Assembly: GCA_036567965.1 (NCBI GenBank)
Contig: DATCTN010000027.1
Span: 62,001 to 126,000 of the forward strand
Length of the DNA: 64,000 nt
Direction: 5' to 3'
Source of the DNA: Candidatus Kryptoniota bacterium
GTDB taxonomy: Bacteria > Bacteroidota > Ignavibacteria > Kryptoniales > JAKASW01
Shown here piece after piece: positions 1 through 64,000 of the stretch. The notes beneath the pieces are model-generated. The model did no database searches. It was not told where the DNA came from and was given only the letters and a program-made list of their open reading frames with translations. Position 1 is the stretch's first letter; each line of letters starts with the position of its first letter. The position numbers were made by a program, and so were the translations under genes.

Positions 1-801
1 CTGAAAGGCACTTTACAGGGAGCGCGGGAGAGAAGAAAACGCGCCGACAAAGCCAAAGTGTCTGCGAAACTTGTTTCTTTCAAAAGCGGGATGGGCGTAC
101 TTCCCTCGACTATCGCGAAATCACTTGACGATGCGGTGTTATTCAACACGCCGGTCATCAGCGTAAAGCTCGAGTCAGCCTGCTACAGACTCGGTTTCGT
201 GGAGAAGGGGAAAACATCCGGCGAAGTTTTCGACAGCGTAGTTCTCTCCACGCCGGCATACTCCGCCGCCCAAATCATCCGTTCGTGGCTGCCGGAGCTT
301 TCTGAACAGCTCTCTTCAATAAAGTATCCGCCTGTCGCGGTAGCAATTCTCGGATATAAGCTTTCCCAGGTGGAAATGGATCTTAACGGTTTCGGCTTTC
401 TCGTACCCGAAGTTGAGAAGCGGAAAATTCTCGGGACGATCTGGAGCTCCAGTATTTTTCCAAACCGTGCTCCCGAAGGCTCGGTTGAGTTGACCACTTT
501 CGTCGGCGGGTCGCGGCAGCCGGGGCTTGCAAGCCTTCCGGCTGACGAGATCGCCGGCATTGCTCACGGCGAAAATTCTTCACTGATGATGATTAGCGGA
601 GAACCTACATTCAATTCCGTCACCCGATGGGAAAAGGCCATCCCGCAATATAACATCGGTCATCTCTCTATAGTTGAATCCGTGAAACACGTTGAAAGCG
701 TTTATAAGGGATTTTATATTTGCAGCAACTACCGGGATGGTATCTCGGTTGCCGATTGTATTGCTAACGGCAAGAGAACTGCGGAGAAAATTCTGGAATA
801 G
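1..801 (+). CDS. hemY: Protoporphyrinogen oxidase, 5'-truncated by window edge
   Basis: The frame is open from base 1, so the N-terminal FAD-binding part lies outside the window. The visible ~266 residues are the C-terminal half of an oxygen-dependent-type protoporphyrinogen IX oxidase, which oxidises protoporphyrinogen to protoporphyrin in heme synthesis. Supporting features are the FKSGMGVLPSTIAKSL segment near the start, matching the family's FxGGMxxLxxxL block, and the C-terminal GxYICSNYRDGISVADCIxxG stretch, which matches the FAD-contacting GNYxxGxxxxDCIxxG end of the family. The next genes are hemB and hemL, which strongly supports the assignment. The GTG at 58 lies inside the gene and is not the start. 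The family call is firm; the symbol (hemY versus hemG naming) is convention. Confidence 0.85.
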   Translation: MKGTLQGARERRKRADKAKVSAKLVSFKSGMGVLPSTIAKSLDDAVLFNTPVISVKLESACYRLGFVEKGKTSGEVFDSVVLSTPAYSAAQIIRSWLPELSEQLSSIKYPPVAVAILGYKLSQVEMDLNGFGFLVPEVEKRKILGTIWSSSIFPNRAPEGSVELTTFVGGSRQPGLASLPADEIAGIAHGENSSLMMISGEPTFNSVTRWEKAIPQYNIGHLSIVESVKHVESVYKGFYICSNYRDGISVADCIANGKRTAEKILE

Positions 802-906
802 AAAATGCGAATGATGTGACGAGAACTATCTCCTGGTTCCCGCGGCTATTTGATAAACGAGCGAGGCTTTCGCGACTAACTCTCACGAAGATTGGAGCTG
901 GATAAA

Positions 907-1929
907 ATGATCACGATGACAGAGTATCAGAAGAAAACCGGATTCCCTACAGTCCGTATGCGCCGTCTCAGGATGACCGAGTCGATTCGCGAGATGGTAC
1001 GCGAGACGGTCCTTCAACCGTCCGATTTCATTTACCCGATGTTCGTTGTTCCGGGGAAGAAAGTGCGTCACGAAATTTCGTCCATGCCGAATGTTTACCA
1101 GCTCTCAGTCGACGAACTCGTCCGCGAGTGTGACCAGGTTGTAAAGTCGGGCGTCAAATCTGTTATTCTTTTCGGTATCCCCTCGCACAAAGACGAATTC
1201 GGCTCAGAAGCTTACGATGAAAACGGGATTGTGCAACAGGCGATAAGAGAGCTGAAGAAGCAGCTACCGGAGCTGTTTATTATCACCGACGTTTGTCTCT
1301 GCGAGTACACTTCGCATGGTCATTGCGGCGTATTGAAAGAGATCGCGCCGGGTCAGGTTGAGATAATGAATGACGAGACGCTCGAGCTCCTTGCAAAGGA
1401 ATCGTTAACTCATGTCCAGGCAGGAGCGGATATGGTGGCGCCGAGTGACATGATGGACGGAAGAGTGGAAGCAATACGAACCCTTCTCGACGAAAACGGA
1501 TTTCTCTCGACACCCATCATGAGTTATGCCGCCAAGTATGCCTCGGGCTTTTACGGACCGTTCCGCGAGGCCGCGGAATCGACTCCGAAGTTCGGGGACA
1601 GGAAAAGTCACCAGATGGATCCGGCCAACTCCAACGAGGCGGTACGCGAAGTCGCGCTCGACATCGACGAGGGTGCCGATATCGTCATGGTGAAACCTGC
1701 ACTCGCGTATCTCGACGTGATCTACCGGGTCAAGAACGAATTCAGGATGCCCACCGCCGCTTACCAGGTCAGCGGAGAGTACTCGATGATCAAAGCCGCG
1801 GCGAAAAATGGCTGGCTCGATGAACAGCGCATCATGTTGGAGACATTAACCGCGATAAAGAGGGCTGGCGCAGATCTGATCCTGACTTATTACGCCGTCG
1901 ACGCGGCAAGACTCTTAAAGAAACAATAA
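907..1929 (+). CDS. hemB: Delta-aminolevulinic acid dehydratase (porphobilinogen synthase)
   Basis: Condenses two 5-aminolevulinate molecules to porphobilinogen in the cytoplasm. The 340-residue length is normal for the family. The active-site metal motif DVCLCEYTSHGHCG is present with three cysteines (about residues 130, 132 and 140), so this is the zinc-cysteine type rather than the Asp-rich magnesium type. The Schiff-base lysine regions are visible as SYAAKYASGFYGPFREA and MVKPALAYLD. The ATG at 907 is preferred because GGAG at 894-897 sits nine bases upstream; a TTG at 892 overlaps that ribosome site. The gene follows hemY and precedes an SDR gene and hemL, forming a heme-synthesis run. 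Confidence 0.95.
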   Translation: MITMTEYQKKTGFPTVRMRRLRMTESIREMVRETVLQPSDFIYPMFVVPGKKVRHEISSMPNVYQLSVDELVRECDQVVKSGVKSVILFGIPSHKDEFGSEAYDENGIVQQAIRELKKQLPELFIITDVCLCEYTSHGHCGVLKEIAPGQVEIMNDETLELLAKESLTHVQAGADMVAPSDMMDGRVEAIRTLLDENGFLSTPIMSYAAKYASGFYGPFREAAESTPKFGDRKSHQMDPANSNEAVREVALDIDEGADIVMVKPALAYLDVIYRVKNEFRMPTAAYQVSGEYSMIKAAAKNGWLDEQRIMLETLTAIKRAGADLILTYYAVDAARLLKKQ

Positions 1930-2042
1930 CGGATGCTGTCGGCGGAATCGTTCGCTGATAGGGCGATTGCTCTTCGGATCGTGTCGTTGTCGCTGTACCA
2001 TGAAGTATCTTGCAGTTCCAAATCATTATTTCGCGTGACCTG

Positions 2043-3029
2043 ATGGAGACCGCATTCGTCACGGGGGCTAACGGGCTTGTCGGGTCAAATCTATGTCACA
2101 AACTCTCAGAGCTCGGCTATACCGTCGTTGCGATGGTGCGCGGAAACTCTGACATCGTCGGGCTGAACGGTTTCAGAGGAAAGAAGGTTCGAGGTGACAT
2201 CATGGATTCCGACTCGCTCGTGAAATTAATTGAAGGTTCGGATTACGTCTTCCATACAGCCGGGTTGGTCAGCTTCGACAACAGGAGACGTAAAGAGTTG
2301 CTTCGTATCAACGTTGAAGGGACGCGGAACGTTATGCAGGCCGCAAGAAAAGCAAACGTCAAGAAGGTGGTACACACAAGTTCCGTGGCGGCCATAGGGA
2401 TTCCACGCTCCGGTGTCGAGATGGCGGATGAATCGACCGAATACAATAAGTTTCGGTACAGAATCGCTTATGCCGACAGCAGGCATCTTGGCGAAATGGA
2501 AGTAAGGAAGGCGGTTGACTCGGGCTTGGATGCAGTTATAATAAACCCCGCCTCGATCGTAGGCCCGCGCGACGTGTATTCTCATTTTGGGGTTCTGCTC
2601 AAATTATTCAAGGATAAGAAGATTGTGCCGTACGTGCCGGGAGGAATGTGCGTCGTCGATGTCGATGACGTTGTCTCAGGTGAAATATCCGCGCTGAAAT
2701 CGGGACGAAGCGGTGAAAGATATATTATCGGGGGAGAAAATCTCTCGTTCAAAGAGCTGTTCGCGAAGATCGCGGGAATCGTGAATGCATCTCCGCCGAA
2801 TTTGCGGATTCCGATATGGGCAGCGAGATGTGCTGCATCGATTTTCGAAATACTATCCGCGATAACCGGAAAGCCTCCCGTTCTAACAAAAGCCCATGTT
2901 GCGAGCGCGACTCTTCCGCATTATTATTCATTCGCGAAAGCGAAACGGGAACTCGGAATTGAACCGCATCCAATCGATCGTGCGATTCAGAAAGCATATG
3001 AATGGTACGAGGACAATGGACTCATGTGA
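2043..3029 (+). CDS. NAD(P)-dependent extended SDR (epimerase/dihydroflavonol-reductase-like)
   Basis: A 328-residue extended short-chain dehydrogenase with the N-terminal Rossmann motif VTGANGLVGSNL, a DYVFHTAGLVS block, HTSSVAAIG, and the INPASIVGP segment typical of HpnA/dihydroflavonol-4-reductase relatives. The usual active-site YxxxK appears as YADSR, with arginine replacing lysine, so activity may be altered. The ATG at 2043 begins just before the Rossmann strand; an in-frame ATG at 2010 would add eleven residues. It sits between hemB and hemL on the same strand, but no member of the heme pathway is an SDR, so its substrate is unknown. The reductase/epimerase fold is secure; a sugar, hopanoid or quinone-related substrate would all be guesses. 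Confidence 0.8.
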   Translation: METAFVTGANGLVGSNLCHKLSELGYTVVAMVRGNSDIVGLNGFRGKKVRGDIMDSDSLVKLIEGSDYVFHTAGLVSFDNRRRKELLRINVEGTRNVMQAARKANVKKVVHTSSVAAIGIPRSGVEMADESTEYNKFRYRIAYADSRHLGEMEVRKAVDSGLDAVIINPASIVGPRDVYSHFGVLLKLFKDKKIVPYVPGGMCVVDVDDVVSGEISALKSGRSGERYIIGGENLSFKELFAKIAGIVNASPPNLRIPIWAARCAASIFEILSAITGKPPVLTKAHVASATLPHYYSFAKAKRELGIEPHPIDRAIQKAYEWYEDNGLM

Positions 3030-3226
3030 TCGCGAAATCGGAATGTCTTTGTCGATGAGTGGCGGACGATCCATGAAGGGAAGAGCGGTCGCTTTATCGT
3101 ATCGGATTAATACGGACCCTCTCTCTTGCTTTTCATCAGAGACAGTCGGCGAGCATTATCTGAACGTGCGGCGTGCGGTTAGACAAACTCAATATTACAA
3201 AGAATGCATTATGGATTGGAAGAAGG

Positions 3227-4525
3227 ATGAAGAAACTTAACACCAGACAGAGCAGTAAGTTATTCGCGGAAGCAAAAAAATATCTTCCTGGCGGTGTAAA
3301 CTCACCGGTGAGAGCTTTCAAATCCGTGAAGCGCGATCCGGTTTTCATCAGTAAGGCACGTGGACAATATTTGTTCGATGTTGACGGGAATAAATACATA
3401 GACTATGTCGGCTCGTGGGGACCCATGATTCTCGGGCACGCGCACCCCGACGTAGTCTCCGCTATCAGGAAGGCTGCGGCGGACGGCACGAGTTTCGGCG
3501 CGCCGACGAAGCTTGAGGTCGAGATGGCAAAGCTTGTCCGCAGGATGATGCCTTCGGTGGAAGTAGTAAGGATGGTCAACAGCGGGACAGAGGCGACCAT
3601 GAGCGCTGTGAGGCTTGCACGCGCATTCACAAACCGCGAGAAGATCGTGAAGTTTGCCGGATGTTATCACGGCCACTTTGACAGCTTCCTCATAAAAGCC
3701 GGCTCGGGTGCGACCACTTTCGGAACGCCCGATTCACCCGGCGTTCCGAGAGAGCTTGCTGCCATGACGCTCGTCGCCGAATTCAACGATATCGAGTCTG
3801 TCGAGAGAGTTTTTGGAAACAACAAAGATCAAATTGCCGCCGTTATAGTTGAGCCGGTCGTCGGGAATATGGGTGTAGTCGTTCCGAGAGAAAATTTTCT
3901 AAATAGACTCCAGGAAATCGCGCATCAAAGCGGAGCCTTGCTGATCTTCGACGAGGTGATGACCGGATTCAGGCTTGCACCGGGTGGAGCCCAACAAGTC
4001 TTCGGCATAAAACCCGACTTGACCACATTCGGAAAAATAATAGGCGCGGGACTCCCCGTCGGCGCTTACGGCGGGAGGGAGGACATCATGAGAATGATCT
4101 CGCCGGACGGACCTGTTTACCAGGCGGGAACATTGTCGGGAAATCCCCTCGCGATGGCTGCGGGCATCGCGCAGCTGAAGATCCTCGAGAGACAAAAGGG
4201 TCTCTATAAGCGGCTCGAGAGATCTGGAAAGCTCCTGGAAGATGGCGTGCGTGAAAATTTGAAAAAGCTTGGCTTGAACTACCGCTTCAATCGATTCGCC
4301 TCAATGTTTACGTTGTTCTTCACGAGTGAAGAGGTAAAGGATTTCCGTTCGGCACTGACAAGCGACACGGAAAAATACGCCGTATATTTCGGGGAGATGC
4401 TTAATAGAGGAATTTACCTGCCGCCGTCACAATTCGAGGCCGCGTTCATCTCGACGGCACATACCGAATCTGACATTAAGAGGACAGTGAGCGCGAACTT
4501 CGAGTCGCTGAAAAGCCTACGATGA
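3227..4525 (+). CDS. hemL: Glutamate-1-semialdehyde 2,1-aminomutase
   Basis: PLP enzyme that converts glutamate-1-semialdehyde to 5-aminolevulinate in the C5 heme pathway. It has LPGGVNSPVRAF near the N-terminus, GTEATMSAVRLAR, the cofactor-contacting FDEVMTGFR, and the Schiff-base lysine in TTFGKIIGAGLPVGAYGG. The chosen ATG at 3227 follows GGAAGAAGG and gives 432 residues, the usual family length; in-frame extensions to 3173 add residues not typical of the family. It follows the SDR gene on the same strand after about 200 bases and closes the heme block. Presence of HemL implies ALA is made from glutamyl-tRNA, so hemA should lie elsewhere. Confidence 0.95.
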   Translation: MKKLNTRQSSKLFAEAKKYLPGGVNSPVRAFKSVKRDPVFISKARGQYLFDVDGNKYIDYVGSWGPMILGHAHPDVVSAIRKAAADGTSFGAPTKLEVEMAKLVRRMMPSVEVVRMVNSGTEATMSAVRLARAFTNREKIVKFAGCYHGHFDSFLIKAGSGATTFGTPDSPGVPRELAAMTLVAEFNDIESVERVFGNNKDQIAAVIVEPVVGNMGVVVPRENFLNRLQEIAHQSGALLIFDEVMTGFRLAPGGAQQVFGIKPDLTTFGKIIGAGLPVGAYGGREDIMRMISPDGPVYQAGTLSGNPLAMAAGIAQLKILERQKGLYKRLERSGKLLEDGVRENLKKLGLNYRFNRFASMFTLFFTSEEVKDFRSALTSDTEKYAVYFGEMLNRGIYLPPSQFEAAFISTAHTESDIKRTVSANFESLKSLR

Positions 4526-4582
4526 GATTTCGCAGCTGGGGGTAGCTGAACTGAATGATCCTCGTTGAGGGGACCATAAAAG

Positions 4583-4888
4583 TCATTTTGCCGCGGGAGG
4601 AATCTGATTCTGCGCGGGCCCGGTTGTAACAGTCGGCTTTTTTCTTCCCCTGTACATGATTCCGAATGGTACCACCACAATGTAACCGATGAAAAGAAGT
4701 ATCGGAACCAGGTTCAGAGGAATGAATCCGTAGACCGTATTATTCGTGGCAAGGATGACGTAGCTTGCGATTATCAGGAGAGCACCACCGATGATTATCT
4801 TGTAGTTGATAGGTTTCAGAGGCATCTCACCCGACACCTTCGACTTTTTCTGCTTTTCTACGCGTCTCGTTTTGATTGCTCTTGCCAT
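4583..4888 (-). CDS. Small two-TM membrane protein (DUF3098-like)
   Basis: A 101-residue protein with a lysine/arginine-rich N-terminus, two hydrophobic segments (about residues 31-48 and 58-77), then a basic YRGRKKP stretch and a proline-rich tail. The pattern, with an N-terminal cytoplasmic tail followed by a short hairpin of two helices around an NTVYGFIPLN-like loop, fits the DUF3098 family of Bacteroidota. An AAGGAAAA stretch precedes the ATG. It converges with hemL and diverges from the sensor kinase gene. Function unknown. Confidence 0.7.
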   Translation of the reverse strand: MARAIKTRRVEKQKKSKVSGEMPLKPINYKIIIGGALLIIASYVILATNNTVYGFIPLNLVPILLFIGYIVVVPFGIMYRGRKKPTVTTGPAQNQIPPAAK

Positions 4889-5309
4889 TTCTGTTTTTCC
4901 TTTTCATTAATATACAGTCCAACCGGGATTTATTTCAACAGAGAATCTCACGGGCTTTGTCAGCAATCGAGATCTCGGGTCATCGGGATATTTGGGAGTG
5001 TCTGAGCTTAACTTCTAATGCAATCTTGGGCTGCGAAGCGGTGGCATTACTTCAGAATTAGTCTACTAGTAACGAAAATAATCCCGACTTGATAAAATCA
5101 TTATTCCACTTATCAGGACCTAGATGATTACTTCAAATATTTTCTGGAATAATTGAATCCATTCTGAATTAGCTGGACAGCGTCCGGGAATTTCTCTGGA
5201 TTGAAAGTCTGAGCAAGCTTCCATAGTTTGTGTCGGTCAGCGGACTGCTATTTGCCCTCATCGAATGGAATTGCGAAGGGCCATGAATTAGGTTTCTCTT
5301 GAAACCAGA
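4889..5309. other. Divergent intergenic region, no gene seen
   Basis: 421 bases between the DUF3098-like gene (-) and the sensor kinase (+). It is AT-richer than its flanks and must hold promoters for both directions. I found no convincing sigma-54 element, terminator or RNA gene. Short ORFs here have no ribosome site and no recognisable protein. Confidence 0.5.
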
Positions 5310-7016
5310 GTGAGGCGGGCCGTTAAGTTCCTGAAACTGATTCAGCTGGACGGAGCGCCGGTCAAACTTAGGTATGCAAATATGCCCAGACATCTTTCTC
5401 TCCAGATAATCCTGTCGCTCACGGTAATTGTCGTCGTCGTCGAGGGTGTCTCCGGTTACATAAGTCTGAAGAACCAGGAAAGGCAGATCCTCCAGGCTAT
5501 GATAAACGGGGCGGATCAGCTGTCGCGTGGGATAACGAGTGCGACATGGCACGCGATGCTTGCTGATGACAGGAGCTCGTCGTACCAGGTCATGCAGACA
5601 ATCGCCTCAAATCCGGGGATCATCAGGATACGTATCTTCAACCGGGAAGGCCGGGTCATGTTCTCGACCAAACCCGAAGATTCGAAGCAGGTTGATAAAG
5701 GTGCTGAGGCATGCGCCATGTGTCATTCGTCGACCGAGCCGCTCGTAAACATCGATGCTTCCTCAAGGGCTCGAGTCATGCCCTCAACCGGGAACGGGAG
5801 GCAGCTCGCACTGGTAACCCCCATTTATAACGAGCCTGCGTGCAGCAACGCCGTTTGTCACGCTCATCCGGCCTCAACTAGTGTGCTCGGTGTCCTCGAC
5901 GTCGCCTTCGACCTGAAACCGCTCGACAGCGAGATGGATGCGGCACGGGCGGGAGTACTTGTCGTAGCGGCCATCCAGATTCTCTTCATTGGATTATTTA
6001 TCGTGTTCTTCACGAAACGTTTTCTCGATAGGCCGATTCACAAACTGATCGCAGGAACGCATGCCGTAAGCGAGATGCAGCTCGATCAGAAGATAGAGAT
6101 CAATTCAAGTGTGGAGCTGGGTGAACTTGCGCGCTCGTTCAATCTGATGAGCTCTCGGCTGGGCAAGGCGATGGGCGACCTTAACGATGCCGCCGAGATT
6201 CTGGAGAAGAAAGTGGACGAACGTACCCGCCAGCTCGAGATCGCCCACAAGAAACTTCTCCAGAGCGATCGGCTGGCGTCTCTCGGCCAGCTGTCCGCGA
6301 CTGTCGCTCACGAAATTAACAATCCGATTTCCGGTGTGCTCAATCTTGCGATGCTGCTCGAGAGGATACTTAAGGATGACGGCGTACCGAAGGAACGCAT
6401 CGACGAGTTCAGGAAATATCTGGGGGAGATTGTAAGAGAAACGGCGAGGGTGGGGCGCATAGTAACCGATCTCCTGGCGTTCTCTCGAAGATCGAAACCG
6501 CAAAGCGCAAATGTTGATCTGAACGGCGTCATTAGAAACACAATGCGACTTCTCAGTCACCGCCTCGAGATGGGGAACATCAAGCTGACACTTTGTCTTG
6601 CGGATAACCTTCCGAAAATTGAATGCGACGTTTCCCAAATGCAGCAGGTAATAATCAATCTGATAATGAACGCCGCGGAAGCCTGCGCCGCTACAGGCGT
6701 CGGCGAAGTAAACGTGGCGACGAGGGAGGAAGCAGACTCGGTAGTGCTAGAGGTTTCCGACAACGGTGAAGGAATACCGAAGGAAATACTTCCGAAAATC
6801 TACGATCCATTCTTTACCACGAAAGGCGAGGGAAAAGGCGTCGGGTTGGGACTATCGGTGGTATACGGTATCGTCGATGCTCACAACGGAGACATCGAGG
6901 TGAAAAGCGATGTCGGAAAGGGGGCCGTCTTCAAGGTCACATTGCCTGTACGTCGAGCTGCTGTGGAGAGCGGAAATAGTTCTGATGCAAACGGCGGCAA
7001 TGGGACCTCCGCTTAG
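5310..7016 (+). CDS. Membrane sensor histidine kinase with heme-c-type motifs in its sensor domain
   Basis: Order from the N-terminus: transmembrane helix (about residues 29-50); periplasmic sensor with CAMCH at 135-139 and a longer-spaced CSNAVCH at 178-184 followed by AHP; second helix (214-234); HAMP region; coiled-coil linker; HisKA with the phospho-acceptor in SATVAHEINNPISG; and a HATPase with DNGEGIPKEI, FFTTKGEGKGVGLGLS boxes. CxxCH motifs in the periplasmic part suggest covalent heme and redox sensing; kinases with this sensor layout recur in Deltaproteobacteria-like genomes (family knowledge). It leads a + strand run with an archaemetzincin and an NtrC-type regulator, its probable partner. 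The start is uncertain: GTG 5310 or ATG 5382 both keep the first helix. Confidence 0.88.
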   Translation: MRRAVKFLKLIQLDGAPVKLRYANMPRHLSLQIILSLTVIVVVVEGVSGYISLKNQERQILQAMINGADQLSRGITSATWHAMLADDRSSSYQVMQTIASNPGIIRIRIFNREGRVMFSTKPEDSKQVDKGAEACAMCHSSTEPLVNIDASSRARVMPSTGNGRQLALVTPIYNEPACSNAVCHAHPASTSVLGVLDVAFDLKPLDSEMDAARAGVLVVAAIQILFIGLFIVFFTKRFLDRPIHKLIAGTHAVSEMQLDQKIEINSSVELGELARSFNLMSSRLGKAMGDLNDAAEILEKKVDERTRQLEIAHKKLLQSDRLASLGQLSATVAHEINNPISGVLNLAMLLERILKDDGVPKERIDEFRKYLGEIVRETARVGRIVTDLLAFSRRSKPQSANVDLNGVIRNTMRLLSHRLEMGNIKLTLCLADNLPKIECDVSQMQQVIINLIMNAAEACAATGVGEVNVATREEADSVVLEVSDNGEGIPKEILPKIYDPFFTTKGEGKGVGLGLSVVYGIVDAHNGDIEVKSDVGKGAVFKVTLPVRRAAVESGNSSDANGGNGTSA

Positions 7017-7022
7017 CTATCC

Positions 7023-7625
7023 ATGGGTTCGATCTATTGTGTGCCGGTAGGGAATGTGAATAAAGATATGATCACAATGGCAGAGCGATACCTGAACGGC
7101 ATGTTCGGAATGCACGTAGAGTCTTGCAGCCCAATGCCTGATCCTTTATTTGCTCTCGACGAAAAGAGGAAGCAATATAGCTCGACTCTGATACTCCGTA
7201 AACTCGCCGAACGCCGCGATGACCGTGCCGTTAGGTACCTTGGCCTGACCGAACTGGATCTTTACATACCCATGCTTACTTTTGTGTATGGTCAGGCGCA
7301 GCTTTCCTTACCGACCGATCCTGTGTTCGCCCACGGGAGAGTCGCCGTCGTATCGCTTGCTAGACTCGCGCCGGAATTTTATGAGCTACCACCGGATAGA
7401 GATCTGACGGCGAGAAGGGCAAGGAAGGAAATTGCGCACGAGATCGGACACACGCTCGGTCTGGTACACTGTGGAAATCGGTCCTGCCTCATGTCGCTTG
7501 CCACTGAAATACTCGAGCTTGATATGAAATCTCAGGATTTTTGCCGGGACTGCTGGAACAAGTTGCAGGAAAATTTGACGTTACTTGGAGCGGAAACAAA
7601 TCACCGTGAGAATTTGGAGTCTTGA
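7023..7625 (+). CDS. amzA: Archaemetzincin-family zinc metalloprotease
   Basis: A 200-residue protein with the archaemetzincin zinc signature HEIGHTLGLVHC (residues 139-150), then C155, the met-turn M157, and a second zinc-site pair C174/C177 (CRDC). The known family motif is HExxHxxGxxHCxxxxCxM followed by CxxC, and all ligands are present. No signal peptide is seen, so it is probably cytoplasmic. Its physiological substrate cannot be read from sequence. It is placed six bases after the histidine kinase and one base before the response regulator, so the three are almost certainly co-transcribed. A protease inside a two-component operon is unusual. Confidence 0.9.
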   Translation: MGSIYCVPVGNVNKDMITMAERYLNGMFGMHVESCSPMPDPLFALDEKRKQYSSTLILRKLAERRDDRAVRYLGLTELDLYIPMLTFVYGQAQLSLPTDPVFAHGRVAVVSLARLAPEFYELPPDRDLTARRARKEIAHEIGHTLGLVHCGNRSCLMSLATEILELDMKSQDFCRDCWNKLQENLTLLGAETNHRENLES

Positions 7626-7626
7626 T

Positions 7627-8985
7627 ATGAAAACGCAATGGGAAATACTGGTTGTGGATGACGAAGAAGTAATGAGAGAGTCTCTGGTCGCATGGCTCCG
7701 CGAAGACGGTTACGGTGTCGACTCCGCAGCGTCAGGTAAGGCAGCTATCGATAAGTCTAATGAAAAAGATTATGCCATCTATTTCGTAGATCTCAAAATG
7801 CCGGGCGGTATCGATGGTATCGAGACCATGATGGAGATCAGGAAGATGCATCCCGACGCTTCGATCATAATCATAACGGCGTATGCCACGGTAGATACTG
7901 CAATACTCGCCATGAAAGAAGGTGCCCAGGAATATATTGTCAAGCCGTGTAACCCCAAAGAGATTTCCATCCTGGTCGAACGGATAATAAAAGTCAAGAA
8001 TCTTCAGCGAGAGAATTTGATTCTCCGCAAAAGACTCACGGGTCAATACAGTTTCCACGACATAATAAGTAAAAATTCAAGGATGAGAGAAATTTTCCAG
8101 CTCGTTCAGGAAATCGCGAGTCTGAGAAGTACCGTCTTAATCCAGGGAGAAAGCGGAACGGGGAAGGAGCTCGTTGCGCGTGCGATCCATTATTCCGGTG
8201 AGCGGGCCTCGAAGCCATTCGTTGGCGTTTCATGTGCAGCACTCGCCGAGACGCTTCTTGAATCGGAGCTGTTCGGGCACGAGAGGGGTTCGTTTACAGG
8301 CGCATTGTCACAGAAGAAAGGAAAATTCGAGCTCGCTGACGGCGGCACAATTTTCCTCGACGAGATTGGAGACGTCTCGCCGAAACTGCAGCTCGATCTC
8401 CTTCGCGTGCTCCAGGAAAAGTGCTTTTATCGCGTCGGAGGGACTGAAGAACTCAACGTGGACGTAAGAGTGATCGCTGCGACAAATCTTGACCTCGATG
8501 AGGCGGTCAGGTCGGGGAATTTCCGCGACGATCTGTACTATCGTCTCAATGTCATCAACATTCAAATCCCGCCTCTCAGATCCAGACGTGAAGACATACC
8601 CCTCCTCGCCCGGAGTTTCGCGGAGAGGATATCGCACGAACTAGGGAAGGAAATCGATGACATCTCTGAATCCGGTCTGAAAGTTCTAATGGATTACAAC
8701 TGGCCCGGAAATGTCAGGGAACTTGAGAACTCGATCGAGCGCGCGATCGTCACCAGCAGGAACCGGCTTTTGACCGAAGAAGATTTCGAGTTCATGAAGG
8801 AAAACGGATCAAGAAATCATTCGTGGATGGCGCCGGATAATATCTCTCTCGAAGAAATGGAGAAACAGGTTATCGAGGCGACGATCAGGCGAACCGGAGG
8901 CAACATAAAAGAGGCGGCATCCATTCTCTGCATCGATAGATCAACTCTCTACGAAAAGATCAAGAGATATGCGATAGAGAGGTAG
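7627..8985 (+). CDS. NtrC-family sigma-54-dependent response regulator
   Basis: A 452-residue activator. The receiver domain has acidic D11/D12, phospho-acceptor D55 in VDLKMPGG and K106. The AAA+ domain has Walker A GESGTGKE, the sigma-54 contact loop GSFTGA, Walker B IFLDEIGDVS and an arginine-rich sensor region. A C-terminal Fis-type helix-turn-helix covers GGNIKEAASILCIDRSTLYEKI. It should activate sigma-54 promoters when phosphorylated by the kinase two genes upstream. ATG 7627 is chosen because TTTGGAG lies at the proper distance; an in-frame start at 7585 would overlap the protease. The convergent quinone-reductase operon carries a matching candidate promoter at 16279-16292. Confidence 0.95.
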   Translation: MKTQWEILVVDDEEVMRESLVAWLREDGYGVDSAASGKAAIDKSNEKDYAIYFVDLKMPGGIDGIETMMEIRKMHPDASIIIITAYATVDTAILAMKEGAQEYIVKPCNPKEISILVERIIKVKNLQRENLILRKRLTGQYSFHDIISKNSRMREIFQLVQEIASLRSTVLIQGESGTGKELVARAIHYSGERASKPFVGVSCAALAETLLESELFGHERGSFTGALSQKKGKFELADGGTIFLDEIGDVSPKLQLDLLRVLQEKCFYRVGGTEELNVDVRVIAATNLDLDEAVRSGNFRDDLYYRLNVINIQIPPLRSRREDIPLLARSFAERISHELGKEIDDISESGLKVLMDYNWPGNVRELENSIERAIVTSRNRLLTEEDFEFMKENGSRNHSWMAPDNISLEEMEKQVIEATIRRTGGNIKEAASILCIDRSTLYEKIKRYAIER

Positions 8986-9004
8986 TTCCGCCCGCCGATC
9001 TGGT

Positions 9005-9847
9005 CTACGGTTCGAGAAACATTTCCCCGAGCACCGAGTCCCAGTTTATGCCGGGGTATTCGCGAGGCAGATCGTTCATAAGTTCACCTCCGTCTGCAAG
9101 GCTTGATCCCACCTTCTCATTTGCGAAAGCCGCCTCGAGTCTCTCGATTTCTCTTAAGATCCAGGGCCTGATCTCACATCCCTTGAGAAGATGACGAAGA
9201 TCGGCGATGCCGTCGGGCTTCACTTTAAGGTAGTAGCTATCTTCGTCCCCGCCCGTCGCCACGACTTTTCCATCCACCGGTGAAAGGATTCGTATCCTTG
9301 CCCCGGCTTTCTCTAAATGCCAGCCCGTTCCGTTCACTTCCAGCTCGGTGCCTATTTCGGGAAGCTCTACACTGTCGGGATTACCGAGAATCTTCTTTCC
9401 AAAGTCGTCGAGACCGACAGATAGCATACCGTCAGATTCACATTTCACCCACGCATGCCCCCGGTGATACATCCTGTCTTGAGGCATATTCAACCCGAAT
9501 ATTTTGGACTCGCCCGGACCGACCCCGGTTATCGACGCGTGACTGACAGCTCTTTCAGCGGCGAGCGACGGATGCAGATCGCAAACGCGACAGTCGAAAC
9601 CGTTTGGGCATTTCCTGTTTGTTATTTCTCCCGTCAACACGTGCCTGCAGATCCTGGCGCGATCTGAAAGGTCATTGAATTCGTCGTGCCACTTCAGCTC
9701 GTCGACCTGTCTGGCGGTCATTTTGCGCGATGCGCATATGCTTGCCGTGGCGAGAGCGGTGAGAATTACTATTACCACCGAAAAGAATATTGAAAGGAAA
9801 ATTATGTTGCCTGCGTCCCACGTAAATCCGTAAACCCACGGAAACAT
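9005..9847 (-). CDS. Membrane-anchored Cys-rich protein with degenerate GcvH-like domain
   Basis: A 280-residue protein: one TM helix (about 13-36), a cysteine cluster (C67, C80, C86, C89), then a glycine-cleavage H-like domain (about 125-225) opening with YHRGHAWV, where GcvH has YTxEHEWV, and containing LSPVDGKVVATG, which matches the SPVSGEV strand of GcvH. At the position of the lipoylated lysine (ESVKA in GcvH) the sequence reads EKAGA, so glycine falls where the lysine should be and lipoylation is unlikely. It is the last gene of the Qrc-like operon, 119 bases after the NrfD-type subunit. It may be an accessory or electron-transfer partner of that complex; it is not a glycine-cleavage component, since no gcvP is present. 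Confidence 0.75.
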   Translation of the reverse strand: MFPWVYGFTWDAGNIIFLSIFFSVVIVILTALATASICASRKMTARQVDELKWHDEFNDLSDRARICRHVLTGEITNRKCPNGFDCRVCDLHPSLAAERAVSHASITGVGPGESKIFGLNMPQDRMYHRGHAWVKCESDGMLSVGLDDFGKKILGNPDSVELPEIGTELEVNGTGWHLEKAGARIRILSPVDGKVVATGGDEDSYYLKVKPDGIADLRHLLKGCEIRPWILREIERLEAAFANEKVGSSLADGGELMNDLPREYPGINWDSVLGEMFLEP

Positions 9848-9966
9848 TTTACCCTCGATGTGATTTGTTATTAGGAAATGACATCTTCTATCTTGCGTTC
9901 ACTCCGTAAACACCTTTGCTTTTGACCTGTATCTCTGACTTCTGTTTTTTGAATTTTGAGATCTCA

Positions 9967-11193
9967 TCAGTTCAGTTTCGTCTCCTCCGGAAATAATCTC
10001 AGGTACCTGAATGAAAATGAATAGACGAGGACACCGTACGCAACAACGAATAGAAATGTGGCCACTTCCTGCCAGCTGGGGGAATAAAGCATGAACTTGT
10101 CGAAAGGAAGTGTCGGGACTGCTAGAGTCTGTATCGTCATGACAAACCTGTTCACCAGAATTCCGCAGCAGACGAGAATCGATCCGAATACGAGCCACCT
10201 TACATCAAGTCGCTTGTTGCCGGTGAGGAAGAGAATCGACGGAACGAAACCGAATGCGATTATCTCCGTGAACAATATCCAGATGCTGAACGGCTTCCGT
10301 TCAAAGAAACCGATCGCGGACAATCCGAGCGCGGGCGCGGTGCCGTTTATCCAGAAAAGGGTGTCCATAGATTTCAGGAGAACATAGAAAAGAAGTATTC
10401 CTCCTGATATCCTGGCGAGCAGGCGGAACACTTCCTCTGTGACAAGCCGTTTCCCGCTGAGCTTTGACACGATCCATGTTGTCAGGAGAATGAAGCTTGG
10501 TCCGGCTGCTGCCGCTGAAATGATAAACAGAAAAAACGTCGTGGGCCAGATCGCAATGCTCTCTCTGAACGCAAAGGGGCGACCTTGCAAAACGCCGTAC
10601 AGTCCACCGAGCGAACCCTGGTGGAAGAAAGATAGAAATGTACCGACGCCTGCAAACACAGGCATGACCTTATGAAGCTCGAATTCAAAAACCAGGAACG
10701 AAGGGATCTCTTTCAGTTTCCTGTTCTTGAAAACGAGAGGCGCATATTCGATCACGAGCACCGTAAGATAGCAGGTTATGCAGAATGTCACTTCGGTAAG
10801 CATCGAATGGACATTTGGATGCCAGAACGTGAACCATGCTCGCAGAGGTTGGCCGACATCGACACCGAGAATGAGCACGGCGCCGCTATAGCAGATGAGT
10901 CCAAGGACCACCGCGCTGTTTATGACCGCCCTCAGCTGATGTTTCCTCAGGATGTACAAAAGAAAACCGGTGAAGAACGCGCCGGCGCCGAGAGCGATTA
11001 CCGAAAGATCGAGAAAGATCCAGAGACCGAACGCAAATCGATTGTCCATGTTCGTTTGGTTGAGTCCCTTCGCGAGGCATAAGTATATTGCGTACATCCC
11101 GAGGGCAAGCAGCATTGTCCATGGGATTATCCAGTAAACAAATTTCCGGAAGGGAGCGCGATCGAGACCGCGAGCGACAAGTGAGCTATCCAT
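9967..11193 (-). CDS. qrcD: NrfD/PsrC-type membrane quinone-interacting subunit (QrcD-like)
   Basis: A 408-residue polytopic protein with about ten hydrophobic helices, matching the NrfD/PsrC family that binds menaquinone in the membrane. Conserved-looking polar points include the WFTFWHPNVHSM loop and FELHKVMPVFAG. The start overlaps the stop of the Fe-S subunit by eight bases, indicating translational coupling. In the Qrc complex of sulfate reducers and in alternative complex III, a protein of this kind passes electrons between a periplasmic Fe-S/cytochrome head and the quinone pool. The separate Mo-family and Fe-S subunits here fit Qrc better than ActB-type fusion. Family firm; qrc symbol by synteny. 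Confidence 0.82.
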   Translation of the reverse strand: MDSSLVARGLDRAPFRKFVYWIIPWTMLLALGMYAIYLCLAKGLNQTNMDNRFAFGLWIFLDLSVIALGAGAFFTGFLLYILRKHQLRAVINSAVVLGLICYSGAVLILGVDVGQPLRAWFTFWHPNVHSMLTEVTFCITCYLTVLVIEYAPLVFKNRKLKEIPSFLVFEFELHKVMPVFAGVGTFLSFFHQGSLGGLYGVLQGRPFAFRESIAIWPTTFFLFIISAAAAGPSFILLTTWIVSKLSGKRLVTEEVFRLLARISGGILLFYVLLKSMDTLFWINGTAPALGLSAIGFFERKPFSIWILFTEIIAFGFVPSILFLTGNKRLDVRWLVFGSILVCCGILVNRFVMTIQTLAVPTLPFDKFMLYSPSWQEVATFLFVVAYGVLVYSFSFRYLRLFPEETKLN

Positions 11194-12013
11194 TTTCGCT
11201 GTCCTTCCTCACAAGTCCGCTTTTGCCGAACTTTCGAACCCATTCTCTCTCTGAGTGAAAATAAACCTTTGGGCCGGTTCCCAGGTTTTCCAGAAGCCTG
11301 AAACTATTCCGATCCTGTGATATCTTCGCCGCCTCAGAACTTTCGTCCAGGAGATCGCCGAACGTTATTGCGCCCACCGGACATGCTTCGACACAAGCCG
11401 GCACATAGTCCCGCGGATCTATTTCCGATTTTCCCTCAACTGCCGCCTTCTCCCGCGCTGCTTGCAAACGATGGAAACAGAAGTTGCATTTCTCCACGAC
11501 GCCTCTCATTCGCGGGGAAACATCTGGATTCAACGTCTTCACCGTTTCTCCAGGCCATGTCGGATCCCACCAGTTGAAAAACCGCGCATGATATGGACAT
11601 GCCGTCATGCAGTAACGGCAGCCCAGGCATCTCACCGGAATCTGTCCGACGATCCCTGTCGCCTCGTCGACCTCAACCGCTTTCTGCGGGCAGACCGACA
11701 CGCATGGTGTGTGGTGTTCGCATTGCTGGCACGATATCGGGAAGAAAACGGATTGTGTGTCAGGATATGGCAAACCGTTGTTCGCCCTGTAAACCCTGAT
11801 CGGAGTTATGCCGGTACGCTCGTTCGAGCTGATGGGACCAGGTGCGACGTTGTTCTCCACTGAGCACGCGACCATGCACGCACCGCAGCCAGTGCACAGG
11901 TCCACGTCGATGACCATCCCGTATCGGGATTTTCTATTTGTGAAGACTTTACCTCGTGCTTTTTGATTTTCATATGTTACGACGGGGTTATTTCCGCTCT
12001 TGTCGTTTTCCAT
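11186..12013 (-). CDS. qrcC: Four-cluster ferredoxin-like subunit (QrcC-like)
   Basis: A 275-residue Fe-S protein of the DmsB/NrfC/QrcC class. Four cysteine groups are visible: CTGCGACMVAC, CQQCEHHTPCVSVCP, CLGCRYCMTACP, and the split pair CNFC ... CVEACP. Each can ligate a 4Fe-4S cluster, giving an electron wire between the molybdopterin-family subunit and the NrfD-type membrane protein. There is no signal peptide; partners of this class are typically exported along with a Tat-signal subunit, here the preceding gene. It overlaps both neighbours (37 bases upstream, 8 downstream). Confidence 0.88.
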   Translation of the reverse strand: MENDKSGNNPVVTYENQKARGKVFTNRKSRYGMVIDVDLCTGCGACMVACSVENNVAPGPISSNERTGITPIRVYRANNGLPYPDTQSVFFPISCQQCEHHTPCVSVCPQKAVEVDEATGIVGQIPVRCLGCRYCMTACPYHARFFNWWDPTWPGETVKTLNPDVSPRMRGVVEKCNFCFHRLQAAREKAAVEGKSEIDPRDYVPACVEACPVGAITFGDLLDESSEAAKISQDRNSFRLLENLGTGPKVYFHSEREWVRKFGKSGLVRKDSENG

Positions 12014-14190
12014 GTCGAATCACTTTCTATTTTGCAGATGTCAAGGATTCCTTGTTCCGGTTGTCCTTCGATGCGCGTGAAGCTGCCCGGGCCAGGTCCC
12101 ACCGCGGCCTGAATTATCCCTGGCATGATGGATTCGTCGAACAAAACTATTACATCGATCTTTCCGGTTTGAGTCGTGATTGTAGCATTCCCGCCTTCGG
12201 CCAAGCTTTTCTCTATGCCGGTCCGAGGGTTTACCGAGGCGACTCTGTTAATCATTCTCAGGTCCGATTCTTTGAATATCTTACTCATGAGAGGATGAGA
12301 TTGACCGAATGAACCGGCTCCTTTCGAGCCGCAAGGCAGGAGTATTAATGATCGGTCAGACTTAGTGTCATTCATCTCATCGACGAGCCTCTTCAACTCT
12401 GCCTCCGGATCCTTCATGGTACTGCCCGGATTGCCCTGGTGCAGCTGAGAGTATTTAGGCTGCTCTTCATTTATCCAACAGCCCCCATTTGCTAGAACAC
12501 TCATGAACTTTTCAGAAGAAGCAAAAGCGCCGAGCTCGATGTTCTTACCTGAGGAGGCGTCGAACACGTTGCCGGCTTTCAGCTTAAAAATATTATCGGC
12601 GCGTTCTTTCAGCAGTACAGCCATCGAGCTATTTACCATCAGTTCGTCCGTTATTGGAATGGTGACTCCGGCTATACGCTTCAAGAATTCGAGAGGGTGA
12701 ATCGCCTTTTCAGGCGGCGTCAAGATCGGGATAGACAAGCTGTACGATGAATAAGGAAATCCTGCCGGAGTCGGCGAATCGGAATGCGTTTCCATGTTTG
12801 CCGGCGATGGAATTAGGTAATCCGCGTGAATCGCTGCTCCGGCAAGATGGGGGGAAAGACTGACCACGACCGGTCCGGTCGTCTGGAGTTTCTGTCGGAT
12901 CAGTGGCCAGGGTATAGCGTACCCCGACTCGGAGCCGTCCATAACTAGAATCTTTATAGAATGATCTGGAATCTTGGAGAGTAAAGTCTCCGCTGCCAGT
13001 TCCTTTTTCCACATGGCGGGGACGGGAACATTATTTCTTGGGATGATCGGTTTATTGTCTCCGACAGAGCCGAGGAGCAAATTCAAACTCATGAAAACCA
13101 ATTCCTCTGCTTCTCCAAACGGTCCTCCTCCAGGATCGCCGCTGAAAAGGACGAGAGACGGCTTGTTCTTCGCAAGTTCTCTCGCGACTTCAATAATCTT
13201 CCCGCCGGAGACACCCGTCGCGCCGGCAACCTCATCAGGTGTATATCGATCAATCGTGTCTACAAATGGCGACCCCGATGTGGTGCGACGATCTCGACTC
13301 ACACTTCCCAGTGGTTTAAAGTCGCAAAGTTTCTCTTCCTTCATTATGTGCATCAAACCGATCGCGAAGATGGCTTCCATCCCGGGCTTGACTGCTACCC
13401 ATTCGTCTGCGAGCTCAGCACTCCGTGACCTGGTCGACTCGACCTGTATCACTCTCAACGGATTCTTACTTCCCGCCGCATGTCTTCGAGTTAATTCTGA
13501 AGATTGTCCGGCCGTCCCCCAGCCATCGAGCACCGGCGTGCGGAAGCTGATGATCGTTCTCACGTTTCTCGTATCAATTCCGTACTCGTGACGACCGTGG
13601 CCAAGGATGCTATCGACAACACGCACAGGAACACCTTCATGCTGGTCGGGGACGACATACACACCGTTCGAGAATTTCGAAAGAAAATTCCTGTAGGCGT
13701 ATGAAATTGTCCTTTGCGGCCGCATGTCGAGAATTGCGATCGAACCGCCGGTTCTCCTGGAACTAAGAATCGCATTTGAGATCTCTGAAACAGATTCGTC
13801 GATAGTCAACGGAGCCGTTCTTGCTTCACCGTTCTCCATGATTCGTCTGAACGGCTGACGGAGTCTCGACGGGTGGAACGGAAGGAGGTGGCCTCCGAGC
13901 CCTATCGGGCACAGCGAGCCGCGGCTTAGAGGGTGCCGCGGAATCCCGGACAGACTGACAGGTTGATCTTCGACGCAGCGCGCGCGCAATCCACACGCTG
14001 CGGGACATAGTGTGCATGTGGTAAACCTGAAGTTTATTCTTCCGTTAGGCGGTGTGGGAGTCCATGACCAGTTCTGGGTCCACTTCGCGGAATCGTCAAG
14101 CACTTTCCAGGGAATCGGAGTGAACATCAATCCGACTGCCGAACCGCCGATAAGCTTCAGCCAATCTCTTCGCGTAAATCCATTGCTCAT
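11977..14190 (-). CDS. qrcB: Molybdopterin-oxidoreductase-family subunit with Tat signal (QrcB-like)
   Basis: A 737-residue protein starting with a twin-arginine signal (FTRRDWLKLIGGSAVG), so it is exported folded. An N-terminal cluster motif C59-x2-C62-x3-C66-x27-C94 is intact, as in catalytic molybdoenzymes with a proximal 4Fe-4S cluster. Later blocks such as SLVLFSGDPGGGPFGEAEE and the YLIPSPANMETHSDS region follow the layout of the family. Characterised QrcB and ActB proteins are cofactor-free scaffolds; whether this one binds molybdopterin cannot be decided by eye, and no molybdenum-cofactor genes are nearby. It lies between the multiheme cytochrome and the Fe-S subunit, the qrcABCD order. 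Confidence 0.82.
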   Translation of the reverse strand: MSNGFTRRDWLKLIGGSAVGLMFTPIPWKVLDDSAKWTQNWSWTPTPPNGRINFRFTTCTLCPAACGLRARCVEDQPVSLSGIPRHPLSRGSLCPIGLGGHLLPFHPSRLRQPFRRIMENGEARTAPLTIDESVSEISNAILSSRRTGGSIAILDMRPQRTISYAYRNFLSKFSNGVYVVPDQHEGVPVRVVDSILGHGRHEYGIDTRNVRTIISFRTPVLDGWGTAGQSSELTRRHAAGSKNPLRVIQVESTRSRSAELADEWVAVKPGMEAIFAIGLMHIMKEEKLCDFKPLGSVSRDRRTTSGSPFVDTIDRYTPDEVAGATGVSGGKIIEVARELAKNKPSLVLFSGDPGGGPFGEAEELVFMSLNLLLGSVGDNKPIIPRNNVPVPAMWKKELAAETLLSKIPDHSIKILVMDGSESGYAIPWPLIRQKLQTTGPVVVSLSPHLAGAAIHADYLIPSPANMETHSDSPTPAGFPYSSYSLSIPILTPPEKAIHPLEFLKRIAGVTIPITDELMVNSSMAVLLKERADNIFKLKAGNVFDASSGKNIELGAFASSEKFMSVLANGGCWINEEQPKYSQLHQGNPGSTMKDPEAELKRLVDEMNDTKSDRSLILLPCGSKGAGSFGQSHPLMSKIFKESDLRMINRVASVNPRTGIEKSLAEGGNATITTQTGKIDVIVLFDESIMPGIIQAAVGPGPGSFTRIEGQPEQGILDICKIESDSTWKTTRAEITPS

Positions 14191-14199
14191 CTGTGTCTC

Positions 14200-14844
14200 C
14201 TACTTATGGCAGTCGATGCAGCTGTCTTTGACGCCGCGCGCTTTATGACAGTTCGAACAGTCGTCCATCCTCATTCCGTGTGAAGGAGTATATGGTGCGT
14301 TAAGAAAATTCTGCCCGAAGACATCCAGGCTGTAGCCGCTGAGCCGGCTGAATCGCGCCGGTCTCAATTCATTCGTGCTCGAATGACCGAAGTGACAGGT
14401 CTGACATTTTATACCCGCCAGCTTTGTATGTGTCGCGTGGGAGAAATGCACGTTTTCGGGCTGGCGCGAATAAATCACCCAAGGGATCGCGCGACCTTTC
14501 CAGATGTATATATCGTCCAGCTTTCGGTCCTCGGGCGACACGCCCTGAGGGTGAGAATGACACTTCAGGCATTTATCCGTCGCAGGTATGCCGGCGAATC
14601 TTCCGTCAGCGTCGTAGGCATGACAATCCTCGCATTTCAGTGCTACGTTATCGCCCGTGTGGACTCGATGGCTGAACTGAAGCGGTTGTTTAACTTCCCT
14701 GTAAATCAAATATGGGAAAGTTACCCAGCCGAAGGACAAGGCGCAGGCGACACCGACCATGAAAAGAATTTTGCCGCGGCTTCCGGACTCCGGGTTTAAT
14801 CCGCCTTTCCCGGGAGAAGAAACCAAAGGGATGTTCTTCGACAT
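14200..14844 (-). CDS. qrcA: Membrane-anchored pentaheme cytochrome c (QrcA-like)
   Basis: A 214-residue protein with a single N-terminal TM anchor (about 27-47) and five CxxCH heme-c motifs at residues 71-75, 92-96, 147-151, 196-200 and 209-213. Several extra histidines (HFSHATH, HSHP, SHGMR) can serve as distal ligands. In Qrc, the QrcA cytochrome takes electrons from periplasmic cytochrome c3; the described version has six hemes, so this one has one CxxCH fewer. Its ATG overlaps the preceding stop by one base (TAATG), and it is followed after nine bases by qrcB. Confidence 0.88.
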   Translation of the reverse strand: MSKNIPLVSSPGKGGLNPESGSRGKILFMVGVACALSFGWVTFPYLIYREVKQPLQFSHRVHTGDNVALKCEDCHAYDADGRFAGIPATDKCLKCHSHPQGVSPEDRKLDDIYIWKGRAIPWVIYSRQPENVHFSHATHTKLAGIKCQTCHFGHSSTNELRPARFSRLSGYSLDVFGQNFLNAPYTPSHGMRMDDCSNCHKARGVKDSCIDCHK

Positions 14845-15818
14845 TATCTATTTTCCCATTTAATGTTCGGTGAAAAAAATTCGCTATAAAGAAGGAGAGC
14901 TTGCGCTTCGTCCAGATGTTTCATCGTGTCCCCGCCGAAGACTCCGCCGTCTGTCATCAACGAACTGTTGTTGTCGCTTCCCAGACTGCTTCTCTTTCTG
15001 GCGAATTCTGCAATGCGCAGGGAATCAGCACGCATCCACTCACGCGCTAATTTCCCGTGTATAAGGCCGGCCCTGGTGGGAGATTCTTCCTGTCCTTTGT
15101 CCCGGGCGAGCTCGGTTCCTTCGAACAGCCATCCGAAGGTGTAAGGATCGGTCACCACGCGCGACGGTTCAGCACGAAGATATGAATTCGTGGTGACGAT
15201 ATTCATCCTGTTGGGAAATACCATCGGGAAGTCGATTCCATTCGAAGTAACAACCGCACCGGGATAATGGTCGCCCGGCTCAGTCGTGAAGGACAGCCGC
15301 TCTATGCTCCCTAATACTTTCGCGAGGAAGGCGTCTACACCGACGTGACAAGTTCCCTCTTCGTTTATGTCGGCCCACATATGGTTCGGTGAGTAGTAAT
15401 GCCAACCTGTGGTCTGGATGCCGTCCACCAGCCACACGCTGTTTTCTGCATCGTCCGGGTCGAGCGATGGAAGCGCGGCGTCGTGCGATAGAATACGATT
15501 CGGATTGGAAATTGTCAGGAAAAGCTCGCAATAGTTGTGGCTTGACGTGCCGCATCGGGAAACGGCCGGATCCGAATATGGAACGAACTTCACGACGGAC
15601 GCAGCCGAGCAGTATTGAGCGAGCGATTCCTGGAGAAATGGGCAGCGTGATCCAGGCGGCTTTTCTTCCTGATGTTGTTTAGAAGCCGGGCATGTGATGA
15701 ACGCGGGCGAGGAACATCTTTCGTTCCCCGGATCGGTTTGGCCGCGCACAATCATCTTCCTGTATTCGGATGCGCAGCAGAACTTCACCTGAGCTTCCCT
15801 CAGGAATGGACACCTCAT
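14844..15818 (-). CDS. Protein with duplicated four-Cys module and degenerate GcvH-like domain
   Basis: A 324-residue protein. Two tandem modules each start with RCPFL and share cysteine spacing: C3-x10-C14-x20-C35-x7-C43 and C59-x10-C70-x18-C89-x7-C97. Each could bind an Fe-S cluster or zinc. Residues about 135-240 resemble the H protein of glycine cleavage (HYYSPNHMWADINEEGTCHVGVDAFLAKVLG against YTxEHEWVxxxxxxxxxGITxxAxxxLGD). The region where the lipoyl lysine should be reads FPMVFPNRMN, with no lysine. No signal peptide is evident. A GAGGAGG site precedes the ATG. It is the second gene of the Qrc-like operon, coupled to the cytochrome gene. A role in assembly or electron transfer is inference. 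Confidence 0.75.
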   Translation of the reverse strand: MRCPFLREAQVKFCCASEYRKMIVRGQTDPGNERCSSPAFITCPASKQHQEEKPPGSRCPFLQESLAQYCSAASVVKFVPYSDPAVSRCGTSSHNYCELFLTISNPNRILSHDAALPSLDPDDAENSVWLVDGIQTTGWHYYSPNHMWADINEEGTCHVGVDAFLAKVLGSIERLSFTTEPGDHYPGAVVTSNGIDFPMVFPNRMNIVTTNSYLRAEPSRVVTDPYTFGWLFEGTELARDKGQEESPTRAGLIHGKLAREWMRADSLRIAEFARKRSSLGSDNNSSLMTDGGVFGGDTMKHLDEAQALLLYSEFFSPNIKWENR

Positions 15819-15867
15819 GCCGCCTCCTCGGGGAACTCATGTGGTCTCTTCTTCTTCATGACGTTCT

Positions 15868-16164
15868 TCAATCTGCCGGATGCTTCTCGTGTGCCGCCTT
15901 ACCTCTAGCGGTATTGACTTCGCTGTCATCAATTACCGTAATCATCTCGTCGGCTTTGAACTTTCTCCCTCCGTCCGCCATTGTGACTCCGAGTCCGTCT
16001 GCGGAGAAGGCGTGGTCATCCGATTCGGCAGTTGCCTTGCTGCTTGCCCGCTGTCGTAATTCCCTGATCGCCGCATATCCGATTATTAACACGCACGCCA
16101 GTGTAATCAACCCGAGGACAAGATTGGTTACGTTTAACCAGAACACTTGATCGTAGCTGGACAC
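15868..16164 (-). CDS. Small membrane protein opening the Qrc-like operon
   Basis: A 98-residue protein starting at GTG 16164, chosen because a near-perfect AAAGGAGG (16171-16177) sits six bases upstream; the longer reading from ATG 16206 would bury that ribosome site. One TM helix (about residues 9-30, NLVLGLITLACVLIIGYAA), then a charged, soluble tail of about 65 residues with no cysteines. Not recognised as a known family. By position it is the promoter-proximal gene of the Qrc-like operon, 49 bases before the Cys-rich gene, and may be an accessory membrane subunit. Confidence 0.7.
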   Translation of the reverse strand: MSSYDQVFWLNVTNLVLGLITLACVLIIGYAAIRELRQRASSKATAESDDHAFSADGLGVTMADGGRKFKADEMITVIDDSEVNTARGKAAHEKHPAD

Positions 16165-16278
16165 GTTGAACCTCCTTTGATTTGAAAGACTCTGCCGGTG
16201 AAGCATTGCTGCGAGAATCTTCCGGGCTTGACTCGCTTGTTTTGCCTGCGTTATTTCACGCCGGCCTGATATTCTAGC

Positions 16279-16292
16279 TCAATTGATGTGCC
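16279..16292 (-). promoter_or_regulatory. Candidate sigma-54 promoter of the Qrc-like operon
   Basis: Read on the - strand: GGCAC, five bases, TTGA. The sigma-54 consensus is TGGCAC-N5-TTGC, so the -24 element core and the spacing are exact and only the last base of the -12 element differs. Transcription would start near 16267, about 100 bases before the GTG at 16164. The local two-component regulator is an NtrC-type sigma-54 activator, which makes this more than a chance match. Confidence 0.5.
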
Positions 16293-16378
16293 GTAAGGTG
16301 TGGCATCTGATAAATTCACGCGCAAGTCTCGATGGATAGGGAGAATAAAAGATTCATGCCTCACCGTCTTTTGTCTGG

Positions 16379-16393
16379 ATGAATGGTGTTCAT
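16379..16393. promoter_or_regulatory. Candidate upstream activator site (palindrome)
   Basis: Perfect inverted repeat ATGAA-N5-TTCAT, centred about 100 bases upstream of the candidate -24 element, a usual distance for enhancer sites of NtrC-type activators. A related half-site (ATTCATGCC) lies near 16352. Chance occurrence of a 5+5 palindrome is appreciable, so confidence is low. Confidence 0.3.
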
Positions 16394-16539
16394 GTGGGAT
16401 AATCGGACGGGCGAGTTGGAAAACGCCACACAATGAGGTCGACGGATCCGGCAAGGATACCGCAAAGGTAGGCCATCGCGTCTTCATTGATTCGAAATTC
16501 AGGTGATAATATATTTATCCGTGATTATTGGAGTTATGG

Positions 16540-17652
16540 ATGGGTCAAAACACACTGTCTGATATACATGCATCTCTGGGAGCTCGTCTGGTACAGGCCG
16601 ACGGAGTAACTCTTCCCGAGAAATACACAAGCGTAGAGCAGGAATACGAAACCGCGCATCATCACGCGGCATTCTTCGGCATTTCCCATTTCGGAAAACT
16701 GCGGCTTACGGGAAAGGATTCACTCGATCTCCTGAACAGGATCTCGACGAACGACCTGATGGGTCTCCGCCCGGGAATGGGCAAACCAACTTTTCTTGCG
16801 ACAGAGAAGGGGCGCATCGTGGATCTCTGCACTGTCTATGCTCAGCAGGGGAGCCTTCTTCTTCTCACAAGTCCTTCGAATTCGGAGAACGTCAGGAAGT
16901 GGATCGAGAAATTCATCATCTCGGAAGACGTGAAGGTCGAGGATGTCACGCATTATTTCCCGATGCTGTTCGTGGGTGGAGTTGAAGCGGCGAATTTTCT
17001 TACGCATCTCGCGCATTCCAGCTACAAACAGTTTCTCGATGTGAGCAAGATGCCGCGCCACAATTTCATCAGAACTTTTCTCGGCACGCATGAAGTCCTG
17101 CTTTCGAGGACCAACCTCGCGATGGGAAACGGCTACATCATTCTTGTGAATCCGGATGACATCGGCAAAGTGTGGACTTCGTTCGTGGAGAACTCGAAAT
17201 CGTTCGGCGCCGCTCCTGCAGGACTGGAAACATTTGAGATTCTGAGGATCGAAAACGGAACCCCGTTCTATCCGTATGAGCTCAACGAGGAACATAATCC
17301 ACTTGAAGTGAACCTGCTCGACGCTGTGAGTGACAACAAAGGATGTTATGTCGGACAGGAAGTCATCGCTCGACTCCAGACATACGATAAAGTCAGGAAG
17401 AGGCTGGTCGGTCTCGTCTCGACGTCGAATATGCCGCGCGGCTCGAAGGTCTACGAACCGCACGTCAATACTTCGGGCATGGAATCAGAGATCGGAATTA
17501 TTACCAGCTCAGCCAGATCTCCGGGAACCGGTAAGGAAATTGCCCTGGCTTATGTCTCAATGCAACAGGTGATTCCCGGTTCACGGTACTCGGTGAAAAT
17601 CGGCGGGAAGGATGTTGAAGCCGTCTTGTCGACACTCCCGTTTGCAATTTGA
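16540..17652 (+). CDS. ygfZ: YgfZ/GcvT-like folate-binding protein
   Basis: A 370-residue aminomethyltransferase-fold protein. It carries the YgfZ hallmark KGCYVGQEVIARLQTYDKV (about residue 267 on), with the reactive cysteine that distinguishes YgfZ from GcvT. YgfZ proteins use folate and help maintain certain Fe-S enzymes. ATG 16540 is preferred over TTG 16528 because the TTGGAG spanning the TTG is the ribosome site. It is divergent from the Qrc-like operon across a 375-base region; the pairing with an Fe-S-rich complex may be functional. A GcvT role is unlikely without gcvP. Confidence 0.85.
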   Translation: MGQNTLSDIHASLGARLVQADGVTLPEKYTSVEQEYETAHHHAAFFGISHFGKLRLTGKDSLDLLNRISTNDLMGLRPGMGKPTFLATEKGRIVDLCTVYAQQGSLLLLTSPSNSENVRKWIEKFIISEDVKVEDVTHYFPMLFVGGVEAANFLTHLAHSSYKQFLDVSKMPRHNFIRTFLGTHEVLLSRTNLAMGNGYIILVNPDDIGKVWTSFVENSKSFGAAPAGLETFEILRIENGTPFYPYELNEEHNPLEVNLLDAVSDNKGCYVGQEVIARLQTYDKVRKRLVGLVSTSNMPRGSKVYEPHVNTSGMESEIGIITSSARSPGTGKEIALAYVSMQQVIPGSRYSVKIGGKDVEAVLSTLPFAI

Positions 17653-17777
17653 TGTCCAGATTAATCGAAACTTCGTCCAAAGCCGGTTTTCGGAAATTGA
17701 AAATTTACGTCCGGAACAGCTCAAGAAGATTTGATATTGTTTCCAATCCGCGGTCAGGGAGAGATTTCAAATAGAAG

Positions 17778-18269
17778 ATGGAACAGCTGAAAGTATCGTC
17801 CGGGCTCGACAAAGCAGCGATGTATCATGAACTCCTTCCCCAGTTGAAATCGCTCGTCGAAGGCGAGGCAGACTCGACGGCGAATCTTGCCAACCTATCG
17901 GCCGCGCTTAAACAGTCGCTCCCCTACGCCTCGTGGGTCGGCTTCTATATTCTACGAGACGGTGAATTGGTAGTCGGACCGTTCCAGGGAAAAGTCGCAT
18001 GTACAAGAATAAAACTGGGTCACGGTGTGTGCGGGACATCCGCCTCGCGCGGGGAAACTCTGATCGTCCCGAACGTAAATGATTTTCCGGGGCACATTTT
18101 CTGTGACCCGGATTCGAAGAGCGAGATAGTCGTTCCGATCTTGAAGGACGGGAAAACAATCGGCGTTCTCGACATAGATAGTTCGACTTATGATTCGTTC
18201 GACCCGGTAGATGCTGAAAATCTGGAAACAATAGCGGAGCTTGTGGCAAAGGTAATTGATGGCAGTTAA
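17778..18269 (+). CDS. msrC: GAF-domain free methionine-(R)-sulfoxide reductase
   Basis: A 163-residue single GAF domain. The three cysteines of the fRMsr family are present (C75, C85 in GVCGTSAS, C109 in FPGHIFCDPDSKSEIVVP), as is the GVLDIDSSTYDSFD end. It should reduce free Met-R-sulfoxide with thioredoxin as donor, in the cytoplasm. Its last 11 bases overlap the next gene. Confidence 0.9.
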   Translation: MEQLKVSSGLDKAAMYHELLPQLKSLVEGEADSTANLANLSAALKQSLPYASWVGFYILRDGELVVGPFQGKVACTRIKLGHGVCGTSASRGETLIVPNVNDFPGHIFCDPDSKSEIVVPILKDGKTIGVLDIDSSTYDSFDPVDAENLETIAELVAKVIDGS

Positions 18270-19008
18270 GCGTAAGGTGCCCGGGGGGCGTAGGGTCGCT
18301 CTCATCACGGGTAGCGGGAGAAGATTGGGACGACAGTCCGCATTAGCCCTTGCGAGGGACGGATGGGACATAGTTGTCAATTACGCGCATTCCAGGAAGG
18401 AAGCCATGCAGTGCGCGCGTGACATCGAGTCGCTCGGGGCTGAGGCGGTCCCGATAAAGGCGGATATTTCAGACTCGAAAGAAGTTGACGCGATGTTCGA
18501 GCAGTCGTACGAGCGGTTCGGGCGACTCGACCTCCTTGTCAACAACGCTGCCGTGTTCGCGCCTCCCAAAAAATTTCTTGAGATCACGGATGATCTCTGG
18601 GACTTCGTAATAACGACGAATCTGACCGGACAGTTTTACTGCGCGCGCGCCGCCGCAAGATATATGGAAGAACGCGGCGGAAAGATAATCAACTTCGCAT
18701 CACTGGGTGGATTCCAGGCCTGGCCAGAGCATATCCCGTATAACGTAGCGAAAGCCGGAGTTGTGATGTTGACAAAGGCGCTCTCGAAAGCTCTCGCTCC
18801 TAAGATTACGGTAAACGCGATTGCCCCTGGCACTATTATAATTCCCGGCGAAGAGTCCAAAGAAATCCGACACATCGAAGAAAGCAAGATTCCGCTCAAG
18901 AGATATGGCACGGTCAAGGATATAACTTCTGTCCTCGTTTATCTGGCGAATGCCGACTACGTTACAGGGCAGGTAATCTCCATTGATGGCGGGAGAGCCG
19001 TGCTGTGA
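18259..19008 (+). CDS. Classical SDR oxidoreductase (pteridine-reductase/FabG-like)
   Basis: About 249 residues. Cofactor motif TGSGRRLGR, NNAA motif (LLVNNAAVFAPP), catalytic serine in NFASLGG, YNVAK active site and a C-terminal VTGQVISIDGGRAV. The arginine pair in the glycine motif recalls pteridine reductases (FolM/PTR1-like) and indicates NADPH preference, but FabG-type ketoreductases are also possible. The ATG at 18259 follows AAAGG and lies inside the 3' end of msrC, so the two are translationally coupled. Confidence 0.85.
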   Translation: MAVKRKVPGGRRVALITGSGRRLGRQSALALARDGWDIVVNYAHSRKEAMQCARDIESLGAEAVPIKADISDSKEVDAMFEQSYERFGRLDLLVNNAAVFAPPKKFLEITDDLWDFVITTNLTGQFYCARAAARYMEERGGKIINFASLGGFQAWPEHIPYNVAKAGVVMLTKALSKALAPKITVNAIAPGTIIIPGEESKEIRHIEESKIPLKRYGTVKDITSVLVYLANADYVTGQVISIDGGRAVL

Positions 19009-19046
19009 AAAAGCAATTCCTTATGAAAATTAACAAGAGGTAACTT

Positions 19047-19916
19047 CTGGCGAAAAAGGCTACTGCTTCCAAGGTTCACATTCCCGAGAAGGCATACAAG
19101 AACATCTCGTTCCTGAACAGTCCCGACGCGAGGATAATAAGAATTCTTTCCGAGTATCTCGAACCACTCTCACGGTTCAGGAGGCTGAGGATCTGGGACA
19201 CCATAGTATTTTTCGGTTCCGCGCGAAATGTTCCGATGGCGAAGGCAAAGCGCACTCTGAGAGATGCCAGGGCAGCGCTGGCGCGAGCGGAACGAAGAAA
19301 GGCGAACCGCACTAAGCTGAAGCGGCTTCGAGAAAGTCTGCAAATGGCGGAAACAGGAGTAGAGATGGCCCGCTACTACGAAGACGCCGTGAAGCTGAGC
19401 GCTCTACTTACGCGGTGGTCGAAGAAACTCGGCAAGAAGGGCGAAAAGAGATTTGTTATTTGCTCAGGCGGTGGGCCCGGCATCATGCAGGCAGCAAACA
19501 AAGGAGCAATCTCGGCGGGTGGACTCTCGATAGGACTCAACATCAGCCTGCCCCACGAGCAATTTCCTAATCCATATTTATCATCCAATCTTGATTTCGA
19601 GTTCCACTATTTCTTCATGCGAAAATTCTGGTTCGCTTATCTTGCGAAGGCGCTGGTCGTCTTTCCTGGCGGATTCGGTACGCTCGACGAGCTTATGGAG
19701 GTGCTGACACTTCTCCAGACAGATAAAATCAGGAAGAAAATGACCGTCCTGATCTACGGTTCGCGCTACTGGAAAAAAATCCTGAATTTCGAAGAGCTCG
19801 TGAAAGCCGGCGCGATCCAGCAGTCCGACCTGAAATTATTTTCGTTCGCCGACGACCCTGAGTCGGCGTTCAAGTTCCTAACGCGGGAACTCAAAAAGAA
19901 TTATGACTTGTCCTGA
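19047..19916 (+). CDS. LOG-family protein (nucleoside-5'-monophosphate phosphoribohydrolase), apparent CTG start
   Basis: The conserved protein plainly begins upstream of the first in-frame ATG (19236): the codons before it encode DTIVFFGSAR, the standard first strand of LOG proteins, preceded by about 50 further residues. The frame is open back to a TAA at 19041-19043, and the only plausible start in between is CTG 19047, six bases after AAGAGG. That gives 289 residues. Later come FVICSGGGPGIMQAANKGA and the active-site PGGFGTLDELME. LOG enzymes release the base from (cytokinin) nucleotide monophosphates; the bacterial role outside plant associates is nucleotide salvage or unknown. Confidence 0.85.
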   Translation: MAKKATASKVHIPEKAYKNISFLNSPDARIIRILSEYLEPLSRFRRLRIWDTIVFFGSARNVPMAKAKRTLRDARAALARAERRKANRTKLKRLRESLQMAETGVEMARYYEDAVKLSALLTRWSKKLGKKGEKRFVICSGGGPGIMQAANKGAISAGGLSIGLNISLPHEQFPNPYLSSNLDFEFHYFFMRKFWFAYLAKALVVFPGGFGTLDELMEVLTLLQTDKIRKKMTVLIYGSRYWKKILNFEELVKAGAIQQSDLKLFSFADDPESAFKFLTRELKKNYDLS

Positions 19917-19929
19917 AAGGATCTGAGAG

Positions 19930-20790
19930 ATGAGACTTGAAACAGACTCCAAGTTCCGCGCTTTGATGAGGCTGCTCGACGATGAAGACCCGCAGGTCTC
20001 GGCGGCCGTTGAAAAGGAGCTTCTTGATGGCGGTGACGAGATTGTCCATCTCCTGGAAAGTGAGAAGGACAATGCCGAGGAACATATCAGGAAGAGGATT
20101 GACAGACTCATCTCGAAAATTTACATCGAGAAACTCCAGAAGGATTACGACTCGCTTCTCGATTTTGCATCGCATCCGGATTTCTCTCTCGAGCGGGCGC
20201 TTTTCCTACTCGCGAGACCTCTTTATCCAAAAGTCGATTTCGCCGACTCTCAAGCGCAACTGAACGAGCTTGCAAACGTGCTCAGGAAAAGGATCGCGGG
20301 CAAGGAAGATCCGTACGACATTGTTCAACTTGTCAACGACTTTTTCCTGAACGAAATGGGGTTTGCGGGAAATTCCAAAGATTATTACAATCCTGACAAC
20401 AGCATTCTGCACAGAGTGCTTGAGACGCGGCGGGGAATTCCGATTTCCCTCGGTATTGTCTACCTGCTCGTCAGCAAAAGGCTGAATCTTCCCGTGTATG
20501 GTGTCGGCGCTCCCGCGCATTTTCTTGTGAAATTTGTCCTTGAAGGGAAAGAAATTTATGTCGATGTTTTCAACGGCGGCAGGATCATGTCCCGTAAGGA
20601 CGCGGAGGAATTCATAAGCGATATGGGATTTTCATTTGAGCCGCGGTTCTTGAAGAACTCTTCGGATATTGAGATGCTCGCGCGCATGTGCCGCAACATG
20701 GCGCGTGCGTTCACGGCTGCAGATGAACAGCCGAAGGCGAATGTGCTGATGGAGTTGTCGATCGAACTCGAGAGACTTATAGCGCTTTGA
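19930..20790 (+). CDS. SirB1-like transglutaminase-fold protein
   Basis: A 286-residue protein whose central block LETRRGIPISLGIVYLLVSKR, followed by APAHFLVKF and an aspartate-containing YVDVFNGG, is the SirB1/transglutaminase-like 2 domain. The canonical cysteine of transglutaminases is not seen in that block, as is usual in this family. The N-terminal ~80 residues are helical and charged. Molecular function is not established. It ends in a TTGA overlap with the next gene. Confidence 0.8.
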   Translation: MRLETDSKFRALMRLLDDEDPQVSAAVEKELLDGGDEIVHLLESEKDNAEEHIRKRIDRLISKIYIEKLQKDYDSLLDFASHPDFSLERALFLLARPLYPKVDFADSQAQLNELANVLRKRIAGKEDPYDIVQLVNDFFLNEMGFAGNSKDYYNPDNSILHRVLETRRGIPISLGIVYLLVSKRLNLPVYGVGAPAHFLVKFVLEGKEIYVDVFNGGRIMSRKDAEEFISDMGFSFEPRFLKNSSDIEMLARMCRNMARAFTAADEQPKANVLMELSIELERLIAL

Positions 20791-21353
20791 AGATCTACAC
20801 CAGGACGGGTGACGAAGGGGAGACGAGCTTGTTCGGAGGCAAGCGTGTGGGAAAGGATGTCCCCCGGATAGAGGCATACGGCACAGTCGACGAACTCAAT
20901 TCAGTGATCGGAATCGCCCGTTCTTTCAACAAAAACCGAAAGATCGATAAGCTGCTCGGGATGATTCAGAATCAACTCTTCGTGCTTGGAGCAGACCTCG
21001 CTACTCCGTCGGATGTGACGAGCACTGCGGTACATAGGATCGGGGAAAACGAAGTACGGTTGCTCGAAGAGACCATAGACGAACTCGACGTGAAACTTGA
21101 GCCGCTCAAGACCTTCATCCTGCCGGGCGGATCGAAGACTTCAGCCATTCTTCACTTTTCACGGACAGTTTGCCGGAGAGCCGAGCGAAAAGTAGCTCCA
21201 TTGAAAGGCAATGGAGAAGTCTCCCGAGAGACGCTTGTATATCTCAACCGCCTTTCGGATCTCCTCTTCGTTCTTGCACGATTTGCAAATAAGAGCGACG
21301 AGGTCAAAGAAATTCCCTGGAATCCGCGGCGTGACTCCGGCCGCAATAAATGA
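20787..21353 (+). CDS. pduO: PduO-type cob(I)alamin adenosyltransferase
   Basis: A 188-residue ATP:cob(I)alamin adenosyltransferase. It opens with KIYTRTGDEGETSLFGGKRVGKD (ATP loop), contains DELNSVIGIAR, FILPGGS, and the arginine-rich signature TVCRRAERKV, then YLNRLSDLLFVLARF. It makes adenosylcobalamin from cob(I)alamin. TTG 20787 is the start, overlapping the SirB1-like stop; the family normally starts at MKIYTRTGD. The stop overlaps the BatA-like ATG (ATGA). Confidence 0.95.
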   Translation: MKIYTRTGDEGETSLFGGKRVGKDVPRIEAYGTVDELNSVIGIARSFNKNRKIDKLLGMIQNQLFVLGADLATPSDVTSTAVHRIGENEVRLLEETIDELDVKLEPLKTFILPGGSKTSAILHFSRTVCRRAERKVAPLKGNGEVSRETLVYLNRLSDLLFVLARFANKSDEVKEIPWNPRRDSGRNK

Positions 21354-23425
21354 CATTCCTTAATCCACTCGTCCTCGCCGGACTTGTAGCAGCCGGCATC
21401 CCGATACTCATTCACCTACTGCAGCTCAAGAAGCTTCGCAAGGTAGAGTTCTCTTCTGTGAGATTCCTGAAAGAGATTCAGCATGCTTCTGCAAGGCGTG
21501 TCAAACTCAGAGATTATCTCCTCTTGATCCTCAGGTCTCTCGCGGTTGCGTCGCTAGTACTTGCTTTTGCCAGGCCGGCGTTGAAGGGCTTCACAGCGGG
21601 GAACGGAAAAACTTCGGCCGAAATAATAGTTGATGATTCACCATCCACCTCCGCACGAAACGAATACGGAGAAATATCATCTCAGATCAGGAGCACGGCG
21701 GTAAATCTCGCATCAAGTTTCCACTCCGGCGACGATGTCGGCCTCATGTTTACCTCCGGCGCGATGGACTCCGTTCCACTTCAGTCCGTCGAAAGTTCGC
21801 GAGCGTTAGTGGCTCAAATTTCCAGGTCGGTTCCGTCGAACGTGAGCAACAGTTATACATCGGCGATCATTGCAGCCTTGTCGAAGCTCTCCGCATCGAA
21901 TTCGCTTAATAAGGAGATTTACCTGGTTGGCGATCTTCAAAGAACTGAATTTGCGAAACTGGCCGGTGGGATCAACGCACCTCTGACAAGAATATTTTTC
22001 CTGAAGACTGAAGAAAGTCCGAATGACAATTTATCGGTGCGCGACGTCAAACTTGTTGATCCTGTAGTCGAGGTAAATGCTCCGTCTGTCGTTCAGGCGA
22101 CAGTAACGAATAATGATGGCACGGACAAGAGCGCAGTGCTCGTAAGTCTGTATCTGGACGGAAGGAAAGTGTCTCAGTCCGTCGTCGACTTGCCGGCGGG
22201 CGCCTCGCGTGGAGTCAACCTTGCGTACACGCTGACTTCAAGCGGATATCATTCAGGATACGTCGCGGTAGACGATAATTCTATCCAGACCGACAATACA
22301 TATTACTTCTCAATATTCGCAATAAGGAAATTAAATGTGCTGATCGTTAGTGCCGATTCGTCGGCAGGTGACGATTTCGTGTCGACGGCAGCAAGGGCTC
22401 TCGTGGACAGTTCAACCTCCGTCGAGCTGAAAACAGTGAAGCCCGGTCAGTTCATTTACACCGACCTTTCAGGGATCGATGCCATCGTTGTCGAGTCATA
22501 CGCCCCGGGCCAGGATTTTCAGTCAAAGTTGATTCATTATGTCCGGGCAGGAGGAGGGCTTGCCCTGTTCGGGCCGTCCGCGCCGCAGCTGAGTTTTTTC
22601 AGGGACCTGCTCTCACAGCTGAACACCGGCAGTGTGTCGGGGGTCTTCTCGAGCCCCGTCGGAAATTTTAGGAGCGTCGATAAGATAGACGTTGCGGACC
22701 AGTTCTTCGCCGGAATATTTAGTTCTGCCGGGAATGTCGACGAGATAAAAGCTCATCTCGTTACAAAGATCTTCAGCGGCGTCAACATCCAGCCGAATCC
22801 TTTCGCTCACGTTCTCATGAGCGCATCGGAAATGCCATTCCTGATTAGCCGCGACGTCGGGAGCGGTTTCGTTTTCGTCATTGCATCAGAGGCTGATACT
22901 TCGGCTTCTAACCTTCCACTCTCTCCCTTCTTCCCCGTGATTATGCAGCGCGCACTATTCTTTTCGTCCGCAATCAGCCATAATCCCCTGCGTGCTTTCG
23001 CGGGCGGAAGGGAGTCTTATACTTACACGGTCGGCGGGATCAAAAGTGCGTCGCTCATTTCACCCGTAGGGGAAAGGACCGACATGGTCCCGCAATACTT
23101 GGGTGGAGCCGCCCGGTTCACATTTCCCAGACTTGAACGACTGGGTACTTATCTCCTCGCAGGCAATGATACGCTTACGGAGCTTTCAGTCAACGTGGAT
23201 CCGAGGGAATCCGATCTCGTGCAGGCATCCTCCGAACAGATTCTTGATTTCGCGAAGGCGCTCGGCTTTTCAGAGAAGAATGTGTTCGTTGTGGACGCCG
23301 ACAAGAACGCTGTTCAAAGTATAGAAAGACTTCGGCGCGGGATGGATCTTTCTTCCTTCTTCGCCGGTGCCGCGCTGTTGTTTCTGGTTCTCGAAATTGT
23401 GGTTTCAAGAATGAAGACTTTTTGA
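21350..23425 (+). CDS. BatA-like membrane protein with N-terminal aerotolerance domain
   Basis: A 691-residue protein. The N-terminus LNPLVLAGLVAAGIPILIHLLQLKKLRKVEFSSVRFL, read in its standard blocks, and a second hydrophobic segment (about 57-73) form the BatA/aerotolerance N-terminal domain. A VWA-like domain follows (IIVDDSPSTSARN, where DxSxS is partly kept), then a glutamine-amidotransferase-like/CARDB-type exterior region, and a C-terminal TM helix (about 667-685). Such proteins are widespread in Bacteroidota and of unclear function. It starts in an ATGA overlap with pduO. Confidence 0.8.
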   Translation: MTFLNPLVLAGLVAAGIPILIHLLQLKKLRKVEFSSVRFLKEIQHASARRVKLRDYLLLILRSLAVASLVLAFARPALKGFTAGNGKTSAEIIVDDSPSTSARNEYGEISSQIRSTAVNLASSFHSGDDVGLMFTSGAMDSVPLQSVESSRALVAQISRSVPSNVSNSYTSAIIAALSKLSASNSLNKEIYLVGDLQRTEFAKLAGGINAPLTRIFFLKTEESPNDNLSVRDVKLVDPVVEVNAPSVVQATVTNNDGTDKSAVLVSLYLDGRKVSQSVVDLPAGASRGVNLAYTLTSSGYHSGYVAVDDNSIQTDNTYYFSIFAIRKLNVLIVSADSSAGDDFVSTAARALVDSSTSVELKTVKPGQFIYTDLSGIDAIVVESYAPGQDFQSKLIHYVRAGGGLALFGPSAPQLSFFRDLLSQLNTGSVSGVFSSPVGNFRSVDKIDVADQFFAGIFSSAGNVDEIKAHLVTKIFSGVNIQPNPFAHVLMSASEMPFLISRDVGSGFVFVIASEADTSASNLPLSPFFPVIMQRALFFSSAISHNPLRAFAGGRESYTYTVGGIKSASLISPVGERTDMVPQYLGGAARFTFPRLERLGTYLLAGNDTLTELSVNVDPRESDLVQASSEQILDFAKALGFSEKNVFVVDADKNAVQSIERLRRGMDLSSFFAGAALLFLVLEIVVSRMKTF

Positions 23426-23480
23426 AGGAACTGATTAAATTAATGCGTGTTTGGGAAAAAGGAAGGTGCGATAAATTAGT

Positions 23481-24797
23481 TTGATTGAGACGAACGGAAA
23501 GAATGAGCGAGCGCTTGTCGTCGGGGTGGCATTCAAGAACTCGGAGCGCGGTCAGGTCGACGAGTATCTCGACGAACTGATTCTTCTTGCGGACACAGCG
23601 GGTGCCAAGGTCGTCCGGAAGGTTGTCCAGGAGCGCCAATCGCCCGACCCAGCACATTTCATCGGTAAGGGAAAAGCTGAAGAGATCAGACAAATGTGCG
23701 GGTCTGAAAACATCGATCTTGTCATATTCGATGAGGATCTCACCGGAGTTCAAATAAGAAATCTCGAGAACACGATCGACCGCCGAGTCCTCGACCGCAG
23801 CGGCTTGATACTCGATATATTCGGCCTGCGTGCAAGAACAAGGGAAGCCAAACTGCAGGTTGAGATGGCACAGCTTAAATACAACATGTCGAGACTGGCG
23901 GGCCAGTGGCTTCACTTTTCGAAACAATATGGAGTCATCGGCACGAGGGGGCCGGGCGAGAAACAGATCGAAGTCGACAGGCGAATCATCAAGAAACGCA
24001 TCTCGACACTCAAGCAAAAACTGGATGCTATCTCGGATCAACGCGATCTCCGCCGCGCGAGGAGAAACGAGTTGCCGAAATTTGCACTTGTCGGTTACAC
24101 CAACGCGGGGAAATCGACGCTGATGACAGCGCTCAGCGGCGCTGAGACTTTCGTGGAAAACAGGCTCTTTGCAACTCTGGACACTTTCACGAGGAAGACT
24201 TTTCTCACGAACTCAATCCGGTGTCTGCTTGTGGATACCGTCGGATTCATCAGAAAACTTCCGCCCGATCTGGTAGCGTCGTTCAAGTCGACTCTCGAAG
24301 AGGTCGCGTTCGCCGATTATGTAATTCACGTCGTTGATGTATCGGCGCCCTCTTTTCGTGAGCAGATAGAGGTGGTTATCGATACACTGCGCCAGCTTGG
24401 ATGCGGCGACAAACCGTCCATCCTGGTTTTTAACAAGATAGACCGGGTACCGAATTTTGGAGTCGTCAGAAGCGTGCTGAACGAATACAAAGAGAACTCT
24501 GTAGCGATTTCCGCCGAGCGACGTATCAACATCAATGAACTCAAAGAAGAAATGCTTCACATCATGGGCTCCGACGTCGTCGAGAAATCCTTCAGGATAA
24601 GGCCCACGCAATCCGACAAGCTCGCGAAAATTCTTTCTGTTGCCGAGCTTGTGGAGTCATCCGATACTCCCGGCGAGAGCGCCGAAAGTCTTCATCTTAA
24701 AGTAAGGATGCGCAAGAAAGACTGGGAGAAATTGAAGCGAGATATCCATACCAACGGGACCCGGGCAAAGCATGCGACCGGCTCCTCGGGGAGTTAG
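23481..24797 (+). CDS. hflX: Ribosome-associated GTPase HflX
   Basis: A 438-residue protein. The N-terminal HflX domain has the glycine-rich DPAHFIGKGKAEEI and ARTREAKLQVEMAQLKY helices and RGPGEKQIEVDRR; then the G domain: G1 GYTNAGKST, G3 DTVGFI, G4 NKID, plus LPPDLVASFKSTLEE. HflX splits stalled or stress-inactivated ribosomes. TTG at 23481 is the apparent start; the GGAAGG upstream is rather distant, so the first residues are uncertain. Confidence 0.93.
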   Translation: MIETNGKNERALVVGVAFKNSERGQVDEYLDELILLADTAGAKVVRKVVQERQSPDPAHFIGKGKAEEIRQMCGSENIDLVIFDEDLTGVQIRNLENTIDRRVLDRSGLILDIFGLRARTREAKLQVEMAQLKYNMSRLAGQWLHFSKQYGVIGTRGPGEKQIEVDRRIIKKRISTLKQKLDAISDQRDLRRARRNELPKFALVGYTNAGKSTLMTALSGAETFVENRLFATLDTFTRKTFLTNSIRCLLVDTVGFIRKLPPDLVASFKSTLEEVAFADYVIHVVDVSAPSFREQIEVVIDTLRQLGCGDKPSILVFNKIDRVPNFGVVRSVLNEYKENSVAISAERRININELKEEMLHIMGSDVVEKSFRIRPTQSDKLAKILSVAELVESSDTPGESAESLHLKVRMRKKDWEKLKRDIHTNGTRAKHATGSSGS

Positions 24798-24800
24798 AAA

Positions 24801-25208
24801 ATGAACGTATTTGACAAGACCCTTTATCACCAGATCCATCCGTTCAAAATGGTAAGCGATGTCGTGACGGCATTCACCGCGGTGTATTTGTTCTGGCTCC
24901 ACCTGATTGTTGCGGGACTCATCGTCGCATTCGTCCCCTCTCTCACAATTTCATTCTTCATGATCAGGACAATGGATTTTGAAAAGCAGAAGGATTCCTC
25001 GTTCGGCCGTTACGTCAAGCGATACATGGGGCGCGGTAGCGACACCGCTCGCTCGATAGGATTTCTCATAATGCTCGCCGGAGGATGGTTCCAGATGTTC
25101 TGGATTATTGTTCTGGGGTTCCTCGTAATAATCTCCGCGTGGGTAAACGGGTTAGTGTACAAAAGGGAAATGGCCTCAGGTGTCCAGGTCCGAAAGGAGA
25201 GGCACTAG
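24801..25208 (+). CDS. Small integral membrane protein, unrecognised
   Basis: 135 residues with about three hydrophobic segments (roughly 30-50, 80-95, 97-115) and charged ends, including a basic SSFGRYVKRYMGRG loop. It begins three bases after hflX and is likely co-transcribed. No family recognised. Confidence 0.7.
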   Translation: MNVFDKTLYHQIHPFKMVSDVVTAFTAVYLFWLHLIVAGLIVAFVPSLTISFFMIRTMDFEKQKDSSFGRYVKRYMGRGSDTARSIGFLIMLAGGWFQMFWIIVLGFLVIISAWVNGLVYKREMASGVQVRKERH

Positions 25209-25611
25209 CCGGCCAATAGATCCCATCACTAGATCTGTCTCGATGTCCTTAACCTAGATTTCCCGTCATCTTAAAGTCAGCTTCACAGAACCTTAATACA
25301 TCAGCCCTATCTTGATTTATCGGGGTAAGGAAAGGCGCTGCTGCAAAAAAGGCCTCCACAAGACCAAACCATCCAAGCCACAGTTCAAAGTGAGCGGCGC
25401 CTTTTTTTCCCTCTCTGGACGCCCTCCCGGAAATACAGAATACGCTTGTTTCCCACGCAACTGGTTTTCCAACTGAGATGGTTACAGGTTCAGAACCCGA
25501 AGGACGATGAATGCCGATCGCCCGACTGCTCATGTCTACTTCCGTGCCGCTAATCGTTGGGGAATTTGTCACAAAGCATTTAAGTTAAATCGAAAAGTGG
25601 ATGGATGTGGA
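25209..25611. other. Intergenic stretch with hairpin
   Basis: About 400 bases between the small membrane protein and the GH67 gene. The only structure I can support is the terminator-like hairpin at 25331-25408. The rest carries no convincing gene. Confidence 0.5.
25331..25408 (+). terminator. Possible rho-independent terminator with long loop
   Basis: AAAGGCGCTGC (25331-25341) pairs with GCGGCGCCTTT (25394-25404) with one G-U pair, and a run of seven T begins at 25402. The loop of about 52 bases is long for a terminator. It lies downstream of the hflX run and upstream of the glucuronidase. Confidence 0.4.
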
Positions 25612-27774
25612 ATGAAAAATGTTTTCTTTTTTTTGATCGTCCTACTTGCTCTTGCCATTTCCAGCAGACCCTCGGATGCGCGAGAGGGGTACAGACTTTG
25701 GCTGAGATACGATCTGGTTTCAAATCCGAAAATGTTGCATCAATACAGAGCGACGATAAAGTCGTGGATGGTGGAAGGCAATTCGCCGACAATGGATGTT
25801 GCTAATGACGAATTGAAGTCCGCCCTCGAAGGTTTACTTGGTCAAGAAATCCCGACGACAAAAGGACCGATCACAAACGGCGAATTGATCGTCGGAAAGT
25901 ACAAAGTCTCAACCCTCATTTCTGATGTTCGCATAGCAGACAAGATAGCGAAGATCGGACCTGAAGGTTTCATAATTCTCTCATCGAAGATCAGCGGAAA
26001 AAGTGTAACCGTAATTACGGCGAACAGCGACATCGGTGTGCTCTACGGTACTTTCCACTTTTTGAGATTGCTTCAGACTGAACAGGATATCTCCAATCTC
26101 GACATTATCTCGCAACCGAAAATCAAATTGAGAATCCTGGACCATTGGGATAACCTGAACGGAACCGTTGAAAGAGGTTATGCCGGGTTTTCGATCTGGG
26201 ACTGGCACACACTTCCGATCTTTATAAAGCAGCGATACATCGATTACGCGAGAGCCGACGCTTCTATAGGAATAAACGGCGCGGTCTTGAACAACGTGAA
26301 CGCCGACCCGCTCATTCTCACGAAACAATATCTCGTGAAAGTTGCTGCACTGGCAGATGTCTTCCGTCCGTACGGCATCAAGGTATATCTGTGTGCTAAC
26401 TTTGACGCGCCGATACTTCTTGGGAAACTCAAGAGTGCGGACCCGAGCGACTCCTTGGTGCAAAGATGGTGGAACGATAAGGCGAAAGAAATATATTCGT
26501 TCATTCCCGATTTCGGCGGGTTTCTGGTAAAGGCGAATTCCGAAGGCCAGCCGGGACCGGAAGATTACGGGCGGACGCAGGCGGACGGTGCGAACCTCCT
26601 CGCGTCGGCAGTGAAGCCTTATGGCGGAATCGTGATGTGGAGGGCGTTCGTTTATTCTTACGACGCAAAGGATCGCGCCCGGCAGGCATATGAGATATTT
26701 AAACCGCTTGACGGCAAATTTGCGGACAACGTTCTTCTCCAGATAAAGAACGGCCCGCTCGACTTTCAGCCTCGTGAACCGTTCAGCCCGTTGTTCGGCG
26801 CAATGCCCGCGACAAATCTTATGATGGAGTTCCAAATCACGATGGAATACCTCGGCCAGGGCACGAGCACCGTTTATCTCGCGCCGCTTTTCAAGGAAAC
26901 GTTAATGTCGGACACTTATGCGAGAGGAAAGGGATCGACTGTGGCAAGCGTCGTCGACGGGTCTATGGACGGACATTCGCTGACAGGCATCGCAGGAGTC
27001 TCAAATATTGGAGCCGACAGAAATTGGACCGGCAACATTTTCGGGCAGTCAAGCTGGTACGCGTTCGGACGTCTCGCCTGGGACCATGACCTGACATCCC
27101 AACAAATCGCTGAAGAATGGATCAGGATGACGTTCTCAAATGAAAGCGAGCTCGTTAACTCGATCGAAGGTATCATGATGCAATCCAGGGAAGACGTTGT
27201 AAATTACATGGACCCGCTGGGGCTCAACATGATCTTCGGATACGATAATCACTACGGACCGGGACCGTGGATAGATTATTCTCCTCATCCGGATTGGAAT
27301 TCGACATACTATCACAGGGCTGACAGCATGGGCGTCGGATTCGACCGCACTCTATCGGGGAGCAATGAGGTGTCGCAATACAATATTCTGCTGAGAGATG
27401 AATTCGGTTCTCCTGACAAATGCCCGCTCCAATTTCTACTCTGGTTTAATCATGTCGCGTGGAATTACAGGATGAAATCCGGAAACACTCTGTGGAATGA
27501 GATCTGTAGATATTATTACGCAGGGGTCGACAGTACGCGGTCGATTTTAAATACCTGGAATTCACTGAAGGGAAGGATCGATTACGAGGAGTGGCACGAT
27601 GAGCAGATGCTCCTCGAGATACAGGTTAACGATGCCCTCTGGTGGAGGAATGCGTGTGTTCTTTACTTCCAGACATTTTCCCATCTCCCCTTACTTGACG
27701 ATCTCGAAAAACCCGACAAGACTCTCGGGTACTATGAGAGCCTTAAGTTTCCATACGCGCCCGGAACCTGGTAG
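25612..27774 (+). CDS. Secreted GH67 alpha-glucuronidase
   Basis: 720 residues from ATG 25612, which begins a signal peptide (MKNVFFFLIVLLALAISSRPSDA). Blocks typical of GH67: LRILDHWDNLNGTVERGYAG, FLVKANSEGQPGP followed by YGRTQADGANLLA, LQIKNGPLDFQPREPFSPLFG, and an EFQITMEYLGQ helix with SWYAFGRLAWD near the C-terminus. The acidic catalytic residues of the family lie in these central blocks. It removes (4-O-methyl-)glucuronic acid from xylo-oligosaccharide ends. Length matches the family. An upstream in-frame start at 25507 is rejected because it precedes the signal peptide with a non-signal stretch. Confidence 0.92.
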   Translation: MKNVFFFLIVLLALAISSRPSDAREGYRLWLRYDLVSNPKMLHQYRATIKSWMVEGNSPTMDVANDELKSALEGLLGQEIPTTKGPITNGELIVGKYKVSTLISDVRIADKIAKIGPEGFIILSSKISGKSVTVITANSDIGVLYGTFHFLRLLQTEQDISNLDIISQPKIKLRILDHWDNLNGTVERGYAGFSIWDWHTLPIFIKQRYIDYARADASIGINGAVLNNVNADPLILTKQYLVKVAALADVFRPYGIKVYLCANFDAPILLGKLKSADPSDSLVQRWWNDKAKEIYSFIPDFGGFLVKANSEGQPGPEDYGRTQADGANLLASAVKPYGGIVMWRAFVYSYDAKDRARQAYEIFKPLDGKFADNVLLQIKNGPLDFQPREPFSPLFGAMPATNLMMEFQITMEYLGQGTSTVYLAPLFKETLMSDTYARGKGSTVASVVDGSMDGHSLTGIAGVSNIGADRNWTGNIFGQSSWYAFGRLAWDHDLTSQQIAEEWIRMTFSNESELVNSIEGIMMQSREDVVNYMDPLGLNMIFGYDNHYGPGPWIDYSPHPDWNSTYYHRADSMGVGFDRTLSGSNEVSQYNILLRDEFGSPDKCPLQFLLWFNHVAWNYRMKSGNTLWNEICRYYYAGVDSTRSILNTWNSLKGRIDYEEWHDEQMLLEIQVNDALWWRNACVLYFQTFSHLPLLDDLEKPDKTLGYYESLKFPYAPGTW

Positions 27775-27991
27775 AGAAAACCAAAAGCGACCACATTTCG
27801 GTTCTTGATCGACCGAATACCGGAACAAATCTTTTTTGCACGCGTAATTTGAATATGTGGGCTGTCGAGATTCTAAGAGATCATCCATAAAGAACCCATT
27901 AGGCGCATTTTTCTTACTTGTTCGAATGGAAACGTCGCCGGTGTTTGCTTCAATACTTGTCAGGGCTGAACTAAGTTAAAGGGAGGTTGCA

Positions 27992-29065
27992 ATGAAATCG
28001 GGATTTCTAACCGCTTTTCTGGCCGGGCTGCTTTATTTGTCTCTTGTGGGATCCTCCGGGAATGCCATGGCAGATGACACTCACCGCCTTTACAACCTGT
28101 GCAGAGATTGGAAATTCGAGTTAGGCGACAACCAACGCTGGGCTGATCCGAAATTTGATGACAGCCGGTGGTCGGAGATTGAAGTCCCATCAAGCTGGGA
28201 AGAAGAAGGATATCCGGGGTACGATGGGTACGCGTGGTACCGTATACATTTTACGGCCTTAAGTGATTGGGAATCGAACGACTTATTTCTCGACCTCGGC
28301 GCGGTCGACGACGTTGATGAAACATATTTGAACGGACAGTTGATAGGTACAATGGGGGGCTTTCCTCCCAATTATTCAACCGCTTATAATTTTTCCCGTC
28401 ATTACCCAATTCCTTATGACTTGCTCAGACCGAACGGCGACAACGTTATTGCTGTTCGCGTTTATGACAATCAGGGATCGGGCGGCATCATAAGCGGACG
28501 CATCGGCATATATGAAAATCGTTATTCTGTCGATTCAGACCTCAGGTTACCTGCTGTTTGGAAATTCAAAACCGGAGACGAAGCTGAGTGGAAGGAAGAG
28601 TCTTATGACGACAAAGACTGGAAGAATGTCCGCGTCCCTGCATATTGGGAAACGCAGGGCTTCAGGGACTACGATGGCTATGCATGGTACCGCGTTAAGT
28701 TCAAGGTCCCATCGAGTTTCTCCGAGCAGGATTTAATCGCGCTCGTCGGAAAAATTGATGACTTTGATGAAACGTATCTCAATGGCGTGCGGATTGGTCA
28801 TACAGGGTACATGCCCACGACACCGGTTCGGCGAACTGACTCCGACGAGTACACGCAGCTGCGGGCTTACATGATCCCATCGGGAGTGGTGCACTTCGAT
28901 AAGGACAATGTACTTGCGGTTCGGGTATATGATTGCTGGCAGGGCGGAGGTTTATATGAGGGACCAATCGGACTGGTCACAAGGCAGCACTACGCGAAGT
29001 ACCATAGAGCAGTGAGAAATTTCGGCAGGTGGTTCGAGGACTTGATCGATAGAATTTTCAATTAA
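27992..29065 (+). CDS. Secreted protein of two tandem GH2-type jelly-roll (sugar-binding) domains
   Basis: A 357-residue protein with a signal peptide (about 1-27) and two repeats of about 150 residues, each with WKFxxGD, a DxxWxxxxVPxxWExxG block, YDGYAWYR, DDxDETYLNG and a LAVRVYD segment. This is the galactose-binding-like beta-sandwich found at the N-terminus of GH2 beta-galactosidases, here without a catalytic barrel, so a binding role is likely. AAAGGGAGG precedes the ATG. It follows the GH67 gene by about 220 bases and may act on related oligosaccharides. Confidence 0.82.
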   Translation: MKSGFLTAFLAGLLYLSLVGSSGNAMADDTHRLYNLCRDWKFELGDNQRWADPKFDDSRWSEIEVPSSWEEEGYPGYDGYAWYRIHFTALSDWESNDLFLDLGAVDDVDETYLNGQLIGTMGGFPPNYSTAYNFSRHYPIPYDLLRPNGDNVIAVRVYDNQGSGGIISGRIGIYENRYSVDSDLRLPAVWKFKTGDEAEWKEESYDDKDWKNVRVPAYWETQGFRDYDGYAWYRVKFKVPSSFSEQDLIALVGKIDDFDETYLNGVRIGHTGYMPTTPVRRTDSDEYTQLRAYMIPSGVVHFDKDNVLAVRVYDCWQGGGLYEGPIGLVTRQHYAKYHRAVRNFGRWFEDLIDRIFN

Positions 29066-29499
29066 GGTTTTTGAGCGGTGTCCTTCGGCTTGAGCACGCC
29101 AAAAAGCGTGTTCGTGCCGGAGGGCTTCTGCGTTTTTCGCCCTTGTGCTGCAACTCCCTTCCCGGTTTTTGGGTGATGGACTATTTTGACGCTACTGAAA
29201 TGTCCCATCGTTGAGTATTCTACGGCGTTCAAAAAAAAAGACAAATGTCATTCCCGAACGCTCCTATCGGGAATCCATGGTGAAGAACGGAGATAGATTC
29301 CCGCTGAGAGCACGTCCCTACGATCCGGCCGCCGATCCTGCGGTCGGACGGGAATGACAGTGAGAGAATTTGTCAATGTCACTTCCCTTTGAAAGTAGCC
29401 CACTACCGGTTTATTGTAGATTCCATTTCATCCATGAATTAAATTGCATCGTGATCAAGAATTTCATTTTCGACCTTAATCCGCGAGAGCACTAACAGA
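29066..29499. other. Intergenic region carrying a REP-like element
   Basis: 434 bases without a supported gene. Besides the inverted-end element listed separately, GC-rich short hairpins lie near 29090-29150; I see no clear terminator T-run. Confidence 0.5.
29246..29359. repeat. REP-like element with 11-base inverted ends
   Basis: TGTCATTCCCG at 29246-29256 is the exact inverted complement of CGGGAATGACA at 29349-29359, enclosing 92 bases with internal imperfect hairpins (CCCG ... CGGGAATCC). The ends resemble the widespread intergenic palindromes of the TCATTCCCG...CGGGAAT type. Only one copy is in this window. Confidence 0.6.
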
Positions 29500-30933
29500 A
29501 TGGCTGGAACGGGCAGGAAAATTATTACCCCTAGGAAGAAGAAGGTGGGACAAAAACCTTCGGATGGAAATCTATTCGAGAAGGAGTCGCTGAAGATAGT
29601 TGAGGAAGCTCTCGACTCAATCGAAAAAGGGTTCTCGGGCCTCCCGGTTGTTGCCACGCGGTCCGGAAAAGCCAAACGATTTCGGTCGACACTGATGCAA
29701 ATCGCAGAGAGGATGAGAGACAACTATCCTTATTTCCATCCCTTATATGCCGGGCAAATGCTCAAGCCGCCGCATCCGATCGCAAGAGCTGCGTACATGC
29801 TTTCAATGTGGATCAACCCGAATAATCATGCTCTTGATGGCGGCCGCGCGAGTTCCCAAATGGAAAAAGAGGCGGTTGCTGAATTGGCGAACATGTTCGG
29901 CTGGAGTTCTCACGTCGGGCATCTGACCGGCGGTGGAACTATGGCCAATCTAGAAGCTCTCTGGGTCGCGGGACGGATAAACCCAGGCAAGAAGATCGTC
30001 GCTTCAGATCAGGCACACTATACACATTCAAGGATAAGCGGAGTTCTCGGGCTAAATTTTGAAACCATTCCGGCCGACAGCAAGGGGAGAATGGATATCG
30101 GGGCATTGAAGAAAGTCCTTGAAGGCGGAGATGTCGGGACTGTAGTCGCGACGATCGGCACAACTGCAGTCGGATCGGTCGATCCTCTTCCCGGAATTCT
30201 TGAATTGAAAGATCGATACGGATTCAGACTTCACGCCGACGCCGCGTACGGCGGCTATTTCATTCTTACAAGTAATCTCGAGCAAGATGCTGTCAATGCT
30301 TTTACGCGACTTCATGATGTCGACTCGATCGTCATCGACCCGCATAAGCACGGACTTCAGCCTTATGGGTGCGGCTGCGTCATTTTCAGGGACCCGACCG
30401 TGGCCCGGTTCTACAAGCACAATTCGCCTTATACTTATTTCACGTCAGCCGACCTCCATCTCGGAGAGATCAGCCTTGAATGCTCGAGAGCCGGCGCAAG
30501 TGCCGTCGCTTTGTGGGCGACCCAGAAATTTCTCCCGTTGAAACGAGGAGGAGAGTTCTCGAAGTCGCTCGAAGCGGGCCGAAGTGCCGCGCTGAATTTG
30601 TTTCAGAAACTTGACTCCGACAAAAGATTTATTACAGCGTTCCCGCCGGAACTTGACATAGTTGTCTGGGCACCTTTCGCGGAAAACACAGAGAAAATAT
30701 CCGGACTCTCTCGTTCCGTGTTCAATGAAGCTGCGAAAAAAAGTCTACACATTGCCCTGGTGGATCTTCCAGCGAGTTTCTTCGATCTAGACGCGCTTGG
30801 TGTCAGGAAGGATGCGAATACTCTAACTTGCTTACGTTCGGTCCTTATGAAACCGGAACACGAGCAATGGATCGAAAGGATATGGAAGATCCTTGACAAG
30901 TCTATGGATATTGCTCTTTCCGGAAAATCGTGA
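29500..30933 (+). CDS. Group II PLP-dependent amino-acid decarboxylase
   Basis: A 477-residue fold-type I enzyme. HLTGGGTMANLEALW near the cofactor phosphate, HADAAYGGYF with the aspartate that contacts the PLP ring, and the Schiff-base lysine in DPHKHGLQPYGCG place it with glutamate/tyrosine/aspartate decarboxylases. Substrate cannot be read directly. Downstream come N-carbamoylputrescine amidase and agmatine deiminase, so arginine decarboxylation to agmatine is an attractive but unproven role. The gap to the amidase is 132 bases. Confidence 0.85.
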   Translation: MAGTGRKIITPRKKKVGQKPSDGNLFEKESLKIVEEALDSIEKGFSGLPVVATRSGKAKRFRSTLMQIAERMRDNYPYFHPLYAGQMLKPPHPIARAAYMLSMWINPNNHALDGGRASSQMEKEAVAELANMFGWSSHVGHLTGGGTMANLEALWVAGRINPGKKIVASDQAHYTHSRISGVLGLNFETIPADSKGRMDIGALKKVLEGGDVGTVVATIGTTAVGSVDPLPGILELKDRYGFRLHADAAYGGYFILTSNLEQDAVNAFTRLHDVDSIVIDPHKHGLQPYGCGCVIFRDPTVARFYKHNSPYTYFTSADLHLGEISLECSRAGASAVALWATQKFLPLKRGGEFSKSLEAGRSAALNLFQKLDSDKRFITAFPPELDIVVWAPFAENTEKISGLSRSVFNEAAKKSLHIALVDLPASFFDLDALGVRKDANTLTCLRSVLMKPEHEQWIERIWKILDKSMDIALSGKS

Positions 30934-31065
30934 AAGTTCGTGCGGAAGAAGCTCATCGGAATTATTTCGCGGAAATTATTACTTTCGGCTGTCATGAGCT
31001 TACTGACATTAGGACCACATTTCGTATTTTTATCCTGAGTTTTCTTACTCGGAGCGAGACCGGAA

Positions 31066-31977
31066 ATGAATAGGAATAAATCTAAAGAAATTCAGAAGAA
31101 GTTTGCGGTCGGGTTATTGCAGATGTCGATAGACAAAAACCCTGATCAAAACCTGAGGAAAGCCGTTTCGTGGATTGGAAAAGCATCGAAGATGGGCGCC
31201 CAGGTAATTTGTCTTCCTGAACTCTTCAGGACAAGATATTTCTGCCAGTCAGAAGACATCACGAATTTCAAATTTGCGGAAGAGATTCCCGGTCCGTCGA
31301 CCGCAGCGATATCGCGCGCGGCAAAGAAGGACAAGGTTGCCGTGATCGTCCCGCTGTTTGAAAAGCGTGCGATCGGTGTTTATCACAATTCTGCGGTTGT
31401 GATTGACGCGGACGGAAAAATCGCGGGACGTTACAGGAAGATGCATATTCCAGACGATCCGGCGTTCTATGAAAAGTTTTATTTTGCTCCGGGCGATCTC
31501 GGGTTTCAATCTTTTAAGACCAAATATGGAAACATCGGCACGCTCATTTGTTGGGACCAATGGTATCCCGAAGGGGCCCGCATCACGGCGCTTAAGGGCG
31601 CGAGCATACTATTCTATCCTACTGCGATCGGATGGCATCCTCGGGAAAAGGCGGAACACGGTAAGGCCCAATTCGAATCGTGGCAGATTATTCAGCGAGG
31701 TCACGCGGTCGCTAATGGTGTTTATGTCGCTGCGGTTAATCGTGTCGGACTCGAGAAGCCGGACGAAAAAAGTCCGGGCATAGAATTTTGGGGCCAATCG
31801 TTCGTGGCAGATCCACAAGGCGTTGTGATAGCTCAGGCGTCCGTCGATAAAGAGGAAATACTTATCGCGGAAATCAATCCGGATAGGATCGAATACATAA
31901 GGCAGAACTGGCCTTTCTTACGAGACAGGCGAACAGATGCGTACGATGGAATTAATGAGAGGTTTCTGGAGAAATGA
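31066..31977 (+). CDS. aguB: N-carbamoylputrescine amidase
   Basis: A 303-residue nitrilase-superfamily enzyme with the Glu-Lys-Cys triad: E in CLPELFRTRYF, K in YRKMHIPDD, C in LICWDQWYPE. The RxYFCQ and HIPDDPAFYEKFYFAPGD blocks are those of AguB, which hydrolyses N-carbamoylputrescine to putrescine, CO2 and ammonia. It is immediately upstream of agmatine deiminase, which makes its substrate. Confidence 0.93.
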   Translation: MNRNKSKEIQKKFAVGLLQMSIDKNPDQNLRKAVSWIGKASKMGAQVICLPELFRTRYFCQSEDITNFKFAEEIPGPSTAAISRAAKKDKVAVIVPLFEKRAIGVYHNSAVVIDADGKIAGRYRKMHIPDDPAFYEKFYFAPGDLGFQSFKTKYGNIGTLICWDQWYPEGARITALKGASILFYPTAIGWHPREKAEHGKAQFESWQIIQRGHAVANGVYVAAVNRVGLEKPDEKSPGIEFWGQSFVADPQGVVIAQASVDKEEILIAEINPDRIEYIRQNWPFLRDRRTDAYDGINERFLEK

Positions 31978-32084
31978 TGGTTCGCAAATTCGAATCTCAA
32001 AAGTCAAATATCAATATCGGAATTCAGAATTTTATGAACGTGGGGGAAGTTTTGACCATTGACTTTTGATAATTGACTCATCTC

Positions 32085-33155
32085 ATGCACCGACACGTCT
32101 CTAAAATTTATCCCTTCGATCTTGGCTTCAGGCTCCCTGCAGAGTGGGAACCTCATGAGGCAACGTGGCTGGGATGGCCGCATAACAAAAGCGACTGGCC
32201 TGGAAAATTTGCACCGATACCATGGGTGTATGCGGAGATTGTGCGGCGGATTTCAGTCGGCGAGAAAGCGAGAATCGTTGTCGAGTCGAAGGAGCATGAG
32301 AAGCAGGCGGTCGCTGTTCTGAAATCTGCGAATGTCGATGCAGATAACCTCGAGTTCTTTGTCTGCAAGACCGACAGGGGATGGACGCGCGACTCGGGGC
32401 CGCAGTTTGTCAGAAGCTCGCACGAGCTGGCGCAGGTAAACCTCGGCTTCAACGGCTGGGCAAAGTATTCCAACTACAAAAAGGACCGGCGGCTTCCCGA
32501 ATTTATCGCGAAGAAAACGAGACTGCGGTCGTTCACGCCTGAGCACAATGCAAGTCGCGTCATCCTTGAAGGCGGATCCATTGACTACAACGGCAAAGGA
32601 ACACTGATTACAACGGAGGAATGTCTTCTCGATGGAAAAGTCCAGGTGAGGAATCCTGGATTCACCAGGATGGATTACATAAAAGTTTTTGAAAAATATC
32701 TTGGAGCGACAGATGTTCTCTGGCTCGGGAAGGGCATAGCCGGCGACGACACCCACGGCCATGTTGACGATCTGTGCAGGTTCGTGAACGCACGAACGCT
32801 TCTTCTTATGCAGGAATCCAATCCTAAGGACGAGAACTACAGGACGCTTCAAGAAAACCGGGAGCGCCTCCAGGGGTTTAAGCTCGAGGACGGATCGAAA
32901 GCCGACGTTGCATATCTTCCTATGCCGGAACCGGTAGTTTTCAAAAAGCAGCGACTCCCCGCCAGCTACGCCAACTTCTATTTCTGTAATTCGGCGGTGC
33001 TCGTTCCGACATTCGACGATCCAAACGACAAGAGAGCGATCGGGATTATTTCTGAAATTGTAACTGACCGTCCTGTCATAGGGATCCACGCGCTCGATCT
33101 CGTTTGGGGATTGGGGACTCTTCATTGTCTCACTCATGAGCAGCCGGGTACGTAA
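32085..33155 (+). CDS. aguA: Agmatine deiminase
   Basis: About 356 residues of the peptidyl-arginine-deiminase fold. Motifs: LPAEWEPHEATWLGWPHN, WTRDSGPQF, EGGSIDYNG, DDTHGHVDDLCRF, and the catalytic cysteine in LGTLHCLTHEQPG. It converts agmatine to N-carbamoylputrescine. ATG 32085 is chosen over TTG 32073. With aguB upstream it completes the agmatine-to-putrescine route. Confidence 0.94.
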   Translation: MHRHVSKIYPFDLGFRLPAEWEPHEATWLGWPHNKSDWPGKFAPIPWVYAEIVRRISVGEKARIVVESKEHEKQAVAVLKSANVDADNLEFFVCKTDRGWTRDSGPQFVRSSHELAQVNLGFNGWAKYSNYKKDRRLPEFIAKKTRLRSFTPEHNASRVILEGGSIDYNGKGTLITTEECLLDGKVQVRNPGFTRMDYIKVFEKYLGATDVLWLGKGIAGDDTHGHVDDLCRFVNARTLLLMQESNPKDENYRTLQENRERLQGFKLEDGSKADVAYLPMPEPVVFKKQRLPASYANFYFCNSAVLVPTFDDPNDKRAIGIISEIVTDRPVIGIHALDLVWGLGTLHCLTHEQPGT

Positions 33156-33270
33156 CAAGATCGTCTGCACTTGTCCGATGACGATTGAGCCGGCTTAGCC
33201 ATCAGGGCTGTGCGTGAATCTTGAACCCGGTTGATTCTTTTGGGTTGCGAGACTAGCTTTTCACTAAGGC

Positions 33271-33723
33271 ATGCTGGAAAAAATGAGTCGTAACATTCAC
33301 CCTGAGTTGATTGCGCCTTGCGGAATGAACTGCGCAATTTGCGGTGCGTATCTCGCATGGCTGAACAAAACACCCAAGAAAAAGGGGATTATTTACTGCG
33401 AGGGTTGCCGACCGAGAAACAGGCAATGTGCTCTCATCAAGAAGAAATGCAGAAACAGCCGCAGGATGATCAAAGGCAAGATAGAATTCTGCTACGATTG
33501 CGACTTTTTTCCTTGCGAAAAACTTGTGCATCTCGACACCCGGTATCGTAAGAATTACTCAATGAGCATGATAGAAAATTTAAATGAAATAAGAGACGAA
33601 GGCCTGGTGGAGTTCATTGAGAATCAATATGAGAAGTATCGGTGCTCTAAGTGTGAAGGATTGAAATCCGTCCATAACGGCAAGTGCTATCATTGCGACA
33701 AAATAAAAAGTTGGAAAGATTAG
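33271..33723 (+). CDS. DUF3795-type cysteine-rich protein
   Basis: 150 residues with the DUF3795 opening APCGMNCAICGAYLAW, then IYCEGCRP, CALIKKC-type cysteines, FCYDCDFFPCEKL, and a C-terminal CSKCEG ... CYHCD pair. About 14 cysteines arranged as metal-binding knuckles; presumably zinc or Fe-S. Function unknown. It stands alone between the agmatine deiminase and a TonB-receptor relic. Confidence 0.85.
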   Translation: MLEKMSRNIHPELIAPCGMNCAICGAYLAWLNKTPKKKGIIYCEGCRPRNRQCALIKKKCRNSRRMIKGKIEFCYDCDFFPCEKLVHLDTRYRKNYSMSMIENLNEIRDEGLVEFIENQYEKYRCSKCEGLKSVHNGKCYHCDKIKSWKD

Positions 33724-33908
33724 CGGCCGGCGAATTCTACCGATGAATCACGGGCGGATTTTCAGTGCGCGGGGAATAATTTGATCTAGGGCTCCTGACT
33801 TCTCGAAACTCTTCTTTCTCCTAGTCGTAGTAGATTTTGTATGTGGTTTTCTGGAGGCCCTTCGTGCTGACCTCCGCTTCGGGCACTCGCGATTTGTGAA
33901 AAGGAAAA

Positions 33909-34122
33909 ATGATGTCGAAAACTGTCCTTGCGGCGTTTTTCGTGCTTCTACCGGGCTTAACCGACGTTTCTTCTCAAACCGGAACAATTACAGGGAAAAT
34001 TGCTGACTCGAAGACAGGCGAGCCGCTTATGATTATGAACTCGCGAAAGTTCGGACGGTACGCAACAGAACGTGTACCAGTTCACCATCCTACCGGTTAT
34101 CGGAATCGAAGCCGAATTCTGA
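33909..34122 (+). pseudogene. TonB-dependent receptor relic, internally deleted
   Basis: ATG 33909 opens a signal peptide followed by TGTITGKIADSKTGEPL, the start of a carboxypeptidase-regulatory-like domain as at the head of TonB-dependent receptors. After about 20 more codons, the +1 frame (34039-34122) reads SDGTQQNVYQFTILPVIGIEAEF and a stop, a typical last beta-strand of an outer-membrane barrel ending in phenylalanine. The 700 or so residues expected in between are missing and the two ends are out of frame. It is best read as a receptor collapsed by a large deletion. Confidence 0.6.
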
Positions 34123-34150
34123 TGAAGTTTGAGTTTGAGGAGATTTCATC

Positions 34151-35416
34151 TTGAGAATGCAATCTGTCTTGAGAAATCTGCTGGTTATGGGAAGGGTGTT
34201 CATTTCAAATCCCGCCATGATTCGCGTGAGACCGTCCATCACCAAATTCATGTGCGATTACATGAACAAGTTTCGCGTCAGGACAGTAGGGAAGAATCTG
34301 ATTCTGCATTCACATCTTCCGCCGTTGAACAGCGCCGCGTATTCCCGGTTTGTCCGCTCGCATCTAATCGAAAAGACGACCGGACCGTCTCACGCGCAAA
34401 TTGCCATTACAAATTCATGTCCTCAAAATTGCGACTACTGTTATAACAAAGACAGAAGCGGCAGGGTGATGGATAAGAGCACTATCCGCCGTGTTGCGCG
34501 AGAGCTCAAGGATATGGGCGTGGTATGGATAGGTCTGACCGGAGGTGAGCCGCTTCTGAATCCGCATATAGTTGAGATCGTTAATGACATCGCGGGCGAC
34601 TGCGCAGTAAAATTATTCACAACCGGCTGCGGCCTGACCGACGGATTGGCGGAGAGACTGCGTGACGCGGGCCTGTTCTCAGTGTCGGTAAGTCTCGATC
34701 ACTGGAGTGAGGAAGTTCACGACGCGAGAAGAAGATATCCGGGTGCGTTCAAGCAGGCTATAAAAGCCATAGAGACATTCAGAAACCTGGGGGACATGGA
34801 TGTGGGCGTGTCTGCGGTACTTTCTCCCGAGATGATCAATACGGACGGCGCATTGGAATTCATCAGGTTCCTCGAGACACTTAATATTCACGAGGCATGG
34901 CTGAGCGAAGCCAAACCGACAACCGAAACTTTCTGGCGCGAAGACATGGTAATAAATGACGAAGACCGGCTGCGACTCGTGGCGATGCAGGATGAATACA
35001 ACAAGTCGGGAGGGATGACGATCAACTATCTCGGCCACTTTGAAGGGAGAGAATGCTTCGGCTGTAATGCCGGGCATAAAATGGTTTATGTCGACGCGTT
35101 CGGAGAAGTGAGCCCGTGCGTATTCACACCGATGAGTTTCGGGAACATCCATCAGGAAAGCGTTCGTGACATTTTCAGAAGGATGAAATCTTACTTCCCA
35201 TCCGATAATTCGTGTTTCATAAACAGGAACTATAAACTCCTTGCGAAATATTCCGATGGGAGCAAAATCCTGTCCGCGGAAAAGAGCTCGAAGCTGATGA
35301 ATGAGGTCGTCTTCGAAAATTATTCGGCGTTCTTCAAGTTGTATTACGGCGGCCGCACACGAAAGGAGAGCATGAACAAAAGGGTGTCTCGACGCCTGGA
35401 GGGAATCGGGGGATGA
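34151..35416 (+). CDS. Radical SAM protein with SPASM-like C-terminal cysteines
   Basis: 421 residues. The radical SAM cluster is C90-x3-C94-x2-C97 (CPQNCDYCY), followed by GLTGGEPLLNP. A C-terminal cysteine group (ECFGCNAGH ... SPC, about 300-318) fits an auxiliary cluster as in SPASM/twitch enzymes that modify peptides or small molecules. TTG 34151 is favoured because AGGAGA lies seven bases upstream; ATG 34157 is the alternative. It heads a four-gene operon in which each stop overlaps the next start by four bases. The substrate is unknown; no obvious precursor peptide was found nearby. Confidence 0.88.
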   Translation: MRMQSVLRNLLVMGRVFISNPAMIRVRPSITKFMCDYMNKFRVRTVGKNLILHSHLPPLNSAAYSRFVRSHLIEKTTGPSHAQIAITNSCPQNCDYCYNKDRSGRVMDKSTIRRVARELKDMGVVWIGLTGGEPLLNPHIVEIVNDIAGDCAVKLFTTGCGLTDGLAERLRDAGLFSVSVSLDHWSEEVHDARRRYPGAFKQAIKAIETFRNLGDMDVGVSAVLSPEMINTDGALEFIRFLETLNIHEAWLSEAKPTTETFWREDMVINDEDRLRLVAMQDEYNKSGGMTINYLGHFEGRECFGCNAGHKMVYVDAFGEVSPCVFTPMSFGNIHQESVRDIFRRMKSYFPSDNSCFINRNYKLLAKYSDGSKILSAEKSSKLMNEVVFENYSAFFKLYYGGRTRKESMNKRVSRRLEGIGG

Positions 35417-35817
35417 AGTTATACAAACTATTCGGCATCATTTTGGCGATCGTCTTCGCCATTGTCGGACTACTATTTGCCTTCGTCCCTGACGGCGTCA
35501 TCTCCATTTTCAATTTCTTCTCGCCTCCCCTCGGCTTACCTCAGGCCCCTCTCGTGGATCATAATTTCTTTCTGATCCTGTGTGTGGGCTATATGTATCT
35601 GGTCAGCGTCGTTGCGTTCATGATGTTTCGACAACCGGCCAATTCAACGCTCCCGCTCCTTCTCGCGCACGCGAAGTCAGCGTCCTCGGTGATATCGATT
35701 TTGTTTTTCATATTACACGCTCACTATCTAATCTATATTGTCAATTTCGTAATCGATGGTTCGATTGGAATGATTGCCGTGATTCTGTACCTCAAGTTGA
35801 GAGGTAAGTCGAATTGA
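35413..35817 (+). CDS. Small integral membrane protein of the radical SAM operon
   Basis: 134 residues with four hydrophobic segments (about 5-27, 45-68, 76-100, 108-128). Start overlaps the radical SAM stop (ATGA). There are no cysteines that would suggest a redox role in the membrane. No family recognised. Confidence 0.75.
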   Translation: MKLYKLFGIILAIVFAIVGLLFAFVPDGVISIFNFFSPPLGLPQAPLVDHNFFLILCVGYMYLVSVVAFMMFRQPANSTLPLLLAHAKSASSVISILFFILHAHYLIYIVNFVIDGSIGMIAVILYLKLRGKSN

Positions 35818-36359
35818 AATTGAAACTGAAGATCGCCGGCTTCTATCTCCCACGATTTGTCAAGAAAAGGCGGCTGAGGGAGCTGACCGAAGTTACAGCA
35901 GAAGCATTTGACACCCAGCCTCCCGAAATGAACGGCTTGAGTCTCGGAGAAAGTCTTTCGAGATATGCCATTTTCACGAGGGATTGTGCTCAAGCTGCCC
36001 TCCGAAATGGAAAAGGTGTCGAAGCAAAGCTCCGGCTATTTAATAATGCGCACCGGCTGGGCGAGGACTTGAGGAGCGAATTTCATGTCAAAACAATGAA
36101 GGACGTCATGGAGTTAAGCAGGATCGTATATATGATCCTCGGTATCGATTTTGACGGAGGCCAGGATGGACGTGTGTTGGTTCGCAGCTGTTTCTTCAGT
36201 TCATTTTATTCCCCTGCAGTTTGCGGTATAATCTCATCTCTGGACGACGGGCTCCTGGCAGGACTTTCAGGCGGCGGAAGACTCGAATTCTCGAGGAGGA
36301 TCACCGACGGTTGCGAGAGGTGTGAAGCATGTTTGTCGAAAGAGGTTGAGCAGGTATGA
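35814..36359 (+). CDS. Cys-rich protein of the radical SAM operon, unrecognised
   Basis: A 181-residue soluble protein; TTG start overlaps the preceding stop. Cysteines at 58, 126, 137, then a C-terminal C167-x2-C170-x2-C173. The pattern of a cysteine, a second cysteine about ten residues on, a glycine-rich LSGGG turn, and a terminal CxxC recalls 4-vinyl-reductase (V4R)-like domains, but I cannot assign it firmly. The C-terminal triple could bind a metal together with C126/C137. It sits between the membrane protein and the GMC oxidoreductase, coupled to both. Confidence 0.7.
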   Translation: MKLKLKIAGFYLPRFVKKRRLRELTEVTAEAFDTQPPEMNGLSLGESLSRYAIFTRDCAQAALRNGKGVEAKLRLFNNAHRLGEDLRSEFHVKTMKDVMELSRIVYMILGIDFDGGQDGRVLVRSCFFSSFYSPAVCGIISSLDDGLLAGLSGGGRLEFSRRITDGCERCEACLSKEVEQV

Positions 36360-37642
36360 AACGCGCGGTCGTCATCGGCAGCGGCGCTGGCGGAGCGACA
36401 GCGGCGAAAGAACTTCAGGGAAAATTCGATGTGACGGTTCTCGAAGAGGGAAAGCCATTTGTTCCGATGTCCGTTAACCTCCAGTCGATTTACAAACTGA
36501 AGAAAAGCGGCCTGATGCTGGATGAAAGAATGGCGGGACTGATTTTTCCACCGATGAGAATACGGAAGACCGCGGAGGACATGGTCCTCGTAAACGGAAG
36601 GGGCCTTGGAGGCACCACGACGATATGCACCGGCAACGCGCTCAGAGAGGACGAAGCACTGAAGGCGATCGGGATAAACCTGGATGAGGAGTTCGACGAG
36701 CTGGCAAATGAGGTTCCGATTTCGACCGATCATCAGAAACGATGGCACCCCAACACGAGAAAGGTTTATGACATCTGCGAGAAAATGGGACTTCAGCCGG
36801 AACCGACACCCAAGATGGCTTTTCGGGAAAAGTGTGCGGCATGTGGGAGATGTATATTCGGATGTCTTCGAGGAGCGAAATGGGACAGCAGATATTTTCT
36901 GGATGATGCTCTCGCGAGAGGCGCGCGGCTCGTGTCGAACTGCAAAGTCGAAAGACTGGTGGTTCGAAATGGACAGGCGTCGGGAGTTGAGGCGAGCAAC
37001 GGGTGGCACCGGAGATTCATACCCGCCGACCTGGTCGTCGTCGCCGCCGGCGGATTGGGCACCCCGGGAATATTGAGGAATTCCGGATTGGAATGCGTGG
37101 ACAGGCTCTTCGTCGATCCGGTCCTTTGTGTCGCGGCAAGATGGGACGACTCGCGCCAGGATACGGAGATACCTATGCCGTTCGTCGTTCAACGCGAGAA
37201 TTTTATAATATCACCTTACTTCGATTTCCTGAGTTACTTCTTCAACGGAAGATGGAAATACCCGGCGAAGAATATTTACAGTATCATGATAAAAATAGCC
37301 GACACGAATTGTGGCGGGGTTCAGGGCAGGAGAGTCGACAAAACCCTTTCGGCTGAAGACTGGCGGGTTCTTGATGAAGGCACGGAGCTTTGCACGGAAA
37401 TCTTGCATCGCGTTGGGATAAATGACGATGAGATTTTTCTCGGAACACTGAACGCGGGACACCCGGGGGGAATGCTTCCTCTGACCGAAAATGAATCGCG
37501 GAGTTTCCATCACGGAGCTCTTCCGGGGAATGTTTATGTTTGCGATTCAAGTTTGTTTCCAGAGTCGCTCGGCAATCCGCCTATCCTTACTATCATGGCG
37601 ATGGCAAAAAGGATCGGGAAGATTTGCAGGGCTTTGGCGTGA
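36356..37642 (+). CDS. GMC-type flavin oxidoreductase with cysteine cluster
   Basis: 428 residues. FAD motif VVIGSGAGGATAAKEL, GRGLGGTTTICTGNA, and the C-terminal VCDSSLFPESLGNPPILTIMAMAKR are those of GMC oxidoreductases related to long-chain alcohol oxidases. A C160-x2-C163-x2-C166-x3-C170 motif (CAACGRCIFGC) followed by AKWDSRYFLDDALARGA is present; a similar cysteine group occurs in alcohol-oxidase relatives, but the spacing is exactly that of a 4Fe-4S ferredoxin site. ATGA overlap with the preceding gene. Probably oxidises an alcohol-like product of the same operon. Confidence 0.87.
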   Translation: MKRAVVIGSGAGGATAAKELQGKFDVTVLEEGKPFVPMSVNLQSIYKLKKSGLMLDERMAGLIFPPMRIRKTAEDMVLVNGRGLGGTTTICTGNALREDEALKAIGINLDEEFDELANEVPISTDHQKRWHPNTRKVYDICEKMGLQPEPTPKMAFREKCAACGRCIFGCLRGAKWDSRYFLDDALARGARLVSNCKVERLVVRNGQASGVEASNGWHRRFIPADLVVVAAGGLGTPGILRNSGLECVDRLFVDPVLCVAARWDDSRQDTEIPMPFVVQRENFIISPYFDFLSYFFNGRWKYPAKNIYSIMIKIADTNCGGVQGRRVDKTLSAEDWRVLDEGTELCTEILHRVGINDDEIFLGTLNAGHPGGMLPLTENESRSFHHGALPGNVYVCDSSLFPESLGNPPILTIMAMAKRIGKICRALA

Positions 37643-37826
37643 GCTGCTGGCCTCAGCAAATCGCTCCAATCCATCCAACTGAGATTTGACTCACCTCCAC
37701 GTTCTCTCGATTGACACTAACCTCGAGACAGCTTAAGTTTCTCTGGGTCGTGCTTTGGGCTGAAGGTATTTTCCGAAAATAGATCGAGCGAGAATGCGAT
37801 CATCGTCAAATGAGGAAGGATTGCTG

Positions 37827-38972
37827 GTGCGAATAATCTACTCTCTGATTCCATTCATAATGTTCAATTGGTCCTGTGCAAATAGTCCGGTTACTCCTCC
37901 TATCAAGGACGGGGAATGGATGTATTTGGGTTTCGCGGGGAGGCCGATCATGAATATAAGGACTTCTTCGAGCTATGTATATGTGTGTGCTTCTAACGAT
38001 GGGCTGTATCGGCAGCTTAAGAGCTCGCTCACAGACAATTGGGAGTATGTGGGTCTGAGAGATTCCAGTTTGAATACCGAAGGTGTGTTTGACGTCCTTG
38101 TACACAATGAAAACGAAATACTTGCAGCGATTGTCAACCTCAAGACTAACTTGCCGGGTATTGTGAGATCGACAAACTTGGGGAGGACTTGGATGAAGTC
38201 TGACAGTGGGTTTGGATTCAGCATGCCGTACGTGATCCCAGCCGACAGCGGCAAGTACAGCAGTTGCGAAACCCTCTTTGGGCTGAGTGATCAGCCCGAG
38301 ACTGTGTTCGCGGCAGGCACTGAAGATGATGGAATATACAGATCGACCAACTTTGGCTTGGTCTGGCAAGTCATGTCACTTCCAACTCTAAACGACTACG
38401 CACATATGATTTGTTATGCGCAGGACCCTCTCGATCTCAATGTAATCTACGCCGGAGGAAATAGCAGCGCGAGTGGCGCCTCCGTGATTGTGCCCGCCAT
38501 GTTGCTCAAATCTACAGATCGAGGATCACCTCTTTGGATACCCATGCTTGACATTTCGCACGTTTACTATGACAATGCAGTCTACACGATCGCATTGACG
38601 GCACAACCCGAGCGTATCTATCTTGGAATGCGCGGCTTCGTGCTTAGCAGTAACGATGCAGGTACTACATGGAACAAGTTGGCATATTCTGAGGATGTCG
38701 ACAATCTGCTAACTGTGGTAGCTGACCCCGTTCATGGTACCCATCTCCTATACTCATCTGTGAACACCTTTTACGAATCTTTGGACACAGGTAGGACATG
38801 GACTAAACTAACTCACCCTGGATCTGGCATGGTAGAAATCGTCACCTGGGACAAACAGACCGATAACCTTTATGTCTCCGTGAAGAATAAGGGCGGCGTA
38901 TTTGTGCTCCCGAAAGCTTCATCTGTTCCTCTGCAAAAGTTGGAAAAAGAATTTCAGTCCAAACGAAAGTGA
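37827..38972 (+). CDS. Secreted BNR/sortilin-type beta-propeller lipoprotein
   Basis: About 381 residues from GTG 37827, chosen because GGAAGGA lies seven bases upstream. The N-terminus VRIIYSLIPFIMFNWSC gives a signal peptide with a cysteine near a weak lipobox. Asp-box repeats are scattered through it: GIVRSTNLGRTW, GIYRSTNFGLVW, VLSSNDAGTTW, FYESLDTGRTW. Propellers of this kind bind or cleave extracellular ligands; no catalytic residues can be assigned. It stands alone. Confidence 0.75.
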   Translation: MRIIYSLIPFIMFNWSCANSPVTPPIKDGEWMYLGFAGRPIMNIRTSSSYVYVCASNDGLYRQLKSSLTDNWEYVGLRDSSLNTEGVFDVLVHNENEILAAIVNLKTNLPGIVRSTNLGRTWMKSDSGFGFSMPYVIPADSGKYSSCETLFGLSDQPETVFAAGTEDDGIYRSTNFGLVWQVMSLPTLNDYAHMICYAQDPLDLNVIYAGGNSSASGASVIVPAMLLKSTDRGSPLWIPMLDISHVYYDNAVYTIALTAQPERIYLGMRGFVLSSNDAGTTWNKLAYSEDVDNLLTVVADPVHGTHLLYSSVNTFYESLDTGRTWTKLTHPGSGMVEIVTWDKQTDNLYVSVKNKGGVFVLPKASSVPLQKLEKEFQSKRK

Positions 38973-39174
38973 TCCGAGACTCATCAGTGAAATGCCAATC
39001 CCGACAAAAGTTGTGTTGCCGCGAACCGAGTTGATTTTCCGAACCGCGCGGATTAGCTTTTTCAAGAGGCGTGTTTTTGCGTTGAACGTTTAAGATCGAT
39101 GAGAGAGACGGGACATTATCTGTTTCTTGTACTCTCGTCGTTCCCTAGAATTCTAAGTCGGAGGCAATAGCTTC

Positions 39175-40059
39175 ATGGTCGCGAGTCGCAGCAATGCCGG
39201 CAATCAGGCGTTATCGAAAAACGGCGGAGATATCGAGTCTTATATCAGGTTCTCCGAGAAAGCCCATAGAATTTATCTGGCGAACTTCCGGAAGAATCGA
39301 AAAGTCTTAGGGTCGGGGCACAACTGGGTCTTCCATCTCCTCCTCGCGAATTCAATGAATCTCAGCTCTGCAATCAGTACTCTCGCCGCTCTGGGCAAAC
39401 CAAACGAAGCAATGATCCTTCTGAGAACACGGCTCGAGCAGCTAATCATCTGTTCATACCTGATTCATGAAGATGAAGAAGCCGGGTTGAAGAGGTTCGT
39501 TGCATTCCTTCCCAAAGTGGATCCCGGTTTTGGACGGACGCTTAAGAAGATCGACATGATCAGAGAAGGAATCGAACTTCTTTTCCCCGAGATGGGAACC
39601 CGTCTTCCGAAATTGTTGGAGAAGATGGACGCGACCGCCGAAAAATCTTTCGGGTTCGGCAGCAACGGCTTTATCAGGAAGTGGTCCGAGATGAACACGG
39701 GAGAGATTGTAGCGCGCCGTGATAAGCTGGCAGATAAGAACGACCTCATCAGCTCGTACCGGTTGAGCTACTACTACGACACGATATACAAGTTCGGAAG
39801 CGTTCTCGTTCACGCCGATGTCGCATCGATCTCTCCGGCGTTTGTGGTGCTCGGTAATGAAGGGACCGTCAGGCCGCATGAGATCTATACAATGAGCGCA
39901 ACATTGATCAATGCCCATCTCGACATCATCCAGTGTCATGAAGTGTCGAAAAAACTGGATTTGCTTAACGAGAAAAAGTTTTTCGGACTCTATGAAAAAT
40001 ACATAGGACAAATCAAATCTGATTTCGGAATTCGAGACAAAGAACTATTGACAATTTGA
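39175..40059 (+). CDS. DUF5677-family protein
   Basis: 294 residues, all helical and soluble. The block HNWVFHLLLANSMNLSSAISTL, followed by EAMILLRTRLEQLIICSYLI, is the helical core of DUF5677 proteins (function unknown, sometimes near defence or mobile genes). SD-like GGAGG precedes the ATG. It is followed four bases later by a separate secreted protein. Confidence 0.7.
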   Translation: MVASRSNAGNQALSKNGGDIESYIRFSEKAHRIYLANFRKNRKVLGSGHNWVFHLLLANSMNLSSAISTLAALGKPNEAMILLRTRLEQLIICSYLIHEDEEAGLKRFVAFLPKVDPGFGRTLKKIDMIREGIELLFPEMGTRLPKLLEKMDATAEKSFGFGSNGFIRKWSEMNTGEIVARRDKLADKNDLISSYRLSYYYDTIYKFGSVLVHADVASISPAFVVLGNEGTVRPHEIYTMSATLINAHLDIIQCHEVSKKLDLLNEKKFFGLYEKYIGQIKSDFGIRDKELLTI

Positions 40060-40092
40060 CAGGTGGTTCTGCTGCCTCCATGGTGGTATGAT

Positions 40093-40602
40093 ATGAGAAA
40101 CTATTTTCTGACTTCTCCTTCCAGCGATAGACTGGTTGCCGTAACGGTGACTGTAATGACGATACTCTTCACCACGCTCGTCCCACACGCAATGTGTCAG
40201 GATTCAAAGAGACCGGTGGAATGCGCGGGTGACTCAGATTTCAAGAACTTACTGATCGGCCTCGAGAAGCACTCATGGCAAATGGAGAAGGAGAAGAACG
40301 GAGACTACTTCGACAGCGCGATGACGGACGATTTCATTGCGGTAGAGGCCGATGGCAGGACATACACTAAGGCGGAGGTTGTGCCGCTGATACCGCAGGG
40401 TGAGTCATTCGATTATGAATTGACCGAGTTCAAGATAATTATGATTAGTGAGGCTGCAGCGATCGTATCGTACAACGCAAGTGTGGTATTCGAATCGGAC
40501 TCAACGAAAGGGAAGGCGATTTTTCTGGCGAGCTCTGTGTGGACAAAGGTAAGAAATAAATGGCTTCTAAAATTTCATCAGAAGACGGCAATAAGTTCGT
40601 AG
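40093..40602 (+). CDS. Secreted SnoaL/DUF4440-like protein
   Basis: About 169 residues. Signal peptide through MCQDSKR, then a domain with EKHSWQMEKEKNGDYFDSAMTDDFIAVEADGR and a C-terminal VWTKVRNKWLLKFHQKT, the cone-shaped SnoaL/nuclear-transport-factor-2 fold of DUF4440. Catalytic role unclear. Start ATG 40093 sits within an in-frame extension from 40063; the shorter form gives a better signal peptide. Confidence 0.7.
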   Translation: MRNYFLTSPSSDRLVAVTVTVMTILFTTLVPHAMCQDSKRPVECAGDSDFKNLLIGLEKHSWQMEKEKNGDYFDSAMTDDFIAVEADGRTYTKAEVVPLIPQGESFDYELTEFKIIMISEAAAIVSYNASVVFESDSTKGKAIFLASSVWTKVRNKWLLKFHQKTAISS

Positions 40603-40628
40603 TGTTACATCATTAACAAGGAGTCGAT

Positions 40629-40808
40629 ATGAATAAAAAGACGGCCGGATGGTCATTTCTCGGAGTGTGCCTTGTATTGGCCGCACTCTTGATGACAAAG
40701 GTAATTTCCATTCCCATAAGTGGGGCGATATTCGCGATAGCGCTCGTGGTTTTCGGATTAATGTCGGGAGGATTGAAGCGGGAAGACAGCCACAACAAAA
40801 CGTCGTAG
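40629..40808 (+). CDS. Small two-TM membrane protein
   Basis: A 59-residue reading frame, preceded by AAGGAG seven bases before the ATG. Two hydrophobic helices (about 8-24 and 27-46) and a charged C-terminus (SGGLKREDSHNKTS). It follows the DUF4440-like gene by 26 bases and may be co-transcribed. No family recognised. Confidence 0.6.
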   Translation: MNKKTAGWSFLGVCLVLAALLMTKVISIPISGAIFAIALVVFGLMSGGLKREDSHNKTS

Positions 40809-42082
40809 TTGATTTCGGCGGATGTGGGCAGAAGAATTTTCAAGGAGAAGAAACTCATTCCCAGAGTCACCGGGGCGGCTCTGATAATCGCGGCTGGGTT
40901 TTTGATCCTCCGAAATGTTTCGTGACAGGTATCGATAAGAGACAATCCTGATTCAGGATCTAATTCGAGCTCGCATTACTCATTCAGATCGAGATCTCCC
41001 TCTTTTCTGTAAAATCATCACACTGCATTCAAGGCTTTTCGGTTAACCGGATGGTTCTTGTCTTGACATTTGCTAATCTACCTAGCGGAATAATTGATTA
41101 CGACAGTGCTTCAATTCGAACTCCGTGAACTGATTAGGCACCAACGATCCTTTTGGGAAGATGATCTCAACAAGTTCTCCCAGGATAACTTCTCGCACCA
41201 GTAAGACGAATCCTCCAAGAGGCCTTCGGAAAAAATGGGGATTAGTCCCGATCCCGGCCCGCGGGATCGAGGATGCCGCATCGTAAATAAAACCATAATG
41301 TAGAAGCGGCAGAAATTTCCGGAGTGGGTTTAAGTCCCGCCATGCGGGATGCCGCATCATTATTGACGCCTATAATGACGAAGCGACAAAACAAATACTG
41401 TCCGACGGCGCCGTAAGGCGCCTAGTTTATCCCGCTCATTAATATTAATTGCAGATAATGCGGGATGCCGCAAGGTGGCATTTGTTTCTTCAGAGCGGAA
41501 ATTTCCAGCTCAACGAGTTGAGTTGTCAACTGTTTTTTCCGACAGCTACACTTCACGAAACGTTTCGTGTAGTGAACGATTGATTTTTCTCCGCCGGAGG
41601 ACGGATCCGCCTTCGGCGGACTTTGGCACTTTCCGGCGCCTGTCCCGATTTTGATCGGGATATCAAGACAAAGGAAAGTACATAAGAGCCATTAAGACTC
41701 ATCAACTCGTAGTTGTTCACTTTCTTTTGCTCACCCAAAAGAAAGTGAACGGAAAGAAAAGGGTGCCCCGCAAAAACGGCAACGACTGCGTCGATACCGC
41801 TTTTGCAGGGGATTATACAGATTCGTGGTTGATCAAAGTTTGAAGTGAAGTATTATGCCACCTGTTTATATAGTTGTTACGATTGCGTGTGCAATGGGTC
41901 TGACGCACTGCGCGAATATTTGCAATCGACGAGGAAACAAGAGCAGCCGGGAACAATTCCCAACTTGGTCGAGCGGCCTATTATTACAAGATGAAACACC
42001 ACGTTCTTTACAGGGCTTCCATTAAACCTGCATGCGTTCTTGTGTGTCGATTTGGTATGTGAATTTTGCATATTTTATCTAA
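40809..42082. other. Long intergenic region with repeats, no clear gene
   Basis: About 1.27 kb. A 39-codon frame (TTG 40809 to 40925) ending in a hydrophobic helix is doubtful. From about 41260 to 41475 the phrase GCGGGATGCCGCA or close variants occur three times. 41495-41778 is copy 1 of the structured repeat. The rest is empty of recognisable genes. Confidence 0.6.
41495..41778 (+). repeat. Structured intergenic repeat, copy 1
   Basis: Direct-orientation partner of 45479-45742. Contains a palindrome CACGAAACGTTTCGTG, a hairpin TCCCGAT-TTTG-ATCGGGA, and a perfect 15-base stem GTTCACTTTCTTTTG / CAAAAGAAAGTGAAC (41715-41729 with 41736-41750, loop CTCACC). In copy 2 the third stem pair is changed on both sides, so the stem is maintained. 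A left part beginning GGCCTTCGGAAAAAATGG (41221) is also shared but is interrupted here. Confidence 0.85.
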
Positions 42083-43618
42083 ATGAAATATCGTCTCTTC
42101 AGATACCTGTCTGCGCTCGTTCTCCTTTTGTCAACATCGTGTCGTACAGAGGCTCAGGACAAGTCGCACGCTAATAGTCCGGCCTTTCGGGATTATAATC
42201 CGCCTGGTGCGGACGAGCTGATTCGTCCGTCCGATGTCGAGTATCAACTTTGGGAAGACTTCATGCTCGTCAGGAAGGCGAACGCGGGAGATCCGGCGGC
42301 GCAGCATGAGCTTGGTCTTCGGTATCTTCTCGGAAAGGGGTTTTCGGCGGACACCGCGCGCGCAGCTTACTGGATAAAAAAAGCTGCAGACCAGAATATG
42401 CCGGTAGCCGAATACAACTACAGTGTCTTTCTCAACAACGGATGGGGAGTAAGTTGGGACCCGTTCGAAGCGTTTCGCCGATGCGAAGCCGCCGCGAAGA
42501 GCGATATGCCTGAAGCCGAGTTCGCACTCGGTCTGTTCTACGCGGACAATCTTGTCGTCGCTCGCAACTGGCAGGAAGCGTACCGCTGGGTCAAGGCTGC
42601 CGCAGATGCGAAGTTCGACCCGGCTCGAAAGGTACTTCCTGAAATTGCGCGCCGTGTAAATTCCTCCGACACATTGCAGTCTGTTTCATCATCGCACGAT
42701 TCATCGTCTGCCGGAGCTGTCCAGGCATTTGAACCGGTGTACCTCGACTTCGGGCAGGACTCGACCGCTCACGTCGACGATCTGACACTTCTGAACGAAG
42801 CATTCCGCGAGGGGAGCGGACAGCTGCGCAAAGCACTTGGAGCCTCGGAGATTTTTGAAAAGGGAGGATCGGACACGACTGCATTGAGCCTGATCGTGCG
42901 AGCGGCAAACGCGGGAAGCCCGGAAGCGCTCACCGTACTCGGAAGATGTTTCGAAGAAGGGGTGGGCGTCCCCCGCGACAGAATACTTGCAGCGGAGCAA
43001 TACATGCGAGCATCCAGAATGGATTCGCGCCGTGCGCCTGTCCTCCTCTGGAATCTCTTCAGAGAAAAAGGATTCCCGGAAGAGGTTTCATCGCGTTCAC
43101 TGAAGGGCGACGACGACGCAGCGTTCGTCTGGGCAGGGCTGACAGAGCTTGGCCTCGACCGGCGCCTCCTTGACGACCAGGCGTTCCACCTTCTCGTTGT
43201 GGGTGGAGAGCACAATAATATCCCGTCACTTATCGAGCTTGGCCGCTGCTACTACACTGGTCAGTGGACCGCACGGAATCCGCAGCTTGGTGCTTCCGCG
43301 TGGCGACGGGCGGTTCTTGATGGAAGCAGGGACGCCGAAATCAGACTTGCTGCAGCGGCAGTACTCGAAGACAGCAGTAAGGCATCGCTCACCGATACCA
43401 TTCAGACGCTCTTCGCAGGATCGGATGAGGGATCGTTAATCGGTCAACTGGCGCTCGCATATTGCTTCGAAAAGGGAATCGGGATCGGCCAGGATATCGG
43501 TAGAGCGGTGAGGCTGTACCGTGACTGCACTCAGCGGGGAAGCCAGGCAGCTTATGACGCGCTCAAGCGAATATACGACAGCATGAGACCGACGGATAAA
43601 GTGTATGACGTTGAGTAG
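42083..43618 (+). CDS. Sel1-repeat lipoprotein
   Basis: 511 residues. Signal with lipobox LLLSTSC (cysteine about residue 20). Sel1/TPR-like repeats follow: AAQHELGLRYLLGKGF, AAYWIKKAADQNMPVAEYNYSVFLNNGWGV, EAEFALGLFY, EALTVLGRCFEEGVGVPRD, LALAYCFEKGIGIGQDIGRAVRLYRD. Such solenoids mediate protein-protein contact. The N-terminal array and the C-terminal array are separated by about 90 residues without repeats. Confidence 0.85.
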   Translation: MKYRLFRYLSALVLLLSTSCRTEAQDKSHANSPAFRDYNPPGADELIRPSDVEYQLWEDFMLVRKANAGDPAAQHELGLRYLLGKGFSADTARAAYWIKKAADQNMPVAEYNYSVFLNNGWGVSWDPFEAFRRCEAAAKSDMPEAEFALGLFYADNLVVARNWQEAYRWVKAAADAKFDPARKVLPEIARRVNSSDTLQSVSSSHDSSSAGAVQAFEPVYLDFGQDSTAHVDDLTLLNEAFREGSGQLRKALGASEIFEKGGSDTTALSLIVRAANAGSPEALTVLGRCFEEGVGVPRDRILAAEQYMRASRMDSRRAPVLLWNLFREKGFPEEVSSRSLKGDDDAAFVWAGLTELGLDRRLLDDQAFHLLVVGGEHNNIPSLIELGRCYYTGQWTARNPQLGASAWRRAVLDGSRDAEIRLAAAAVLEDSSKASLTDTIQTLFAGSDEGSLIGQLALAYCFEKGIGIGQDIGRAVRLYRDCTQRGSQAAYDALKRIYDSMRPTDKVYDVE

Positions 43619-43673
43619 AACCTCAGCCGGCAGGAGTCCGACATTAGCGAGCTCCGTAAATCAAATAAAAACT

Positions 43674-44105
43674 TTATCCTGCCTCGACTGTGTCGTGTCT
43701 TGTCCGAATGCGGTTCCTTATCCAGCTGATCAGAAAAAGAATCGCAATGAGATACAGCGAACCTGATATCAGAATGTAAGTTCCGATCACGAACATTCCC
43801 CGGGTCTTCAAAATATAGACTGTCGCAAGAAGCGCAAAGATCACCGTCCCCACCCATTCCCATCTCCATGCGAGTGCCAGCACAACAAGGATTGTAATTG
43901 CCGGAACCAGGTGTACCACGAAAGCAACAATGGTCAACCAGAATCCGTTTTGTTCCTGAAACACGTCCAGCGCGAACAGGCTCAGAAGAAATGCGAACAT
44001 GAGAGTAAGCATCCGCGGAGCCCAAAAGAAGAAGCCATCCTTCTTACGTGCACCCGTCTTGGATTCACCTGAATTTAGAAGATCTTTTTCTGCCCCCTGG
44101 CTCAT
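43674..44105 (-). CDS. Integral membrane protein, unrecognised
   Basis: 143 residues with four hydrophobic segments (about 26-47, 51-72, 75-93, 98-122) after a charged N-terminus, ending in a basic tail. Convergent with the Sel1 lipoprotein. No family recognised. Confidence 0.65.
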   Translation of the reverse strand: MSQGAEKDLLNSGESKTGARKKDGFFFWAPRMLTLMFAFLLSLFALDVFQEQNGFWLTIVAFVVHLVPAITILVVLALAWRWEWVGTVIFALLATVYILKTRGMFVIGTYILISGSLYLIAILFLISWIRNRIRTRHDTVEAG

Positions 44106-44248
44106 ACTCTTTCGTGTTTAATCTAACACGAACGGCGCTCATATGCCTGCCACTCTTGAGGGGATCGAAAGCGAAGTTGGCAATCCGTAATTACCGACGA
44201 GTGTTTCACAATAAGAGGTCTGCGAAATCCGCGATCTGAATCAGCGGT

Positions 44249-45217
44249 TCAGAACGCCACTGACAGATTCACTCCCGCAGGATAGATGCTCGGTGATAAT
44301 TGAAATGAAGCTGAGCTCGGGCGTGACACTGCGCCAGTATAAGCACTCCTGAAATAACTGCCGACGGTAGAACCAATAGTGTAAGACATTAGTGCGCCTG
44401 CGACGGCATCGGAGAACCAGTGCATCCCGCCTCTGTTATTTGCGGTTACCGCCGCCATTGTATAAGCGACCACACTGTACCCCGCGATCTTCAGCCATGT
44501 TTTGTCGGGATAGTAATTTGTGAGCGCCGATACTACCGCCATGCTGGCTACGGTGTGCCCTGAAGGCCAGCCCCAGTAAATTCCTCCGCGAAAAAATCCG
44601 AACCTGAATGTCTCACTCAGGTCTTCCATGTTAGAATTCTGTTTCCAATTTGGACCCGGTCTCCCCGTCACAGCCTTCAGGATCGAGTTGTAAGTGACTG
44701 CTATGAGGCTCGCCTGGATGACCGCGAAGGAGGCGCCCAGTACTTCATTGTCGCTTTGTAATTCGGCATATGCGAGCAATCCGCCGCCGACAATAAACGG
44801 AAGGTCCTGTCCCGTGATGCCTACTCCGTGCGCCCAGCCGGTATACTGGGGATGAGTGTTGAAGTAATGCTCGAGTTTGTAATCGAGATCTGTTGGAACA
44901 ATTAGCGCTGTTCCTGCCACTGCACCGAGATGATAATACAAATTGTCGCCGCCGAAACTATTCAGAATATTGTTGCCCAAGCCGCCAAAGAGAGTCAGGT
45001 TGGGATGGCTCTGAGAAAGAGAATCGTCGGTGCTGGACACGCCTTCATTAAACCGGACGACTTCGGGCGCGACGACTCCCTGTTTGAGTGGTTGGAGAAC
45101 TGACAGTTGTCCGCGGTTGACGGGATCTTCGCTGATTCCCTGTGCCATGCAGCCTGTTGCGAGAAGAAGAGATATAGGAATAGAGTACTTCGCGGAATGA
45201 AGATACTTTTGTTTCAT
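44249..45217 (-). CDS. PAP2-family phosphatase, probable lipoprotein
   Basis: 322 residues from ATG 45217 (GGAG six bases upstream). Signal with lipobox LLLATGC. The three PAP2 motifs are present: KAVTGRPGP, WPSGHT, and NRGGMHWFSDAVAG, so the acid-phosphatase/chloroperoxidase active site looks complete. Membrane-associated members dephosphorylate lipid phosphates. A few hydrophobic stretches between the motifs fit the usual helical core. Confidence 0.9.
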   Translation of the reverse strand: MKQKYLHSAKYSIPISLLLATGCMAQGISEDPVNRGQLSVLQPLKQGVVAPEVVRFNEGVSSTDDSLSQSHPNLTLFGGLGNNILNSFGGDNLYYHLGAVAGTALIVPTDLDYKLEHYFNTHPQYTGWAHGVGITGQDLPFIVGGGLLAYAELQSDNEVLGASFAVIQASLIAVTYNSILKAVTGRPGPNWKQNSNMEDLSETFRFGFFRGGIYWGWPSGHTVASMAVVSALTNYYPDKTWLKIAGYSVVAYTMAAVTANNRGGMHWFSDAVAGALMSYTIGSTVGSYFRSAYTGAVSRPSSASFQLSPSIYPAGVNLSVAF

Positions 45218-45368
45218 GACCAACTCCATCTAAGCCAATTGTCATAAACAAAACCGACCTCTTTTAGTTCCTGAGTGTGATTCTCCGACTTCTCGTGTCA
45301 CCTGTTGACCATGGGCTCGAAGTTTGGTAGTGACTCGGTTTGAGTTTTGATTGGACATCTTCACAAAT

Positions 45369-45510
45369 GGCCTTCGGAAAAAATGGCGATTAGGAAATTT
45401 CCTTAAGTGTCCCAACCGAGCCTGAGCAAACAAATTGCCGACGCCGTCAGGCGGAGGCTTGATTTGTTTCCAACTTAAGCGGAAATTTCCAGCCATTTTT
45501 TCCGAAGGCT
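45369..45510. repeat. Inverted-arm element at repeat copy 2
   Basis: GGCCTTCGGAAAAAATGGC (45369-45387) is the inverted complement, 18 of 19 bases, of the sequence at 45492-45510. Inside lie two copies of GGAAATTTCC (45393-45402, 45481-45490), adjoining TTAAG and CTTAA. Together they can form a long stem of about 35 bases with a loop of about 70. The left arm is also present at 41221 but the right arm there is disrupted. Confidence 0.75.
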
Positions 45511-45742
45511 ACACTCCACGAAGCGTTTCGCGTAGTGAACGCTTGATTTTTCTCCGCCGAAGGGCGGATCAGCCTACGGCCGACTTTGGTACCTTCCGGC
45601 GCCTGTCCCGATTTTGATCGGGATATCAAGACAAAGGAAAGTACATAAACAATCATTGTGTCTAGTACACTGTTCCTTGTCCACTTTCTTTTGCTCGTCC
45701 AAAAGAAAGTGGACAGAAAGAAAAGGACGCCCCGCGAAAATG
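45479..45742 (+). repeat. Structured intergenic repeat, copy 2
   Basis: Aligns with 41495-41778 in the same orientation; the segment TTCCGGCGCCTGTCCCGATT onward through AAGTACATAA is essentially identical. Stem GTCCACTTTCTTTTG (45679-45693) pairs perfectly with CAAAAGAAAGTGGAC (45700-45714). The T-to-C change relative to copy 1 is matched by A-to-G in the opposite arm. Confidence 0.85.
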
Positions 45743-46018
45743 GTCCCGACTGCCGTCGGGAACGTCCCGCCCTCTGTTGTGCGCGATTTTTTGAACAGCT
45801 CTGTTAATTCTCTGTTGAACAAAAAATCGCCATAACCATTCTGTCGAGACATGAATAAACTGTTCATCTTCAGCGGGACTCTCCCGAAGGGATCCCTTTC
45901 CCAAAGGGACTCCTTCGGAGCGGGACATTTTCGCAAGGGGGAGAACAGTTGCTTATTGAAATTGAGTCACCACCCGAATTTTAATCTTCGCCATCGGGGT
46001 TTTATATTAAAGACGCCC

Positions 46019-48169
46019 ATGAAACGATTGGTACTTCTAATTCTGGTTTTCGTATCGCATAGAATTGCCTTCGCAGTGGTTCAATATCACGGCGCCTTCC
46101 CTGGTGTAGAAAAACTCATCGAAAGAATTATTCCGCAGCAGGCGGGCGAAATCCGAATCGATTCGATCTCATCACAATCAGGAAAAGAGATGTTCGAGGT
46201 CGGCTCGGAGCAAGGGGAGGTAGTCATACGCGGTTCGTCGCCCTCCGCAGCCGCGTTTGCGCTGAATTATTACCTGAAGTATGTGTGTCATTGCTCCATT
46301 TCCAGGATGGGAATGAATCTGAAATTGCCCGCCAAACTTCCACTGCCGGCAAAGGATATAAGGGAAGAGACGCCTTTCGAGTACAGATACTTCTTCAACT
46401 ACTGCACATTTAATTACAGCATGTCATGGTACAGATGGAAAGACTGGGAGAAAGAACTCGACTGGATGGCGCTGAACGGGGTCAACCTTGCGCTCGCGGT
46501 GACGGGCACGGAGAAGGTCTGGCAGAATGTGTTGAAGCAGTACGGTTTCAGCCAAAAGGAGATTCTGGAATTCATCCCCGGTCCGGCATACACAGCATGG
46601 TGGCTGATGGGAAACCTCGAGAAGTGGCGCGGTCCGGTTTCTCAGAAATATATAGATGAAAGGTCGGGTCTTCAGAAGCGAATACTCGAACGGATGAAAG
46701 AGCTCGGCATTAGCCCCGTGTACCAGGGATTTTACGGAATGGTGCCCACACTTCTGAAACAGAAATTCCCGAACCACCATATCGTCGACCAGGGTCTTTG
46801 GGGGAATTTTCAGAGACCTGATATCCTGGATCCGTCAGATTCTTTGTTCGCGCCGATGGCCCGGACTTATTATAGGGAGCTCACTCGCCTGTACGGCAAA
46901 TCGGATTTCTACGGAGGCGATCCATTCCATGAAGGTGGAAAGACAGACGACATCGATGTGGAGAAAGCGGCGAGTCTCATTCAGGGTGAAATGCTCAAGG
47001 AAAATCAGTCCGCGGTGTGGGTCCTACAGGGATGGCAGCAGAATCCCAAAGAGGAGCTGCTCGCGGGAATCGACAGGAGTCACGCACTCGTATTGGATCT
47101 CAATGCCGAGAGTGAGGCAACATGGGAAACCAGAAATGCGTATGAAGGAACTCCATGGCTGTGGTGCAACATACTCTACTACGGCGACAATACGTTTATG
47201 TACGGGAAACTCGATTCTGCCGCCGGCGCGCCAACTCGCGCATTGAAAACGCCCGAGGGAAAATATCTGAAGGGTATCGGATTTTTGATGGAGGGCTTCG
47301 ACAACGACCCTGTCAACTACGATCTGTTTTTCGAAGCGGCGTGGGATGTCGGGAAGATTAACGTCCCCGAATGGATAAAAGGATTCACGTACTATCGTTA
47401 CGGAAAGATTGTTCCGGCAGCCGAAGAGGCCTGGGAAATTCTGTATAAAACTATTTACTCTGAACCCGCACCGACAGATCCGATAGTGTGCGCGCGGCCC
47501 GCGAGCAATGCGGACCGGGTCGTGACCTGGTCGAGTTCAAAAATCTGGATCGACAATTCACTTCTGGAAAAGGCTGCACAGGACCTTCTGGACTGCTCAA
47601 ATCAATTGAGAGGAGTCGATTCGTACCAGTATGACCTCGTGAGCGTGACGAGACAATACATCTCGAACCTGGCGCACGGCTATTACGCGAAATGCATGAA
47701 GGCTTACGAATCGAAAGATGTTGCGAACTTCACGAAATATTCGAAAATGTTTCTCGATGTTATTTCCGATCTTGACACGCTTCTCGGTACGAGAAAGGAA
47801 TACCTTCTTGGATCATGGATCGAAAGCGCCAGGGAACTGGGCAGAAATGTGGGCGAGGAAGATCTGTTTGAGCTCAACGCGCGAACACTAATTACTGTGT
47901 GGGGAGACAGTGCCGCCGCGCAAACTCTTCACGATTACTCGTTCCGCGAATGGTCGGGGATGCTTCGCGGATTTTACGGTCCGCGGTGGAAGTTGTTCTT
48001 CGAAAGCTTACAGTCGGGTCTCGAGGGGCAGCCGGTCCACCCGATCAATTACTACTCCTGGGAAGACAAATGGTGTCACGGAACGGAAAAGTATGATTCC
48101 AAACCAGCGGGAGATCCGGTGGAAGTCTCGGCGAGGATGCTCGCGAAGTATCCGATCACGGAGAGGTAG
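46019..48169 (+). CDS. Secreted GH89 alpha-N-acetylglucosaminidase
   Basis: 716 residues from ATG 46019, which starts a signal peptide (MKRLVLLILVFVSHRIAFA). An in-frame extension to 45851 runs through repeat sequence and is rejected. NAGLU-type blocks: SPSAAAFALNYYLKYVCHC, EFRYFFNYCTFNYSMSW-like segment (EYRYFFNYCTFNYSMSWYRW), LNGVNLALAVTGTEKVWQ, FYGGDPFHEGGKT with a likely catalytic glutamate, and LWCNILYYGDNTFMYGKLD. Family members remove terminal alpha-linked GlcNAc from glycans. Convergent with the TonB receptor. Confidence 0.92.
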   Translation: MKRLVLLILVFVSHRIAFAVVQYHGAFPGVEKLIERIIPQQAGEIRIDSISSQSGKEMFEVGSEQGEVVIRGSSPSAAAFALNYYLKYVCHCSISRMGMNLKLPAKLPLPAKDIREETPFEYRYFFNYCTFNYSMSWYRWKDWEKELDWMALNGVNLALAVTGTEKVWQNVLKQYGFSQKEILEFIPGPAYTAWWLMGNLEKWRGPVSQKYIDERSGLQKRILERMKELGISPVYQGFYGMVPTLLKQKFPNHHIVDQGLWGNFQRPDILDPSDSLFAPMARTYYRELTRLYGKSDFYGGDPFHEGGKTDDIDVEKAASLIQGEMLKENQSAVWVLQGWQQNPKEELLAGIDRSHALVLDLNAESEATWETRNAYEGTPWLWCNILYYGDNTFMYGKLDSAAGAPTRALKTPEGKYLKGIGFLMEGFDNDPVNYDLFFEAAWDVGKINVPEWIKGFTYYRYGKIVPAAEEAWEILYKTIYSEPAPTDPIVCARPASNADRVVTWSSSKIWIDNSLLEKAAQDLLDCSNQLRGVDSYQYDLVSVTRQYISNLAHGYYAKCMKAYESKDVANFTKYSKMFLDVISDLDTLLGTRKEYLLGSWIESARELGRNVGEEDLFELNARTLITVWGDSAAAQTLHDYSFREWSGMLRGFYGPRWKLFFESLQSGLEGQPVHPINYYSWEDKWCHGTEKYDSKPAGDPVEVSARMLAKYPITER

Positions 48170-48207
48170 CCACCATGATCAGTAAATAGGATTCACGCGT
48201 CATAGAT

Positions 48208-48246
48208 TTAAAAGAAACGCCGTCCCGAGCTGCAGGGGACGGCGTT
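48208..48246 (-). terminator. Rho-independent terminator of the TonB receptor gene
   Basis: Perfect 11-base stem AACGCCGTCCC (48216-48226) with GGGACGGCGTT (48236-48246), loop of nine; on the - strand it runs into TTTCTTTT. It lies about 70 bases past the receptor stop and also sits in the GH89 3' region, where the + strand lacks a T-run. Confidence 0.8.
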
Positions 48247-48314
48247 CTGATTATTGAAGCGACATCAAATATTGTAAAGATCTTCTCTCGATCCGCGAAT
48301 GGATCGGACCGATC

Positions 48315-51300
48315 TCACAGGGTATATCGGATACCTACATCAGCAGTGAAGCCGTAGAAGTTTTCGTACTGGATGTAGCCCTTGGATACCTGATTCCCCT
48401 GGTCGGGTCTGGCGGTGAGGTTGTTCAGGTTCACATAGACCTGCAGCCCCGGCATGAATGAATCCTGCTGCAGCTGGTAACGGACCGAAGCGTCGAGCCG
48501 GAAATAATCCTGGTTCATATTATCGTTCTGAACCACACCTCCAATATAGGTCAGCACTGATCCATAGTACTCGAAGGACACACGTGCCGAGAAGCCTCCC
48601 AGATCGTATCCCAGCGAGCCGTTGAAAATGTCCGAAGGTTGCTGTACAAGCCGGTCGGATCGACTCGAATCGGGAAGGATGATTACAGTCTTTCCTACGG
48701 ACTTCGACGATATGATCGGATAGAATGTGTTTGACCAGATATGTGAGTAGTTGGTGCTCAACACAATTCCGCTAAATGGAAAAGGTAGATACCAGAATCG
48801 GTGCTCAAGATCGACTTCCACTCCTCTCAAGAATGCGGGATAAGGATTATTTATCCAGTCATTTATATTACCTGAACCTGTGGCGCCGATGCCCAGGGCC
48901 CTAAGGGTGTACCCGCCCACAGTGGATGTCAGAGAATCGAAGTGAGACGGTGGATGTGCAAGTAAAGGATAGTATCTCTGATATGCAAAACCGTCTATCT
49001 CTTTGTAGAAGCCGTCGACGGTGAAGAGGCCGACGACATTGCTGTACAGTGAAAGTATCAGGTCATGGTTATACGCCCTTGCCGATTTTAAGAATGGATT
49101 CCCGAGGTACGCATAATTACCCGGGCTGTTTATTTGCACCTTTGGAACAAGCGCGTTGAAATCCGGACGCGCGAGGGTTTGCGTATAGGCATATCGTATA
49201 TCGGCCCAATCTGTGACCTTGTAGCGCGCCTGTACCATAGGGAGCCAGTAATGGTTGGATGTTTTCGCATTTATCGTATCCTGATTGTAGGCCGGTTGCA
49301 TGACACTTTGCTGTTTGACCGCGTACGCCGTGATGTTGTTGGCGTCGTTCTCAAATCGTGCGCCACCCACAATCATGAAGTGCTGTCCCCCATTAACCTG
49401 TGCCATTCCGTATCCAGCCGAGAGGATTTCGATATAGCTGTAATCGTTCCAGTACAAACCCTCAGCTCCGTTGATGGGTATGAGCGCGTTTTGAACTGTA
49501 AGATCAGAATTGGTCTTGTCGTTAAAGAATGCCATGCTCACCTGATTTGGATAACCCAGCGTCGGCGCCCAGTTAAGATCGCCCACACGCTGGTTCGGAA
49601 GGAAATTTTGCCAGAGAGTGGGGTCCGGATTTGTGAAATTGAGTGCCCAGACGTTCCCTCCGCTCGCCCCTCCAAGGAACGCCTTTTTCAAATTTGGAAA
49701 GAGACGGAATATGTCGTTAATGATTGCCTGATCTCCGCCATAGTAAGTTCCTACACTGTATTCGGTCTCATCATAATGGCGGTCCGTGTATGAGTATTTT
49801 CCTCCGAACTTCAGGAATCCACTCAAGTCTTCGCTCGGAGCAAAAGGTATCTTGAGGTCCAACTTACCAGCCTGACTGACGTTCTTGAACATATAAACAT
49901 TCGTTCCGATTTGACTCAGAGCTATGTTTGAGTCGTTCGGTACTGCATAGGTGACCAGTGTCTGTGGAGACATGCCGGCGCCGACCACCGAGTTTAACGA
50001 TGGCACCCATCCGTTTGTCTGGAGAAACTGGATCTGCGGCGAAGAAGGGGTGTTGTTCAGGACATAGTTGTTTGACACACCATACTCCACCTGCATGAAT
50101 CCTAAATCATTTTTCCCTTCTAATGAGTTTGTCATTATGTCGTTGTTGCTGACTCCGCCCGTGATATTGTATAATTGCTGGCCGGCTCCGTTCCATGGAG
50201 GATCATAAGTCGTGGTAAAGTCGGTCGTCCTTGGCTGCAGTCTTGAAAAAGAGTTTGTAAGTTGGATGCTCCCGTTCGGAATCCTGTAGTCGAGCATAAG
50301 ACTGCCGCCGTATCGATTTCTGAATTCAATATGTCTGTTTAGTGCTATCGTTTCCACAAAGACCACGTTTTGAGCGCCGATCACGTTGTAAGTGGCGTTT
50401 ATATTGTCGGCGCTCCTGTCGACTTCCTCGGCCGTCAGTAATAGGTAAGCGCCGAGCTGATCGTCAAAGAACCTGTCGCTTACGGATGCGACGGCCTTAT
50501 AGTTCCCGTAGAAGTTTCTGAATTTGTTATAACCCGATTGCCAGAGGAGGTCCGTGTGGAACCCGTGCGGGGCGTCGTTCAAGAGGATATTTACGAAGCC
50601 GCCGATCGCGTCTGCATCCATGTCGGGAGTAAGCTCTTTGTATACTTCGATCGACTTAATCATGTTCGGCGATATCTGATTGAGGTCGACGCTCCGTGTG
50701 GAGTTGTCCGTTGCGCCCTGGGTCACGCCGTTTATCGCCACCAGGTTATATTCCGGTGCCAGACCTCTTATGACGATTCTGTCCGCTTCGCCTCCGCTTC
50801 GAGTCACGGAAATTCCCGGGAGCCGGCCCAGTGCCTCGGCGGCGTTGAAATCCGGGAGCTCCTGAATTTTCTTTGCCGAGACAACGTTTACTATGTTAGA
50901 CGAGGAGAGTTGTTGGTTTACAGCTTGTACCTGTCCCTGCGCCTGGGCCGTCACAAGGACCGGTTTGCCCTGAATCGCGACTGCGTTCAGATAGTAGTCT
51001 TGACTAACCTCTCCATTTTGTTCAAGAGTCACAGTCGCGTTGACCGAGTCGTAGCCGATGCAACGTATCACAATCACAGAGTTTCCTGCAGGCACGTTGC
51101 GAACTATGAAGTAGCCGTTCAGATCGGTAGCCGCACCGATGCTGGTATTCTTCACCACGATTGTTGCGCCGATCAAAGGATCCTTTGTGGCGCGGTCGAA
51201 AACCCTGCCTTTCAGTGTGCCTGAGCCACTTGCCCGCGCGGAACTCATTGAGAAGAGCATCAGCAACACTGGGACCAAGAATGACCTAACTAGAGACGTA

Positions 51301-51317
51301 GAACTCATGTGAGACAT
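48315..51317 (-). CDS. TonB-dependent receptor
   Basis: 1000 residues. Signal peptide (about 1-29), carboxypeptidase-like domain (GTLKGRVFDRATKDPLIGATIVV ... DLNGYFIVRNVPAG, about 33-110), plug (VVSAKKIQELPDFNAAEALGRLPGISVTRSGGEAD in the usual places, then RIVIRGLAPEYNLVAINGV), and a beta-barrel ending YGFTADVGIRYTL. AAGGAG precedes the ATG. No SusD partner is adjacent, so this is a stand-alone receptor. Substrate unknown; nearness to GH89 suggests glycans but the two genes are convergent, not co-transcribed. Confidence 0.93.
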   Translation of the reverse strand: MSHMSSTSLVRSFLVPVLLMLFSMSSARASGSGTLKGRVFDRATKDPLIGATIVVKNTSIGAATDLNGYFIVRNVPAGNSVIVIRCIGYDSVNATVTLEQNGEVSQDYYLNAVAIQGKPVLVTAQAQGQVQAVNQQLSSSNIVNVVSAKKIQELPDFNAAEALGRLPGISVTRSGGEADRIVIRGLAPEYNLVAINGVTQGATDNSTRSVDLNQISPNMIKSIEVYKELTPDMDADAIGGFVNILLNDAPHGFHTDLLWQSGYNKFRNFYGNYKAVASVSDRFFDDQLGAYLLLTAEEVDRSADNINATYNVIGAQNVVFVETIALNRHIEFRNRYGGSLMLDYRIPNGSIQLTNSFSRLQPRTTDFTTTYDPPWNGAGQQLYNITGGVSNNDIMTNSLEGKNDLGFMQVEYGVSNNYVLNNTPSSPQIQFLQTNGWVPSLNSVVGAGMSPQTLVTYAVPNDSNIALSQIGTNVYMFKNVSQAGKLDLKIPFAPSEDLSGFLKFGGKYSYTDRHYDETEYSVGTYYGGDQAIINDIFRLFPNLKKAFLGGASGGNVWALNFTNPDPTLWQNFLPNQRVGDLNWAPTLGYPNQVSMAFFNDKTNSDLTVQNALIPINGAEGLYWNDYSYIEILSAGYGMAQVNGGQHFMIVGGARFENDANNITAYAVKQQSVMQPAYNQDTINAKTSNHYWLPMVQARYKVTDWADIRYAYTQTLARPDFNALVPKVQINSPGNYAYLGNPFLKSARAYNHDLILSLYSNVVGLFTVDGFYKEIDGFAYQRYYPLLAHPPSHFDSLTSTVGGYTLRALGIGATGSGNINDWINNPYPAFLRGVEVDLEHRFWYLPFPFSGIVLSTNYSHIWSNTFYPIISSKSVGKTVIILPDSSRSDRLVQQPSDIFNGSLGYDLGGFSARVSFEYYGSVLTYIGGVVQNDNMNQDYFRLDASVRYQLQQDSFMPGLQVYVNLNNLTARPDQGNQVSKGYIQYENFYGFTADVGIRYTL

Positions 51318-51647
51318 GATTTACTCCTTCTCGTCAGTTAGAATGAATTATTCGCTCACCTCCCGATGCGGATGAAAAACCACACACCTTCACTTCGGTC
51401 AAAAGTTAAAGGAAATGAATTCCTTAGTCAAGCTGACCGGCAAAAGGTGTACAAGCCGGATGTATCGACTCACCGGCTGACATGTCTCATTCTCTATTTG
51501 AAAATCAAAGAAATTGTTTACATAACATGAATACACATGAGCTCCGGATCTTCTTCGGAGAATAGATGCCGAAACATTCCCGAACAGAAGCAGTTCGGAC
51601 AGGGTTCGGCAGGACGATGTTTGGTTTGAATTTGGTAATGCCTCATT

Positions 51648-51687
51648 CTTCTCCCCCTTGTAGGGGGAGAATTAAAGAGGGAGTTTG
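51648..51687. repeat. C-rich hairpin repeat, copy 1
   Basis: Nine-base stem TTCTCCCCC-TTGTA-GGGGGAGAA followed by TTAAAGAGGGAGTTT. A near-identical copy is 167 bases downstream. The phrase is of a kind scattered through many intergenic regions in environmental genomes. Confidence 0.8.
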
Positions 51688-51814
51688 ACTTCGTGCCCAT
51701 CTGATGTACTCAATGCTCCGATGAGATTATGGCGGCTCACAATCTGAAATTGAACTCCTTCACGAATCAAGTTCGACATAACGATGCCGGCCCTGGATCT
51801 GACAATGCCTACTT

Positions 51815-51854
51815 CTTCTCCCCCTTGTAGGGGGATAATTAAAGAGGGAGTTTA
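51815..51854. repeat. C-rich hairpin repeat, copy 2
   Basis: Same 40-base unit as 51648-51687, differing by one base in the right stem (GGGGGATAA). Both copies lie in the same orientation. Confidence 0.8.
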
Positions 51855-51884
51855 GCAGGGCATTTAACTCTCACACTCAACGCC

Positions 51885-52571
51885 TTACTCCGATTCGTAC
51901 GTCGTCGGGTCAGGTACGCCGGCGAGCACGAAGGCTTCCTTTCGTTCAACGCATGCCCCGCACTTTCCGCAGTGTTTGGGTCTTCCATTGTAACAGGAGT
52001 AAGTTGATCCGAATGGGACTTGAAGATCGGTTCCGAGAGTTACGATATCCCCTTTCGACATCCCGATAAAAGGATCTTTTATTTCCACTCCGGCGTAAGT
52101 GCCCAGTCTTCCAGCTTCCGACATCGCGTTTAAGAACTCAGGCCGACAATCCGGGTAGATTGCATGATCGCCGGAGTGTGCGGCATAGAGAACAGTCGTG
52201 GCGCCTATCGACTCAGCATACCCGACGGCTATCGACAACATTATCCCGTTGCGGAACGGGACCACGGTTCTTCTCATTGAATTGTCTTCATAATGTCCTT
52301 CGGGAATTGTTCCACCGCTTGCAAGAAGGTCTGAGTTGAACAGCTCATTTATAAATGGAAGGTGTATGATTTTGTGCGCGACACCAAATTTCGCGGTGAT
52401 GCTTTCTGCGGCTTTAATTTCCTGTCGGGCGTGCTTGGAGCCGTAGTGGAAAGTGAGGGCGTTCACTTCATACCTGCGCAGTGCCCAGCACAGAAGTGTT
52501 GTCGAATCAAGACCGCCAGAAAATGATACGACCACTCTTTCCACGTTTCCCGGAGTTTCATTGGCTTTCAT
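51885..52571 (-). CDS. queC: 7-cyano-7-deazaguanine synthase
   Basis: 228 residues. PP-loop SFSGGLDSTTLL at the N-terminus, HYGSKHARQE, and the C-terminal zinc site CYNGRPKHCGKCGACVERKEAF. QueC turns 7-carboxy-7-deazaguanine into preQ0 with ATP and ammonia, in queuosine synthesis. ATG 52571 is preferred to the adjacent TTG. No other que gene is in the window, and I see no preQ1 riboswitch upstream. Confidence 0.95.
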   Translation of the reverse strand: MKANETPGNVERVVVSFSGGLDSTTLLCWALRRYEVNALTFHYGSKHARQEIKAAESITAKFGVAHKIIHLPFINELFNSDLLASGGTIPEGHYEDNSMRRTVVPFRNGIMLSIAVGYAESIGATTVLYAAHSGDHAIYPDCRPEFLNAMSEAGRLGTYAGVEIKDPFIGMSKGDIVTLGTDLQVPFGSTYSCYNGRPKHCGKCGACVERKEAFVLAGVPDPTTYESE

Positions 52572-52930
52572 CAAGTTTGTCCGATTCTGGTCTTAAAACG
52601 TTTCCCGTGCATTTGTCCGGCTTGAAGATAAGTGTGTCACGGCAAATTAGGGAAGCGAAGGAAGATAGACAACAAGGGAATGGAGAGCACAAAGTGATCC
52701 TGGCTTTCTGTTTATGGTTTGTATTGGGGGAGGGAATAACCATTAGTGTGGTTATCTAAATTTGAGAACATGGAGAGAGCGCTTTCGGATGCCGAGCATG
52801 AGGGCGCCATAACATAATCAAGTGCGGGACCGTGGGAAAACGCGGGAGTCGATATCTTCTGGCGCCGTAGGTGCACTACCCGAATTACATCCGGGTTGAT
52901 TCTTCTCGCCCAACATCCAATATTTCCTGC
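52572..52930. other. Divergent intergenic region
   Basis: About 360 bases between queC (-) and a lipoprotein gene (+). No gene, riboswitch or strong hairpin recognised. Confidence 0.5.
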
Positions 52931-53995
52931 ATGTCAGTGGGCAAACTGCGGCGGTTGATCTTTGCGACAATTCTTTTTGGCGTATCAAGCTGTAACCTAT
53001 TCATGGGTCCGCACAATGGAGGAGGAGCAGACACGACGAGCCACAACTGGACTTTCACTATCGATACCCTGGGAGATGGAGCGAGCGATTTGTACGACGT
53101 TGCGATCGTGAGCACAAATCCGCCGGTGGCTTATGCGGTGGGAGAGATTAACGTTCTCGATTCGGTAGGAAACTGGGAGAACCCCTTCTATAATCTGGCA
53201 GGATGGGACGGAGGAAATTGGAGTCTCCAAAGGGTTCCATACTATTACCAGGGGCAACCCTATTATCATCCCATTCAATCGGTTTTCTCTTTTGGACCAA
53301 GAGAAATATGGCTCTGCGGGAACGGTGTAATCTATTGGGATGGGAGCACTTTTGCTCCGGTTCCAGTTCCAACTGCAGTGTGGGGTCAGTACCAAATGAA
53401 TAAAATCTGGGGGACAGGCAGTTCCAACATTTACGTGGTCGGCAATGGCGGCTCGGCTGCGATGTACACTTCCGGATCATGGCAAAAGGTCATCAGTAAT
53501 ATCACTCTTGACATTCGTGACATCTGGGGCTCACCTGATGGAAGCCAGATACTTGCTGTTGCGTCGAACGATGAAGGATCTAAGTTTCTCAGTATCCAGG
53601 GAACAACTGTAACAACCGTTTCTGACAGTGGCCTGGGGAGCAGTCTTTACGGAGTCTGGTTTGTACCAAACCAGAAATATTACGCGGTGGGTGCAGGGAT
53701 CTCTTGGAAGCACCGACTCACAGATCGTGTCTGGAACACATATGCACCGGGAGTTGTAACGAGCTACGTTTCTGAAAGCGTGGCAGGGAATGACACGAGC
53801 GACGTATTTGTGGTTGGGGACTCATTCGAGATGGTGCATTACAACGGAAGAAGCTGGCACAATTACAAGGATATGATTCCACTTTCTTATGGCGTACTTG
53901 GGAAAGTAGCTATCAAAGGAAATCTGATGATCGCAGTAGGATTCACGGGAATTGGACAGAAAGCTATAGCAGTCATAGGCAGGCGACAAAACTGA
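52931..53995 (+). CDS. Beta-propeller-like lipoprotein, unrecognised
   Basis: 354 residues from ATG 52931: signal with lipobox FGVSSC, then repeats such as FGPREIWLCGNGVIYWDG, IWGTGSSNIYVVGNGG, IWGSPDGSQILAV and SDVFVVGDSFEMVHYNGRSW, each about 45 residues, as in secreted blade-repeat proteins of Bacteroidota. Surface role presumed. Confidence 0.7.
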   Translation: MSVGKLRRLIFATILFGVSSCNLFMGPHNGGGADTTSHNWTFTIDTLGDGASDLYDVAIVSTNPPVAYAVGEINVLDSVGNWENPFYNLAGWDGGNWSLQRVPYYYQGQPYYHPIQSVFSFGPREIWLCGNGVIYWDGSTFAPVPVPTAVWGQYQMNKIWGTGSSNIYVVGNGGSAAMYTSGSWQKVISNITLDIRDIWGSPDGSQILAVASNDEGSKFLSIQGTTVTTVSDSGLGSSLYGVWFVPNQKYYAVGAGISWKHRLTDRVWNTYAPGVVTSYVSESVAGNDTSDVFVVGDSFEMVHYNGRSWHNYKDMIPLSYGVLGKVAIKGNLMIAVGFTGIGQKAIAVIGRRQN

Positions 53996-54022
53996 TTGTG
54001 GATTCATCGCCGCTGTTTGTAC

Positions 54023-54475
54023 CTAAGCGTGCTTGGTCGACTTGGGCAAAGGACTTACCCCGCTGCTCCGCTTGCCATTCACAACCATTCCAGTCAAATA
54101 AGTTGATAGAAAAATCAGAGCAAATGGGATCCACGTGCCTAACATACTCGAAAACATGTTGAGACTTCGATTGATCGCTAACCCTACGACAAAGAAGTCA
54201 ACAAGAATTATAAATGATGTGAAAGCAATTGCGGTTCTAAATGGCGAAAGATGATTGTACTTCTTGAAATAGTTGAGCGATACCACAAAGAAGATTACAG
54301 GTGCTAGTACGGCATGGATGTAAAGGGTGTTCCGCAGTGTCGTGAGTACAACGCCAAGTTCGATAGTCTCAGCACAGAGCGCCCAACCGACAAAGGCGTG
54401 AATCAGAGGGATCCGGAAGCTCCTGTAGGATCCCGCATGAACCTTAATTTGAATTCCCAACTCAAATCCCTTCAT
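54023..54475 (-). CDS. Integral membrane protein, unrecognised
   Basis: 150 residues with four helices (about 25-45, 52-70, 82-101, 110-133). The pattern HAFVGWALCAETIELG and YIHAVLAPVIFFVVS, with spaced histidines, recalls small multi-helix membrane families of unknown function. A 31-base repeat lies just upstream of its ATG. Confidence 0.65.
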   Translation of the reverse strand: MKGFELGIQIKVHAGSYRSFRIPLIHAFVGWALCAETIELGVVLTTLRNTLYIHAVLAPVIFFVVSLNYFKKYNHLSPFRTAIAFTSFIILVDFFVVGLAINRSLNMFSSMLGTWIPFALIFLSTYLTGMVVNGKRSSGVSPLPKSTKHA

Positions 54476-54477
54476 GG

Positions 54478-54508
54478 AACATTACACGATGCATGAAAGA
54501 AATGCAAG
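54478..54508. repeat. 31-base dispersed repeat, copy 1
   Basis: AACATTACACGATGCATG followed by A/C-AAGAAATGCAAG; identical to 57945-57975 except one base. It sits directly upstream of the - strand membrane gene. Confidence 0.75.
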
Positions 54509-54695
54509 CATCTGACTTCAAAACCCGCATCAACCAAGTCACCCATGCCAAATCGTTGCATCTACATTGATAGTACAATCCAGGATGACATGGGGAATTG
54601 TGATTTCTTTTCTGATGTACAAAAGGAACTCTAATTGCGGTCGAGTTGCAATTTCCCTGAGCATTTCCTAACCTTAGGAAATCAGAGAGCTGGGT

Positions 54696-54983
54696 ATGGC
54701 TAAGAAACTGTTTAAACTTGTTGCTGAAATAAGCACTGGTAGTCCCAAGAAGATCGAAGTCATTCTGACCGAACTGATCGGAATTGATGGGATCGTTCGG
54801 AATGACAATGGCTTCAAGGTTACCAGGACTATGGAAGGCGAGAGCGCAAGGCAATTAAATCGTGAATTGCTGTCGGCACTGAGGCGAGTGGAAAAGAAAA
54901 CGACTTTGAGAGCTGAATGGACCCACGGCAAATCGACTGAACGATTCTTTGATTATGTGCCAAAGGGAATCAGGCAAGCCTAA
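54696..54983 (+). CDS. Small conserved-looking soluble protein
   Basis: 95 residues, basic, alpha/beta by appearance: KKLFKLVAEISTGSPKKIEVIL, GIVRNDNGFKVTRTMEGESARQLNRELLSALRRVEKKTTLRAEW. No signal peptide, cysteines or known motif; possibly a small regulatory or nucleic-acid-associated protein. It stands alone between two membrane-protein genes. Confidence 0.55.
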   Translation: MAKKLFKLVAEISTGSPKKIEVILTELIGIDGIVRNDNGFKVTRTMEGESARQLNRELLSALRRVEKKTTLRAEWTHGKSTERFFDYVPKGIRQA

Positions 54984-55238
54984 GGATATCTTCAAGTCCA
55001 ACCATTTCTCAATTCATGCGGTGCTCATTGGGAAGTCGTCGATGCGAGACAGGACTTTTTCCGGCGGAAGCGTTTACTGCGCCGGTTTCAACGTGCAACC
55101 ATGATTCGTTGCAGACAATAAGATTTGCATGTTTGTCAAATGTTCCATGAAGGCCTGTAAGGTGCCTGAACATTACGATACACTGCCAATTAACACATAG
55201 CGGAACCAATTTTAAAAGTGAAGCGTGAGGAACATGTC

Positions 55239-55919
55239 ATGGAAAAAGAAGCAGATTCGGTCATCAAGTCAAAATCAGATGGTGGAGGCTTCAAGAACAC
55301 TTTAATTGTTTTGTCGCCTTTGTTGGTATGTATTCTAAGCTTCTTCACTGCTCACATATTCAAATCTGTCTGGGATGTTTGGGCATGGGTACCAATAGTC
55401 ATCATTTATTGGATAATAATCTCCTTCTTTATTCTATGGGGAGGTGGAAGAGCGTCGATCAGGAGGTGGTTGCAACCCTCGAGGAGCCATTGGGGTTGGG
55501 CAGTGTTTGCAGTTGCATTAGCTCTTCCGTCCTTAAGAATGATCCTCACACAAAGTTATCTTCTTAAGGGTGTTCTTATCTGGCTTCCTTGGCTGTTGTT
55601 AGGTTTGACAAATCCGTTCCTGGAGGAAGGATATTGGCGGGGACTTATTCTAGATATTACAAGTAAATGGCCGACATGGGTAGCCATAATTTATTCAAGT
55701 TTATTCTTCATGTTGAATCATCTTGTCGGTTTGGGAACCACTTCAATCGCTTGCCGTAATCCGATATTCCTGACCACCGTGTTTCTCTCGGGCGTTTGTT
55801 TCGGCATAATTTATTTCAAGACGAGAAGTCTGCGGTGGCTTATCTTTTCGCATGCTTTAACAGATCTTTTCAGCTTGAGTGTGCCGGTCTTCTTGAATCT
55901 TTATGTTCCGCCTGGTTAA
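55239..55919 (+). CDS. CPBP-family intramembrane glutamic protease
   Basis: 226 residues from ATG 55239 (GAGGAA upstream). Several TM helices; the CPBP motifs EEGYWRG, FFMLNH and HALTD are all visible, giving the EExxxR / FxxxH / HxxxD active site of prenyl-protease-like (Abi) enzymes. Bacterial members act in bacteriocin maturation, immunity or signalling; the target here is unknown. Confidence 0.85.
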   Translation: MEKEADSVIKSKSDGGGFKNTLIVLSPLLVCILSFFTAHIFKSVWDVWAWVPIVIIYWIIISFFILWGGGRASIRRWLQPSRSHWGWAVFAVALALPSLRMILTQSYLLKGVLIWLPWLLLGLTNPFLEEGYWRGLILDITSKWPTWVAIIYSSLFFMLNHLVGLGTTSIACRNPIFLTTVFLSGVCFGIIYFKTRSLRWLIFSHALTDLFSLSVPVFLNLYVPPG

Positions 55920-56117
55920 ACCGTTCAAGAGCCGTCGAAGGGAATATATATCGGCGGGCGTTGAGCTGTTTGTCAACCACTCGGAATACGGAAGTCGTGC
56001 CACTAACTTCAGATCGGTGCCTATTATGGGGGCAGGTTAATTTGCCTTCAAACTTTCATAGATTGTTATTTGTCGGGCTGTCCCGATTACCTAACGCAGA
56101 AAAAGTCGGAGAAAATA

Positions 56118-56678
56118 ATGGATGAGAAGACTCTGAAAGAATTGGGGCCGATAGGTCGATTGGCTGGAGTTTGGGAAGGTGTCATCGGAGAAGACACGGC
56201 CCCATCTGATGACCGGAAGACGGAAAAGAATAAATACCGCGAGAAAATGGTTTTGGAGCCAACCGGATTAACGCAGAATCATGAACAGAATCTTTATGGT
56301 CTACGATACCACACTCAAGCCTGGCGGCTAAGCGAGTCCGATCCCTTCCACGACGAAGTTGGATATTGGCTTTGGGACGCCGCGGCCAATGAGGTTATGA
56401 AATGTGTCCTGATTCCCAGAGGTGTTTCGTTAATTGCCGGAGGCAAGGTGGAGCCCGACGCTAAGCACTTCAAATTAACCGCTCAGGAACGGTCGTCCAT
56501 CTTCGGGGTCTGTTCCACTCCATTCCTCGATAAGGAGTTCAAAACAGTTTCCTTCGAGCTGGAAATGACTTTCGATGACGACAGAAGTTTCAGTTACCAT
56601 GAGGTGACTAGGATCCGGATCAAGGGCCAGAAGGAACTATTCGAGCATAGTGATCGGAACAAGCTGGTACGAGTCTAG
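56118..56678 (+). CDS. Nitrobindin/FABP-like beta-barrel protein
   Basis: 186 residues from ATG 56118 (GGAG upstream). GPIGRLAGVWEGVIGED at the N-terminus and regular beta strands match the heme-binding FABP-like (THAP4/nitrobindin) barrel family, but the GxGxYPxI heme-associated segment is replaced (EDTAPSDDRK), so heme binding is doubtful. Confidence 0.65.
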   Translation: MDEKTLKELGPIGRLAGVWEGVIGEDTAPSDDRKTEKNKYREKMVLEPTGLTQNHEQNLYGLRYHTQAWRLSESDPFHDEVGYWLWDAAANEVMKCVLIPRGVSLIAGGKVEPDAKHFKLTAQERSSIFGVCSTPFLDKEFKTVSFELEMTFDDDRSFSYHEVTRIRIKGQKELFEHSDRNKLVRV

Positions 56679-57023
56679 TCCGGCTGACCGCGGTTACCAT
56701 TTCTCAGAATCAATTGGGGACAATGACATTGCCGTGTGGAAATCGCTCTCTACTCCACGCAGTGTTTTACGTTCGGGAATTTCCTATCGGGAATCTTCAT
56801 GACGAGTGTCAGGCGATCCGAATTACCATTCCGATCGGGGAGCAAAGCCAGTCTAAGACTTAGCGCTTCAGATCAGAGATCTCAGCTCATCTCGGTCAAA
56901 ATATTTCATTTGCATCTCTCAGCGAGAAGATGGTTCATCGAGATATGAGCGACTCATCTGGACGCGCGAGATCATCAAGGTTGCATTGTCGGACAACGCC
57001 GGGCAGGCCAGTCCGAAGACGTT
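56679..57023. other. Intergenic stretch, nothing seen
   Basis: 345 bases. Short frames here lack ribosome sites and do not resemble any protein. No hairpin of note. Confidence 0.5.
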
Positions 57024-57548
57024 TTATTTACAATTGACAATGATAATCGCTGGTGGGGAATTCATATCCTTCGGAGAAATAATATGAACCTTCTCCCACT
57101 CGCGCAGGTGCTGCTTTGCTTCACCAAGCTGCCACGTGTCACTAACGGTCACAGAGGTATGACGCATTTCCACGCGCTGTTTTCCTCCGCTAGCGCCATC
57201 ACTGCGCAGCCACTCATATTCAACTGTGACCGGCGTGTGGTTCACCGTAATTGTACAGTGGAAGTCGAACGTTTTGGGGCAGTGCCCGTTGAATAAGCTA
57301 GGCTTAACTCCAATTTTCAACTTTGTAATTTTTCCGGGTTGACTCTTTGGCGGAACATTCTTTGTCTGTTTAGGTTTTAACTGCTTGGTCTTGGCCGGTT
57401 GAGGCTTGAGTTGCACTGTTTTGGTTTGCTTTGGCTGCACTCTCTTTTCGGGAACGTTCTCTTGGGCGAATAAGACTTGTGATGAGAATGCAAGGACAAT
57501 TGCCGTAAACAACGCAAACCGCAAAGGAAGGACATGATATGAATGCAT
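57024..57548 (-). CDS. Secreted protein with Lys/Pro/Gln repeat linker
   Basis: 174 residues. Signal peptide (about 1-28), then a low-complexity linker of repeated units such as LKPQPAKTKQLKPKQTKN (about 33-77), then a beta-rich domain of about 95 residues with two cysteines (C90 and C98) and a terminal VNCK. The SDGASGG turn and WQLGEAKQHLREWEKV segment look like an immunoglobulin-like fold. Possibly surface- or envelope-binding through the basic linker. Confidence 0.65.
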   Translation of the reverse strand: MHSYHVLPLRFALFTAIVLAFSSQVLFAQENVPEKRVQPKQTKTVQLKPQPAKTKQLKPKQTKNVPPKSQPGKITKLKIGVKPSLFNGHCPKTFDFHCTITVNHTPVTVEYEWLRSDGASGGKQRVEMRHTSVTVSDTWQLGEAKQHLREWEKVHIISPKDMNSPPAIIIVNCK

Positions 57549-58078
57549 TAGAGGTTCTCCTCGAATTTGTTGTGAGGAATTGGATTATCCATCGACAGGG
57601 TCCGATGGCACAATGGGGAAATGAATATTCTCATCCCGACAAATGTTTCCTCATGTGTACCACCAAAGTGAATTGGTTGCAAAGGTCGAAGCATGGAACG
57701 CTGGCCTGCCCTGACAAATTAGTTCGATTCGAATTTAGTGAAAAGAACCCCGCCATCAAAGTTAACGGATTGTAGGAGTAGCAGACCTTGTTGGAGATAG
57801 TTTGATAGATTGTTGACCTGCCGAGTTTAATGGGGAAGTCATCAAAGCAGTCAGTAAGATGATCCGCTGCCCCTTCATTGTTCACCGTCCGTTGTTGCTC
57901 AGGAAGATATTCATTCTGGTCTTGTCGGCACAAATTCCCCCGGCAACATTACACGATGCATGCAAGAAATGCAAGAGTGTCGGTACATTAGCATCTCCTT
58001 TGAGTTTCAAACGATCCCCTCTATATTAGTTCAAAGGGCGAGCAGAGATTGCTTGAGAGAAGAGAATCGTTGCATGGG
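57549..58078. other. Region with overlapping weak frames, no supported gene
   Basis: 530 bases. Two short frames on opposite strands (57539-57775 and 57631-57933) overlap and neither has a ribosome site or familiar motif. The second copy of the 31-base repeat lies at 57945-57975. Confidence 0.4.
57945..57975. repeat. 31-base dispersed repeat, copy 2
   Basis: One-base variant of 54478-54508, same orientation, 3.4 kb apart. The unit contains the palindrome GATGCATG-like core and a repeated ATGCA. Confidence 0.75.
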
Positions 58079-58879
58079 ATGGCGGTTTTATCGGGGACAA
58101 TTATTCTGCTACTTCTTCATGGCTCAATCGCGTTCTCCCAGAATGATAGCCTAAGAGCTAAAAGAGTCTCAGACTATCTGTCGCTAATTGAGAATTCCCA
58201 GACGAGCACGCTAGCTTCAATCCCTTCCGGTCAATTGAAACAATATGCGAGAATAGTATATGAAGCCGATGAAACAGATCCGCTGGCAGTAGACAAAGAA
58301 ATACAGAAGAATCGTAAGTGGCGTGTAAGCCCATCTCGATTCAGATATGCCCTACTTAATAGTATCAAAGCTCGGCTGTCACTGCTGGATTTTAATTTGG
58401 TGGCAGCACCTCGCATTGTGAAGGCCACAATAATCCGAGTTGAGACGGTTGATTATAAGGTTGAAGGTGGTCCACCTGGTGTGAATGCCGGAAGTCTGCC
58501 AAGGACTGATCTCACAGCGATAGTGGACGAAGTTTTTAAGTCGGACACTCTCCTTTCTACGGGTGACATAATTAGATTCTACTACTTCCCCTTCTGGCGA
58601 CCAACACGTTGGAACTTTGAGATCGGTGATACCTGCCTTCTGCCGTTAGAGCCTCTTTTGTTTCGGGGGACAGAATTTGTTGCGTTAATTACGGACCTTG
58701 ATGGTCACCGGAGCGATACGGGTGCTATTGAAAACGACAGCGCAAGCTATGGGAGATATCCCATCGTCAATGGTGTGCTTGTTGACCGGAAGAATTCATT
58801 CGGTTACGGAGCGAGAACCAAGTGGGAGTCATTTAGGTCGATTCTCTTGCAGGAAATCAAAGCGATAAAATCGTGGTGA
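58079..58879 (+). CDS. Secreted hypothetical protein
   Basis: 266 residues from ATG 58079. Signal peptide (about 1-20, ending AFSQN), then a helical region to about 120 and a beta-rich part with KATIIRVETVDYKVEG, DLTAIVDEVFKSDTLLSTGDIIRFYYFPFW and FEIGDTCLLPLEPLLFRG, resembling a small OB-like domain. No family recognised. Confidence 0.65.
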   Translation: MAVLSGTIILLLLHGSIAFSQNDSLRAKRVSDYLSLIENSQTSTLASIPSGQLKQYARIVYEADETDPLAVDKEIQKNRKWRVSPSRFRYALLNSIKARLSLLDFNLVAAPRIVKATIIRVETVDYKVEGGPPGVNAGSLPRTDLTAIVDEVFKSDTLLSTGDIIRFYYFPFWRPTRWNFEIGDTCLLPLEPLLFRGTEFVALITDLDGHRSDTGAIENDSASYGRYPIVNGVLVDRKNSFGYGARTKWESFRSILLQEIKAIKSW

Positions 58880-59658
58880 ATTGAGAATCCAGGATTCCGA
58901 TTTTGAGCCTCAACAATTTAACTCGTGCATTAAGTCTCAAACATCTTTCTACTTTGGGTACTAGCAGAATAGGGGGAAGGGTCTTCTAGATTTGGATTAT
59001 GTCTATACCAGCGTGCGAGCAATGCGTTTGATTGAACATGAGAATAAACTTGTCCCAATACCGAGCGTCTAACTACTTGATGTACTAAGTCAAGGTTATT
59101 GGGATTTCACCACGGGCTGTTCCACCGTAAATATGCCAGCTAGCACGCTGCATACCTATATGCCCTGAAAGTTGGAACAGCCCATTTTTATTTCAGGCAT
59201 GTTGGCGTTTCCTGTTGTTCTTATGAATAGTAAAGGTACAGATAAGGTCACTAATTTCACATTTGTACATCATATGGGGGCAGGTCAAACATTGCTAAGT
59301 CGCTTCGTGTGTGCAGAGAGCACGGCTCCCCAATTCTTTCTTGGACTTGGATCATGTCTGCGTTCGTGTCTACCGGTTGCCATTAATAGTCCGACAAGGT
59401 AAATTTCTTAAGACATGGGGGTTGAATCAAATGGATGTCATAATTCTGGAGAAGAACGACGGAGATTGGTAAACGGGTTTGCAATTGCAAACTAAGATGG
59501 AGGAGTTCAGATCTTTGTCTGGAACAAAATGAGAAGCTTCACGAACAGGAGATTGAGAATACCCAATTGCAAATCCTTTTCTGATTACTACTCATCCTCG
59601 TGCTTTAAAGAAATTTCGACGAAATTCAAAAAAAACTCTCTGAGTTGGAGGCAATAAC
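58880..59658. other. Long intergenic region with one inverted repeat
   Basis: 780 AT-rich bases. GGGCTGTTCCA (59114-59124) and TGGAACAGCCC (59173-59183) form a perfect 11-base inverted pair, followed by ATTTTTATTT. The 76-codon frame at 59172 starts inside that arm and is not convincing. Confidence 0.55.
59114..59193 (+). terminator. Inverted repeat with T-rich tail, possible terminator
   Basis: 11-base perfect arms with a 48-base loop and ATTTTTATTT after the right arm. The loop is long; it could equally be the ends of a small element. Confidence 0.35.
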
Positions 59659-61110
59659 TTGAAGAAGAATGGAGAAGAAGGCAAATCGCAGACGAGTTCT
59701 TCCAGAAGAAAATTCCTGCAAACGATAGGCACGGCGACTGCTGGGCTGATAATTGCTCCTTATATAAAACCCGGAAGCGTCTTTGCCTACAAGCATCATG
59801 TTTCCTTGTCATCCCAGCCTCAAGTAGGGATCACCCAGACGATCAATACTAATGCAGACTCATATGATCCTACGACCGTCAAGCAAAAAGTGCAATACCT
59901 GTTCGATCAACTCGGCGGAATCAGCGATGTGGTGAAGGCGGGCGATAAGGTTGCGATAAAAATTAACCTGACCGGTGGGTCAGGCAATGCCACGAGTACT
60001 CTGCTTAACGGCGTGTCAATTACAGAAGCTATGTGGACCCACCCTGCGGTTCTTCAGGCAGTTGGCGAATTATTGATTGATGCGGGTGTTACTGCTGGTG
60101 ACATTTACATTGTGGATTCCTTGTGGGACACGGGCTCCAAAGCGCCGTTCGGATCCAGCGACAGCTTCGGCTATGCTGCTGTTCAGAAAGCTCTGGGCTG
60201 TAACATGATTGATCTTAACAATGCAACGCCTTACAGCAGCTTTGTCGACATGTCGACAGGTAGCAATCCATTTAACTTTGCATCTCTTAAAATGAATCAA
60301 ATACTAAAAGATGTCGATGTCTATGTCTCGATACCGAAGTTGAAGCAGCATGCTGAAGCAGGCCTCACGTGCTCGCTAAAAAATCAGGTTGGCACTGTTC
60401 CGAAAGCTCTTTACACGATACAAACCAATACGGGCCGGCGGCAGCAGCTCCATAATCCAACCGGCGGGGCATCGAATAGCTACCTCCCGGAATCCATCTG
60501 CGATCTCAACGCTGCTCGTCCCGTAAGTCTTGCAGTGGTAGATGGGATCAAGAATGCCAAGGGCGGGGAAGGTGTTTGGATTTCCACTTTCGTTCCATAC
60601 GCTAGCCATGTTTTGTTGGCGGGGAAGGAACCTGTTTCGACCGACAGTATTGGAGCCTACCTGATGGGACTAGATTGCGAAGCCAAGAGCCTTCAGTTGC
60701 CTGACGGCAAGACAACTTGTGATAACTACCTTGATTTACTCCACACCAAAGGAATGGGGACGAATCAACTTAAGGATATTAACATCGTCGGTGACGGAGC
60801 GAGTCTGATTACGTCCGTCCGACCGCACAACGACGTCAGACTCCCGAGCAATTTCCTTTTGCTTCCGAATTTCCCGAACCCATTCAACCCATCCACCAGA
60901 ATAGTGTTCTATATGCCGAAGGCCGCAAGGGTTTCGGTCAAAGTCTTCACAGTCACCGGGAGTGAGATTCAAACGCTTGTTGAAGGTGAAGTTCCTGCGG
61001 GGCAACATGACCTCTACTGGAGCGCAGAGGGATTGGCCAGCGGAGTCTACTTGTGCAGGATGGAGACTGACAACTTCTCCGACACGATTAAGATGATCTA
61101 CATGAAATAA
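59659..61110 (+). CDS. Tat-exported DUF362 protein with type IX sorting domain
   Basis: 483 residues. TTG 59659 is the start, with GGAGG eight bases upstream. Twin-arginine signal (SSRRKFLQTIGTATAG), DUF362 domain (about 60-390: VKAGDKVAIKINLTGG, DVYVSIPKLKQHAEAGLTCSLKNQVG, LAVVDGIKNAKGGEG), then a type IX sorting domain from LPNFPNPFNPST to the end. Such proteins cross the inner membrane folded and are then secreted by the T9SS. No ferredoxin cysteines are present. Enzymatic role unknown. Confidence 0.85.
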   Translation: MKKNGEEGKSQTSSSRRKFLQTIGTATAGLIIAPYIKPGSVFAYKHHVSLSSQPQVGITQTINTNADSYDPTTVKQKVQYLFDQLGGISDVVKAGDKVAIKINLTGGSGNATSTLLNGVSITEAMWTHPAVLQAVGELLIDAGVTAGDIYIVDSLWDTGSKAPFGSSDSFGYAAVQKALGCNMIDLNNATPYSSFVDMSTGSNPFNFASLKMNQILKDVDVYVSIPKLKQHAEAGLTCSLKNQVGTVPKALYTIQTNTGRRQQLHNPTGGASNSYLPESICDLNAARPVSLAVVDGIKNAKGGEGVWISTFVPYASHVLLAGKEPVSTDSIGAYLMGLDCEAKSLQLPDGKTTCDNYLDLLHTKGMGTNQLKDINIVGDGASLITSVRPHNDVRLPSNFLLLPNFPNPFNPSTRIVFYMPKAARVSVKVFTVTGSEIQTLVEGEVPAGQHDLYWSAEGLASGVYLCRMETDNFSDTIKMIYMK

Positions 61111-61306
61111 AGTCAAGCATCGTGTTCATCAGTATAATAAAATGTCCGGTGCGTCGTGAGAGGGTACGTCGCACAAAGCACTAATTGGTATACGCCCAAC
61201 TGGCAATCTCATACTCCCATCGACAAAAGGGCTGTGGGAGAATGTCGTGGATTATAATCAAGAAGATAATAAACGAAACGGTTCGGTAGTTTAACCCCAG
61301 GAGTAC

Positions 61307-61340
61307 GCCTAACGAATACGTTGGCCAAGTAGTTAGGCGA
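61307..61340. repeat. 34-base interrupted palindrome (attC-like ends)
   Basis: CGCCTAAC (61307-61314) is perfectly complementary to GTTAGGCG (61333-61340), with self-complementary TTGGCCAA in the middle. The outer arms match the integron attC consensus (RYYYAAC / GTTRRRY), but the site is far shorter than known attC sites. Confidence 0.5.
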
Positions 61341-61384
61341 CACGCAGCAACAAGTCGGCAAATCTTTGACAGGAGGGAGGTAAA

Positions 61385-61891
61385 ATGAAAATTTGTTGTT
61401 TTCTTTTATCTATTTCATTCCTTTCGATCTGGGGGTGTGATGTTACCAACGAACATTCTTCGAGTTCCTCCTTCGCTATTTACCGACTGAAGGATTCCAC
61501 ATTAACAGCTCAACACGTTTGGAATTTACCCATCGACAGTTTGATTTTGGCGGATGCGCCATTCTTGGTGCAGGACTCTCTAATATCTTATCGCTGGCAA
61601 ACGCACGAGTTCGTAGCAACAGCATCGGTAGATACGGAACTGGCCATTCTTAGGAGACACAATGGCCCAACGGCAGGAATACCTTTCGTTGTTATGGTAG
61701 GACGCGACCGCATCTACCTTGGAGCCTTTTGGTATCCATATTCATCTCTATCGTCGAGTGTTCCATATATAGACGTGTGGCTGCAGTCTCATCAGATTCA
61801 AAAAGCGTGGACTCCGATTGATTCGGTGGACAAGCGGAACGACCCCCGCATCTATTCTGCTTTGAAGAACGCTGGAGTGCTTGTTGAATAA
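61385..61891 (+). CDS. Small lipoprotein, unrecognised
   Basis: 168 residues behind a very strong ribosome site (GGAGGGAGG). Signal with lipobox SIWGC (cysteine about residue 18). Beta-rich body with YRLKDSTLTAQHVWNLPIDSL and IPFVVMVGRDRIYLGAFWYPYSS. No family recognised; similar short secreted proteins of Bacteroidota often have a single-domain sandwich. Confidence 0.65.
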   Translation: MKICCFLLSISFLSIWGCDVTNEHSSSSSFAIYRLKDSTLTAQHVWNLPIDSLILADAPFLVQDSLISYRWQTHEFVATASVDTELAILRRHNGPTAGIPFVVMVGRDRIYLGAFWYPYSSLSSSVPYIDVWLQSHQIQKAWTPIDSVDKRNDPRIYSALKNAGVLVE

Positions 61892-62207
61892 TCAGCAGAC
61901 GCTAACGATGATGTCATGATACGCTTGTTTATCCACATGGTGTGCGTCGGCTAACAACCAGGAAGAAGATGCTCATCATGGGCTATATATCGAATCGCCC
62001 GCCTTCCGCAAGTCCCGCCTTGCGGGACGGCGGAGAGGCTTCATGGCGCGCTCATAGGAAGAGAATGGTCGACGACTCGACTCATCGAGATGCGTGCCAC
62101 GACTTTTTTCTCGCACACGTCGTGCGTCATTAGTAGATGTGGGATCAGGACTTGAGTTGCACTTGAAGAAACCATATCAAGAAGAGAAAAATTATGTGGA
62201 CGACAAA

Positions 62208-62921
62208 ATGAAATCAAGCAAGAAGACAGCGAGAATCGCGGGCGTCCTCTACTTGCTCGTCGGCATCTTCGGCGGCTTTGCAGAAGGATTTGTTGAACCC
62301 AAGATGTACATTGCCGGCAACGCGGCGGCCACGGCTGCGAATGTTATCGCGAACCCCTTACTTGTTCGCATAGGCGTTGTCGCTGACCTGTTGGATCAGA
62401 CATTCTTTGTCTTTCTGGCCCTGACCCTTTACATCCTGCTGAAGCATGTGAACAAGAACGTGGCGAGGGTAATGTTGATCCTCGTCTCTCTCGCTGCCGG
62501 CATCGGATGCCTCAATGCGGTCTTCGAGTTTGAGGGCTTGCGTGTGGCAACCAACAGTGGATATGCTGCCGCCTTTGGCATCGAGGGTTCGCGTGCTCTC
62601 ATATATCTTTTACTTGAAACCCAGCACTATGGTATCCTCATCGCGCAGATATTCTTTGGCCTGTGGCTGGTGCCGCTTGGGTATCTCGCTTACAAATCAG
62701 AGATGTTCCCCAAGTGGCTCGGCGAGTTTCTCATCGTGGGTGGGGTCTGCTACCTCGTTGACCTGCTCGCTGCTTTCCTTGTCCCCGACTTCGGTCAAAA
62801 GATTCACTCCTTCGTCGTCATTCCGTCAGCAATCGCGGAAATCTCGATGGTTGCATACCTGCTCGTGGTTGGCGTGAGATCGCAAAAGCCAGGCGGACCC
62901 ATCTCCCAAAGTTCCGAATGA
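62208..62921 (+). CDS. DUF4386-family membrane protein
   Basis: 237 residues from ATG 62208. ARIAGVLYLLVGIFGGFAEGFV at the N-terminus and six or so TM helices, with LTLYILLKHVNKNVARVMLI and GIEGSRALIYLLLETQHYGILIAQIFFGLWLVPLGYL; this is the DUF4386 layout. Upstream frame to 62094 lacks a ribosome site and is not part of the family. Confidence 0.8.
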   Translation: MKSSKKTARIAGVLYLLVGIFGGFAEGFVEPKMYIAGNAAATAANVIANPLLVRIGVVADLLDQTFFVFLALTLYILLKHVNKNVARVMLILVSLAAGIGCLNAVFEFEGLRVATNSGYAAAFGIEGSRALIYLLLETQHYGILIAQIFFGLWLVPLGYLAYKSEMFPKWLGEFLIVGGVCYLVDLLAAFLVPDFGQKIHSFVVIPSAIAEISMVAYLLVVGVRSQKPGGPISQSSE

Positions 62922-63271
62922 TGATGAGATTAAGATGTGCCACTTGGCAAGCGCAGACGCCAGCTAATAGAACCCATATTGTCACGAAGATACGCCTTCG
63001 GCGAAAGCGGAGAGTAGAGAAGGAGTGGATTAAACGATAACAGGAAAACCTCCTCGTCGCAAAGGAAGGTGCCAATGCCTGACCGGATCTCTGACTTTGC
63101 ATTGGTACATTAATATTGCCGCAGCTTCCTGTCCGCCGAAGTCGTTCTTTCGACGAAGGCGGAAGCTCCGGTCCGTTAGAACACACGAATTACATATTGC
63201 TAGTTACATGAGTTAGAGAAGAGGCTAGAAACGATCACAGTTAAACAGTTGCAACTAAAAGGAATTTAGCT
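62922..63271. other. Intergenic region, no gene
   Basis: 350 bases between DUF4386 and the terminal epimerase. CTTCGGCGAAAGCGG and CCGAAGTCGTTCTTTCGACGAAGGCGG are small imperfect hairpins. Nothing else seen. Confidence 0.5.
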
Positions 63272-64000
63272 ATGCAAACAATTTTGGGAGCAAACGGAAC
63301 AATAGGTTCTGTATTAGCAAAGGAATTAACGGCTTACACCAAGCAAATAAGATTAGTAAGTCGCAATCCTAAAAAAGTAAATGAAACAGACGACTTATTC
63401 CCAGCCGATTTATCAGATGCAAGTCAGGTAGAAAAAGCTATTGAGGGTTCTGAAGTTGTGTATCTATTAGTTGGATTTGATTACAACATAAAAGTTTGGC
63501 AAAATAATTGGCCGAAACTTATGCGTGCCACAATAGATGCATGTATTAAGTACAAAGCGAAATTGGTATTCTTTGACAATGTCTACGTCTATGATATATA
63601 TGCTATCCCGCACATGACTGAAAATTCACTCATAAACCCAGCAAGTAAAAAAGGGGCGGTTAGAAAAGAAATTGCTGACATGCTTTTAAATGAAGTAAAA
63701 TCGGGGAAATTGACCGCACTAATCGCTCGTTCTGCTGATTTTTATGGCCCTAATAATGACAGGAGCTTTTTACTTGAAATGGTTTACAAAAACATTAAGA
63801 AGGGCAAGAAACCCAATTGGTTCATTGATGCAAATAAAAAACATTCCTTTACGTATACACCTGATGCAGCCAAGGCTACTGCACTATTGGGAAACACTGC
63901 TGATGCATACAACCAAGTGTGGCATTTGCCCACCGATAGAAATGCCTTAACAGGTAAAGAAATGATAGCATTGTTTGCCAAAGGAATGAATGTAGAAAAC
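63272..64000 (+). CDS. NAD-dependent epimerase-like protein, 3'-truncated
   Basis: 243 residues visible, cut by the window end. ATG 63272; Rossmann motif ILGANGTIGSVLA, then ADLSDASQVEKAIEGSEVVYLLVGFDY, a SKKGAVRKEIADMLL helix where other family members have YxxxK, and RSADFYGPNN. It belongs to the SDR subgroup with an atypical active site. Codons and base composition are clearly AT-richer than the rest of the window, suggesting recent acquisition. Confidence 0.85.
   Translation, partial: MQTILGANGTIGSVLAKELTAYTKQIRLVSRNPKKVNETDDLFPADLSDASQVEKAIEGSEVVYLLVGFDYNIKVWQNNWPKLMRATIDACIKYKAKLVFFDNVYVYDIYAIPHMTENSLINPASKKGAVRKEIADMLLNEVKSGKLTALIARSADFYGPNNDRSFLLEMVYKNIKKGKKPNWFIDANKKHSFTYTPDAAKATALLGNTADAYNQVWHLPTDRNALTGKEMIALFAKGMNVEN

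Follow-up and report, generated by a model that had tools for sequence, protein, structure and literature searches.

Tagged GcvH-like proteins of a Qrc-type operon co-occur with archaemetzincin and may be targets of this protease

Introduction

The closest described systems to the locus studied here are QrcABCD, the menaquinone reductase of sulfate reducers, HmcBC/HybAB-type modules, the glycine cleavage H-protein GcvH, and the archaemetzincins (peptidase family M54), which occur in archaea, bacteria and vertebrates. Pairing of a C-terminal tag with a processing protease is known from PEP-CTERM/exosortase and GlyGly-CTERM/rhombosortase. The natural substrates of archaemetzincins have been described as unknown (PMC3427221). 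Activity was not found when standard substrates were tried with the enzyme of Methanopyrus kandleri, and CarG, an M54 homologue of Myxococcus in which the catalytic glutamate is altered, works as a regulator without proteolysis (PMC3427221).

We analysed a stretch of 64,000 nucleotides from a Candidatus Kryptoniota bacterium (GCA_036567965.1, contig DATCTN010000027.1, positions 62,001 to 126,000), referred to as the window. It contains a Qrc-type operon encoding GcvH-like proteins, next to an oppositely oriented archaemetzincin gene. We could not find any link of archaemetzincin with GcvH-like proteins, NrfD or the motif described below in a search of the open-access PMC literature.

Results

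In the ORF list of the window, seven minus-strand ORFs form one operon at 9005-16206, in the order small membrane protein, GcvH-like protein, QrcA, QrcB, QrcC, QrcD and GcvH-like protein. The small membrane protein (15868-16206) has a single helix and matches no known family; its start may be a GTG at 16164. The upstream GcvH-like protein (14844-15818) consists of two Cys-rich repeats, a GcvH domain without the lipoyl lysine and a tagged tail, and the downstream one (9005-9847) of an N-terminal membrane helix, a four-Cys segment, a GcvH domain likewise lacking the lipoyl lysine and a tagged tail. Scores and cut-offs of the NCBIfam Qrc models identified all four Qrc subunits in this single operon: a QrcA-type multiheme cytochrome c with five CxxCH motifs (14200-14844; 183.9 bits, cut-off 180), a QrcB-type molybdopterin-oxidoreductase-like subunit (11977-14190; 259 bits, cut-off 440), a QrcC-type iron-sulfur subunit (11186-12013; 352.6 bits, cut-off 400) and a QrcD-type NrfD membrane subunit (9967-11193; 566.8 bits, cut-off 570). 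An earlier note on this DNA had described a seven-gene minus-strand operon with a complete qrcABCD-type module. Both points were borne out, with QrcA over its cut-off, QrcD close to it, and QrcC and QrcB below; the operon edge given there, 16164, proved to be an in-frame GTG inside ORF 15868-16206. As DsrA was not found in this genome, sulfate reduction is not the setting of the operon. A strict sigma-54 consensus was not matched in the window, and a shuffled-score test revealed no clear sigma-54 site for the window operon. Sigma-54-like sites, several of them strong, were found upstream of many related operons.

Both GcvH-like proteins matched Pfam GCV_H (37.4 and 25.4 bits, cut-off 22.2) and fell well short of the gcvH equivalog cut-off; the genome has a true GcvH gene at another place. 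Modelled with AlphaFold2, the downstream protein resembled H-protein folds, with 3ab9 as the best match (TM-score 0.77 by target length). In the alignment, the lipoyl-lysine column is occupied by Gly in the downstream protein and by Ser in the upstream one. Lysine is present at this column in a few scattered proteins among about 85 relatives and is conserved in none of their four subgroups. Eight cysteines are invariant in the two N-terminal repeats of the upstream protein, and the downstream protein has one four-cysteine segment. These results agree with the previous description of two Cys-rich proteins with degenerate H-protein domains devoid of lipoyl lysine. A plasmid search for GcvH-like proteins returned ordinary GcvH only.

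Three plus-strand genes occupy 5310-8985, facing the operon; neither these oppositely oriented kinase, M54 and NtrC genes nor the common DGG motif had been mentioned in the earlier note. The histidine kinase (5310-7016) contains two heme-c sites (CAMCH at aa 135 and CSNAVCH at aa 178) as well as HAMP, HisKA and HATPase domains; CxxCH plus Cx4CH was present in 61/69 module kinases. The archaemetzincin (7023-7625) has an intact HEXXH and cysteine pattern and matched Pfam PF07998 (2e-22), NF033823 (150.8 bits, cut-off 145) and PDB 2x7m (E 3e-25). Residues H139, E140, H143, H149, C150, C155, M157, C174 and C177 were invariant in an alignment of 17 M54 sequences, and the catalytic glutamate of HEXXH was retained in all 87 module-locus M54 proteins with a readable motif. 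The NtrC-type response regulator (7585-8985) has a GSFTGA loop and probably starts at ATG 7627, just past the M54 stop codon.

A C-terminal motif, [LM]-x-D-G-G, is common to both GcvH-like proteins and to the small membrane protein, which has no recognizable homology to GcvH. The motif is usually preceded by G-x-[TS], so that most relatives have the extended form G-x-[TS]-[LM]-x-D-G-G. On the minus strand of the window, the tag is VGSSLADGG in the downstream GcvH-like protein (aa 246-254, 9086-9112), LGVTMADGG in the small membrane protein (aa 72-80, 15967-15993), and SLMTDGG, i.e. the core motif only, in the upstream GcvH-like protein (aa 286-292, 14943-14963). The structure models of both GcvH-like proteins place the tag in an exposed loop of lower confidence between helices, before the last helix. 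The small membrane protein tag reads LG[IVL]T[ML]ADGG in 15 copies, which were counted by the motif itself, and one further relative has DGR in place of DGG.

The tail motif was found in 86/89 GcvH-like proteins of M54 loci. Among 1,661 neighbouring ORFs from other families, just 2 had the extended form; both encode membrane proteins and carry it C-terminally, and we therefore rejected the possibility that it is a common chance word. An MFS transporter bears the motif, and a tagged GcvH-like gene adjoins an MFS transporter at locus L283, such that three non-homologous kinds of protein share this short C-terminal sequence. A codon-restricted scan of this genome identified two further matches, internal to asparaginase-like and glycosidase-like proteins. 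We also considered the DGG of the NtrC regulators and kinases. These residues were discarded as part of the motif since they belong to the AAA+ core of the regulators and to the ATPase domain of the kinases, where they are general features of their families; the extended motif was present in 0/120 kinases and 0/123 regulators.

The genome contains a second GcvH-like pair, which surrounds HmcBC-type genes. The only two archaemetzincin genes of this genome lie one beside each of the GcvH/NrfD sets, and both sets are also linked to an NtrC-type regulator and to a histidine kinase bearing two heme-c sites. This module recurs across many bacterial phyla; it was not found with archaeal and Chloroflexota M54 genes. 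The kinase-regulator pair was present at all 17 M54 loci examined from the same class, 14 of which also had tagged GcvH-like genes beside NrfD. NrfD genes adjoined GcvH-like genes in each of the 12 genomes of the same phylum with tagged GcvH-like proteins. When Acidobacteriota loci were picked by GcvH alone, NrfD was nearby in 11/20 and not in the other 9; tagged GcvH-like proteins without NrfD nearby were also seen at L060, L093 and L119. The homologs are thus not mostly away from NrfD-type complexes, a finding that the earlier note had named as one that would refute its proposal; the link is not absolute. The GcvH-like pair, the small membrane protein and the linked kinase-M54-NtrC set were absent from 18/18 Desulfobacterota Qrc loci, where the operons consist of QrcABCD alone, which supports the view that the extra proteins lie outside the described Qrc core; two of these loci hold nothing beyond 63-64 aa ORFs that scored marginally. 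G209 served as the entry point to the Desulfobacterota, and the set centred on G202 looks like Myxococcota (locus L071 is filed there). A Qrc-specific role for the GcvH-like pair was rejected, as the same kind of pair flanks HmcBC/HybAB-type genes (L006 and others), including those of this genome.

Among genomes with this GcvH family, the motif was present in 43/44 M54-positive and 1/22 M54-negative genomes, a count that spans three phyla and reflects about two independent joint changes. An independent-pairs sign test of the tag-M54 association on the tree was not significant. Counterexamples to the association were G459, with a tagged GcvH-like protein and no M54 detected, and G184 and G240, which have M54 and in which no tagged GcvH-like protein was seen. 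In G430 the motif has decayed to DGQ and M54 was not found, in an assembly that may be incomplete. A sister operon retains FeS, NrfD, kinase and the GcvH pair and lacks M54. There, the GcvH domains occur as fusions with receiver domains and do not contain the tail motif.

Discussion

The two-component system, the archaemetzincin and the fact that the sister system joins GcvH to receiver domains argue for a regulatory function rather than for plain subunits or assembly factors. Of the earlier proposal of new subunits or assembly factors, the placement beside an NrfD complex holds, and the restriction to Qrc does not. Moreover, the co-occurrence of tag and M54 suggests a target for archaemetzincin, an orphan protease. 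We infer, with a probability of about 0.52, a redox-controlled respiratory module in which the GcvH-like proteins regulate the complex post-translationally and M54 recognizes, and most likely cuts, the tag. The kinase would sense the periplasmic redox state through its two heme-c sites, and the NtrC-type regulator would relay this signal and switch on a quinone-reducing NrfD complex, of the Qrc type in the window operon and of the HmcBC type in the second set. The two lipoate-free GcvH-like proteins and the small membrane protein would sit on the cytoplasmic side and control the complex post-translationally, each presumably displaying its tag on an exposed linker. Archaemetzincin, made together with the two-component system, would recognize the tag and probably cut there. 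Such a cut may release or inactivate the tail, so that the assembly of regulators and complex is switched or turned over.

It is also conceivable, with a clearly lower likelihood, that Qrc/Hmc complexes use the GcvH-like proteins and the small membrane protein as additional structural subunits or assembly factors, with the tag as a contact between subunits and M54 linked through the regulator operon only. The tight packing of the operon and the adjacency of NrfD in 12/12 genomes of the phylum are in line with this explanation, whereas tag and M54 are both missing from the sister system, which still has FeS, NrfD, kinase and the GcvH pair, and tagged proteins occur beside an MFS transporter or without NrfD nearby (L060, L093, L119 and 9/20 Acidobacteriota loci). 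Less likely still, M54 could bind the tag without cutting it, acting as a zinc-bound scaffold or anti-regulator that brings the GcvH-like proteins into contact with the two-component system. CarG offers a precedent, and the M. kandleri enzyme had no activity on standard substrates (PMC3427221); however, retention of the catalytic glutamate in 87/87 readable module-locus proteins argues against such a role. We consider it improbable that the tag serves otherwise, i.e. in modification, in kinase or adaptor binding or as a general degron, and tracks M54 through co-inheritance only. The small number of independent changes on the tree and the tagged, apparently M54-free G459 favour such a use, but the kinase persists in the tagless sister system and the motif has decayed in G430, where M54 was not found (in a possibly incomplete assembly).

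If M54 does recognize and cut the tag, the module would represent a new way of controlling NrfD-type respiratory complexes after translation. GcvH folds would then serve to put out signals and not to carry lipoate, by means of receiver domains in one version and of a tag with its protease in the other. Were the tag the M54 target, the substrate question would reduce to a simple peptide-cleavage assay. A broader proposal, which we regard as tentative and somewhat less probable than the reading for this module, is a general cytoplasmic tag-protease pair of many phyla, in which M54 recognizes and cuts proteins with a C-terminal G-x-T-[ML]-x-D-G-G tag, namely lipoate-free GcvH-like regulators, small membrane proteins and one or more MFS transporters of the lactate type, and thus places respiratory and transport complexes of the membrane under a heme-based redox sensor. 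In that case the M54 family would have its first natural substrates in the tagged proteins.

The window operon has the same subunits A-D in the same order as the QrcABCD menaquinone reductase, with A over and D near the curated-model cut-off. It differs from QrcABCD of sulfate reducers in three more genes and the linked kinase-M54-NtrC set. The FeS and NrfD proteins of the second set resemble those of HmcBC/HybAB-type modules, matching HmcB at 255.6 bits (cut-off 420) and HmcC at 323.6 bits (cut-off 550), but this set is bracketed by tagged GcvH-like proteins and lacks the hexadecaheme HmcA. The GcvH-like proteins share the fold and a weak family match with GcvH; unlike GcvH, they have no conserved lipoyl lysine and carry added membrane, Cys-rich and tail segments. 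As in the exosortase and rhombosortase systems, a short C-terminal signal on unrelated proteins seems to track one protease. In contrast to those systems, the tag is probably cytoplasmic, no membrane anchor follows it, and the enzyme that would cut it is a soluble metzincin. The window M54 itself shares with archaemetzincins an above-cut-off family match, the zinc motif and PDB relatives, and is set apart from known members in that its gene is linked both to a tagged membrane module and to a two-component system.

The Qrc operon and its GcvH-like proteins

The seven genes of the minus-strand operon in the window encode QrcA, QrcB, QrcC and QrcD, preceded by a single-helix small membrane protein and a GcvH-like protein rich in cysteine and followed by a second GcvH-like protein with a membrane anchor. 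All four core subunits were matched by curated NCBIfam Qrc models, in agreement with the qrcABCD-type core described in the earlier note; QrcA scored above its model cut-off, QrcD 3 bits under, and QrcC and QrcB farther under theirs. As DsrA was not found in this genome, we place this Qrc outside dissimilatory sulfate reduction. A divergent gene at 16528-17652, which we take to be YgfZ/GcvT-like, has a similar counterpart in a same-genus relative (locus L182, 16854-17966).

Both GcvH-like proteins scored over the Pfam GCV_H cut-off and, as had been noticed, lack the lipoyl lysine; alignments of their relatives conserved this residue in none of four subgroups. For the downstream protein, the AlphaFold2 model matched H-protein structures, and a true GcvH is encoded elsewhere in the genome.

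A conserved module of kinase, regulator and archaemetzincin

The GCV_H search identified a second pair of GcvH-like proteins in this genome, flanking HmcB/HmcC-like genes. Linked to each set are genes for a histidine kinase bearing two heme c sites, for an NtrC-type regulator and for an archaemetzincin (peptidase M54); no further M54 gene was found in the genome. In the window these genes (5310-8985) lie on the opposite strand and converge on the Qrc operon; the kinase and the regulator flank M54, and translation of the regulator probably starts directly after the M54 stop.

Among 198 genomes of the phylum, M54 was found in 13 of the same class, this one included, at 17 loci. All 17 contained the kinase and regulator, and at 14 tagged GcvH-like genes adjoined NrfD; M54-like genes of other classes (L053-L057) had no kinase, regulator or tagged GcvH-like/NrfD neighbours. 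A scan of named genomes added 80 M54 loci from many phyla. Our own profiles detected kinase or regulator at 81 of 96 M54 loci, a biased fraction as the named loci were ranked by query similarity; the archaeal and Chloroflexota loci had neither. The L182 Qrc set has no adjoining M54, that relative's genome keeping one M54 at its other set, and its small membrane protein (15528-15863) carries DGR instead of DGG.

A C-terminal tag co-occurs with M54

The tails of all four GcvH-like subgroups contain D-G-G about 30-40 residues before the C-terminus, three residues that never vary in the alignments, where identity per column averages 30-45%. This tag, with the core [LMA]-x-D-G-G, was present in 86 of 89 GcvH-like proteins of M54 loci. 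In most membrane-anchored and HmcBC-type proteins G-x-[TS] precedes the core; the upstream Qrc-type subgroup has the core without it. The small membrane protein, which shows no homology to GcvH, carries LG[IV]TMADGG. Of 1,661 ORFs outside these families, 2 had the extended form G-x-[TSV]-[LMA]-x-DGG. Both encode membrane proteins, and in both the motif lies some 20 residues before the C-terminus: one (L114) is a small membrane protein of a second kind, the other (L283) an MFS transporter of the lactate type. The latter (6579-7925; L-lactate, SfMCT family), from a Desulfuromonadales genome with M54 on a separate contig (L125), finishes with LGLTMADGGEK and a short tail, and a tagged GcvH-like gene comes next; the tag reaches beyond respiratory complexes. 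In both GcvH-like structure models it lies in a lower-confidence loop between a long helix and the last helix, probably cytoplasmic by the positive-inside rule.

Identical genome sets from three phyla were searched both with GcvH profile A2 and for the M54 family, and tails were read in the fetched loci. Among genomes whose loci were read, the motif (counted as DGG, or DGA in five Acidobacteriota) occurred in 43 of 44 M54-positive and 1 of 22 M54-negative genomes (Fisher p 5e-15, the genomes not being independent); weak CarG-like M54 matches (G523) were scored as absent. Among the M54-positive genomes only G532 lacked a counted motif; its DGA form escaped the test pattern. The sole M54-negative genome with the motif, the myxococcote G459, retains a tagged downstream GcvH-like gene in its Qrc operon (L278, 7992-8837); the upstream GcvH-like gene, the small membrane protein and the kinase are absent from this locus, and M54 was undetected. 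In another M54-negative genome (G430) the motif has decayed to DGQ.

M54-negative genomes often hold a sister system of FeS-NrfD genes, a 13-heme cytochrome, a heme kinase and two receiver-GcvH fusions, one membrane-anchored (L168, 2284-9428; also L169-L172 and L176-L178). The fusions have no conserved lipoyl lysine and no tag, and remain untagged in three genomes with both systems despite M54. We read the GcvH-like domain as a regulator mainly because it replaces the response-regulator output here.

Proposed mechanism and alternatives

Sigma-54-like -24/-12 sites were identified upstream of the L049, L050, L060, L064 and L067 operons, equalled by none of 100 shuffles, and 12 of 19 upstream regions ranked within the best 10% of shuffles. 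As the window operon has a weak site only, its control by the adjacent NtrC-type regulator is inferred from relatives. In the proposed scheme, the heme kinase and this regulator would turn on the complex together with its tagged regulators; M54 would recognise the tag and most likely cut there.

Alternatively, M54 may dock on the tag in a non-proteolytic role. The natural substrates of archaemetzincins are stated as unknown, the M. kandleri enzyme had no activity on standard substrates, and CarG, a Myxococcus M54 homologue acting in transcriptional regulation, has its catalytic glutamate replaced (PMC3427221); in our data, all 87 M54 proteins with a readable motif retain that glutamate. The tagged proteins might also be plain subunits, with M54 linked by operon alone. 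An independent-pairs test of tag against M54 was not significant, and about two joint changes explain the pattern on a tree with few columns and weak forks. If M54 does act on the tag, the pair would constitute a new tag-protease system.

Relation to known systems

NrfD adjoined tagged GcvH-like genes in all 12 genomes of the phylum having them, bearing out the proximity suggested earlier, and was present at 11 of 20 Acidobacteriota loci picked by GcvH alone, most of these 20 having part of the kinase-regulator-M54 set. Tagged GcvH-like genes also lie away from NrfD, beside unassigned genes, at L242, L243, L244, L294 and L296 in M54-positive genomes; these loci may encode other targets. The extra genes of the window operon were absent from all 18 canonical Desulfobacterota Qrc operons examined. 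The earlier note was therefore right to set the extra proteins outside the four-subunit core; rather than new subunits or assembly factors, they are better regarded as part of a regulatory module that is usually, not always, tied to NrfD. No account of the module or tag was found in NCBIfam or the open-access literature searched. Since all of its parts come from known families, we class the finding as a variant among NrfD-type respiratory modules.
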